Source: Deltaproteobacteria bacterium
GTDB taxonomy: Bacteria; UBA10199; SBBF01
Assembly: GCA_016183175.1 (NCBI GenBank)
Contig: JACPFC010000037.1
Span: forward strand, 1 to 42,709
Length of the DNA stretch: 42,709 bases
Direction: 5' to 3'
In this document: positions 1 through 42,709 of the stretch, in pieces
Numbering within the stretch: the first letter of the stretch is position 1
Layout of the letters: each line of letters starts with the position of its first letter
The notes under the pieces: generated by a model
Told to the model about the DNA's origin: nothing
Seen by the model: the letters and a program-made list of their open reading frames with translations, nothing else
The model's database searches: none
Made by a program: the position numbers and the translations under genes

Positions 1-5
1 TAAAG

Positions 6-25
6 CGTCTCGCATGCGCGAGACG
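6..25. other. Perfect 8-bp hairpin left of the tRNA cluster
   Basis: Arms CGTCTCGC and GCGAGACG flank the loop ATGC. On the minus strand it lies downstream of tRNA-Thr(GGT), where a tuf leader would be expected. No T-run follows on that strand, so a classical intrinsic terminator is not supported. It may be an RNA-processing or regulatory hairpin. Confidence 0.5.
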
Positions 26-70
26 GTAGAGCAACTCCATCTCTAGTCTCTGCCTAAGCAATCTCCCTTG

Positions 71-143
71 AGCCGATGACCGGAATCGAACCGGTGACCT
101 ACTCCTTACCATGGAGTTGCTCTACCAACTGAGCTACATCGGC
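71..143 (-). tRNA. tRNA-Thr (anticodon GGT)
   Basis: The reverse complement folds as a standard cloverleaf of 73 nt. The acceptor GCCGATG pairs with CATCGGC and the discriminator is T. The D-stem is GCTC/GAGC, the anticodon stem ACTCC/GGAGT has loop ATGGTAA, and the T-stem is ACCGG/CCGGT with loop TTCGATT. No CCA is encoded. It is the last tRNA of the cluster, matching thrT in the conserved thrU-tyrU-glyT-thrT-tuf arrangement. Confidence 0.96.
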
Positions 144-160
144 AAATTCCAACTCCCTTG

Positions 161-233
161 AGCGGGAGACGAGGCTCGAACTCGCGACCCTCAGCTTGGA
201 AGGCTGATGCTCTACCAACTGAGCTACTCCCGC
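161..233 (-). tRNA. tRNA-Gly (anticodon TCC)
   Basis: The reverse complement gives acceptor GCGGGAG/CTCCCGC, D-stem GCTC/GAGC, anticodon stem TCAGC/GCTGA with loop CTTCCAA, and T-loop TTCGAGC. CCA is not encoded. It lies 17 nt upstream of tRNA-Thr(GGT) on the same strand and corresponds to glyT of the conserved cluster. Confidence 0.96.
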
Positions 234-260
234 AGAATCCGCCTCCGGCGGCTTGTTGCT

Positions 261-342
261 GGTTGATTGTCGATGGTTGATGGAGGAAAAAACCTCTATC
301 GACTATCACCCATCAACGATCAACCATCCCGACATAGTCGGG
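261..342. repeat. Imperfect inverted repeat and small hairpin between tRNA genes
   Basis: The left arm (from 261, GGTTGATTGTCGATGG) and the right arm (ending about 327, CATCAACGATCAACC) are imperfectly complementary around an A-rich centre near 287-292. A perfect hairpin CCCGAC-ATA-GTCGGG follows at 328-342. A related CCCGAC/GTCGGG hairpin lies upstream of proS (about 3597-3608). It fills the Gly-Tyr tRNA spacer and probably becomes part of the tRNA precursor. Confidence 0.6.
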
Positions 343-346
343 ATTG

Positions 347-429
347 TGGAGGGGGAAGGATTCGAACCTTCGAAGGCATAAGCCGGCAGATTTACAGTCT
401 GCTCCCTTTGGCCGCTCGGGCACCCCTCC
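347..429 (-). tRNA. tRNA-Tyr (anticodon GTA)
   Basis: A class II tRNA of 83 nt. The acceptor GGAGGGG pairs with CCCCTCC and the discriminator is A. The anticodon loop CTGTAAA carries GTA, a long variable arm follows, and the T-loop is TTCGAAT. It corresponds to tyrU in the conserved tRNA-tuf cluster. Confidence 0.95.
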
Positions 430-437
430 CCTGAACT

Positions 438-525
438 GCAGGGCGTAGGGTTTAGGGCTTAGAGTTTAGGGAATAAAAAAATTCTGAATCTCTCTACGCC
501 CTAAGCCCTATGCCCTAAACCCTGC
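438..525. repeat. TAGGGTTTAGGG-type inverted repeat
   Basis: The left arm is rich in GTAGGGTTTAGGGCTTAG and the right arm in CCCTAAGCCCTATGCCCTAA. The arms are largely complementary around an AT-rich centre. It occupies the spacer between tRNA-Thr(TGT) and tRNA-Tyr. A second copy of the family is at 708-779. Confidence 0.75.
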
Positions 526-533
526 CGTTGATG

Positions 534-606
534 AGCCGACGGCCGGGGTCGAACCGGCGACCTACTGATTACAAATCAGTTGCTCTACCAGCTGAGCTAC
601 GTCGGC
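534..606 (-). tRNA. tRNA-Thr (anticodon TGT)
   Basis: The reverse complement gives acceptor GCCGACG/CGTCGGC with discriminator T. The D-arm is GCTC/GAGC, the anticodon stem ACTGA/TCAGT has loop TTTGTAA, and the T-loop is TTCGACC. It is the promoter-proximal tRNA of the cluster and corresponds to thrU. Its 5' end is duplicated at 681-701. Confidence 0.96.
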
Positions 607-680
607 AAAATCGAAACCCCCGGGTGTCAATCATCTCCGCCCCCACCTCGCTCGAACCAGTGGCGCTCGGCGGGGACCCC

Positions 681-701
681 CCAGCTGAGCTACGTCGGCA
701 A
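681..701 (-). other. tRNA-Thr 5'-end fragment (duplicated)
   Basis: These 21 nt are identical to 588-608, the acceptor-plus-D-arm start of tRNA-Thr(TGT). The sequence beyond it has a TTCGA-like motif near 650 but no matching 3' acceptor strand and no anticodon arm. It looks like a decayed or partial tRNA copy within the leader of the tRNA transcript. Confidence 0.7.
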
Positions 702-707
702 GCAACT

Positions 708-779
708 GCAGGGCATAGGGTTTAGAGCGTAGGGCTTAGGGTTTCTCGTATTCCCTAAACCCTATTCCCTAAACCCTGC
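708..779. repeat. Second TAGGG-type inverted repeat
   Basis: GCATAGGGTTTAGAGCGTAG on the left and CCCTATTCCCTAAACCCTGC on the right form an imperfect hairpin of the same family as 438-525. Between here and the promoter at 927 (about 780-926) I see only AT-rich non-coding sequence. Confidence 0.7.
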
Positions 780-926
780 TTTTAATCACCCTTCCAAATC
801 AAAATCTCAAAGAACAAAAAAATCGCCCAAGACCTCCCCCTACGTGGCAGACATAACCAACCGAATTTATTAATTATTTTTAAATGGCCCTCCGGCCGAA
901 TCCGGGTAATGGAAAAAAGTCGGCCG

Positions 927-955
927 ACCTTATTTAAAAAGGGCTTTTATGTCAA
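927..955 (-). promoter_or_regulatory. Sigma70-type promoter for the tRNA cluster
   Basis: On the minus strand, TTGACA (950-955) and TAAGGT (927-932) are separated by exactly 17 nt. A GC-rich stretch, CGGCCGAC, follows the -10 box. GC-rich discriminators are typical of stringently controlled stable-RNA promoters. It would give a leader of about 310 nt before the first tRNA. Confidence 0.65.
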
Positions 956-970
956 GAACAAAGGAGTGAT

Positions 971-1294
971 TCAATGAAGTGTAACCGGGGTGATCGCGGG
1001 AGAAGAATCGAGAAGGGCATTTTTCTGATCCATGAGCCCTTGTTCGACCTTGCAAAGCTTTTCCGGATTCAGACGTCCCAGCAGTTCGCGGGCCCGAAAA
1101 TAGACCTTTTTATGCTCGTCAATCTGGTCCAAAAGGGACTGGCGATGGGCAAAAGGAAGGGGCTGTTTGAGATTCAAAATGGCATATTCGAATCCGAACG
1201 ACGATTTGGTGAGGGTGGCCTCCAACTGCACCGTTAATTCCTCAACCTGTGCCCCATCACTTCCCGCCGACTGAATGTCTCTTTGAAAATTCAT
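971..1294 (-). CDS. Small hypothetical protein (107 aa)
   Basis: I do not recognise this family. The product is hydrophilic and probably mostly helical, with no signal peptide, membrane segment or cysteine motif; the N-terminus begins MNFQRDIQSAGSDGAQ. I chose the ATG at 1294 because the minus-strand sequence AGAGGCAAAG ends directly before it and offers a GAGG ribosome site. Longer in-frame starts (1336, 1450) lack one and add an atypical AT-rich region. Codon use (GCC, CTC, CGG, GAA) matches neighbouring genes, which favours this frame over the opposite-strand frame at 974-1237. It lies alone between the tRNA promoter and pyrF. Confidence 0.6.
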   Translation of the reverse strand: MNFQRDIQSAGSDGAQVEELTVQLEATLTKSSFGFEYAILNLKQPLPFAHRQSLLDQIDEHKKVYFRARELLGRLNPEKLCKVEQGLMDQKNALLDSSPAITPVTLH

Positions 1295-1473
1295 CTTTGC
1301 CTCTGTACCCCTTAATAGAAGCAAAGACTCGGCCATCCCGCGTTGAATGAAGATTAAATTACATAACTTATTGAATTTATTTATAATTATTAATGTGTCG
1401 TGGAACGGAAAATGGGCCAACAAAAGAGGGTTTTGGGGGGTGTACCCCACAATAATAAGTTAAATTTAAAGAT

Positions 1474-2175
1474 TCAGGGTAGTAGACTCGCCATGACATT
1501 TTCGATGACTTTTAGAGGACGCTTGGCCTCGATAACGGGGCGGCCAATCACCAGATAATCGCTTCCGTTCTGAAGGGCCTCTGCGGGAGCGAGAATCCTT
1601 TTCTGGTCGTCCGATGGACTATCGGGAAGACGAATGCCCGGCGTCACGATGCAAAAATTCCTTCCCGCTTTCTTGCGGATCGCCCCCGCTTCCAGGCCGG
1701 AGGCAACCACGCCATCAAGCCCCGATTTTTGTGACAAAGAGGCGAGGGAGGCAACCTGATCGTCAACCGAAAGAGGAATATTCAATTCGTGAAGATCTTC
1801 GAAACTTGTCAACACCGTGACGCCGACCGCCAGAGGCGGGGCCATATGCTTTTTTTCGGCTGTTTCCAGAGATGCCTCTTTGGCCCGCCTCATCATTTCG
1901 GAACCGCCGGAGGCATGAACATCAAACATCCAGATCCCCATTTTTGTCGCTGTCTCGGCAGAGCGGGCAACGGTATTTGGAATATCGTGAAATTTCAGGT
2001 CGAGAAAAACCCGGACCTCCTGGTTGACAATCCGCTCCACAACACGCCGGCCAAACGAAGTAAACAGTTCAAAACCGACCTTGAAGGCGCATCCCGTCAC
2101 CTTGAGCTTATGAACCAGATTGAGCGCCTTGAGGGAAGACGAGGTGTCGAGGGCAATGATGAGGGGGTTATGCAT
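1474..2175 (-). CDS. pyrF: Orotidine 5'-phosphate decarboxylase
   Basis: Converts OMP to UMP, the last step of de novo pyrimidine synthesis, in the cytoplasm. Numbered from the chosen start, the catalytic Lys-Asp-Lys-Asp set is K32, D59, K61 and D64. The last three lie in DLKFHDIPNTV, and the spacing fits the family. Near the C-terminus PGIRLP and the phosphate-binding VIGRPV are present. Length (233 aa) is normal for the bacterial short form. I chose the ATG at 2175, giving MHNPLIIALDTSS, because the upstream ATG at 2196 would add residues outside the fold. No clear Shine-Dalgarno is visible: the upstream DNA is the AT-rich repeat at 2178-2316. No other pyrimidine gene is adjacent. Confidence 0.95.
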   Translation of the reverse strand: MHNPLIIALDTSSSLKALNLVHKLKVTGCAFKVGFELFTSFGRRVVERIVNQEVRVFLDLKFHDIPNTVARSAETATKMGIWMFDVHASGGSEMMRRAKEASLETAEKKHMAPPLAVGVTVLTSFEDLHELNIPLSVDDQVASLASLSQKSGLDGVVASGLEAGAIRKKAGRNFCIVTPGIRLPDSPSDDQKRILAPAEALQNGSDYLVIGRPVIEAKRPLKVIENVMASLLP

Positions 2176-2177
2176 AA

Positions 2178-2316
2178 GGCAAATTCCAAATCCCAAATCT
2201 CAAATCCCAAATAAACTCCAAAAAAACAAATTCCAATGCCCAAAACAAATGCGTTTTGGAAATTTGAACTTTGAAATTTGGATTTTGTTTGGAATTTGGA
2301 ATTTGGTCATTGGAAT
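2178..2316. repeat. AT-rich inverted repeat, GGAATTTGGAATTTG family (A)
   Basis: The left part reads CAAATTCCAAATCCCAAATC and the right part GGAATTTGGAATTTGG, around a centre near CAAAACAAATGCGTTTTGG. It could fold into a long imperfect hairpin. It fills the whole pyrF-proS spacer. Family A also occurs inside the 5' ends of two metalloprotease genes (6417-6474 and 7815-7918). Confidence 0.85.
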
Positions 2317-2319
2317 TTA

Positions 2320-3579
2320 TTATACCTGGAGTTTAAAACTTAACAACGATATCGCCTGATCCACCGGCACGACTTCCTTCTTTCCGGTCCGGCGTTCCTT
2401 GATTTCCACCTCGTTTTTTTCCAGACCACGGGGACCAATGACAAGCTGGTACGGAATGCCGATGAGATCGGCGTCGTTCAATTTGACCCCCGCCCGTTCG
2501 TCCCGTTCATCCCAGAGAACATCCACTCCTTTGGCCCCAAGTTCCTCATAAAATTTTTTCGAGGCCTCCATGACCTTCACATCGGAAGACAAAGAGACGA
2601 TGTCAACGGCATAAGGGGCGAGGGCCGGCGGCCAGATGATTCCCTTTTCGTCATGGTTCTGCTCGATCGCCGCAGACGCCGTCCGGCCGATGCCGATGCC
2701 GTAGCATCCCATGACGATCAATTGCTCCGCCCCTTTTTCGTCGAGATAAATCGCCTTGAGCGCCTTGGAGTATTTTGTGCCGAGGTAAAACACCTGCCCG
2801 ACTTCAATACCGCGGTGGGCCTCCATGACCCCTTTGGAACACCGGGGGCATTTTTCGCCCTCTTTGGCCTCCGCTTTTTCGATATTGGCGGCGTAGTCGC
2901 ACTTGTCGCACGAAAAAACGGCGTCTTCTCCGGAGGAGGCCAGGACCTGAAACTCATGTGAAAGGGTCCCGCCGATGACGCCGGTGCCGGCCTCCACGGC
3001 GCGGAATTTCAATCCGGAACGCCCGAAAATTTTCCGATAGGCCTCATAGTACCGCTGATAGCTCTTTTTGGCCTCTTCTTCATTCAAGTCGAACGAGTAG
3101 CAGTCCTTCATGATAAACTCGCGCCCGCGCATCAGGCCAAAGCGCGGCCTTATCTCGTCGCGGAATTTTGTCTGAATCTGATACAGGCTCAACGGAAGCT
3201 GGCGGTACGACCGGATTTCCCTGCGGACCATGTCGGTAATCACCTCCTCGTGCGTGGGGCCGAGGCAAAAATCGCGGTCGTTCCGGTCTTTGACCCGCAG
3301 GAGCTCCTTGCCGTAAACATCCCACCGCCCTGTCTCTTTCCAGAGCTCCGCCGGAAGGACCACCGGCAAAAGCACCTCCTGCGCGCCGACAGAGTTCATC
3401 TCTTCACGAACGATTTTTTCGATTTTTTGTATGACCCGTAGACCCAAAGGGAGATAGTTGTAGATACCGGAGGCCAGTTTGCGGATAAAGCCGCCGCGGA
3501 GCAGGAGCTTGTGGCTTATGACTTCCGCCTCGGCGGGCACCTCGCGGAGCGTGGGCATGAAAAATTGGGAGGCGCGCAT
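2320..3579 (-). CDS. proS: Prolyl-tRNA synthetase, short form without the editing insertion
   Basis: A class II aminoacyl-tRNA synthetase charging tRNA-Pro. Class II signatures are visible: motif 2 region [12 protein letters not shown] (144-155), the substrate-loop CLGPTHEEV (105-113) and motif 3 [10 protein letters not shown] (291-300). The anticodon-binding domain is C-terminal. At 419 aa it is far shorter than the usual bacterial form (about 570 aa). The sequence runs from [10 protein letters not shown] straight into EKCPRCSKG, exactly where the roughly 180-residue INS (Ala-tRNA-Pro editing) domain normally sits. The flanking Cys pairs (C224/C227 and C244/C247) remain and suggest a small zinc knuckle. 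Catalytic motifs are intact, so this looks like a functional minimal enzyme rather than a pseudogene. A small hairpin precedes the start and no strong Shine-Dalgarno is seen. Confidence 0.95.
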
Positions 3580-3611
3580 GGAGAGAAAGGTTTACCCGAC
3601 TGTCGGGGAAT

Positions 3612-3727
3612 GTCAAATGTCAAAGTCCAAATTTCAAAAAAATTCCAAAAATACAAAAGACAATGAGTTCATTTGACATTGTCTTTTTTGAGTTTCTTTT
3701 GACATTTGAACTTTGACATTTGAACTT
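3612..3727. repeat. AT-rich inverted repeat, TTTGACATTTGAACTTTG family (B)
   Basis: The left arm has CAAATGTCAAAGTCCAAATT and the right arm repeats TTTGACATTTGAACTTTG. The arms are complementary around a centre near 3665-3685. The repeat spans the proS-metalloprotease junction and supplies the last ~19 codons and the stop codon of the metalloprotease gene ending at 3669. Other copies are at 18577-18680 and 31300-31416. Confidence 0.85.
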
Positions 3728-5120
3728 TCAGAAAGAGCAAGCCGGCAAGATTCAGCAAGATCAAGATGAGTACCCACTGGCCCAACACCCCAGACCCCCG
3801 AGCCCGCTCCAGACTGCAACCGATCAGCTCCTCGCAATTGTCGAAATTCCCGCCGTCACCGCAGGTGGTAGAGGAGCCGGAACTGTCGTCACCATCGCCG
3901 CCGGAGGAGGTCCCCCCCGACGATTCGGTGGAAATGGTTCCGAGGTCGGTTGTGCTTCCCGCCGTGCAGTCGGTGACGGTGCCGATTTCTTCCTCCTCAA
4001 TGCCGGTCAACTGCCCCGACCCGCAGGGACCGACGCTACTGCCGCCAACCCACGAGGAGTCAATCGGCCTGACGGTAATGGTGTAGTCCTTGGCCGGATC
4101 GAGACCCCGCAACGTAAAGGCGCCGCAATCGGACAGACATTCCCCATCGCCGTCGGTATAGCTGTCGCCATCGGTATCCTCCGCGGCGGCAAAGGCGCCG
4201 GAGACGACGGCGATCGCGTCGGCCTCATCCACCGTCTCGGCCTGCACATCGGCGCACCGCAGATCATTGCCGTCGGTATCCTGAAGAACGCCGGTGACGG
4301 CGCAGAGTTCATCTTCCCATGTCGTCACACCGTAGAGCGTCAGCGCGGCCACCTCGTCGTCGCGGGAGGGGGTGATCTGGTCGGGGGAGTCGTAGGCAAC
4401 CGGGAACATGGTGGGAAGGGCATCGCAGTCGCCATCGCTGTCCGTATCGCATCCCGATTCGGCCAGATCCTGGTTGACCTGCGTGTGGTCGAAGCCGATC
4501 ATGTGGCCGATTTCGTGAACCATGGTGAAATCGAGATCGTCCTCGGTAAACTCCACCGCGGCATCGGCGCACTCGTCGTCGGTATCGTTGGGATTGTCGG
4601 CCAGGCAAAAGCAGTTGAAAAGGGCCTGACCGTCAACAATCTCCGAGCCGTCGTCGTTAAAGGCGTCGGCCCCCGCAAACCCGAGGACATAAAGTTTGTT
4701 GGCGCTTCCGAAGACATCCTCCACAATCTCCCCGTCATCGTCGAAGATGACCGGATTGAGGCTGTCGGTCTCCCCCGTGTCTCCGTCAAACAAGACAATA
4801 AAATCGGTGTAGTTGGAACCGTCCACCGATCCGATGGCGCCTGTCTCCAGATCGAAGGAGAACTGAATTTTTTCGATGGAACTCCAGTTTTCCAGATTGT
4901 CCGAGAGTAGGGTCAGCATCTGGGCATTCGTGAAGGTGGCGCATGCGCCCGATTCGGGGTTGAGTTCCACATCCCCCGAATTGTCCCAGGCGGCGGCCAC
5001 CCCTTCCTCGTTCACAGCAAGCGGCCCACCGGCGAAAACGGGTGAGGAAAAAAGAATTAAAAAGAAAAGAGGACCGATCAGGCCGAGGATGAATTTTTCT
5101 TTCTCTTTAGCAGGGCGCAC
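3669..5120 (-). CDS. Secreted matrixin-like metalloprotease, paralogue 1
   Basis: A predicted exported zinc endopeptidase of the metzincin/matrixin type. A signal peptide (Lys-rich start, then LGLIGPLFFLILF, cleavage near VFA-GG) precedes a long acidic domain. The zinc site HEIGHMIGFDH starts at residue 202 (H202, E203, H206, H212), and a TMFPV segment about 35 residues on supplies a candidate Met-turn. Aspartate-rich Ca-binding-like strings and paired cysteines follow, then a C-terminal GCSL motif, a membrane segment and a basic tail. The start is a GTG; it overlaps the end of the upstream paralogue by 43 nt, and no later in-frame start keeps the signal peptide. The final residues (about KVQMSKFKCQKKLK) are translated from repeat family B. 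Last gene of a four-gene operon. Substrate is unknown. Confidence 0.8.
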   Translation of the reverse strand: MRPAKEKEKFILGLIGPLFFLILFSSPVFAGGPLAVNEEGVAAAWDNSGDVELNPESGACATFTNAQMLTLLSDNLENWSSIEKIQFSFDLETGAIGSVDGSNYTDFIVLFDGDTGETDSLNPVIFDDDGEIVEDVFGSANKLYVLGFAGADAFNDDGSEIVDGQALFNCFCLADNPNDTDDECADAAVEFTEDDLDFTMVHEIGHMIGFDHTQVNQDLAESGCDTDSDGDCDALPTMFPVAYDSPDQITPSRDDEVAALTLYGVTTWEDELCAVTGVLQDTDGNDLRCADVQAETVDEADAIAVVSGAFAAAEDTDGDSYTDGDGECLSDCGAFTLRGLDPAKDYTITVRPIDSSWVGGSSVGPCGSGQLTGIEEEEIGTVTDCTAGSTTDLGTISTESSGGTSSGGDGDDSSGSSTTCGDGGNFDNCEELIGCSLERARGSGVLGQWVLILILLNLAGLLFLKVQMSKFKCQKKLKKDNVK

Positions 5121-6481
5121 CGGACATATAGAATACCAGCTATCATCAAAAAAAACATCAAATTTTCTTTTTCACCGGATGAAGGGATCGAACAGCCGCA
5201 ACCCCCTCCTCCCTCATCGCTTCCGACGCAACCGTCCTCGTCGGGACAGGAGATGGTCGCCACCGCTTCGAGGGCCCGTGTCGATCCTCCCACACAATCC
5301 CCCGCGGTCACTTCGTCGATTTCCTCCTCCTCCACATAATCGAGTTGCGCCGAATTGCAGGGGTTGATCCCGGAACCCCCCCTCCATTGCGAATCGATCG
5401 GCTTGACGGTGATGGTGTAGCTTTTGGAAGGGTCGAGGCCGCGGAGAATAAAATCGCCACAGTTCGAAAAACATTCGCCGTCGTCTTGCGTGTCGCCGTC
5501 GCCGTTTGAGTCTCTCTGCGGCGAGAAGGCCCCCGAGACGACGGCAATGGTATCGGCGGGGGTACCGGTTTCCGCCTGAATATCGGCGCACCGGAGCGGG
5601 TCGCCATTGGCATCCTCGAGCGTCCCGGTGACGGTGCAAAAACTTGAGGCGAAGGCCGATCCACCGTACAGCGTCAAAGCGGCCACTTCATCATCCCTCT
5701 GCGGGGTGATCTGGTCGGGGGCATCCACCGACTGCGGGTACATGGCAGGAAGGGCGTCGCAATCCCCTTCCGTGTCGGTGTTGCAACTCCCCTCCCCAAT
5801 CGACTGGTTGACCTGCGTGTGATCCAGCCCCAAAAGGTGGCCGAATTCGTGCATGATGGTGAAATTCAGATCGTCCTCCGTAAAGACAACCCCGCCGGGG
5901 CACGAGCCGGAAGGGCTTCCCGTCTGGCACCGGCAGTTGAAAAAGGCCTGCCCTTCCAGGATTTCGGAGCAGTCGTCGTTGAAAATGGCGGGGCCCGCGA
6001 AACCAAGGACGGAAAAACGGTTCCCGGCCCCGAAGATGTCGTCCGTAATGGTTCCGTCGTCGTCAAAGACGACCGGGGTGAGGTCATCCCCATCATCGCC
6101 GCAGTCGGATGAGGCGGTAAAAAGAGAGGAGTAATTCGAATTATCAATTGAACCGATGATTCCCGTTTCGGGGTCAAACGAAAGGGTAATGTCTGTGATG
6201 CCGGACCATTGCGAAAGATTTTCCCCGATCTTTGTCAGCATCGCGCCGTTGTCAAACGAACCGCACGATCCCGATTCGGGGTGATAGGCAATCGCCGCGG
6301 AATTATCCCAGGCGGCGGGAACCCCCTCTGTGTTCACCAGAAAGGGGCCGCCCGCCCGGCCGACAGTTGGCGTCAGTAGAAAAAAAGATAGTAAGATAAT
6401 GACGGAATGTTTTGAACATTGAAATTTGTTTTTTGAAATTTGTTTGGAATTTGGAATTTGAAATTTGAAATTTTGCGCCAT
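5078..6481 (-). CDS. Secreted matrixin-like metalloprotease, paralogue 2
   Basis: Same architecture as its two neighbours. The zinc motif HEFGHLLGLDH begins at residue 211, followed by AMYPQ as a candidate Met-turn, then a Cys-rich region with LRGLDPSKSYTITVKPID, which resembles a carboxypeptidase-regulatory-like fold. The C-terminus is GGGCGCSIP, a hydrophobic segment and KRKK, very like MYXO-CTERM sorting tails. I chose the ATG at 6481 because it overlaps the stop codon of the upstream paralogue (TGATG), indicating translational coupling. The n-region of the signal peptide (FKFQIPNSKQISKNKFQ) is translated from repeat family A, and the hydrophobic core SVIILLSFFLLTPTVG follows. Length 467 aa. 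Confidence 0.82.
   Translation of the reverse strand: MAQNFKFQIPNSKQISKNKFQCSKHSVIILLSFFLLTPTVGRAGGPFLVNTEGVPAAWDNSAAIAYHPESGSCGSFDNGAMLTKIGENLSQWSGITDITLSFDPETGIIGSIDNSNYSSLFTASSDCGDDGDDLTPVVFDDDGTITDDIFGAGNRFSVLGFAGPAIFNDDCSEILEGQAFFNCRCQTGSPSGSCPGGVVFTEDDLNFTIMHEFGHLLGLDHTQVNQSIGEGSCNTDTEGDCDALPAMYPQSVDAPDQITPQRDDEVAALTLYGGSAFASSFCTVTGTLEDANGDPLRCADIQAETGTPADTIAVVSGAFSPQRDSNGDGDTQDDGECFSNCGDFILRGLDPSKSYTITVKPIDSQWRGGSGINPCNSAQLDYVEEEEIDEVTAGDCVGGSTRALEAVATISCPDEDGCVGSDEGGGGCGCSIPSSGEKENLMFFLMIAGILYVRCALLKRKKNSSSA
6417..6474. repeat. Repeat family A inside the signal-peptide coding region of paralogue 2
   Basis: GGAATTTGGAATTTG units lie within the first 25 codons of the gene starting at 6481. 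They encode an Asn/Ser/Lys/Phe/Gln-rich n-region without disrupting the frame. Confidence 0.8.
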
Positions 6482-7923
6482 CACGGGGTTTTTCGCAGGC
6501 GCCATGGTACCATCACCGCAAACGCCAGGATAATGATCCCAATCAGCGGCAAAGGAGAAGAATCCACCGCGCCCATACTGCACCCGAACGCCGACGACAC
6601 GCTATCATCATCATCATCGTCGCGGTCCCCTTCAACGACACCTCCTTCGGAGGTGGTCTGAATCGTGCCGAGGTCTTCCGTCTCGCCGGCGCCGCAGTTG
6701 ACACTACCGGCAATCACCTCCTCGTTGATGTCCAACTGCCCATTCGCGCAGGGGCCGACGCTACTGCCGGCGATAAATTCCTCATCGATAGGCCTGACCG
6801 TAATTGTATACGTTTTGTCCGGGTCGAGGCCGCGGAGGATGAAATCGCCGCAACCGGAGATACATTCCCCCTCGCCATCGGTGTAGCCGTCGGCCGGGTT
6901 GTCATCCTCGGCCTCCGCCAAAGCGCCCGAGACAAACGCAATGGCATCCGCGGGATCCCCCGTTTCCGCCTGCACATCGGCGCACCGGAGGGGATTTCCG
7001 TCCACATCGGTCAGACTGCCGGTCACCGTGCAAAAGGAATTGAGACTGGAACCGCCGTACATCGCCAAAAGGGCCACCTCGTCATCCCGCGTCAGCGAGA
7101 TCTGATCGGCGGCGTCTTCCGAGATGGGATACATGGCGGGGAGATCGTCGCAGTCGCCGTCAGTATCGAGGGAACACCCGTCACCCGTTGTCGCAAGATC
7201 GCCGTTCACCTGGGTGTGGTCCAGATTGAGCAGATGGCCTATCTCGTGGGTCATGGTAAAATCCAGGTCGTCCTCGGTGAACTCCGTTTCACCACCGCCG
7301 CAAGCAGGCGTAACCGTGCACCCTCCGACACAAAGGCAGTTAAAAATCGCCTGTCCATCGATAATGGATTCGACAATACCGTTGCCGTCGAGCAAAAAAC
7401 CGTCCGGGCCGGCGCCGCCCAACGTGCCATACTCGTTGCAGGCGCCAAAATAGGCCGAGATGATCTCGCCGGTATCGTCGAAAATGACCGGATTGATTCC
7501 ATCGTTGATCACATCCACAAATTCTTCGAAATTATCCTCGTCAACCGATCCGAGTTCCCCTTCCACAATGGCAAAGGAAAGGTTGAGGCCGCCGATATCC
7601 GACCAGACCGCGATATTTTCGTCGAGCTTGTCGATCGTTTCTGAATTGCTGAAGGCGGCGCAACTCCCCGATTCGGGGTTTAGGGTGATGGGGCTGGAAT
7701 CGGAGGTCTCCCAGGTGGAGGCCTCGCCGTTCTCGTTGACATACAAGGGGCCGCCGGCCCGGCCCACGGCCGGCGTCAGAAAAAGAAGCGATAAAAAGAC
7801 AATAATGGCCGGGAAATTCCAAATTCCAAGCGCCAAATTCCAAACGGCATTTTTGGAATTTTTGAATTTGGAATTTGGAATTTGTTTGGAATTTGGAATT
7901 TGGAATTTGGAATTTGTATTCAT
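6481..7923 (-). CDS. Secreted matrixin-like metalloprotease, paralogue 3
   Basis: The first of the three paralogues in transcription order, 480 aa. The zinc-binding motif HEIGHLLNLDH starts at residue 226 and is followed by AMYPI. The usual family Gly between the second and third His is Asn here (HLLNLDH), a mild deviation. The N-terminus (MNTNSKFQIPNSKQIPNSK and following) is translated from repeat family A, and a hydrophobic core (AIIVFLSLLFLTPAVG) comes after it. The C-terminus carries FGCSMGA, a membrane segment (PLIGIIILAFAVMV) and RLRK. An acidic DDDDDD run precedes the tail. GGAG lies 8 nt before the ATG, inside the end of the upstream gene, so the genes are cotranscribed. Confidence 0.82.
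   Translation of the reverse strand: MNTNSKFQIPNSKQIPNSKFKNSKNAVWNLALGIWNFPAIIVFLSLLFLTPAVGRAGGPLYVNENGEASTWETSDSSPITLNPESGSCAAFSNSETIDKLDENIAVWSDIGGLNLSFAIVEGELGSVDEDNFEEFVDVINDGINPVIFDDTGEIISAYFGACNEYGTLGGAGPDGFLLDGNGIVESIIDGQAIFNCLCVGGCTVTPACGGGETEFTEDDLDFTMTHEIGHLLNLDHTQVNGDLATTGDGCSLDTDGDCDDLPAMYPISEDAADQISLTRDDEVALLAMYGGSSLNSFCTVTGSLTDVDGNPLRCADVQAETGDPADAIAFVSGALAEAEDDNPADGYTDGEGECISGCGDFILRGLDPDKTYTITVRPIDEEFIAGSSVGPCANGQLDINEEVIAGSVNCGAGETEDLGTIQTTSEGGVVEGDRDDDDDDSVSSAFGCSMGAVDSSPLPLIGIIILAFAVMVPWRLRKTP
7815..7918. repeat. Repeat family A inside the signal-peptide coding region of paralogue 3
   Basis: Long inverted copy: AATTCCAAATTCCAAG on the left and GGAATTTGGAATTTGTTTGG units on the right. 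It is entirely within the first ~35 codons of the gene starting at 7923 and keeps its frame open. Confidence 0.85.
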
Positions 7924-7925
7924 TG

Positions 7926-8519
7926 TTATTTCTCCAGAATGGCATTGATGACCGATTTGAATTCCTCGTAATCGCCGGATGAACCGGATGAGCCGAGCTT
8001 TTTCAGCATCGCGCCCTTGCCGGGAAGTTTTGCCTCCATATTCTTAAAGAGCGTTTTGCGGGTATGCAGGTCGGGAATCGTCCACTTGCCCCCTGTTTTT
8101 TCCATCGGGAAATGCCCCTGAAAAACCCCCATGGGCGCCGTCAGGCCGGTCTTGTCCGAGTCGCCCGCCAGAAACAGCAGATATGTCTTCCCCACTTCGT
8201 ACTCCGGAAGGCCAAAATTGACGCGGGCCATGGAGTTCCCCGAGCTTTCGGTCCCTTGGGCGACCTGTTTGATGGTGAGGTGCTCCGGGCAATCCCCCTT
8301 GAGGCATTCAAGCACTTCAAAGGTATACCAGGTGACCGAAAGTCCGCTCTCCGCCTCATCCAGTTCCACCTGTTTATCCTCGCAGGTCACCTGCACAATC
8401 CGCGGCGCCATGCGGGTGAGTTGGTCGAGGCTTAGCGGCTTCACGGTGAGCGCCCGCGCAAAGGGGCTTGAAATAAGGACAAAAATAACGCTTAATAGCC
8501 AAAGTTTGATCGTTTTCAT
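7926..8519 (-). CDS. Exported protein of unknown function, first gene of metalloprotease operon
   Basis: I do not recognise a named family. The 197-residue product has a clear signal peptide (MKTIKLWLLSVIFVLISS, cleavage near ARA-L). The mature domain is mixed alpha/beta, with two Cys close together (ECLKGDCPE) and one further upstream. Motifs such as YTFEVLECLKGD and YEVGKTYLLFLAG are visible. The C-terminus is Gly/Ser-rich, then helical. AAAGGA precedes the ATG by a normal distance. Only a few nt separate it from the first metalloprotease, and a good promoter lies upstream (8555-8583). The context suggests a partner of the proteases, such as a chaperone, inhibitor or substrate, but that is inference. 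Confidence 0.75.
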   Translation of the reverse strand: MKTIKLWLLSVIFVLISSPFARALTVKPLSLDQLTRMAPRIVQVTCEDKQVELDEAESGLSVTWYTFEVLECLKGDCPEHLTIKQVAQGTESSGNSMARVNFGLPEYEVGKTYLLFLAGDSDKTGLTAPMGVFQGHFPMEKTGGKWTIPDLHTRKTLFKNMEAKLPGKGAMLKKLGSSGSSGDYEEFKSVINAILEK

Positions 8520-8554
8520 TCGGATTTTCCTTTCGATTTTTGGAAAGACTTGTA

Positions 8555-8583
8555 ATATTAGCTGGTTGGACCCGGCCAGTCAA
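8555..8583 (-). promoter_or_regulatory. Sigma70-type promoter of the metalloprotease operon
   Basis: On the minus strand, TTGACT (8578-8583) and TAATAT (8555-8560) are 17 nt apart, close to consensus. The -10 box lies about 36 nt before the ATG at 8519. It overlaps the opposing promoter at 8566-8593. Confidence 0.7.
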
Positions 8584-8593
8584 CGTTTATAGT
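8566..8593 (+). promoter_or_regulatory. Sigma70-type promoter of the S41 peptidase gene
   Basis: TTGGAC (8566-8571), a 16-nt spacer and TATAGT (8588-8593) lie about 26 nt before the ATG at 8620. It shares bases with the divergent promoter at 8555-8583. Confidence 0.55.
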
Positions 8594-8619
8594 GGGGCTA
8601 TCATACCCTAAGTGAAAGA

Positions 8620-11451
8620 ATGATGTCAATGACACCACGAAAAATATCGATTATTGCGGCGGCGCTTTTTGCCCTGTTGATTGTTTCGGGCAAAGGCTCT
8701 TCATTCATTTCTATTGTCGGCCCCGGCGGCGAAAATAAAAACCTCGACCAGATCAAAAAAATCACCCGCGCCGTCTATCTGATTCAGCAGAACTATTACG
8801 ACCCCCGCCGGATTCACCCCGATAAAATGCTCCGCGAGGGGCTTTTTACCCTCTCCAAAAAAATTCCGGAAATGCTGGTTGAATTTCCCGAAACCGGCGT
8901 CGGATTGTTTGCCGTTTCCATCGGCAGGGAAAAAACCGAAATCCCCATCCCGGTTGTTCACAAGCTCTTTGACATCCTCCCCCCCGCCGCGGAAACTTTT
9001 TCCTTTCTCCAGAAAAATTACCGGGGAAAGGTCACCGTCGATGAGGAGGAATACGCCTTCATCAACGGCATGCTCGAAACGCTCGACCCCCATTCGAACC
9101 TTTTGACACCGGAGGTCTTTGACGAATTCAAGACGCAGACCGAGGGGGAATACGGCGGCATCGGCATTGTTGTCGGCATCAAGGACGATGAGCTGACCGT
9201 CATCGCCCCGCTGGAGGGAACCCCCGCCATCCGGGCGGGGCTGAAGACGGACGATAAAATCATCCAGATCGACGACCTCCTCACCGTAAACATGTCGCTC
9301 TCCGAGGCGGTGGAACGCCTGCGCGGAAAGGTCAGTTCCAGGGTGACCCTTCATCTTGAGCGGAAAAACCACAACCCCTTCGAGGTGACGCTGGTGCGGG
9401 AAAAAATAATCATCGAAAGCGTCTGGGGAAAGGCCCTCACTGCGGGAGAAAAAAGGATCGCCTTTTTGAGGGTCCGCAGTTTTCAGGAAGACACGTATGC
9501 CGACCTGGAAAAGGAATTTGAGAAAATCAAAGCGGCGGGGCCGGTGGATGGAATCATTCTCGACCTTCGGAACAACCCCGGCGGCCTGCTCGATCAATCG
9601 CTTCTCATGGCCGACAAGTTTTTGGACTCGGGCGACATCCTTTTTACCGTCGGCCCCAACAATGCCGATGAGGAAATCACCCGCGCCCAGAGGGGGAATG
9701 ACGCGACAACGGAACCGCTCGTGGTGCTGGTCGATTCCGGTTCGGCCTCCGCCTCGGAGATCGTGGCCGGAGCCCTCAAGCGAAACGACCGGGCGATGGT
9801 GATGGGAATGCAGACCTTCGGAAAGGGCTCGGTGCAGTCGCTGTTCAACCTGAAGGACGGTTCGGCGCTCAAGCTGACCGTGGCCCAGTACTTAACCCCC
9901 AAACGGATTTCCATTCAGGCGGTGGGGATCACGCCGGATGTCCTTTTGGCGCCAAGCATTATCGAAGAGGAGGCCTTTGATGTGGTGGAGGGGGAAGGGT
10001 TCGGCGAAAAAAGCCTGGAGGAACACCTGGAAAATCCGGAATACATCCAGCAGACAAAGCCCTTTTACAGCTTCCATTTTCTTGACCGCCCGAAAAAAGA
10101 GGAGGAGACCGACAAAACCGAATACACCCTCAAGGTGGATGAAAAAAACGACTTCATCCTGGCGCTGGCGCTTAAAGTTCTGGCCCAGACCGGGGAGGTG
10201 AACCGCGACAAAATGCTGGAGCAGATCCGGCCGCTTTTGGAAAAAGAGGCGGGGGGGCAGGACCAGTTGATCACGCAGGCGCTCAAGCAGAAAAATATTG
10301 ATTTTACCCGCGATGGGGGTCCGGAGTCCCATTCGGGCCATCCGGCCGGCGGCCCTGCCGCCCCTGCCGCCCTGGGTTTTTCGTCCCGGTTTCTCGACAA
10401 GGCGACAAACAAACCGGCAACGGCAATCAATGCGGGCGATGAGGTGGTCTGGACCGTCACCGCGAAGAACGAGGGCAAAATCGACGCCCTGCGTCTGGTG
10501 GGGGTCGTGAAGTCGGAAAATCCGCTGATTGACGGGAGGGAGTTTGTCTTCGGGCGGGTTAAAGGAGGGGAGAGCCGGGAGGCCCGCGTCACGCTTAAAA
10601 TTCCTGATGACATCATTTCGTTTGCCGAGGACGCAAAGATCGAATTTGTCTCGGACAACAGGGGGGTTATCCCTCCGTTGTCGGTCGTCACGCAATTCGT
10701 GGAAAAACCGAAGCCGGTTTTCACCTGGCGGTACCGGCTTTTCGACAACGGCTCCGAGGGGTCGTCGGGAAACGGCAACGGCCTGGTTGAAAAGGGGGAG
10801 ACGATCGCGTTAATGGTGACCATAAGAAACGAGAGCCCAAACCCGGCCAGCGATGTGGCGGTCAATCTGAAAAACACCGAGAAGAAAAGCCTCATCCCTT
10901 TGACCTCGGGCCGGGTCATCCTGCCATCGATCGATCCCTCTGCGGAAAGTCAGGCCAGGCTGGCCTTCCGGATCCCCGCTGATTTTGCCAAAACCGAGGC
11001 CGAGTTGGAGCTTTCGGTGAGGGACAAGGCCACGCGGGCGGGATTTGAGGATGAACTGACATTTTTTCTGGGTGGCAGTGCAAAAACGCCGGCTTCTCCC
11101 CTCCCGGATACGGCGCAGGTTCTGCCGCACATTCAGATAACCAGCCAGATGTCGGCGGCCAACCGCCAGTTTTTGGATTTAACCGGCCAGGCAGAAGACG
11201 ACCGGGCGTTAAAGGACCTGATCATCTACGCGGGGGGAAAGAAGATATTCTATCAGGCCAACCCGGTTGATCGGCCGGCCAAAATAATGCCCTTTTCTGC
11301 CCGCATCCCCCTTGAAGAGGGGGCTAATTTTATCGCCATCGAGGCGAGAGACAACCGCGATCTTTCCGCCCGAAAGGTCATCTCGGTGATGGGAACCCCC
11401 AAAAAGGCTTATGTCAGCCAGTCTCCCCCACAGGCGGACGCCCTTCCGTGA
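8620..11451 (+). CDS. S41 family carboxy-terminal processing peptidase with long C-terminal extension
   Basis: A predicted periplasmic serine endopeptidase of the CtpA/Prc family, 943 aa. An N-terminal signal anchor (IIAAALFALLIV) is followed by a helical region, then a PDZ domain (about 175-260, EYGGIGIVVGIKDDELTVI). The S41 core follows, with LDLRNNPGGLLDQS and SGSASASEIVAGAL. The catalytic dyad is S377 and K402 (in GMQTFGKGSVQ), spaced 25 residues apart as in E. coli Prc. Residues about 610-940 are an extension of beta-sandwich-like segments not found in ordinary CtpA; myxobacterial peptidases of similar length are known. A Gly/Pro/Ala-rich stretch near 566-586 looks inserted. Several ATG codons cluster at the start; 8620 is the most upstream. 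It diverges from the metalloprotease operon. Confidence 0.9.
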   Translation: MMSMTPRKISIIAAALFALLIVSGKGSSFISIVGPGGENKNLDQIKKITRAVYLIQQNYYDPRRIHPDKMLREGLFTLSKKIPEMLVEFPETGVGLFAVSIGREKTEIPIPVVHKLFDILPPAAETFSFLQKNYRGKVTVDEEEYAFINGMLETLDPHSNLLTPEVFDEFKTQTEGEYGGIGIVVGIKDDELTVIAPLEGTPAIRAGLKTDDKIIQIDDLLTVNMSLSEAVERLRGKVSSRVTLHLERKNHNPFEVTLVREKIIIESVWGKALTAGEKRIAFLRVRSFQEDTYADLEKEFEKIKAAGPVDGIILDLRNNPGGLLDQSLLMADKFLDSGDILFTVGPNNADEEITRAQRGNDATTEPLVVLVDSGSASASEIVAGALKRNDRAMVMGMQTFGKGSVQSLFNLKDGSALKLTVAQYLTPKRISIQAVGITPDVLLAPSIIEEEAFDVVEGEGFGEKSLEEHLENPEYIQQTKPFYSFHFLDRPKKEEETDKTEYTLKVDEKNDFILALALKVLAQTGEVNRDKMLEQIRPLLEKEAGGQDQLITQALKQKNIDFTRDGGPESHSGHPAGGPAAPAALGFSSRFLDKATNKPATAINAGDEVVWTVTAKNEGKIDALRLVGVVKSENPLIDGREFVFGRVKGGESREARVTLKIPDDIISFAEDAKIEFVSDNRGVIPPLSVVTQFVEKPKPVFTWRYRLFDNGSEGSSGNGNGLVEKGETIALMVTIRNESPNPASDVAVNLKNTEKKSLIPLTSGRVILPSIDPSAESQARLAFRIPADFAKTEAELELSVRDKATRAGFEDELTFFLGGSAKTPASPLPDTAQVLPHIQITSQMSAANRQFLDLTGQAEDDRALKDLIIYAGGKKIFYQANPVDRPAKIMPFSARIPLEEGANFIAIEARDNRDLSARKVISVMGTPKKAYVSQSPPQADALP

Positions 11452-11490
11452 AGATATTTTTACTGTGAGTGCGCCAACCGTTGTCGCCGG

Positions 11491-13437
11491 CTATTTTGGC
11501 CCTTTGCCCCGGCGATTGGCCCTTTCCAGATTTTCCCGCGCCTCGCCGTCGGCCGGGTTCAGCCTCAAGACGGCCTGGTATTCCCTGATGGCCTCCTCCC
11601 AGTTTCCCTGGGCGGAGTAGATATTCCCCAGATTGAAGCGGGCATCGATGTCATCGGGTCGCAAACGGACCGCTTTTTTATAGGCCTCGACAGCCTCCTC
11701 CGGGCGCCCCTCCGCCCTATAAGCAACACCGAGGTTATTGTAGGCCGAGGCGTAGTCGGGATTCAGGCGAATCGCGGCCTGAAATTCCGCAATCGCCTCC
11801 GGGAGACGCCCCTGTTCCTTGTAAACGGCCCCCAGGTTGTTGTGGACCGTGGCGTTGTTTGTGTTGACGAGGAGGCCGCTTGCAAATTTTCGAACGGCCC
11901 TCTCCAATCCCGCCTCATCCAGGCGATCGAACATCACGTTGTTGCGGGTAACCGAATAATCCGGACTTGATTGGAGAGCGGCCTGAAATTCCGCGATCGC
12001 CTCAGGGAGGCGCCCCTGCTCCTTGTAGACACGGCCGAGGTTGTTGTGCACCTCGGCATAATCCGGCTTCAGGCGAAGGGCGGTTTTATATTCTTCAACC
12101 GCCGCTTCCCTCATCCCCCTCTCGGAATAGGCCATCCCCAGGCCATGATGCCCCCTTGCCTTGGCCGGGGATTTTCCGACCACGTCCCGCCAAAAGGTGA
12201 GATCGTCCTTCCAGACCTCGTTTCGCCGGTGGGTGGCAACGGCAAATCCGGCAAGGGAAGCACAAACAAAAAGGGCAATCGGGACCCGGGCTTTTTTCCA
12301 TCGTTCGAACGCGCCGGCGAGTACTACGGCCATCGCCGAAAAAAAACCGACGCTCGGCAAATAAAGCCGGTGTTCAAAAATCACATCCCTGATGGGGACA
12401 ATCGAGGATTCAATCGAAAGGGTCAGGAAGAACCAGAAGATCCCGAAGGCGATCAGCCTCAAGTGAGGCGAAAGGGGCGATAGCCGGCCGGCGCGCCGCA
12501 AAAGATAAAACGCCAGGCCATGGAGAGAGAGCAGGAATAAAAGGGAGCCGAACACCTGCGGGATGAACGGCGAATGAAAGACAGGATAATCATAGTCCGC
12601 ATTCTGGTTTACGGGCCAAACCAGCAACCGGAGATAGGTGACAATGACACGGAACTGCGTGAAAAGATAATCAAGGCGGCCGATCTCGGCGGTGTCGCGG
12701 CCGAATCGCCCTCCCGTCAAATCCCACAGGGCATCCCCTTGGGCCAGCGGAATAAGCGACAGAGTCAGAAAAAACGGAATCAGCGGAGTCCATCGCCTTT
12801 TGGCCCCGGATCTGAAAAAAATCCCCTCCACCAGGAAAATCGCAAAGGGAAGGGTAAAACTGTTCTCCTTGGTTTTCATGGCGAGGAGAGTTGCAACTAA
12901 CGAAGCGATATACCACCCGGCACGGGTCCCAAGCCTCCATTTCAGATAGCAGACCACCGCCAGAAGATAGAAGAAGGCAACCAGCGAGGAAAAACGCTGG
13001 ACAATGTAGGTGACCGCCTGGGTTTGGACGGGATGCACAATGAAAACGAGGGCGGCAACCAAAGCAATCCACGATCCTCGATCTTCCATCTTCGATCTTC
13101 CAATGTTGACCGAAGATCGTTGATCGAAGGTCGAAGATCGAAAGAGAAGCAACACCAGCCAATAAACCAGAAACCCGTTGGCAATATGGACCAACAGATT
13201 GACAAGGTGATAGCCGAAAACATTCAAGCCCCAAAAATGGTAGTTGAGGGCAAAAGAGAGATAACCCACGGACCGGGCGCCGGAGAGGCCGAGAAAACGG
13301 GAGAAATCCCTGATCCCCGGGTTTTCAACAATGTTGATGACATCATCGAAAAGAAAAGGGCCAAAGAAAGTGTTGGAATAGGTGAAAAATGCCGTCAGGG
13401 CAAGGAGGAGGATCGGAAGCGGCCTAATCCGGGTCAT
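11491..13437 (-). CDS. TMTC-like GT-C membrane protein with C-terminal TPR repeats
   Basis: A multi-pass membrane protein, 648 aa. The N-terminal ~410 residues hold about ten hydrophobic segments. The first loop carries FDDVINI, the acidic pair typical of GT-C glycosyltransferases, and EHRLYLPSVG is another family-type motif. The C-terminal part (about 425-640) has TPR units, including HNNLGAVYKEQGRLPEAIAE and FNLGNIYSAQGNWEEAIREY. This matches the architecture of eukaryotic TMTC O-mannosyltransferases and their bacterial homologues; the substrate here is unknown. Residues about 99-122 (RSSTFDQRSSVNIGRSKMED and flanks) are translated from a GATCTTCGATC repeat and interrupt a loop between membrane helices. 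It converges with the S41 gene. Confidence 0.8.
   Translation of the reverse strand: MTRIRPLPILLLALTAFFTYSNTFFGPFLFDDVINIVENPGIRDFSRFLGLSGARSVGYLSFALNYHFWGLNVFGYHLVNLLVHIANGFLVYWLVLLLFRSSTFDQRSSVNIGRSKMEDRGSWIALVAALVFIVHPVQTQAVTYIVQRFSSLVAFFYLLAVVCYLKWRLGTRAGWYIASLVATLLAMKTKENSFTLPFAIFLVEGIFFRSGAKRRWTPLIPFFLTLSLIPLAQGDALWDLTGGRFGRDTAEIGRLDYLFTQFRVIVTYLRLLVWPVNQNADYDYPVFHSPFIPQVFGSLLFLLSLHGLAFYLLRRAGRLSPLSPHLRLIAFGIFWFFLTLSIESSIVPIRDVIFEHRLYLPSVGFFSAMAVVLAGAFERWKKARVPIALFVCASLAGFAVATHRRNEVWKDDLTFWRDVVGKSPAKARGHHGLGMAYSERGMREAAVEEYKTALRLKPDYAEVHNNLGRVYKEQGRLPEAIAEFQAALQSSPDYSVTRNNVMFDRLDEAGLERAVRKFASGLLVNTNNATVHNNLGAVYKEQGRLPEAIAEFQAAIRLNPDYASAYNNLGVAYRAEGRPEEAVEAYKKAVRLRPDDIDARFNLGNIYSAQGNWEEAIREYQAVLRLNPADGEARENLERANRRGKGPK
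13073..13142. repeat. GATCTTCGATCTTCC-type inverted repeat, in frame inside the TMTC-like gene
   Basis: The left arm has CGATCTTCCATCTTCGATC and the right arm GATCGAAGGTCGAAGATCG. The arms are complementary around GTTGACC. It is translated without a stop into a hydrophilic Ser/Arg-rich loop of the membrane protein. Confidence 0.8.
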
Positions 13438-13444
13438 TTATACT

Positions 13445-13600
13445 TGGGGCCCTTTCGGCCCGTTTGTCGCTACTCGCGTCGATCTATTTCGGGCCTCAAA
13501 TGGCCCCAAACCCCGCGCTCGCCACTGGCAAAGCCAGATGGCTCGCTTTTTTCGCATGTTACGCAACTTCCCCGCAAAATGCAAAGAAGTTGCCGGGTAG
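13445..13600. other. Intergenic region with several hairpins
   Basis: Between the divergent TMTC-like and inositol-phosphate synthase genes. GGGCCTCAAATGGCCC is a small hairpin. GCGCTCGCCACTGGC-AAA-GCCAGATGGCTCGC (13515-13546) is an imperfect hairpin followed by six T, so it resembles an intrinsic terminator on the plus strand. AACTTC and GAAGTT (about 13565-13591) form another inverted pair. No coding sequence is supported here. Confidence 0.5.
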
Positions 13601-13672
13601 TCTTGCCTATTGCCTTTCTTCAATCGTCGGGTTATAGGCCCATCTTTATTATTTCAGGAAGGAATAACAATT

Positions 13673-14992
13673 ATGGACACCAAAAAAGTAACCATTCGCA
13701 AACCGGAAGGAAAACTGGGGGTTCTGCTGGTGGGGCTGGGGGCCGTCTCCACCACCTTTGTCGCCGGCGTTGAGGCGGCAAAAAAGCAGGTGAGGAAGCC
13801 GATCGGCTCTTTAACCCAGATAGGGCACATCCGGCTGGGCAAGCGCACCGACAATAAAAACCCGCTGGTGAAGGAGCTTGTCCCGCTGGCCGATTTGAAC
13901 GACCTCGTCTACGGCGCCTGGGACCTTTTTCCGGACAATGGTTACGAGGCGGCTTGCAAGGCCGGCGTCATTCCCCGCGATCTGCTCGACCAGATCAAAA
14001 CCGACCTTTCCTCCATTGAACCGATAAAGGCGGTTTACGACAAAAACTATCTCCGCAGGCTCGATGGAAAAAACATCAAAACACTTCCGAATAAAATGGA
14101 CCTGGCGGAGGCCCTCGTCAAGGATATCGAAGACTTCCGGACAAAAAACAGATGTAACCGGCTGGTGATGATCTGGTGCGGCTCGACAGAGGCCTATTGC
14201 ACCGTTCAAAATGAACATAAGAGCTTGAAGGCCTTTGAAGAGGGCTTAAAAGCCAACAGCGCCAACATCCCCCCCAGCATGATTTACGCCTATGCGGCGA
14301 TGAAGTCGGGAATCGGCTACGCCAACGGCGCCCCCAATTTGACGGTGGACACCCCCGCCCTTCTGGAACTGGCGCAGGAAAAAAATGTCCCCGTTTCAGG
14401 AAAGGATTTTAAAACCGGCCAGACGCTTTTGAAGACAATCATTGCGCCGGGACTGCGGGCCCGTTACCTGGGAATTGCCGGCTGGTATTCGACGAATATT
14501 CTCGGCAACCGCGACGGCGAGGTGCTGGACGATCCCGCCAATTTCAAGACCAAGGAAGAGAGCAAACTCTCGGTGCTCGATACAATTTTACAGCCCCATA
14601 TTTACCCCGACCTCTACGGCAACCTCTACCACAAGGTGCGTATCAACTATTATCCCCCGCGCGGCGACAACAAGGAGGGGTGGGATAACATCGACATCGT
14701 CGGCTGGCTGGGTCTGCCGATGCAGTTGAAAATCGATTTCCTCTGCAGAGACTCCATCCTGGCCGCCCCTCTTGTTCTCGACCTCGTTCTTTTTATGGAT
14801 CTGGCCCACCGGGCGGGGTTGCGCGGCATCCAGGAATGGCTCTCCTTCTACTTCAAGTCGCCCATGACCAAGGAAGGGCTTTACCCCGAACACAATCTCT
14901 TCATCCAGGAAATGAAGTTGAAAAACACCCTTCGCTACCTGATGGGCGAGGAGCAGATCACCCACCTCGGGCTGGATTACTACCAGAGTTGA
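13673..14992 (+). CDS. Inositol-3-phosphate (myo-inositol-1-phosphate) synthase
   Basis: NAD-dependent isomerisation of glucose 6-phosphate to inositol 3-phosphate, the first step to inositol lipids or inositol-based solutes. The N-terminal nucleotide-binding segment is VLLVGLGAVSTTFVAG. Later family motifs are PVSGKDFKTGQTLLK and NILGNRDGEVL, and the second half carries the KIDFLCRDSILAAPL region. At 439 aa it is in the range of bacterial/archaeal enzymes. I chose the ATG at 13673 because AGGAAGGA precedes it at proper spacing; the upstream in-frame ATG (13610) lies in the hairpin-rich intergenic region. Its 3' end overlaps the convergent antitoxin-like gene by 35 nt. No phosphatase or PI synthase gene is adjacent. 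Confidence 0.93.
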   Translation: MDTKKVTIRKPEGKLGVLLVGLGAVSTTFVAGVEAAKKQVRKPIGSLTQIGHIRLGKRTDNKNPLVKELVPLADLNDLVYGAWDLFPDNGYEAACKAGVIPRDLLDQIKTDLSSIEPIKAVYDKNYLRRLDGKNIKTLPNKMDLAEALVKDIEDFRTKNRCNRLVMIWCGSTEAYCTVQNEHKSLKAFEEGLKANSANIPPSMIYAYAAMKSGIGYANGAPNLTVDTPALLELAQEKNVPVSGKDFKTGQTLLKTIIAPGLRARYLGIAGWYSTNILGNRDGEVLDDPANFKTKEESKLSVLDTILQPHIYPDLYGNLYHKVRINYYPPRGDNKEGWDNIDIVGWLGLPMQLKIDFLCRDSILAAPLVLDLVLFMDLAHRAGLRGIQEWLSFYFKSPMTKEGLYPEHNLFIQEMKLKNTLRYLMGEEQITHLGLDYYQS

Positions 14993-15554
14993 CGGCAACC
15001 TTGACCCATTCCGGAAAACGCCCGGCAAAATCTTGAAGTCTTTTCCGGTTTAATCCCTTCAGATAAAATTTTTCCGAGACAAGATGTCTCCGCCCCAACC
15101 TTCCGCGGATGTAGAGAAGATCGAGCCAGGCCTTTTCGGGAAAGGCGATTCGGCGCGCGTCAAAACCAAAAAAGAGCGACGGCTGAAGGTGAACAAACCG
15201 GATGGCGCCAAGGGGCGTTTGGAACCGGCGGGGACGTCCGGTGGCGGCCATGGTCAATTCCCCCCGCGGCGACTGGGACAAAAGGTTGTGGCGATAGAGC
15301 GCCGATTCGAAAGAGAGATAAGAGGGGGAAACCAGAGAAAGGCCCACATCGAGAATCTCCGGCGGATCCATCAGATTCAACCAGAGATTACCGACCCGCC
15401 CCACAAGCCCCTTTTTGGCCCCTCGGAGAAGGGTCATCGCCGCAGAGGGGCGCGATTCCCCGGCCAAGGCCGCCATTTCCTTGAGCGTAAAAACCCTTTT
15501 CTTGTGATCACGGGCGAGGCGGTTTAACTGTTGAATCAGTTCGATGAGTGTCAT
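14958..15554 (-). CDS. AbiEi-like antitoxin (type IV toxin-antitoxin)
   Basis: A probable DNA-binding antitoxin of an AbiE system. The N-terminal ~60 residues look like a winged helix (VFTLKEMAALAGESRPSAAM then MTLLRGAKKGLVGRVGN). The central part has family-typical YLSFESALYRHNLL and a conserved strand segment ending LFFGF, with AFPEKAWLDLLY further on. Length 198 aa is in the usual range. It starts only 3 nt after the toxin-like gene, so the two are cotranscribed. The order is toxin first, the reverse of the classical abiEi-abiEii order. AbiEi proteins are known to repress their own promoter by binding inverted repeats; a matching palindrome lies upstream of the first gene (16319-16342). 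Confidence 0.8.
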   Translation of the reverse strand: MTLIELIQQLNRLARDHKKRVFTLKEMAALAGESRPSAAMTLLRGAKKGLVGRVGNLWLNLMDPPEILDVGLSLVSPSYLSFESALYRHNLLSQSPRGELTMAATGRPRRFQTPLGAIRFVHLQPSLFFGFDARRIAFPEKAWLDLLYIRGRLGRRHLVSEKFYLKGLNRKRLQDFAGRFPEWVKVAVNSGSNPARGG

Positions 15555-15557
15555 GGC

Positions 15558-16313
15558 TTAAGCCCCTTGAAGAAGCCGGCACCGGGCGACAATGTCGTTC
15601 AAGACAGCCGGCTTTTGAAAATCAGGCGGCAGATAACGCCTCCACTCCCCGCGCGCCCTTTCGAGGGAGGCTTCCCCGGACAACCGGGACTTAAAGAGCG
15701 GCCAGAATTCCCCCCCTTTCAGGGAACGTTCCCTCATTTTCCTTTCCACAAATTCGAAAATAAGGCGGCTCCGCGACATCCAGTCCTCCGATCGGAGCCA
15801 GTGAAACCAGAGATCGAAAAGATCCCGTCCCCCCAGATAGCGCCGGCACGCTACGGCGATGATCTTCTCCGCCATAATTTCGTCGATTTCCAGCGCCTCG
15901 CAAACAAAGGGGGGAATGGACGGATAGGTGATCACCAGGGGACGGGAGGTATGCGCCGCAAACTTTTGAGAATCGATATGAAGCCGGACCGACTCGGCGC
16001 GTCCCATACGGATGGTCAGCCGCCAGGTCCGGCCTCCCCGCTCTGGGGCCAAAAGGGTCACCGGACTTTGAAACCACCCCTCCAACTCCGCGCGGGCCCT
16101 GATCAATCCCGCCTTAAGATTTTGGGGATCGGAGACCTGGGTTAGATCCACATCCGGATTGCCGTACCCCAAAACAAGCGCCGTCCCCCCCATAAACCGA
16201 GCCAAAGGGTCCGAGAGATGACGGAGCGCCGCCACCTGCATGAAGGTCTGGGCGCTCTCCTTTATGGAAAGGCCCTTCTCACGGGCATAGACCCCTGCCG
16301 CTTCCGGATACAT
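15558..16313 (-). CDS. AbiEii-like nucleotidyltransferase toxin
   Basis: A predicted nucleotidyltransferase of the AbiEii/AbiGii group, 251 aa. The residues GGTALVLGYGNPDVDLT (42-58) hold the GG[ST] turn and a D-x-D pair (D54, D56) expected for metal and nucleotide binding. The second half has FVCEALEIDEIMAEKIIAV and YLGGRDLFDLWF, the family's conserved K and R/D-D helices. In characterised systems the toxin is bacteriostatic and modifies tRNA. The start at 16313 has no Shine-Dalgarno, and the palindrome ends five bases before it, so a leaderless or very short leader mRNA is likely. The upstream region is markedly AT-rich compared with its surroundings. Confidence 0.8.
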   Translation of the reverse strand: MYPEAAGVYAREKGLSIKESAQTFMQVAALRHLSDPLARFMGGTALVLGYGNPDVDLTQVSDPQNLKAGLIRARAELEGWFQSPVTLLAPERGGRTWRLTIRMGRAESVRLHIDSQKFAAHTSRPLVITYPSIPPFVCEALEIDEIMAEKIIAVACRRYLGGRDLFDLWFHWLRSEDWMSRSRLIFEFVERKMRERSLKGGEFWPLFKSRLSGEASLERARGEWRRYLPPDFQKPAVLNDIVARCRLLQGA

Positions 16314-16318
16314 AGTTA

Positions 16319-16342
16319 TTTATTAACATAATAGTTAATAAA
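16319..16342. promoter_or_regulatory. Perfect palindrome upstream of the toxin-antitoxin pair
   Basis: TTTATTAAC-ATAATA-GTTAATAAA, two 9-bp arms, ends 5 nt before the toxin-like start codon. On the minus strand the same bases include TATTAT, a possible -10 box. Position and symmetry suggest an operator for autorepression by the AbiEi-like protein. Confidence 0.6.
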
Positions 16343-16410
16343 CTACAATATAAAATTAACCGCTTTTTTCTCTCCTTGAATCCCCCCTCCCCGTTGGATA
16401 GACTCCCCGC

Positions 16411-18186
16411 ATGTCTTCCCCCAGACCTTCCCGTTTCAGGTTTCTGCGCGCTTACTGGATCACTTTTTTGATCCTTGGGCAGTATCTATTTCTTTTTCTC
16501 TTGAGAAAAATCATCTCCGAGGCGCGAACGGAAGGCTTGATGCTCCGGACGCACCAGAAAACGGCCAAGCGGATTGTCGCCAATATTCTAAAACTCAAAG
16601 GGCTCTACATTAAAATCGGCCAGACCCTCTCGATGATGACCAACTTTTTGCCGCAGGTATTGACCGAAGGACTTGAGGAACTGCAGGATGCCGTCCCCCC
16701 GCACCCTTACGAGGAAATGAAGAAACGTTTTTTTGCCGACTTCGGCAAAAGTCCGGAGGCTATTTTCAAATCGATTGAAAAAACGCCGATCGCCTCCGCC
16801 TCGCTGGGGCAGGTGCATGTCGCCCATGCGAAGGACGATGCCCGGCAGGCCGCCACGTGGCAAGCCGCCACGCGGCAGGCCGCCTCGGCCAAACTGGCGG
16901 TTAAATTCCAATACCCCGACATTGACCGGATTGTCCGGCAGGATCTGAAAACCATCCGCAAGATTTTCGGACTGATGAATTTTATTTTTCCAAACTACGG
17001 CCTCAAAAACATCTACAACGAATGCGCCCAGATGATTTTGCAGGAGCTTGACTTTGAGGCCGAGGGGAAAAATCTGGAGCGGATTCGCGCCAATTTCGGG
17101 GCCGATCCCAAATATGTCTTTCCAAAAGTCCATTGGAATTTGTCGAGCAAAAAAATTCTGACGGCGGAATTCATCGACGGGATCAAGGTGACCAATCTGG
17201 AGGCTTTGAAGGGGGCCGGCATCGACCCGCAGGAGGTGGCGGTTTCGCTGATCCACTCATACTGCAAACAGATATTCATCGACGGCGTTTTTCACGCCGA
17301 TCCGCATCCAGGGAATATTATCATTATCCCTGCCTCCCCCTCTCCCGGTCCGCCACAAATACATGGCGGACCACCCTCTCCCCAAAGGGGCGAGGGAAAT
17401 AATGAAGTGGGCTTTCAGGTGGCCATGGTCGATTTCGGCGCCACGGCAACCCTTTCGCCGCGCATCAAATCGGGCATCGCCCTTTTTGTGGAGGGGCTCA
17501 TCAAAAAAGACACCCGCGTCATCTCCATGGCGATGAAGGAGATGGGATTTATCACCAAACGGGAAAACGAGGAGACCTTCGACCGTGTGGTGGAGTACTT
17601 CTACGGCAAAATCAAGGGGATCAAGATCGACAATTTCCGCGAGATCAACATCTCCCAGTTTCAGCATTTAAGCGACATCATCGAGCTCAAAAAAAAGGAT
17701 ATCAGCCTGCGCGAGTTGACCGGCGCCTTCCATGTTCCGAAAGACTGGATTCTTCTGGAACGGGCGCTTATTTTGATGATGGGCCTTACGGCCTACCTGG
17801 CCCCCCAGTTGAACCCGATGGACATCATCCTTCCGTACGTGGAGCAGTTTGTTTTGGGTAAAGACAAAAAGGTGACCGATTTAATTTTGCAGGCCAGCCG
17901 GGAACTGATCATCTCTTATATCAGCCTCCCCACCGATCTGCACAAACTGATCCGCAGGCTCGAAGAGGGAAAGATTTCTTTTTACGACAAAAAACAGCGC
18001 GAACAGGACGAAAAGCTCTACCGTTCGGCGCATCAGCTCATCTACACCCTTCTTATTATCCTCGGATCGACCATGGCGTATCTAATGCACCGGGAGGGGA
18101 ATATGGAATGGGTGACACGCCTGAAGTTTGGCACGGGATTTTTTGGACTCGTCTTGTTTTGGAGTTTGTTCAAGAACAGGAGATAG
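16411..18186 (+). CDS. ABC1/UbiB-family atypical protein kinase
   Basis: Membrane-bound ABC1/UbiB/ADCK kinase-like ATPase, a family linked to ubiquinone or lipid metabolism. All hallmarks are visible: the KxGQ motif at 68-71 (KIGQ), the Ala-rich loop ASASLGQVHVA, the invariant Lys in LAVKFQYP, QELDFEAEGKN, the catalytic loop HADPHPGN (295-302) and D341-F-G. Two membrane segments end the protein (LIYTLLIILGSTMAYL and FGTGFFGLVLFWSLF). Two stretches look inserted: an Ala/Gln-rich tandem (about 146-161) and residues 307-332, a Pro/Gly-rich loop translated from a hairpin repeat between the catalytic loop and DFG. Length 591 aa. No strong ribosome site is visible. Quinone context fits the ACIII operon 5 kb away, but a role there is inference. 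Confidence 0.9.
   Translation: MSSPRPSRFRFLRAYWITFLILGQYLFLFLLRKIISEARTEGLMLRTHQKTAKRIVANILKLKGLYIKIGQTLSMMTNFLPQVLTEGLEELQDAVPPHPYEEMKKRFFADFGKSPEAIFKSIEKTPIASASLGQVHVAHAKDDARQAATWQAATRQAASAKLAVKFQYPDIDRIVRQDLKTIRKIFGLMNFIFPNYGLKNIYNECAQMILQELDFEAEGKNLERIRANFGADPKYVFPKVHWNLSSKKILTAEFIDGIKVTNLEALKGAGIDPQEVAVSLIHSYCKQIFIDGVFHADPHPGNIIIIPASPSPGPPQIHGGPPSPQRGEGNNEVGFQVAMVDFGATATLSPRIKSGIALFVEGLIKKDTRVISMAMKEMGFITKRENEETFDRVVEYFYGKIKGIKIDNFREINISQFQHLSDIIELKKKDISLRELTGAFHVPKDWILLERALILMMGLTAYLAPQLNPMDIILPYVEQFVLGKDKKVTDLILQASRELIISYISLPTDLHKLIRRLEEGKISFYDKKQREQDEKLYRSAHQLIYTLLIILGSTMAYLMHREGNMEWVTRLKFGTGFFGLVLFWSLFKNRR
16850..16894. repeat. 15-bp tandem repeat in the UbiB-like gene
   Basis: About three units of CAGGCCGCCACGTGG / CAAGCCGCCACGCGG / CAGGCCGCC. 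It is translated as QAATW-QAATR-QAASA and inserted just before the conserved Lys strand. Confidence 0.7.
17335..17402. repeat. Hairpin repeat in frame inside the UbiB-like gene
   Basis: Perfect 9-bp arms GGTCCGCCA (17347-17355) and TGGCGGACC (17364-17372) are flanked by CCCTCTCCC and CCCCAAAGGGGCGAGGG. It encodes Pro/Gly-rich residues 307-332 between HADPHPGN and DFG. Confidence 0.8.
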
Positions 18187-18190
18187 CCGT

Positions 18191-18575
18191 ATGCAACCAA
18201 AAGCGCCCTCCGAATCACGCGTGGAAATGACCGAGCTGGTCATGCCCGAGCACACCAATGCCATTGGCACCATCTTTGGCGGGCAGGTCATGGCCTGGAT
18301 CGACACCTCTGCCGCCATCTGCGCCTTCCGCCACTGCCGAAAGATGTGCGTCACCGCCTCGATGGATGCCGTCGATTTCATCTCGCCCGTCAGGCTGGGA
18401 CAGATCGTTATCCTGCAGGCAAACGTTAATTACACCGGCCGGACCTCCATGGAAATCGGGGTCCGTGTGACCTCGTTCCGAGGTCCCGCCGCTTTTGATC
18501 CGGACAGAGGAGGAGAAAAAGTGGTATAAAGAGGGGGAGGAACGGAGAAAAGCCAGGCTTCAGCAAAAGCAATGA
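18191..18575 (+). pseudogene. Acyl-CoA thioesterase (hotdog), internally deleted and frameshifted
   Basis: Resembles YciA/BFIT-type acyl-CoA thioesterases, which hydrolyse acyl-CoA. The N-terminal hotdog half is intact (NAIGTIFGGQVMAWIDTSAA, then TASMDAVDFISPVRLGQ). After GVRVTS (about 18475) the frame runs to a stop at 18529 through unrelated residues. The +1 frame from 18480 reads EVPPLLIRTEEEKKWYKEGE and ends at 18575, matching the usual C-terminus of the family. About 30 codons of the second half are therefore missing and the frame is broken at the junction. The start at 18191 has AGGAG upstream, in the end of the UbiB-like gene. A sequencing or assembly error is the alternative explanation. 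Confidence 0.75.
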
Positions 18576-18576
18576 A

Positions 18577-18680
18577 AAATGTCAAAGTTCAAATGTCAAA
18601 GGAATTTCAAAACGACAAGGTCAAATTTGACATTTGAAATTGGTTTTTCCTTTGAACTTTGAGTTTTGTCATTTGACATT
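18577..18680. repeat. AT-rich inverted repeat, family B
   Basis: The left arm has ATGTCAAAGTTCAAATGTC and the right arm CCTTTGAACTTTGAG with CATTTGACATT. It fills the spacer before the TonB-like gene and ends 2 nt before its ATG, leaving no Shine-Dalgarno. Confidence 0.85.
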
Positions 18681-18682
18681 TC

Positions 18683-19558
18683 ATGAATTTCTTTATTTCA
18701 ACAAATCACCGCCGCAAAATCACCTTTTTTCTTTTTACATCCGTCCTTTTCCATCTTCTTCTTTTTTTTCTTCTCCGGAGCGGTCTGGACAAACTCGCCT
18801 CGCTAAAGCCGCCGCCCACACCGCCTCCTATTTGGGTCGAGTTGAAAAAAATGGAACTCCCGCAGAGGATCGCCGACATTCCTCAACCGCCAAAAGAGGA
18901 AACGCCGGAAAAACCTTCCGCCCAGGCCCTCTACAGCCAGAAAGTTCCGGAGGAGACGGTGAACCCGGCCCCTCCGGCCGCCAGCCCGGCTCGGGCTGTT
19001 CCGCAGAAAAAACCGGCTACCGAAAAAAAACCGGCTGAGCCGGTTCGGCCGGCCGAATCGTTCAAGACAAAAGAAGAGCTCTACGCCGCCCGTCAGCCGG
19101 ATAGAATGAAAGACATTTTCCAGACACCTCCGCCTTCCCGGCATCTGCCGGGGCTTCCCGACGAGGTGATGGATTCCGCCCCTTCGTCGACGGATGATTA
19201 TTTTCCCGACTACAAAATCGGCGGCAGAACCTACTTAAACACGCTGGGGAATTCCAACATCCGCTATTTTGTGGAGCTCAAAAGGAAGTTCAAGCTCACC
19301 TTCAACCCGGCGCCCGCGCTTCGGGGCCGGATCAACGAAATTTCGCGCGGGAAGATCGACGTGGTGCTGGGGGTGAGTGTCGACGGCAACGGAGAACTGG
19401 CCGAGCTGATGGTGATCCGCTCATCGGGGATTGAAAGTTACGACAAGGAAGGGATCCGTACCGTCCGCGCCTCGGCTCCCTTTTCCGCCCCGCCGGCCAA
19501 TCTTCTGGAACAAGACGGCATGATCCACATGGCATGGACGTTTATTGTATATTTGTAA
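18683..19558 (+). CDS. TonB-family energy-transducer protein
   Basis: An inner-membrane protein with a short cytoplasmic N-terminus, one membrane segment (ITFFLFTSVLFHLLLFFLL, about 13-31) and a Pro-rich periplasmic linker (PPPTPPPIWVELKK, then many Pro/Lys pairs to about 120). A C-terminal TonB-like domain (about 215-291) contains GKIDVVLGVSVDGNGELAEL and SSGIESYDKEGI. TonB proteins pass proton-motive force from ExbB-ExbD to outer-membrane receptors; no exbBD or receptor lies nearby, so this may be an orphan or a TonB-C-domain protein of other function. 291 aa. Repeat family B directly precedes the ATG. The stop codon directly abuts a 126-nt palindromic element shared with 35457-35581. Confidence 0.82.
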   Translation: MNFFISTNHRRKITFFLFTSVLFHLLLFFLLRSGLDKLASLKPPPTPPPIWVELKKMELPQRIADIPQPPKEETPEKPSAQALYSQKVPEETVNPAPPAASPARAVPQKKPATEKKPAEPVRPAESFKTKEELYAARQPDRMKDIFQTPPPSRHLPGLPDEVMDSAPSSTDDYFPDYKIGGRTYLNTLGNSNIRYFVELKRKFKLTFNPAPALRGRINEISRGKIDVVLGVSVDGNGELAELMVIRSSGIESYDKEGIRTVRASAPFSAPPANLLEQDGMIHMAWTFIVYL

Positions 19559-19684
19559 GTGGCCGGAGAGGGGGCATTTTGGCGGAGCAATTTTTGTTCC
19601 CCGCCGGACATAGAGCCGGCGAGACAATAAAACTTCGGACGGCTTACAAAAATTGCGTAGCCGGAAGGCCCCCTCTCCGGCCAC
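19559..19684. other. Long palindromic element E1 with conserved core
   Basis: Perfect 17-bp outer arms (19559-19575 and 19668-19684), a 7-bp extension with two G-U pairs, then 11-bp inner arms GCAATTTTTGT (19587-19597) and ACAAAAATTGC (19646-19656). The apical part has a CGCCGG/CCGGCG hairpin (19602-19621) and GAGACAAT. It fits between the convergent stop codons of the TonB-like gene and apaG with two spare bases, so it could act as a bidirectional terminator. The core, but not the outer stem sequence, recurs at 35457-35581. Confidence 0.8.
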
Positions 19685-19686
19685 TG

Positions 19687-20070
19687 TCACTGTAGCATCC
19701 CGGGCATGGCGAGGGTGAACGGGGCGATCGCGGCGTCGAACCGGCCGCCGCCTTCGGCGGCCATTTCGTATGAGCCCTGCATGGTCCCCACCGGCGTGGC
19801 GAGCGGGCAAAAGCTGGAATAATGAAAACTCTCGCCGGGATGAAGCAGAGGTTGTTGGCCGATAACCCCCGCCCCGCGGACCTCTTCCTTCTTTCCGTCG
19901 GCGTTCGTGATGATCCAGTGCCGGTTGAGCAACTGGACCGTCTCCTCCCCCTGATTGGTTATGGTCACATGGTAGGAGAAAAAATAGTAGTTGTTCTCCG
20001 GGACCGACTCGCCGGGGAGGTATTCGGCCTCAACCTGAACACGAACGCCGCGGGTGGTGGCCATGGACAT
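19687..20070 (-). CDS. apaG: ApaG domain protein
   Basis: A single-domain immunoglobulin-like beta-sandwich protein of 127 aa, normal length for ApaG. Family motifs visible are FFSYHVTITNQGEETVQLLNRHW, read as FFSYHVTITN plus QLLNRHWIIT, then VRGAGVIGQQPLLHPGESF, and SSFCPLATPVGTMQGSY. ApaG was linked to magnesium and cobalt resistance in Salmonella; the biochemical role is unclear. It follows the cytochrome c gene by a few nt, so the two are cotranscribed. ATG codons at 20070 and 20064 are both possible starts. Confidence 0.92.
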   Translation of the reverse strand: MSMATTRGVRVQVEAEYLPGESVPENNYYFFSYHVTITNQGEETVQLLNRHWIITNADGKKEEVRGAGVIGQQPLLHPGESFHYSSFCPLATPVGTMQGSYEMAAEGGGRFDAAIAPFTLAMPGMLQ

Positions 20071-20072
20071 AT

Positions 20073-20426
20073 CTATTTTTTCCCCAAGGTTCGGATATAG
20101 GCAATCACGTTGTCGATATCGACATCCGTCATTGCCGTCCCCCAGGCGGGCATTGTGGTCGATAAGCCGACCGCCGCCCCCCCTTCCTTAATCACCTTTT
20201 TCAGGTCGGCGTCGGTTTTTTTGCCCATCACGACCGGATCCTGGAAGTTGCGGGGCTTGGGGGTTAACGCCACCGATGCCGCGCCGTCCCCCATCCCTCC
20301 GGCGCCATGACAGGTGGCGCAATACATGTCGTATTTCGCCTTGCCCGCTGTGGGGTCGCCCGCCGTCTGCGCCCATGCAGGCAGAGAGGCGAGGAGGAGA
20401 AACAGAAGAGAAAAAATGAGATTCAT
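20073..20426 (-). CDS. Small periplasmic c-type cytochrome
   Basis: A monohaem class I cytochrome c. A signal peptide (MNLIFSLLFLLLASLPAWAQ) is followed by the haem motif CATCH, a Gly-rich loop (GAGGMGDG), and TMPAWGTAM with the likely axial Met. The C-terminal helix is DNVIAYIRTL. 117 aa. I chose the ATG at 20426 because AAAGGAG sits at proper spacing and it starts a good signal peptide; the longer frame to 20516 does not. It could carry electrons between ACIII and the caa3 oxidase encoded further right, but this is inference. Confidence 0.88.
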   Translation of the reverse strand: MNLIFSLLFLLLASLPAWAQTAGDPTAGKAKYDMYCATCHGAGGMGDGAASVALTPKPRNFQDPVVMGKKTDADLKKVIKEGGAAVGLSTTMPAWGTAMTDVDIDNVIAYIRTLGKK

Positions 20427-20570
20427 GGTTAGAGCTCCTTTGTTTGATAAGGTTCCGGGTAACGGCGCCATTCTCCGCAACTGAAGGCATCCGTCAAGCG
20501 GGTTTTTCGGCGGCATGCCTTAAGTCTTGCCTTTCCCCTTCATCTTCTTTAAGAATTTGCAGGCGTTTAT

Positions 20571-21980
20571 ATGCCCGTTTTTTTTACCTTCATCTCCTTT
20601 CTTCTTCTTTGCCCCGCCGCATCGGCACAGACAATCATCCCGGGCATCGACCGGGTTGAAATGCTTAAAACCACATCCGATGAAAAAATCATCGTCGCCG
20701 GCATTGCCGGGCGGGGAAAAAAGGCCGACTTTGCCGTTGTCCGCTTAAACCGCGATCTGACCGTCGATAGAACCTTCGGACGCGATGGCGTTGTCCGCGT
20801 TGATGCCGGGGGAAAGGAATATCTCTACGGTCTGGCCATCCGGCCGGACGGAAAAATCATCATCGCGGGATTCACCCGAAAAGGAAAAAAAGCGGCGGCG
20901 TCCCTGGCGTCCGACTTCGCCCTCGCCCGTCTCAACCCCCATGGGGAGTTGGACTTAAACTTTGGAACAAACGGCCTGGTCATCACGGATATCGGCGCCC
21001 GGGACGAAATCCACTTTATCGCAACGACGCCAAGTGGCGGCGCCACCGGCGACGGCTCGATTGTTTCAGCCGGATTCACCGAGGAAAACGACGACAGCGA
21101 CTTTATCATCGCGCGCTATCGCCCCAATGGACTCCCGGATGCAACTTTTGGAAAAAACGGCATTGTGCGGATTGATGAAACGCGCGATGACCGTCTTTAC
21201 GGTGTGGCCCTTGGATCGGAGAGAAGAATCATCGCCACCGGCTCGGTGCATAATAAAGCCTCCGGGAAGGAAGAATGCATTGTCATCGCCTTAACCGCCG
21301 GCGGCCGGCGGGACAAAACGTTCGGCAACAGCGGCATGGCCCGCGTTGGGGCTTTGCGGGAACAGAATATCTGTTCTTCCGTCGTCGTCCAGCCGGATGG
21401 GAGGATAGTGGTCGCGGGCTTCGCCCGGCGCGCCGCCGGCGACACCGACTTTCTCATCGCCCGCCTTCGGCCAAACGGAAAACCGGACCGAACCTTCGGC
21501 AGTGACGGGATTCAATTTGTCGATTTCAAAAACGGCATCGACGCCGTCCATGCCCTTGCCATCGACACCCGCGGACGCCTTGTGGCGGCGGGTGACGTCC
21601 GGTTAGCGGGCGACAGCCAGTCGCAGGGCGACAGCCGCCGGTCAGGGACCGGCTTTATCGCCCTCGCCCGTCTTTTGCCCAACGGCCGCCTCGATTCCCA
21701 ATTCGGCCGGGAGGGAAAGGCGACAATGTTCTTCGGCGGTCACAGCGGTGGTGAGGTAACCTCGATGACACTTATCGGAACACAAAAAATCGTCGGTGGA
21801 CAGGCGGGAACAAAAGGAATGATTGCTGTTTTACGCCGCCGGGCGGACGACGGCAAGCCGGATGGCCATGCGGAAATCGGTGTAGAGCCTCTGGGCAATC
21901 GTGCGGGCATAAGTCGGCGTGAGACAACAGAGGTAGGCAAAGCCGTCCTGCCCGCCCACCAGCTCGGAGACGATCTTTAA
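20571..21980 (+). CDS. Exported delta-60 repeat beta-propeller-like protein
   Basis: A signal peptide (VFFTFISFLLLCPAASAQ) is followed by about six repeats of the delta-60 type, each with a unit such as DFALARLNPHGELDLNFG, DFIIARYRPNGLPDATFG or DFLIARLRPNGKPDRTFG, then a G-(V/I)-V segment. These repeats form propeller-like folds in secreted proteins of unknown function. A short stretch (AGDSQSQGDSRRSG, about 345-360) encoded by two GGGCGACAGCC copies looks inserted. The last ~50 residues are low in repeat character and are encoded opposite the 3' end of the convergent gene (150-nt overlap), so the true C-terminus may have been extended by read-through into that gene. Confidence 0.75.
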   Translation: MPVFFTFISFLLLCPAASAQTIIPGIDRVEMLKTTSDEKIIVAGIAGRGKKADFAVVRLNRDLTVDRTFGRDGVVRVDAGGKEYLYGLAIRPDGKIIIAGFTRKGKKAAASLASDFALARLNPHGELDLNFGTNGLVITDIGARDEIHFIATTPSGGATGDGSIVSAGFTEENDDSDFIIARYRPNGLPDATFGKNGIVRIDETRDDRLYGVALGSERRIIATGSVHNKASGKEECIVIALTAGGRRDKTFGNSGMARVGALREQNICSSVVVQPDGRIVVAGFARRAAGDTDFLIARLRPNGKPDRTFGSDGIQFVDFKNGIDAVHALAIDTRGRLVAAGDVRLAGDSQSQGDSRRSGTGFIALARLLPNGRLDSQFGREGKATMFFGGHSGGEVTSMTLIGTQKIVGGQAGTKGMIAVLRRRADDGKPDGHAEIGVEPLGNRAGISRRETTEVGKAVLPAHQLGDDL

Positions 21981-22733
21981 AACCTCGTTCAACTTCTGGA
22001 TACTGAAATCCATGTTCCTTCCCCGCCTGATTTCATCCACGGCGCCGGATACCGTCTGAAACACCGAATCGCGCGGATTGGAGCCGTAGGCCAGCTCGGT
22101 TAAGAAAGCCCGCACCTCCGTCTGGTTCCAGAAAACGGCGTCATCCCGCTTGAGAGACGAATTTCTCCCCGCAATATCCGCCCATTCACTCTCATCGAGC
22201 AGGTGGGACAGTTCGTGGTATTCAATCGTTTTTGCGCGAACGGCGGCAAAAGCGCCAATAAAATCGCTCTTATTTTTGGCTGATTGGTAAACGGGAAACC
22301 AGGCAGAATACTGAAGCTGGCGTTCGAGTTCTTCCAGATGGGTGAGCAGTATTTTCTTCTGCTCGCCGGTCAACCCGTCCCCCTGTTTGAGACGCTCTTC
22401 CGCGTCGGTCAGGACGGCGACAAACTCCGCGAGATCAACCGTCTGATCGGGGGGAAAATCCGGCTTTTTTTCAAAATCCGCAAAAATCTGTTCCGCCTCC
22501 TTTCTGAAAAAGGCGCTGTTCAACACCAGCCGGTTTTCCCGGGTTCCCTTCTTGTCGGCATACACATAGGAGGTGCCGTCGTAGCGAACGGTGCTGTTGT
22601 TGATGGGAATATAGCGGTACGAAACCGGCCGCCCCCAAAGGGTGGCCGTCTTCATTTTGCCGAGGGTGGCCTCGGCCTTCGCACCCGCGAGCGTCCCGAT
22701 AAAAAAAATCAAAATGATCAGATATTTCCTCAT
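21831..22733 (-). CDS. Exported protein with HExxH motif, unknown family
   Basis: I do not recognise the family. A signal peptide (MRKYLIILIFFIGTLAGAKA) precedes about 280 residues. KTIEYHELSHLLDESEWAD contains HELSH at 173-177, a zinc-metalloprotease-type HExxH, and TEVRAFLTELAYG further on could supply a glutamate ligand. A helical region (AEERLKQGDGLTGEQKK, then THLEELERQL) lies before it. The start at 22733 gives the cleanest signal peptide; AGAGG lies about 11 nt before it. The 3' end overlaps the convergent propeller gene by 150 nt. A peptidase role is suggested by the motif and its setting (His-Glu in a helix) but is unproven. Confidence 0.65.
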   Translation of the reverse strand: MRKYLIILIFFIGTLAGAKAEATLGKMKTATLWGRPVSYRYIPINNSTVRYDGTSYVYADKKGTRENRLVLNSAFFRKEAEQIFADFEKKPDFPPDQTVDLAEFVAVLTDAEERLKQGDGLTGEQKKILLTHLEELERQLQYSAWFPVYQSAKNKSDFIGAFAAVRAKTIEYHELSHLLDESEWADIAGRNSSLKRDDAVFWNQTEVRAFLTELAYGSNPRDSVFQTVSGAVDEIRRGRNMDFSIQKLNEVLKIVSELVGGQDGFAYLCCLTPTYARTIAQRLYTDFRMAIRLAVVRPAA

Positions 22734-22763
22734 GGCGTCCATCACCTCTGCACCTATTCTCAA

Positions 22764-23058
22764 GCAAATTCAGTGCCAAAGCGCCAATAAGGCAGGCGTT
22801 TGAAATTATTGATCTTTTCAAAGATCATCCGGCAAAATCTGCCTAATTAATAGGCAGAACTGCCTCTATTTTGGGTGATGAAACCCCAAACGGATGGGGG
22901 TTAATGAGCGGGCAAAGAGGAAAGGTTGGCTGAAAAAAACGGGAGAAATCAGCTGACCTGCATCAGCTTTTTTTCTTGCAATCACCCCTGATCGGTGGCA
23001 AATGACGGGCACATTTTAAACTGAATTATCATTCATTTTTCAAAACAGGAGCTCCCCG
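22764..23058. promoter_or_regulatory. Leader/regulatory region upstream of the ACIII operon
   Basis: A 295-bp gene-free stretch. It has two perfect inverted repeats: GATCTTT-TC-AAAGATC (22811-22826) and TCTGCCT-AATTAAT-AGGCAGA (22838-22858). A terminator-like hairpin with a T-run is at 22951-22974. AGGAG before the actA GTG is at about 23047-23051. The palindromes look like operator sites, possibly for oxygen or redox control of the respiratory operon; which regulator binds cannot be read from the sequence. Confidence 0.5.
22951..22974 (+). terminator. Intrinsic-terminator-like hairpin in the ACIII leader
   Basis: AGCTGA-CCTGCA-TCAGCT followed by six T. There is no plus-strand gene directly upstream that needs it, so it may be an attenuator in the actA leader or may block read-through from the propeller gene at 20571-21980. 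Confidence 0.5.
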
Positions 23059-23601
23059 GTGGTTTCCAAACGGTTTCTGGCATTTGGCGGTCTGGTCGCT
23101 CTTGTCGCCGTGGGGCTCGTTTTGAAATTTTGGTGGAAACTGGGCAACAACACCGGCTATTCCCCCGAACAGCCGATCCCGTTTTCCCACAAAATCCACG
23201 CGGGGGACAACAAGATCCCCTGCCTCTACTGCCACTCGGGCGCTCTGCAGTCGCGCCACGCGGGAGTGCCGAGCATGAATATCTGCATGAACTGCCATGT
23301 CGTGGTGAAAACGGACAGCCCGTATATTCAGGAATTGACAAGGCTCTACAAGGAGGGGAAGCCGATCGAGTGGGTGCGCATCCACGATCTGCCGGACCAT
23401 GCCTTTTTCAACCATAAGAGGCATGTCGCCAAAGAAATCGCCTGCGAGACCTGCCACGGCAATGTGGCGCAGATGGAAAAGATCGTCCAAAAAGAGACCC
23501 TGCAGATGGGTTTTTGCGTGAACTGCCACCGGAGGCCCCCCAAGGGGCCGAAAGGGGAGGACATGAAGGGGCCGACCGATTGTTATACGTGTCATAACTA
23601 G
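23059..23601 (+). CDS. actA: ACIII subunit ActA, pentahaem cytochrome c
   Basis: Electron-transfer subunit of Alternative Complex III, which oxidises quinol and reduces cytochrome c or the oxidase directly. One N-terminal membrane anchor (FLAFGGLVALVAVGLVL) is followed by five CxxCH haem motifs at residues 55 (CLYCH), 76 (CMNCH), 129 (CETCH), 153 (CVNCH) and 175 (CYTCH), as expected for ActA. Extra His residues (PFSHKIH, FNHKRH) are likely second axial ligands. The start is GTG, with AGGAG at good spacing. First gene of the long plus-strand respiratory operon. Confidence 0.93.
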   Translation: MVSKRFLAFGGLVALVAVGLVLKFWWKLGNNTGYSPEQPIPFSHKIHAGDNKIPCLYCHSGALQSRHAGVPSMNICMNCHVVVKTDSPYIQELTRLYKEGKPIEWVRIHDLPDHAFFNHKRHVAKEIACETCHGNVAQMEKIVQKETLQMGFCVNCHRRPPKGPKGEDMKGPTDCYTCHN

Positions 23602-23611
23602 GGGATGGCGG

Positions 23612-26600
23612 ATGGTGAAAAACATGGAACAAACAGAGAAAAAATATTGGGGGAGCATTGAGGAGCTGGAACGCCTCCCTGCCTATACGATGAGCCTCGG
23701 CAAGGAATTTGTCGCCCCGCCGGAAGAACAGGTCGTCACCGAGATGGAACGGCGCTCGTTTCTCAAGGTGATGGGGGCAAGCCTCCTTTTGGCCGGGACC
23801 GCCTGTTCGCGCCGTCCGGTGGAAAAGATCATCCCGTACGTGAACCAGCCGGAGGAAATCATCCCCGGAACGGCCGACCATTACGCCTCCACCTGCGGCG
23901 AGTGCTCCGCCTCCTGCGGCCTTCTGGTGAAAACCCGCGAGGGGCGGCCGATCAAGCTGGAAGGAAACGACCGGCATCCAATGAATCGGGGGCGCCTCTG
24001 CGCCCGCGGCCAGGCCTCCATTCTTAATCTGTATGATCCGGACCGGCTTAAAAATCCGGTGAAAATGCCGCGGGGGAACGGCGCCTTCAGGAACCTTTCA
24101 TGGGCCGAGGCCGACCGGCAGATCAAAGATCATCTCGCCAAAACCACTCGTGGCGTAACCAAAGACAGCGGAGCAAAAATTTATCTCTTGACCGGAACGA
24201 TCACCAGTCCCTCCACGCGCCGGCTGATGGCCGATTTTATGGCCTCTGTCGGATCTGCCGACGCCAGTGGCGTTGCCACCCATGTTGAATACGAGGGGGT
24301 CGTCCCGGAAGAGGTGGCGCTGGGGCAGGAGGCCGCCTACGGGCAAAAAGTAACCCCCCGTTTTCGCTTCGACCAAGCGAGCGTCATCGTTTCGTTTGGC
24401 GCCGATTTTCTTGGCACATGGCTCTCGCCGGTGGAATTTTCTGCCGGTTTTGCAAAAGGCCGGCAGGTGGAAAAAGGACAAATGTCGCGGCTTGTCGTTT
24501 TCGAATCGGCATTAAGCCTGACCGGATCGAATGCGGATGAATATTCTGCCGTCACACCGGGAGACGAGTTGAGCATCGCCTTAAGCCTCGCCCATGAGAT
24601 CATCGTCAAGCGCGGACAATCGAAATATGCGAAACGAACCGATGTCATCCAGGCGTTGAACGGATACGATGTCGCATCGGTTGCGAAAGAAACGGGAATA
24701 TCCGAAGACTCCCTGCGTCATACCGCGAACAGCCTGTTGAAGGCGCGCGGGCATGGAATTGTTTTGGGCGGAGCAATCAAGGGGGCAAACAGCTTGGCCC
24801 TGCAGGTGGCCGTCAATCTGCTTAATTCGGCTCTCGAAAACGACGGCGCTACCATTGATTATTCCGTTGCCCCCTCAAATCAGGCCGAAAGTTCGTTTGC
24901 CTCGCTTAAAAATTTGATCGACGAAATGAACGGGGGAACCGTCGGCGCCCTTTTCATCTATAATACGAACCCTCTCTACTCGCTTCCTCCCTCTTTGAAT
25001 TTTGGAGAGGCGCTCAAAAAAGTGCCGATGGTCGTAACCATTGCCGACCGCATCAACGAAACAGCGCTCGAATCGGACTTTGTCTGTCCGCCGTCGCATT
25101 ATCTGGAGGCATGGAGCGATGCGAGTCCGCAGAAAGGAATTTTCAGCATCGCCCAGCCGGTTATTGCCCCCCTTTACGACACCCGCTCGTTTCAGGATTC
25201 GCTCATCCAGTGGGGTTCCCTCCCTTTTGCAAGCGGTTACGATTATCTGCGTGAATGGTGGCAGGACAACATCTATCCGATGGCGCCCGCCGGTGGTCCT
25301 TCTTCTGTAAATTCTGTGCTTTTTTCGGAGAAGTTGGCGGACAGTTTGAAGGCCCATTCGGACCATTTGGTTGGCGGCCCTGCCGCCTTTGAGGGTTTTT
25401 GGGAAGAGACTCTCAAGAAAGGGGTCTTTCTCACAGAGCCCCGCGACGGTGAACCGGATCGTCTCGTTCCGCCGCGGGATCTCCTCGACACGGCGACGGC
25501 GGTTCTGCCGCGTCGTGAAAGTCTGTCAGACGCCAGGGACGCCGCCACCGCCAGGGACGCCGCCGCTTACGGCCTCGCGCTCTACCCATCCGTTTCGATG
25601 TTCGACGGGAGAAGCGCCAACATCGCCTGGTTGCAGGAACTCCCCGATCCGCTCTCAAAAATCACCTGGGATAATTACGTTTCGATGGCGCCGCGGACCG
25701 CCAAAGAACTTAAAATTGAAGAAGGGGATGTCGTCGCCCTTCATGGAAAAAATTTTGATATGGAACTCCCCGTTCATCTTCAGCCCAAAATGCACCCGCG
25801 GGCGCTGATGGCGGCCATCGGCTATGGGCGGAGAAATGCGGGGCGGGTGGGGGACAACATCGGTGTGGACTTAAGTTCTCTGCAGGAAATCACCGGGGGT
25901 TTGCCCCAATGGGGTGTCCTTCCCGTCGATTCGATCCGCAAAACGGGGATACGCCAACGCCTTGCAACCACGCAGGGGCATCCTACGGTTGAGGGGCGGC
26001 CGATCATCCGGGAGACCACCTTTGCCGAATATCAAAAGAACCCGCATGCGGGGAATCCGGAGAGAGAAACCCTTCCCAGCCTGTGGCCGAAACATGAATA
26101 CAAAGATTACCGCTGGGGGATGGCCATCGACATGAACGCCTGCATCGGGTGCAATGCCTGCATGGTCGCCTGCCAGTCGGAAAACAACATCCCTACGGTG
26201 GGGAAGGAGCAGGTGCTCAAAGGGCGCGAGATGCACTGGATCCGGGTTGACCGTTACTACGGCGGCGAGGCGGATCAGCCCGAAATGAACTTCCAGCCGA
26301 TGCTCTGCCAGCACTGCGAAAACGCCCCGTGCGAAACGGTCTGCCCCGTTCTGGCCACCATGCACAACGAGGAGGGGCTGAATGTTCAGGTTTACAACCG
26401 CTGTGTGGGGACCCGATACTGCTCCAACAACTGCCCCTACAAGGTGAGGCGCTTCAACTTCCTCGATTTTCGCGGCGCAATTTCTTCTCCCCTCGAGTTG
26501 TCGCTGAATCCCGACGTGACGGTGCGGACGCGCGGGGTGATGGAAAAATGCACCTTCTGCATTCAGAGAATCAGAACCGCAAAAGACAAGGCAAAGGACG

Positions 26601-26818
26601 AGGGACGAAAGCCACCAGGTGGCAAGGTGCGGGATGGGGAAATTCTCACCGCCTGCCAGCAGACCTGCCCCACAAACGCGATTGTTTTCGGCGACATCAA
26701 CGATCCGGAAAGCCTCGTGTCGAAAATGAAAAAATCGCCGCGCGGCTATCATGTGCTGGAAGATCTGAATGTGGGGCCGCAGGTGACTTATTTGGCGAAG
26801 GTGCGGAATAGTGGATAG
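23612..26818 (+). CDS. actB: ACIII subunit ActB, fused molybdopterin-like and iron-sulfur protein
   Basis: The large peripheral subunit of ACIII, 1068 aa. A twin-arginine motif RRSFLK (47-52) is followed by a hydrophobic stretch and a lipobox-like LAGTAC (C65), so export by Tat and lipidation are likely. The N-terminal ~800 residues resemble a molybdopterin oxidoreductase domain (CGECSASCGLLV near the start); in studied ACIII no Mo cofactor is bound. The C-terminal third has ferredoxin-type clusters: CIGCNACMVAC (from 844), CQHCENAPCETVCP, CVGTRYCSNNCP, CTFC and CQQTCP. Residues about 640-653 (DARDAATARDAA) look like an inserted tandem repeat. It starts 10 nt after actA. Confidence 0.94.
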   Translation: MVKNMEQTEKKYWGSIEELERLPAYTMSLGKEFVAPPEEQVVTEMERRSFLKVMGASLLLAGTACSRRPVEKIIPYVNQPEEIIPGTADHYASTCGECSASCGLLVKTREGRPIKLEGNDRHPMNRGRLCARGQASILNLYDPDRLKNPVKMPRGNGAFRNLSWAEADRQIKDHLAKTTRGVTKDSGAKIYLLTGTITSPSTRRLMADFMASVGSADASGVATHVEYEGVVPEEVALGQEAAYGQKVTPRFRFDQASVIVSFGADFLGTWLSPVEFSAGFAKGRQVEKGQMSRLVVFESALSLTGSNADEYSAVTPGDELSIALSLAHEIIVKRGQSKYAKRTDVIQALNGYDVASVAKETGISEDSLRHTANSLLKARGHGIVLGGAIKGANSLALQVAVNLLNSALENDGATIDYSVAPSNQAESSFASLKNLIDEMNGGTVGALFIYNTNPLYSLPPSLNFGEALKKVPMVVTIADRINETALESDFVCPPSHYLEAWSDASPQKGIFSIAQPVIAPLYDTRSFQDSLIQWGSLPFASGYDYLREWWQDNIYPMAPAGGPSSVNSVLFSEKLADSLKAHSDHLVGGPAAFEGFWEETLKKGVFLTEPRDGEPDRLVPPRDLLDTATAVLPRRESLSDARDAATARDAAAYGLALYPSVSMFDGRSANIAWLQELPDPLSKITWDNYVSMAPRTAKELKIEEGDVVALHGKNFDMELPVHLQPKMHPRALMAAIGYGRRNAGRVGDNIGVDLSSLQEITGGLPQWGVLPVDSIRKTGIRQRLATTQGHPTVEGRPIIRETTFAEYQKNPHAGNPERETLPSLWPKHEYKDYRWGMAIDMNACIGCNACMVACQSENNIPTVGKEQVLKGREMHWIRVDRYYGGEADQPEMNFQPMLCQHCENAPCETVCPVLATMHNEEGLNVQVYNRCVGTRYCSNNCPYKVRRFNFLDFRGAISSPLELSLNPDVTVRTRGVMEKCTFCIQRIRTAKDKAKDEGRKPPGGKVRDGEILTACQQTCPTNAIVFGDINDPESLVSKMKKSPRGYHVLEDLNVGPQVTYLAKVRNSG

Positions 26819-26848
26819 TGAATCGTAAAAAAACGATCCACGAAATAA

Positions 26849-28252
<1,404 letters not shown>

Positions 28253-28255
28253 CTT

Positions 28256-28792
28256 ATGGAAAAAGGACTACTAGCCATCTTCGACCACCCCGACGGCCTT
28301 TTGTCTGCGGTGAAAAAGGTCCGTCATCTGGGAGTGAAGAAACTCGACGCCTTTACGCCCTACGCCGTTCACGGCCTGGAACAGGCGGTGGGGCTCAAGC
28401 GTTCGTGGATCCCTTATGCCACTCTTGGTCTGGGGTTGACCGGCTGGTGCCTCGGTTTTCTTTTTCAGGCCTGGACCTCGGCTGTCGACTGGCCGCTCAA
28501 TGTCGGCGGCAAACCGCTTATCTCATGGCCGGCCTTTATTCCCATTACCTTTGAATCCATGGTGTTGATCGGCGGTGTCTTGACCACGCTCATCCTGTTT
28601 GCCGCCTGTCGACTGCCGAACATGAGCCGGGCGGCGCTCGATCCGCGCCTGACGGACGACCGTTTCGGCCTTTTCGTGGACGAAACCGATCCCTGTTTCG
28701 ACGAAGCCATCCTTCGCCGTCTTTTAAAGGAGTGCCATGTCGAGGAGATTAAAAATATTGCCGGCGCTCGTGCTGGCTGGTTTGGCCGCTAG
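28256..28792 (+). CDS. actD: ACIII subunit ActD
   Basis: A DUF3341-type membrane subunit, 178 aa, normal length. The N-terminal soluble domain (LLAIFDHPDGLLSAVKKVR, then DAFTPYAVHGLEQA) precedes two membrane helices with SWPAFIPITFESMVLIGGVL. The C-terminal domain ends DRFGLFVDETDPCFDEA and beyond. It starts 3 nt after actC. Its last 56 nt overlap the actE start in another frame, so the C-terminal ~18 residues are encoded in doubly coding DNA. Confidence 0.92.
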   Translation: MEKGLLAIFDHPDGLLSAVKKVRHLGVKKLDAFTPYAVHGLEQAVGLKRSWIPYATLGLGLTGWCLGFLFQAWTSAVDWPLNVGGKPLISWPAFIPITFESMVLIGGVLTTLILFAACRLPNMSRAALDPRLTDDRFGLFVDETDPCFDEAILRRLLKECHVEEIKNIAGARAGWFGR

Positions 28793-29327
28793 CGGCGTGG
28801 CCGCCTGTAGCGACCGGTCCAAACCGACGTTCGAATTCATGCCGAACATGATGGATTCGCCCGCCGTCAAGGCCTACGAGGAGCCGATGCGCCTCCCGCC
28901 GGAGGGGGCCATTCCGCGGGGGTTTGCCCCTTATCCTTATTCGGTGGGGGAGGGGGAGACGGCGGGGCTGGAACTAAAAAATCCCCTGCCGTTCACCAAA
29001 GAAAATATCATGAAGGGACAGAAGGTGTACAACAACACCTGCATTGTCTGCCATGGGGCGAAGGGGGATGGAAACGGCTCGATTGTTCCCAAGTTTCCGC
29101 GGCCGCCGGCGCTCACCTCCGACAAGGTTGCAAACTGGCCCGACGGACGGATTTTCCATGTCATCACCCGCGGGCAAAATCTGATGGGATCCTACGCCTC
29201 CCAGATCCCGCCGGACGACCGTTGGGCGGCGATCCATTATGTACGTGCTCTCCGGCGCGCGGCGCACCCGACCGGGGAGGATGTGGAGGCGTTGAAGAAG
29301 GAATTGCGGGAAGGGACATATCCGTAA
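28737..29327 (+). CDS. actE: ACIII subunit ActE, monohaem cytochrome c lipoprotein
   Basis: A predicted lipoprotein with lipobox GVAAC (C24) after a short signal sequence (ILPALVLAGLAASG). The family's PNMMDSPAVKAYEEP segment follows, then a cytochrome c domain with CIVCH at 102-106 and GQNLMGSYASQI supplying the axial Met. 196 aa. AAAGGAG before the ATG lies inside actD, and the 56-nt overlap implies translational coupling. It is one of two cytochrome subunits of ACIII with ActA. Confidence 0.93.
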   Translation: MSRRLKILPALVLAGLAASGVAACSDRSKPTFEFMPNMMDSPAVKAYEEPMRLPPEGAIPRGFAPYPYSVGEGETAGLELKNPLPFTKENIMKGQKVYNNTCIVCHGAKGDGNGSIVPKFPRPPALTSDKVANWPDGRIFHVITRGQNLMGSYASQIPPDDRWAAIHYVRALRRAAHPTGEDVEALKKELREGTYP

Positions 29328-29344
29328 GAAGGAGTAACTCCCCT

Positions 29345-30517
29345 ATGATTCCAAAGCCACAATCGTTTGAACTGTCTGCAAAACTCAAGGCCCTGTTCGC
29401 CCTCCTCGTTGTCGTCGGCGCCGTCGCCTTCATCACCGGCCTCAAAATCGACGCCGACCGGGCCTGGTCCAATTACCTTCTCAACTATTTTTACTGGCTC
29501 TGCCTCGGACTGGCCGGGGTCTTCTTTGCCGCTCTTCAGCATATCACCGCCTCGTACTGGAGCGTGACGGTGCGTCGGGTGGGTGAGGCGTTCATTGCGT
29601 ATCTCCCCGTGGCGGCTGTTTTGTTTATTGTCCTCCTCTTCGGCAGTCACCACCTCTACGAATGGACCCATCCCCATATTATGGAAGAAGATCCTCTCCT
29701 GGGCCTCAAGAAGGCCTACCTCAATGTCCCGTTTTTCGTCATCCGCGCGGTCTTGCTTTTTGCCGTCGCCTTGGGGCTTGGAGGCTGGATGGTCAAAAAC
29801 TCCGTTCAACAGGACAAAAATGGCGAGGCCCGCCTCACGCTGTTAAACACAAAAATTTCCGCGCCTTTTCTTCTTTTGTTTGCCATTGCCTTTACCCTTG
29901 TTGCCGTCGATTTGATGATGTCGCTTGCCCCCCACTGGTTTTCCACCATCTTCGGCGTCTACTGCTGGGCCGGTCTTTTCTACAGCGGGCTGGCAATGAT
30001 CGCGATCTGGACCATCGCTTTAAGGAAAAAAGGGATCCTCGCCCCCTTTGTGACCGACGACCACCTTCACGATCTGGGCAAACTGATGTTTGCCTTTCTG
30101 GTTTTTTGGGGTTACATCGCCTTTTCCCAGTACATGCTTATCTGGTATGCCAACCTGCCGGAAGAAACCCCCTACATGATCGCCCGGACTCAAGGGGCCT
30201 GGAAGCCGGTGTCGGTGGCGTTGATGCTGGTTAAATTTGTCATTCCGTTTTTCCTGCTGGTTTCCCGTCCGGCCAAACGAAAAGAAAATTGGCTGATGTT
30301 TATTGCCTTTTGGTTTTTGGGGGCCCAGTGGCTGGACATCTACTGGATGGTCTTTCCAGCCCATTTCGACAAGCCGGTGTTCGGGTTCATGGAAATCGGG
30401 ATGTTTCTGGGGTTTGCCGGAATCTTTTTCTTGAGTGTCGGCGGTTTCCTGCGCAAGGTCAACGTGGTTCCCGTGCAGGATCCCTGGCTTGAACAGTGCT
30501 TGCATCATCATCAATAA
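29345..30517 (+). CDS. actF: ACIII subunit ActF, NrfD-like membrane protein
   Basis: The second NrfD-like core subunit, about ten membrane segments, 390 aa. Recognisable stretches are NYLLNYFYWLCLGLAGVFFA, then WSVTVRRVGEAF, GSHHLYEWTHPHIMEEDP, and AVDLMMSLAPHWFSTIFGVY. I chose the ATG at 29345 because AAGGAG precedes it and the resulting N-terminus matches the family; a longer open frame to 29222 overlaps actE. The stop codon is followed two bases later by the SCO gene. Confidence 0.93.
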   Translation: MIPKPQSFELSAKLKALFALLVVVGAVAFITGLKIDADRAWSNYLLNYFYWLCLGLAGVFFAALQHITASYWSVTVRRVGEAFIAYLPVAAVLFIVLLFGSHHLYEWTHPHIMEEDPLLGLKKAYLNVPFFVIRAVLLFAVALGLGGWMVKNSVQQDKNGEARLTLLNTKISAPFLLLFAIAFTLVAVDLMMSLAPHWFSTIFGVYCWAGLFYSGLAMIAIWTIALRKKGILAPFVTDDHLHDLGKLMFAFLVFWGYIAFSQYMLIWYANLPEETPYMIARTQGAWKPVSVALMLVKFVIPFFLLVSRPAKRKENWLMFIAFWFLGAQWLDIYWMVFPAHFDKPVFGFMEIGMFLGFAGIFFLSVGGFLRKVNVVPVQDPWLEQCLHHHQ

Positions 30518-30519
30518 TT

Positions 30520-31335
30520 ATGAAGTTGCATCATCTATTTTTTGCCCTGTTCTTTGTCCTGGTCTCCATAAGCGCCTTCGCGGCGGAGTCACTCCCCGTG
30601 GAGTTGGAGGGCGTGGGGATTACGGAACATCCTGGCAAATCAATTTCCCTGGATGTCCCGTTCACGGATGAAGAAGGCAATGAGCTCCCGCTCTCCACCT
30701 ATTTCGACGGCAAACGGCCGGTCATCCTGATTTTCGCCTATTATGAATGTCCGAATCTTTGCGGCCTCCTGTTGAACGGTTTTTCACAGACGTTGAGCCA
30801 AATGCTCTGGACGGTGGGAGACAAATTTCAGGTGGTAACCCTAAGCATCGATCCCAAGGAGACGTCCGATCTGGCCGGGGCGAAAAAGAAGGCCTATCTC
30901 GAGAAATATGGACGCCCGCAGGCGGCGAACGGCTGGCATTTTCTCACGGGGCAGGAGGAGAACATAAGGAAAATCGCCGATCAGGCCGGCTTCGGGTTCA
31001 AATACGACGCCGACCAGAAGCAGTTTGCGCACGGGGCGGGGATTTTTGTCTTGACCCCCGACGGAAAAATTTCGCGGACGCTCTACGGGATTGAATTCAA
31101 TCCGCGCGATGTGAAGCTGGCCCTACTCGAGGCGGCCAACGGAAAAATTGGAAATGTGGTTGATAAGCTTTTGCTCTTTTGCTACCACTACGACCCCAAA
31201 GGCCGCAAATACGCGCTGTTTGCGACAAGTCTGATGAAGGCGGGCGGCGGAGTGACGGTGCTTGCACTCGGCCTGTTTGTTGCAAATCTGGTGCGAAAAA
31301 AAAATGTCAAAGGCCAAATTTCAAATGCCAAATGA
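30520..31335 (+). CDS. SCO1/SenC copper chaperone for cytochrome oxidase
   Basis: A thioredoxin-fold copper-binding protein that helps build the CuA centre of oxidase subunit II. The signal peptide is MKLHHLFFALFFVLVSIS with cleavage near AFA-AE. The metal site is C77-P-N-L-C81 with the distal H171 (QFAHGAG); VVTLSIDPKETSD is a typical family stretch. Unlike short SCO proteins it ends with an extra membrane segment (GGVTVLALGLFVANLV), as in many ACIII-linked homologues. The last ~11 residues (KNVKGQISNAK) and the stop codon are supplied by repeat family B. It starts 2 nt after actF. A longer start at 30496 is possible but adds nothing recognisable. Confidence 0.9.
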   Translation: MKLHHLFFALFFVLVSISAFAAESLPVELEGVGITEHPGKSISLDVPFTDEEGNELPLSTYFDGKRPVILIFAYYECPNLCGLLLNGFSQTLSQMLWTVGDKFQVVTLSIDPKETSDLAGAKKKAYLEKYGRPQAANGWHFLTGQEENIRKIADQAGFGFKYDADQKQFAHGAGIFVLTPDGKISRTLYGIEFNPRDVKLALLEAANGKIGNVVDKLLLFCYHYDPKGRKYALFATSLMKAGGGVTVLALGLFVANLVRKKNVKGQISNAK

Positions 31336-31416
31336 AGTTCAAATATCAAAAAAACAAATTAGTCATTTGAACTTTGTTGTTTGATTTGACATTTGACCTT
31401 TGGAATTTGACATTTC
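31300..31416. repeat. AT-rich inverted repeat, family B
   Basis: The left arm has AATGTCAAAGGCCAAATTTC and the right arm TTTGACATTTGACCTTTGG. It encodes the SCO protein's last residues and fills the spacer before coxB, ending a few nt before its ATG. Confidence 0.85.
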
Positions 31417-31420
31417 TCTT

Positions 31421-32425
31421 ATGGTTGACTTCTTCAAAATCTTCCAGCTTCCCCAGGCCTCCACGATGGCCCCCAAGGTTGACGCCCTCTACGACTTCAT
31501 CCACTGGGTAAGCGTTGTCAGCTTTGTCATTATTGTCGGCGGCATGGTTTACTTCATCTGGAAATTCCGGCGGCGCCGCGAAGGCGAGCCGACTCCCTAC
31601 ATCACCGGGCATACCCCCACCGAACTGTCGGTTGCGGGCGTTCTGTTCATCATCGTCATGGTGATTTTCTACTGGGGGTGGAAGGATTATTCCAAAATTA
31701 TTCAATCGTCCCCTAATGCCCTCGAAATCAACGTCATGGCCAGGCAGTGGCTGTGGGAATTCGAGTACACCAACGGCAGAAAGATCGTCAATGAGCTGGT
31801 TGTTCCCAAGGGGACGCCGGTGCGTCTGATTATGGGCTCGGCGGATGTTCTGCACAGTTTTTACGTCCCGAATTTCCGGCTCAAGCAGGATGTGGTCCCC
31901 GGCGCCTACACGAAGCTTGATTTTACCGCCACCAGCGTGGGGGAACAGCAGGTTTTCTGCGCCGAATATTGTGGAACCGCCCACTCCAAAATGCTGGCCA
32001 AACTGAAGGTGATGGAACCCAAAGACTATCAGCGCTGGCAGACCACCTGGGAGGTGGAACAGAGTCTGGGCATTCAGCCTGCGGGGGCCGCCGAAACGAC
32101 GGCAGGACAAGCTCCCGAAACCGTGGTGGAAAATCCGGTGGAACGGGGCAAAAAACTCTTTGCCGAAAAGGGATGCACCGCGTGTCATTCGGTGTCGGGA
32201 CAGGTTCTGGTCGGCCCCTCACTTAAAGAAGTCTTCGGTCACGAAGTCGAACTGGCCGACGGATCGAAAGTGATGGCCGATGAAAACTACATCCGTGAAT
32301 CGTTGATGGAGCCCCAGCTCAAACTAGTGAAAGGCTTCCCGCCGGTCATGCCGACGTACAAGGGAACTTTGAAGGATGATGAGATCAACGCGCTCGTCAC
32401 GTACATCAAATCGCTTAGGAATTAA
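31421..32425 (+). CDS. coxB: Cytochrome c oxidase subunit II with fused cytochrome c (caa3 type)
   Basis: Entry subunit of the terminal oxidase, 334 aa. Two N-terminal membrane helices (VSVVSFVIIVGGMVYFIW and LSVAGVLFIIVMVIFYWG) precede the cupredoxin domain with ARQWLWEFEY. The CuA ligands are C180 and C184, H188 and M191 in CAEYCGTAHSKM, plus the upstream His in VLHSFYVPNF. A C-terminal cytochrome c domain has C252-TAC-H256 and FPPVMPTYKG for the axial Met. I chose the ATG at 31421; the upstream TTG start would translate repeat DNA. Confidence 0.94.
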   Translation: MVDFFKIFQLPQASTMAPKVDALYDFIHWVSVVSFVIIVGGMVYFIWKFRRRREGEPTPYITGHTPTELSVAGVLFIIVMVIFYWGWKDYSKIIQSSPNALEINVMARQWLWEFEYTNGRKIVNELVVPKGTPVRLIMGSADVLHSFYVPNFRLKQDVVPGAYTKLDFTATSVGEQQVFCAEYCGTAHSKMLAKLKVMEPKDYQRWQTTWEVEQSLGIQPAGAAETTAGQAPETVVENPVERGKKLFAEKGCTACHSVSGQVLVGPSLKEVFGHEVELADGSKVMADENYIRESLMEPQLKLVKGFPPVMPTYKGTLKDDEINALVTYIKSLRN

Positions 32426-32428
32426 TTT

Positions 32429-34042
<1,614 letters not shown>

Positions 34043-34046
34043 ACTT

Positions 34047-34679
34047 ATGGCCGAACATGTCGTCCCCCATCATTTCCACAGTGCCGAACAGGCCTTTGAA
34101 TCGTCCAAGCTCGGCCTCTGGCTTTTTTTGGTGACCGAAATTCTTCTCTTCGGCGGGCTTTTTGTGACCTACATCATTTACCGGGCGATGTATCCCGACA
34201 TGTTTCACGAGGCAAGCCATCATTTAAATCGCCCCCTCGGTTTCGTTAATACGCTGGTCCTTATCTGCTCCAGCTTCACCATGGCCATGGCGGTCAATAA
34301 AACCCAGCACAACAAAAGCAACCGGGCCAGCCAGTATCTCCTGCTGACGCTGATGTTTGCCGCCACGTTCATGGTGATCAAGTATTTTGAGTACATGCAC
34401 AAGTTTCATGACGGTCTTCTTCCCGGCGCGCATTTTACCAATACCGAAATCACGCATCCCAAGGCCGACCTCTTCTTCTCGCTTTATTTCATGATGACCG
34501 GCCTTCACGGAACGCACGTTTTGGTCGGCATGGGGTTGATTCTCTGGGTGCTGATTCGTTCGAACCGGGGGCATTTTGGAAGCCACTATTCAACCCCGGT
34601 GGAACTGACCGGAATTTACTGGCATTTGGTGGACCTGATCTGGATTTATCTGTTTCCCTTGCTGTATTTGATTGGATAA
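34047..34679 (+). CDS. coxC: Cytochrome c oxidase subunit III
   Basis: A 210-residue form of subunit III with five membrane helices; the first two helices of the longer mitochondrial type are absent, which is common in bacterial caa3 oxidases. Family motifs are KLGLWLFLVTEILLFGGLF, LFFSLYFMMTGLHGTHVLVG and GIYWHLVDLIWIYLFPLLYL. AGGAG lies upstream of the ATG, in the end of coxA. Its stop codon is 8 nt before the next ATG. Confidence 0.94.
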   Translation: MAEHVVPHHFHSAEQAFESSKLGLWLFLVTEILLFGGLFVTYIIYRAMYPDMFHEASHHLNRPLGFVNTLVLICSSFTMAMAVNKTQHNKSNRASQYLLLTLMFAATFMVIKYFEYMHKFHDGLLPGAHFTNTEITHPKADLFFSLYFMMTGLHGTHVLVGMGLILWVLIRSNRGHFGSHYSTPVELTGIYWHLVDLIWIYLFPLLYLIG

Positions 34680-34686
34680 AAAAACC

Positions 34687-35457
34687 ATGACTCAACAACA
34701 CCACGCAGACCACAAAAAATCGTATGTCGCCGTCTGGATTATTCTTCTCATCCTTTCCGCTATCACCGTTTGGGTCGCCTATCACAATTACGGCATCTTC
34801 AACATCGTTGTCGCCATGGGGATTGCGACCATCAAGGCAACGCTCGTCTGCCTCTACTTCATGCATTTGAAATACGACAACCGGGTCAACCAGGTTGTTT
34901 TTGCCGCGGCCTTTGTTTTTCTGGGAATTTTTGTCGGCCTGACTGCCAGCGACGAACTCTTTCGGCCGACGGAGGCGGCGGCGCCGGTTACGGCGGTGCA
35001 GGCGCCTGCCGGCAATCAGGCCGGCCTGATGGAAAAACTGCGTCACTCAACAGCCGAGCAGATTGCCAAGGGAAAGGAAATTTACATGGCGCAGTGCATG
35101 GCCTGCCATGGCGCGGGCGGAAAAGGGGACGGCCCGGCGGGGGTTGCGCTTAATCCAAGGCCGCGTGATTTTACTTCCGGTTATTGGAAACAGGGAGGCG
35201 CCCCGGCACAGGTCTTCAAAACGGTGAGCGAAGGAATTGCCGGGACACCGATGCCCCCATTTAACAGCCTGTCGATCCCGGATCGTTGGGCGCTTGTCCA
35301 CTTTGTCCGTTCTCTCTCGCCCAATACTCCTTCCGACACTCCGGATACCTTGAAACTGATCGGTCTGGGCGAAGGGGCTTCCGCGGCATCGTCACAGGCC
35401 TTGCCGGAGATTCCCGTGGATTTCGCGATCGACCGGATGGTGAAGGAAAAACAGTAG
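34687..35457 (+). CDS. Cytochrome oxidase subunit IV fused to a cytochrome c domain
   Basis: The N-terminal ~85 residues are a subunit IV-type membrane module with three helices (VAVWIILLILSAITVWVAYH, then VAMGIATIKATLVCLYFMHLK, then VVFAAAFVFLGIFVGL). An Ala/Pro linker leads to a cytochrome c domain with C137-MAC-H141 (GAGGKGDGPAGVALNPRPRD follows) and GTPMPPFNSL as the axial Met region. Length 256 aa, against about 100 for subunit IV alone. With the CoxB domain, the oxidase would have two covalent c haems. I chose the ATG at 34687; the ORF could begin earlier with a TTG at 34672 that overlaps coxC. Confidence 0.88.
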   Translation: MTQQHHADHKKSYVAVWIILLILSAITVWVAYHNYGIFNIVVAMGIATIKATLVCLYFMHLKYDNRVNQVVFAAAFVFLGIFVGLTASDELFRPTEAAAPVTAVQAPAGNQAGLMEKLRHSTAEQIAKGKEIYMAQCMACHGAGGKGDGPAGVALNPRPRDFTSGYWKQGGAPAQVFKTVSEGIAGTPMPPFNSLSIPDRWALVHFVRSLSPNTPSDTPDTLKLIGLGEGASAASSQALPEIPVDFAIDRMVKEKQ

Positions 35458-35581
35458 CAAACAAAGAGAGGCCGTTTGACGAAGTAATTTTCGTTCCCGC
35501 CAGCCACATCTACCGGCGAGACAATCCAACTCTTAAGCGGCTTACGAAAATTGCGAAGACAAAGGGACTCTCTTTGTTTGC
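35457..35581. other. Long palindromic element E2 with conserved core
   Basis: Perfect 14-bp outer arms, GCAAACAAAGAGAG (35457-35470) and CTCTCTTTGTTTGC (35568-35581), and inner arms AATTTTCGT (35486-35494) and ACGAAAATT (35544-35552). The apical core shares CCGGCGAGACAAT and GGCTTAC with E1 (19559-19684). It begins at the last base of the upstream stop codon and ends 9 nt before ctaA. Same length (125 vs 126 nt) and layout as E1, but with unrelated outer-stem sequence. Confidence 0.8.
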
Positions 35582-35590
35582 CGGATAGAT

Positions 35591-36568
35591 ATGAGACACC
35601 TTTTTTTCACTGCCACCATCCTCGCCCTTGTCGTCGTAATCCTCGGCGCCTACACCCGTCTGACCGACTCCGGTCTTGGATGTCCCGACTGGCCGGGGTG
35701 TTATGGGCAGATGATTCCAAGGGTCATGGGTCACGAGTCACGAGTCACGAGTTACGAGTCACCGATTGACATAAAAAAAGCATGGACCGAAATGATCCAT
35801 CGCTATTTTGCCGGCACGCTCGGTCTTTTCATCCTGGTTATCGCGATCATTTCAATCAAACGGCGACGCCAACCGGGGCAACCCTTCCTTCTCCCTCTTC
35901 TTCTCTTGGGCGCCGTTATTTTTCAGGCACTACTCGGCATGTGGACCGTCACTCTGTTGCTCAATCCGCTGGTGGTAATGGGGCATCTGCTGGGGGGGAT
36001 GACGACGCTGGGATTGTGCTGGTGGTTGACGTTGACATGTAGGGGCGGCCCCCTGTGGCCGCCCGACATGCAGGGCAACCACAGGGGGTTGCCCCTACCG
36101 TTTGCACCCATTGCCGCCCTTATCATCCTCATCCTCCAAATCGCCCTCGGCGGCTGGGTGTCGGCCAACTATGCGGCGTTGGCCTGTCCCGATTTTCCCA
36201 CCTGCATGGGAAGCTGGTGGCCCCAAATGAACTGGGCCCATGCCTTTGATCCGTGGAAAAGTTTGGGGGCTATCGACAACGAGGCCCGCGTGGCCATTCA
36301 TATTCTGCACCGCCTTGGGGCGGTCGTGACTTTTTTGGTTCTGGGATTTTTGGCGGTCAAAGGTCTGACCGGGGCTGAAGATAAAAGCGTCAAGGCGACC
36401 TCTATTATAATGATACTGCTTCTGATCGCCCAGGTGACTTTGGGAATCTCCACCGTTCTCTTCATCCGCCCGCTTGAAATCGCAACGGCTCACAATGCGG
36501 TGGCCGCCTTATTGCTTCTCACGGTGATTGCATTGAATGACCAAATCGCAAGGCGATTGACGTCTTGA
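35591..36568 (+). CDS. ctaA: Haem A synthase (COX15/CtaA)
   Basis: Oxidises haem O to haem A for the caa3 oxidase. An eight-helix membrane protein, 325 aa. Family motifs are GAYTRLTDSGLGCPDWPGCYG with the Cys pair, EMIHRYFAGTLGL with a haem-ligand His, the second-half copy ANYAALACPDFPTCMGSWWP, and VAIHILHRLGAVVTFLV. Two hydrophilic segments do not belong to the family: residues about 45-57 (VMGHESRVTSYES), translated from a GTCACGA tandem, and residues about 150-170 (CRGGPLWPPDMQGNHRG and flanks), translated from a 60-bp palindrome. Both fall in loops and keep the frame. It is followed 27 nt later by ctaB. Confidence 0.92.
   Translation: MRHLFFTATILALVVVILGAYTRLTDSGLGCPDWPGCYGQMIPRVMGHESRVTSYESPIDIKKAWTEMIHRYFAGTLGLFILVIAIISIKRRRQPGQPFLLPLLLLGAVIFQALLGMWTVTLLLNPLVVMGHLLGGMTTLGLCWWLTLTCRGGPLWPPDMQGNHRGLPLPFAPIAALIILILQIALGGWVSANYAALACPDFPTCMGSWWPQMNWAHAFDPWKSLGAIDNEARVAIHILHRLGAVVTFLVLGFLAVKGLTGAEDKSVKATSIIMILLLIAQVTLGISTVLFIRPLEIATAHNAVAALLLLTVIALNDQIARRLTS
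35722..35764. repeat. GTCACGA tandem repeat in frame inside ctaA
   Basis: GGTCACGAGTCACGAGTCA and a further degenerate unit form a 7-9 bp period array. It encodes about 13 residues between the first Cys-rich loop and the EMIHRYF helix. Confidence 0.75.
36039..36098. repeat. 60-bp palindromic repeat in frame inside ctaA
   Basis: The arms start GTAGGGGC and end GCCCCTAC, with CCCCCTGTGG and CCACAGGGGG in the middle and GCCC/GGGC at the tip. It is nearly a perfect hairpin. Its length is 60 bp (20 codons), so the reading frame is preserved. The GTAGGGGCG end also begins the hairpin at 39835-39864. Confidence 0.85.
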
Positions 36569-36595
36569 GGAATAAAATTTATAAGCCTCGGTCGG

Positions 36596-37450
36596 ATGCT
36601 TGCCTATTTAAACCTCACTAAACCGCGGATCAGCCTCCTGTTTGCCGTTACGGGCCTGGCCGCTCTCATCATGGAGGGAAGCCTGCGAGCCAAACCGGCA
36701 ACGATGTGGTTGCTCGTGGCCGCGATTTTCATGATCGGCGGTTCGGCCAATGCCTTTAATCAATATTTTGAACGGGACATTGATAAAATGATGGTAAGAA
36801 CAGCCAAAAAACGCCCTCTTCCGCAGGGGAAAATCAAGCCGGTTGCCGCCCTTATCTTCAGCGTCGTCATCGGGGCGATTGGGACTTGTCTCCTCTGGCA
36901 CTGGGGCACACCTCTTGCCGCCCTTCTCGGCCTCGGGACGATCGTCTTTTACAGCTTCTATTACACATTGTGGCTCAAACCCCGAACTCCTTACAACATC
37001 GTCATCGGAGGAGCCGCCGGTGCGACCGGGCCTTTAATCGGCTGGGCCGCGGCCACTGGCCTCCTTTCGTGGGCCGCCGTCGTGATGTTTGCAATCGTCT
37101 TTTTCTGGACACCGCCCCATTTCTGGTCGCTGGCCCTCTGCTGTAAGGAGGACTATGCGAAGGTCAATTATCCGATGTTTCCACTCGTTGCCGGCGATGC
37201 GGCGACGCGCAAACAGATTCTTTTCTACTCCATGACGCTTTTGCCGCTCTCGGCCAGTTTGTATTTTTTAAAAGCCGCCGGGATGGTTTATCTGATCAGT
37301 GCCCTGATCTTAAGCGCCTTTTTTATGTGGGAGGCGGTGCAGATTTACCGAAAGAAAACCATTCGCTCGTATTGGCAACTATTCGGCTATTCGATTGCCT
37401 ATTTGCTTCTGCTGTTTGTGATTCTGATTGTCGATCATTTGATTTCCTGA
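36596..37450 (+). CDS. ctaB: Protohaem IX farnesyltransferase (haem O synthase)
   Basis: Transfers a farnesyl group to haem B to give haem O, the substrate of CtaA. A nine-helix UbiA-type membrane prenyltransferase, 284 aa. The prenyl-diphosphate/Mg site is NQYFERDIDKMMVRT, and the second site lies in SLALCCKEDYAKVNYPMFP. LTKPRISLLFAVTGLAALI is the family's first-helix signature. Its stop overlaps the ATG of the MFS gene (TGATG). Confidence 0.95.
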   Translation: MLAYLNLTKPRISLLFAVTGLAALIMEGSLRAKPATMWLLVAAIFMIGGSANAFNQYFERDIDKMMVRTAKKRPLPQGKIKPVAALIFSVVIGAIGTCLLWHWGTPLAALLGLGTIVFYSFYYTLWLKPRTPYNIVIGGAAGATGPLIGWAAATGLLSWAAVVMFAIVFFWTPPHFWSLALCCKEDYAKVNYPMFPLVAGDAATRKQILFYSMTLLPLSASLYFLKAAGMVYLISALILSAFFMWEAVQIYRKKTIRSYWQLFGYSIAYLLLLFVILIVDHLIS

Positions 37451-38649
37451 TGAAAAAAAATCCCCTCATCTCCATCTTCCTCGTCGTCTTCATCGATCTG
37501 GTCGGCTTCGGAATTGTGATTCCGATTCTTCCCTATTATGCCAAATCATTCGGCGCACAGGCGACAACCCTTGGCTGGCTGATGATGTGCTACTCCGGGA
37601 TGCAATTTCTCTTTTCCCCCTTTTGGGGAAGCCTTTCCGACCGGATCGGACGGCGGCCGGTTATCCTTACCTGCCTGGTCGGGATCTCGGCCTCGATGGC
37701 CCTTTTGGGTTTTGCCAAATCGCTCGTCTGGCTTTTTGCCGCGCGTCTTTTGGCCGGGTTTTTTGGGGCGAACATTTCAACCGCCGCCGCCTACATTGCC
37801 GACATCACAAAACCGGAGGATCGCGCCAAAGGGATGGGGATGATCGGCGCCGCCTTTGGCCTTGGGTTTCTGTTTGGTCCGGCCCTGGGGGGAATTCTTT
37901 CGCGCTGGGGATATGGAGCGGCGGGATATGCCGCTGGAGTTCTGGCGCTTTTGAATTTTCTTTTTGCCCTCAAAGTCCTTAAGGAACCCCCCTTAAGCAC
38001 CGAAATCCGGGCCGTGCATCGTTCCCATCTCTCATGGACGGCGTGGAGAAAAACGGTGACAACGCCGCAAACCGGGCTGGCGGTTCTTCTCTTTTTTGTG
38101 GTCACCATGGGAATTGCCCAGCTCGAAACTTCGTTTGCCCTTTTTCTGCTTGCCCGTTTTCATCTGGATGCCGTTCATGCCGGCTTGATCCTTGCCCTGA
38201 TGGCCCTGGCGCTGGTGGGGATTCAGGGGGGGGCGATTGGAAGGCTGGTACGATGGATGGGGGAGGCCCGTTTGGTCCTCGCGGGGTGCGGCATCATGGC
38301 GGTGACTCTCTTTTCTGCGGCTTTAAGCCACGCCATCGCGCCCTTTATTATTTTTCTTTTATTGCAGTCGGTCGGCTACGCGATCACCAATCCTTCGCTC
38401 TCCAGCCTTGTTTCGCGCCATGCCCCGCGGGAGGTTCAGGGGTCAACGATGGGAATCTATCAATCGGCCGGAAGCCTCGCCCGCGTTTTTGGGCCGGTGG
38501 CGGCGGGGGTGTTGTTTGACCACATCGGCATCACCGCCCCATTTGTCGCGGCAGGCATCCTCTTTACCGCCGCGCTGGTTCTTGTCGCCCTCGGCAAACA
38601 GGTGTGGAATGGCAAGGAGCCAGCTGTCGCCTATTCCCAAGTTGCCTGA
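37450..38649 (+). CDS. MFS transporter, TetA-like drug:H+ antiporter type
   Basis: A twelve-helix major facilitator protein, 399 aa. Motif A is GSLSDRIGRRPVIL in loop 2-3, and motif C-like residues lie in GLGFLFGPALGGIL in helix 5. VFIDLVGFGIVIPILPYYA at the N-terminus is typical of the TetA/DHA1 group. Substrate unknown. I chose the ATG at 37450, which overlaps the ctaB stop and removes a non-hydrophobic N-terminal extension. The 3' end overlaps the convergent lipoprotein gene by 19 nt. Confidence 0.88.
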   Translation: MKKNPLISIFLVVFIDLVGFGIVIPILPYYAKSFGAQATTLGWLMMCYSGMQFLFSPFWGSLSDRIGRRPVILTCLVGISASMALLGFAKSLVWLFAARLLAGFFGANISTAAAYIADITKPEDRAKGMGMIGAAFGLGFLFGPALGGILSRWGYGAAGYAAGVLALLNFLFALKVLKEPPLSTEIRAVHRSHLSWTAWRKTVTTPQTGLAVLLFFVVTMGIAQLETSFALFLLARFHLDAVHAGLILALMALALVGIQGGAIGRLVRWMGEARLVLAGCGIMAVTLFSAALSHAIAPFIIFLLLQSVGYAITNPSLSSLVSRHAPREVQGSTMGIYQSAGSLARVFGPVAAGVLFDHIGITAPFVAAGILFTAALVLVALGKQVWNGKEPAVAYSQVA

Positions 38650-39818
38650 TAACAATTGATTTGCGAATAGATTAGCCCTTCAGCGCTGATATCGGTTCCC
38701 GAAGCGCCGTCGCAGTAAACATTGCCGCTCAACAGGACCGGTGAAATCCCGAACTGAACCGGCCCTGTCGTTTGAACGACTTCATGATCTCCACTGTCGG
38801 GATCCATCAATAAGGTTTCGGTATACGATTGAGTCACATTAAACAGGAGCGACGATCCCACAAACTGGGCATTGGCGACATAGACCTGAAAACCGTCCGG
38901 CAGGTCGACTTCCTGAACCTCATCATCGGCCGATAAAAGAGCCAGCGAGCGACCGTCGGCATTGCTCCCCGTAAAGAGATGCCTCCCGTCCGTAGATGCC
39001 GGGACATTGCCGTTTAATCCGACGCCATCCGGGATGTTCAAAACCGGATTGATCTCATCCGTAGCAGGATCCACAAAAACCAGAAAGCTCGTCCCGCTGG
39101 AATCGTCCAACGTGTTGTTGGCCGCCGCAACGACCAGTTGGCCGTCTTTCAGGGCCATGGCGCTGGCATTTTTAAAGCTTGCGAGCGGGATCAGGCGATA
39201 ACCTGAATTTTCGCTCAACGGTTCGGCGATCTCAACGATTGCCGAAGAACCGAAATCGACCGTGTCGTATTCGGAGGATACGTCACCCTGATTGTTGATG
39301 AGGACATAAAGCCGGCCGGTATCCGGATCCACAACCGACGCGCTCGGGCCCCTCGCTTCCAAGGCGCCGTAGAGATCGTGATCGGCAAGCAGATTGCCGT
39401 CGGTATCAAACAAGATAATCCCATGATGCGTTCCATCCTGCGAATGATAGCCGGTATTGCTCTGATAGATGGCCGCAATCACGTCCTCCCCTGCTATTTT
39501 AAGCGGACCGGTCCAGCCGTAACTCCGCTGATCGGCATGGGGAAGAGAAGGGATTGTTTTGTCGCTATCAAGGTTTTGAACATCGACCCGTTCCTCAACA
39601 CCGTATTGGCCGGAAAAGTAACTGATGGCCCAGAGAGAATCGTCAGCCGAAAAAAGGGTCTGCAGTTCCCCCGCCACCTGATAAGAATCGACAAGATCAA
39701 ATCCGCTCGGCGGCGCCGGCGGTTGCGAATCATCCGGTTGAGCGGAGGTCGTTTGCCCCTCTTCTTTATTGCCGGCACAACCAACCACACCACGCCCCGC
39801 CAAAATTAAAGCCCACAT
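38631..39818 (-). CDS. Surface lipoprotein with propeller-like domain
   Basis: A predicted lipoprotein with a very short signal and lipobox GVVGC (C14). A Ser/Pro/Gln-rich linker (to about 38) precedes ~350 residues with repeated strand patterns typical of a beta-propeller: GDVIAAIYQSNTGYHS would be one blade edge, later VVDPDTGRLYVLINNQG, then FVDPATDEINPVLNIPDGVG. Aspartate-rich turns suggest calcium. AAGGAG precedes the ATG. I cannot name the family. It is the last of three minus-strand surface-protein genes that extend to the right edge, suggesting a joint surface function. Confidence 0.7.
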   Translation of the reverse strand: MWALILAGRGVVGCAGNKEEGQTTSAQPDDSQPPAPPSGFDLVDSYQVAGELQTLFSADDSLWAISYFSGQYGVEERVDVQNLDSDKTIPSLPHADQRSYGWTGPLKIAGEDVIAAIYQSNTGYHSQDGTHHGIILFDTDGNLLADHDLYGALEARGPSASVVDPDTGRLYVLINNQGDVSSEYDTVDFGSSAIVEIAEPLSENSGYRLIPLASFKNASAMALKDGQLVVAAANNTLDDSSGTSFLVFVDPATDEINPVLNIPDGVGLNGNVPASTDGRHLFTGSNADGRSLALLSADDEVQEVDLPDGFQVYVANAQFVGSSLLFNVTQSYTETLLMDPDSGDHEVVQTTGPVQFGISPVLLSGNVYCDGASGTDISAEGLIYSQINCYQATWE

Positions 39819-39834
39819 AGTCTTCTCCTTGTTT

Positions 39835-39864
39835 GTAGGGGCGTCCGCCTGAGGCGGACGCCCT
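39835..39864. repeat. GTAGGGGCG hairpin between surface-protein genes
   Basis: GGGCGTCCGCC-TGA-GGCGGACGCCC, 11 perfect base pairs, begins directly after the stop codon of the gene at 39864-41498 on the minus strand. The GTAGGGGCG end is shared with the palindrome in ctaA (36039-36098). It may end transcription or be a mobile hairpin. Confidence 0.75.
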
Positions 39865-41498
39865 CATTCGTTCACTCCGTTGATAATCGCCATCGCGTCG
39901 AGATCAAAGCCCTGCTCGCCGCTTATGCCACACAATGCATCCCCGTTCAAGTCGTAATAAGTCGGGTCGTCGGGGGAGCAGGTGTCCATGTCGACGATCA
40001 AAATATATTTCGCCTGCGCGAGGCCGACATCCTCCAGGTCGAACGAATCCCCGCCGGAGACTTCCGGATCGAGGGGATTTTCCGCGGCATTCACCGGCGT
40101 GACCCCGGCACATCCGGAATAGATTTCGTCCGGATCGTCATCGTCGCAGGGGAAGAAAAAATAATCATCGTCGTCCGCGCTCACATACACCTGCGCCCGC
40201 TCGGCGAAGTTGCCGTACATATCCGACTGGATGGCATTTTCAAAAACGGTGAAATCAACTCCCGGCCCGTCGACCACGACGTAATTGTTCAAGACAACCA
40301 GAAAATAGCCCCCGCCGCCAAACGAGACCACATGCGTCCCTCCGGTCTGCGGCATGCCGTAGACAATCTCCGGAAAAAGGTGGCTCGAATAACCGCCGTT
40401 TGTCCCATATTCAATAATGAATTCGTCATTGTCGCTTAAAAACCGGTCGGCATCCTCTGTGGAATCTTCCGGGGACATATGAACATAAACTCGCTCCGCA
40501 TCGGCATAATCCTGATATCGCGCTGTAACAATCGCTTCTCCATAGGCCAAAAGCTCCGCCTTCCCTTCGCTGATTGCAAGAATCCCCCCGTCCGAACTGG
40601 ACCACTCGACCTCCCCGCTGTTGCCCGACGGGGTCACAAAGAAAGTGGAAACACCGCTCACCGTCCCGGTGTTAAAGGCCACCTCGGCCTTGAGCGTCCG
40701 GGTCTCTCCCACCACCCAGTTGGAAGAATCGACCGTCACTTTTATCGACTCAACCAATTCCTCTTCGGCTTCTTCCCGCTCCGGAAGACCGCTGATTCGG
40801 ACGGTCATGGCGTCGCGAAATCCGCCGCACTCCACCTTCATCGCCACATTCCCCTCGGCGACCGGCCAGACTTCCCCCTCCTGTGTGATCAAGGCAACGT
40901 CTTTTTTGACGGAGGAGAAAACCACGTCGCAGTCAGCCAACGCCATGACCGTTTCGGCTGACGCCCCGTCGGTTGACGAACCGTCCGAAAAAGCGGCGTC
41001 CAGAGTCAGGACAAAGGGGTCCCAGGCAGAGACTTCAACCAGTTGGTCGTGAAATTGAAGCGCCGACAAGGTGACGGTTTTCGATTCGACCACAATAGAT
41101 AGGCCGGCGCTTTTGACCCCAAGGGTCGCCTTGATGCCGGTCGTCCCTTCCCCGACGGCTGTCAGGATGCCTTCATCCGACACTTGCACAACATCCTCAT
41201 TATTTGAAAACCAGGCAATGCTTCCATCCAGACTGTCTCCCGGGCCGTCAAACTTATCCGTCACATCCGAATAGGCAACGGCGTTGGAGAGAATAACCGA
41301 TAGCTTGAGCTGTTTTACTTCGCCCGTGTCGAGTAAAATGGTGGAATCTTCTTGAAACGAAATTTCCCGAATGGACACTTCCCCTCCGTCGCTTTCACCG
41401 GCCGAACTGCCGCCTGTTGATGAAAAGGAAAACCGTTCGCCCTCGCCGCAGGCGCTGGCGGCAAGACAGACAACAATCAAACATGTTCTTCTGTCCAT
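39864..41498 (-). CDS. Surface lipoprotein with Ig-like domains and C-terminal cell-surface domain
   Basis: A predicted lipoprotein, 544 aa, lipobox AASAC (C17). A Ser/Gly linker is followed by bacterial Ig-like (BIG2-type) domains: DGSIAWFSNNEDVVQVSDEG then ILTAVGEGTTGIKATLG is one clear unit, and GEVEWSSSDGGILAISEGKA another. The last ~200 residues form a distinct domain with GVDFTVFENAIQSDMYGNFA, then ERAQVYVSADDDDYFFFPC, DSFDLEDVGLAQAKYILIVD and FDLDAMAIING, a pattern seen in many bacterial surface proteins. DDDDDY and DDDDPDE runs suggest calcium binding. A REP-like element ends about 10 nt before the ATG region. Confidence 0.75.
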   Translation of the reverse strand: MDRRTCLIVVCLAASACGEGERFSFSSTGGSSAGESDGGEVSIREISFQEDSTILLDTGEVKQLKLSVILSNAVAYSDVTDKFDGPGDSLDGSIAWFSNNEDVVQVSDEGILTAVGEGTTGIKATLGVKSAGLSIVVESKTVTLSALQFHDQLVEVSAWDPFVLTLDAAFSDGSSTDGASAETVMALADCDVVFSSVKKDVALITQEGEVWPVAEGNVAMKVECGGFRDAMTVRISGLPEREEAEEELVESIKVTVDSSNWVVGETRTLKAEVAFNTGTVSGVSTFFVTPSGNSGEVEWSSSDGGILAISEGKAELLAYGEAIVTARYQDYADAERVYVHMSPEDSTEDADRFLSDNDEFIIEYGTNGGYSSHLFPEIVYGMPQTGGTHVVSFGGGGYFLVVLNNYVVVDGPGVDFTVFENAIQSDMYGNFAERAQVYVSADDDDYFFFPCDDDDPDEIYSGCAGVTPVNAAENPLDPEVSGGDSFDLEDVGLAQAKYILIVDMDTCSPDDPTYYDLNGDALCGISGEQGFDLDAMAIINGVNE

Positions 41499-41509
41499 TT
41501 GATTAATCC

Positions 41510-41579
41510 GTCATTCCCGCGTAAGCGGGAATCCATAATTCCCCAAAAACACTTAGACCCCCGCTTTCGCGGGGGTGAC
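41510..41579. repeat. REP-like double hairpin (GTCATTCCCGC ... GGGGGTGAC)
   Basis: Hairpin 1 is ATTCCCGC-GTAA-GCGGGAAT (41513-41532) and hairpin 2 is ACCCCCGC-TTTC-GCGGGGGT (41557-41576), with GTCA/TGAC ends. This is a widespread proteobacterial intergenic repeat whose translation gives the well-known spurious peptide SFPRKRES. It separates two surface-protein genes. Confidence 0.9.
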
Positions 41580-41582
41580 AAC

Positions 41583-42709
41583 TTATATTTCCCCTATCGC
41601 AATCGATGTCGCCGGCGTCTCGGGTTCCATTGTTTCACCGATCAGATTGCCGGTTTCCAGATCGAACACGTCCACCTGCGGATTCGAGGCGGAGCCGTCG
41701 TCGGCCGAAATGCGGCGGCGCGAGACCCAAAGGCGGTTATTGCCGTCGGTTGAAATCTCGCGGACATCGGAGCTTCCTTCGACAAATACCGAGGCCTCAT
41801 CCGCGCTTTCGGCCCCGTCAGACATCGAGAGAATCTCGGAGGTGAATTCAAAAGTGGTCGAATCCATCTCCGAGACCACAATAAACAGCGTATCGTCAGA
41901 GACGGCCAGACGTTCGATGTATCCCCCCAGGCCGGGTCGGCCCCCCAGATCCTCGTCGGCCAAAAGAATGGTATCTTCCGGATCGGCCAGAGGAACAATC
42001 TCAACCCCGCCATAGGCGTTGGAGGTGTCAAAATTCCCCAGCGTGTAATCGTAGGGGGCCTGAAGGGCGACAAACAATTTGTTTTCATCCCCGGAATAAA
42101 CAACATCCACCGGGTTTCTTCCCTGAAGCGTGATCGCCCCTTCCACTTCATCCGTTGATGTATTGACAATGCCGATTTTGCCGGAGGTGTTGTGCTCGAA
42201 GGAATCCCCCTCCAAATCCTGCAGACAGAAATAAATCAAACCATCCGCCAAAACCATCGACGCCGCACGGGCGGTGCGGTTGCCGTCATCGTTCAAGAAA
42301 TCAAAAAAACTCAAGCGCTTTTCAATTTCACCGGTCTCGATATTCATGACAACGACATCGCCGGGATTTCCCTCTCCATCGATATTGTCTGCGTCATTTT
42401 CCGGATTGTAGAGGGAAATATAGGCCTTGTCTCCAATCACCACCACATCCTGCGGGTTGGTGCCGTTGCCGGTGGACCATTGGCCGATCGTTTCAAAGCC
42501 GTTTGCCGGGTCAAGAATCTGGATGTTGTCGGAGCTGGCGATGGAAAAACCGTCGTGAAGAACATAAAGCAGTCCGTCAAACAGCCGGATGACGGCGCTT
42601 GAACCAAGGCCGGTGACTCCTGTATTGGACAGATCGGCGGCCTCCTCATACTCGGCCGTATAAAGCTGTCCGGACGAGGCAAAATCGGTGCCGAACAAAA
42701 AAATAGCCG
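41583..42709 (-). CDS. Partial YncE-like beta-propeller surface protein
   Basis: The frame is open to the right edge, so the start and any signal peptide lie outside the window; the first visible residues read AIFLFGTDFASSGQ. About 375 residues show propeller blades with recurring patterns: VLHDGFSIASSDNIQILDPA, then NPQDVVVIGDKAYISLYNPE, GKIGIVNTSTDEVEGAITLQ and RNPVDVVYSGDENKLFVAL. The latter (name-of-entity, total change, position) is typical of YncE/surface-layer propellers. Many Asp-rich turns are present. It is the first visible gene of the three-gene surface cluster and precedes the REP-like element. Confidence 0.75.
   Translation of the reverse strand, partial: AIFLFGTDFASSGQLYTAEYEEAADLSNTGVTGLGSSAVIRLFDGLLYVLHDGFSIASSDNIQILDPANGFETIGQWSTGNGTNPQDVVVIGDKAYISLYNPENDADNIDGEGNPGDVVVMNIETGEIEKRLSFFDFLNDDGNRTARAASMVLADGLIYFCLQDLEGDSFEHNTSGKIGIVNTSTDEVEGAITLQGRNPVDVVYSGDENKLFVALQAPYDYTLGNFDTSNAYGGVEIVPLADPEDTILLADEDLGGRPGLGGYIERLAVSDDTLFIVVSEMDSTTFEFTSEILSMSDGAESADEASVFVEGSSDVREISTDGNNRLWVSRRRISADDGSASNPQVDVFDLETGNLIGETMEPETPATSIAIGEI

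Follow-up and report, generated by a model that had tools for sequence, protein, structure and literature searches.

The hairpin elements E1 and E2 of the window, the whole 42,709-nt stretch of DNA that was analysed, are two copies of a previously undescribed interspersed palindromic repeat. The family to which they belong is a new MITE/RPE-like palindromic repeat, and it is unusual in that conservation is lowest in the outer arms and highest in the core. We consider it probable that these are non-autonomous, MITE-like palindromic repeats of about 126 bp that spread in trans and whose arms are remodelled by replication template switching. The data can be explained without any host function.

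Two elements in the window

E1 is a complete element of 126 nt on the + strand (19559..19684), starting directly after the TAA stop codon of a TonB-domain gene, with the stop codon of the convergent apaG gene 2 nt away. In the predicted fold, the 17-nt 5' side of its outer arm (19559..19575) pairs perfectly with the 3' side (19668..19684), and the fold and the alignment together place the two strands of the inner core stem, P2, at 19587..19597 (GCAATTTTTGT) and 19646..19656 (ACAAAAATTGC). E2, a complete element of 125 nt on the same strand (35457..35581), has a COX4/cytochrome c gene on one side and ctaA on the other. Its folded outer arms are GCAAACAAAGAGAG (35457..35470) and CTCTCTTTGTTTGC (35568..35581), and its P2 strands, assigned as in E1, are GTAATTTTCGT (35484..35494) and ACGAAAATTGC (35544..35554). 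Folding energies were -76.6 kcal/mol for E1 (z -8.9) and -51.3 kcal/mol for E2 (z -7.4), and no shuffled sequence was equally stable in either case.

A sequence-only reading of the window had proposed both elements at these positions and lengths, with outer arms perfectly complementary within each copy (17 pairs in E1, 14 in E2) and a shared core in which one inner pair changes from T-A in E1 to C-G in E2, and all of this was borne out. It also had both elements beginning at or after a stop codon; E1 starts right after its TAA, and E2 shares its first base, a G, with the TAG upstream of it. The claim that the arms are unrelated between copies is true of the five divergent-type copies described below but not of this pair, as E2 carries the arm consensus GCAAACAAAGAGAGTCC, which is recognisable in most copies, and E1 is a diverged version retaining traces of it (GAGAG). 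On the + strand there is no T tract 3' of E1 or E2, and no intrinsic terminator was found at either. One terminator-like match lies inside E1 on the minus strand, which is near the shuffle expectation.

A repeat family in two genera

Copies were sought in the source genome (G000), in a genome from another genus of the same family (G002), in a further genome of that family (G001) and in 57 other genomes. The exact core pattern occurred six times in the source genome and not at all in the reversed control, and a pattern scan of genome contigs recovered five true copies in a single MAG contig set, JACQOY (G002), amid many chance matches in coding sequence. A covariance model built from 11 copies, with matches down to an E-value of 1e-33, found about 30 copies in G000 and about 28 in G002; the overall count for G000 is about 32, of which 26 are main-type copies, five are divergent and one is interrupted. 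The multi-copy family implied by the earlier reading is thus present in two genera. The same model found no copies in G001 or in the 57 other genomes, and a second model (R2), built from the divergent copies, again returned only G000 and G002.

Main-type copies are 125-128 nt long and form one long stem-loop crossed only by short open frames. Most copies sit in intergenic gaps, and some lie in frame within coding sequence. No match was found in Rfam at the gathering score, and what appeared at relaxed thresholds was sub-threshold and belonged to unrelated families; viral, phage and plasmid searches were likewise without a match, in agreement with the initial impression that no known family was involved.

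The five divergent copies of G000 (L069:5569-5746, L087:5076-5251, L088:5036-5158, L089:5032-5128 and L162:382-478, the last at contig 82:383) have common GGAGCAATTTTGTTCCC...CTTRCAAAATTGCG-like cores, apical loops of up to 95 nt, and self-complementary arms that are unrelated between copies. A half-site pattern run over 60 genomes matched exactly these five. Each of the five precedes a start codon by a few bases, all in the same orientation, and the genes downstream encode the class II dehydroquinase AroQ, an M20 peptidase, CinA, a CoaBC-like flavoprotein and AroE. This placement before start codons hints at a function for the divergent copies.

Covariation in the arms and the core

Covariation was assessed in an alignment of 53 main-type copies against 500 shuffles, none of which reached any of the covariation measures, so the covariation proposed for the family is real. 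Its character differs between the two parts of the hairpin. Fitch events, counted on an only approximate tree built from 136 columns, comprised 82 Watson-Crick double changes, 15 G-U, 10 A-C and 17 other mismatches in the outer arms, as against 19 double changes, 50 G-U and 7 A-C in the inner stems P1 and P2. Raw cell counts agree, with 22 G-U and 23 A-C in the outer arms and 58 G-U and 8 A-C in the core, where one column supplies 23 of the G-U. Because an A-C pair on one strand is a G-T pair on the other, these numbers mean that the arms have no preferred strand, whereas the core is constrained as the + strand. Conserved as it is with strand-polar wobble pairs, the inner core probably acts, or is recognised, as a single folded strand, be it single-stranded DNA at mobilisation or RNA. 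The sequence-only reading had taken a variable, covarying stem under a conserved apex as the hallmark of a structured RNA. That description of the outer stem and the core is accurate, but the outer-stem covariation is not supported as an RNA hallmark here, given that it shows no G-U excess and that the core is frequently inverted.

Shared and empty sites

Synteny is conserved between G000 and G002, whose DNA is about 70-87% identical, and the element is present in both at nine loci, one of which, the cinA locus, holds different subtypes in the two genomes. At the other eight, the core has the same orientation in four and the opposite orientation in four, although the opposite cores could in part reflect independent insertions. 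The clearest inversion is L080:8599 against L092:2948, where the elements sit at an identical codon in one and the same signal-peptide-like reading frame; both are in-frame fusions to signal-peptide-like N-termini despite their opposite cores, and the pair L093:2322/L081:4251 is in frame as well. The arms at these eight sites differ by 14 compensated double changes and by 3 single changes to G-U or A-C.

Other sites are empty in one genome. In G002 the E2 site reads AAATAGTAGGTTTGAGACACC, with neither element nor palindrome, which at this site contradicts the alternative offered in the earlier reading, that of insertion into the loop of a pre-existing terminator. The elements L069:5569 and L065:1420 are missing from their G002 sites, the G002 element L099 has no counterpart in G000, in which the gene has a different 3' end, and the L093/L081 locus in G001, read by eye, is without the element. 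For E1, the upstream gene has no ortholog at the corresponding place in G002. In G001 the orthologous site is occupied by another, unrelated palindromic repeat (L164:1326-1505), and the L074:168 site in G002 holds another unrelated one (L209:5741-5835). Some intergenic gaps seem to be palindrome hotspots.

Flanks and candidate mobilisers

Inward-facing GTAAC was present in 20 of the 118 element flanks of G000 and G002, against about 1.2 expected, and some flanks carry the longer GTAACRGCTCRGGTGGTTCA. Near position 3951 of G002 contig 11 (L175/L190), a separate repeat bounded by GTAACTAC...GTTAC, with a perfect 8-bp duplication (TATGCCGC), lies beside a remnant of the hairpin arms. As GTAAC...GTTAC bounds a separate repeat there, it is at most a candidate for the element's own terminal repeat. 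There was no clear or consistent target-site duplication, flanks at about 70-87% identity being such as to blur any, and the arms, where terminal inverted repeats would lie, vary between copies.

Searches for a Y1 transposase (RAYT) gave only a fragment in G000 and nothing in G002, an 84% complete draft. No IS66 DDE transposase was detected in the drafts, and no match to a reverse transcriptase (RVT_1) was found in G000. L122, on G002 contig 215, encodes a complete reverse transcriptase domain (RVT_1, E 1e-37) that G000 lacks. Among the enzymes searched, there was no transposase or recombinase attributable to the element.

Discussion

Under the explanation that we favour, the repeat would spread by a putative enzyme supplied in trans and, once inserted, its long inverted repeat would be remodelled by replication template switching. 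A nascent strand that copies one arm from the other would let the arms drift while they remain perfectly complementary, and an occasional flip of the spacer would leave the core inverted. Template switching between inverted repeats has been described as producing arm homogenisation and spacer inversion (PMC8604942), and its footprint as multiple compensatory changes, stem extension and inverted loops (PMC8794818). All of these published signs were seen directly here except stem extension. The likeness to quasipalindrome correction thus covers arm homogenisation, multi-base double changes and inversion of the whole spacer; the published cases, however, concern short inverted repeats and RNA genes, whereas here the process is inferred for a repeat family with spacers of about 80-90 nt and with sites common to two genera.

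A functional structured RNA family, whether a small RNA or a cis-regulatory leader or 3'UTR element, with compensatory selection preserving its outer stem, would account for the strand-polar G-U bias of the inner stems (50 events against 7), for the conserved core motifs TTCCC, GAGACAA and GGCTTAC, and for the position of all five divergent copies immediately before start codons, in a single orientation. We nevertheless regard it as unlikely. The outer arms lack a strand bias (15 against 10) and show few intermediates, main-type copies follow no rule of orientation or gene class (from crude gene calls, used qualitatively), and no Rfam family matches above its gathering score. At four of the eight shared sites, moreover, the two genomes have the core in opposite directions beside the same gene, and with the core running either way, the sense transcripts of the neighbours cannot carry one conserved RNA. 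It is the missing G-U excess and the frequent core inversion that favour template switching over RNA selection for the outer arms. A somewhat different and tentative idea, to which we give slightly less weight, is that the conserved, strand-polar core may be the recognition hairpin, as single-stranded DNA or RNA, of a hitherto unknown mobilisation system, or may serve as a leader RNA where divergent copies lie upstream of aroQ, aroE, cinA and others, held inside arms that are free in sequence as only their complementarity matters.

The other explanations concern where the arms come from and what moves the element. Arms that are the remains of old terminators, into whose loops a mobile element such as a group IIC-like intron inserted, would suit one core lying inside different arms, the A- and T-rich arm ends of some copies (for example L064 and L065), and the other palindromes that stand in place of E1 in G001 and at the L074:168 site in G002. 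Yet the E2, L069:5569, L065:1420 and L099 sites have no palindrome in the element-free genome, barring clean loss of the element, a single arm consensus runs through most copies, and no T tract follows E1 or E2 on the + strand. Against the group IIC version there are further the missing reverse transcriptase match in G000, the lack of an Rfam intron match, and a size of about 126 nt, well below what a group II intron requires; we judge this whole line of explanation very improbable. An insertion mechanism that copies flanking DNA as an inverted repeat, making new arms at each event, is suggested by the five divergent copies, with their unrelated near-perfect arms around a common core, but neither arm is present at element-free sites, the arm consensus of most copies implies that the arms travel with the element, and orthologous copies show arm change after insertion, all of which makes it quite unlikely. 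A REPIN-like origin, with a RAYT (Y1) transposase as the mobiliser, has in its favour the G(G/A)AG at the inner stem's foot and the Y1 fragment in G000. G002, however, holds 28 copies with no Y1 transposase in its 84% complete draft, and the repeat consists of a single long hairpin, about 126 nt in size, rather than two REPs of 20-40 nt, so that this origin too seems highly unlikely.

Several attributes of MITE-like elements are found in the family. Its members fall within about 100-200 bp, are dispersed in many copies over one genome and fold into one long stem-loop that lacks a transposase ORF; they are present or absent at orthologous sites, and some form in-frame coding fusions. Among the MITE-like palindromic repeats covered by a review of bacterial MITEs (PMC2229807), it is closest to the Rickettsia palindromic elements (RPE), which are 105-146 bp long and found both between genes and in frame within proteins. 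The two resemble one another in length, in their long imperfect palindrome, in their many copies and in both kinds of location (PMC2229807). They differ in host group and in that the present family, for which the Rfam, viral, phage and plasmid searches gave no sequence match to any family, has its greatest variability in the arms and a core that is invertible and strand-polar. The same review describes the enterobacterial MITEs ERIC/IRU (127 bp) and YPAL/RU-2 (168 bp), including one YPAL ORF fusion that forms part of a signal peptide. These share with our family their size, a mostly intergenic location, a long hairpin transcript (theirs according to PMC2229807) and ORF fusions. ERIC, however, has TA ends and target-site duplications (PMC2229807), neither of which is evident in the present family, and the latter is confined to two genera of one uncultured family. 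The likeness to REP/REPIN sequences extends to an extragenic palindrome, a high copy number and G(G/A)AG near the hairpin foot, but no full RAYT was found in G000 or G002, hence no cognate Y1 transposase, and the architecture differs. No Rfam family provides a home for the repeat.

A functional RNA stem is ordinarily proved by covariation, and this family is a natural test case in which strong covariation seems to arise from DNA copying instead. Evidence that template switching maintains short RNA stems has been circumstantial (PMC8794818). Strand symmetry of G-U against A-C pairs, together with spacer inversion, separates DNA copying from RNA selection, and with about 60 copies and shared sites in two genera, this family makes template switching directly testable.
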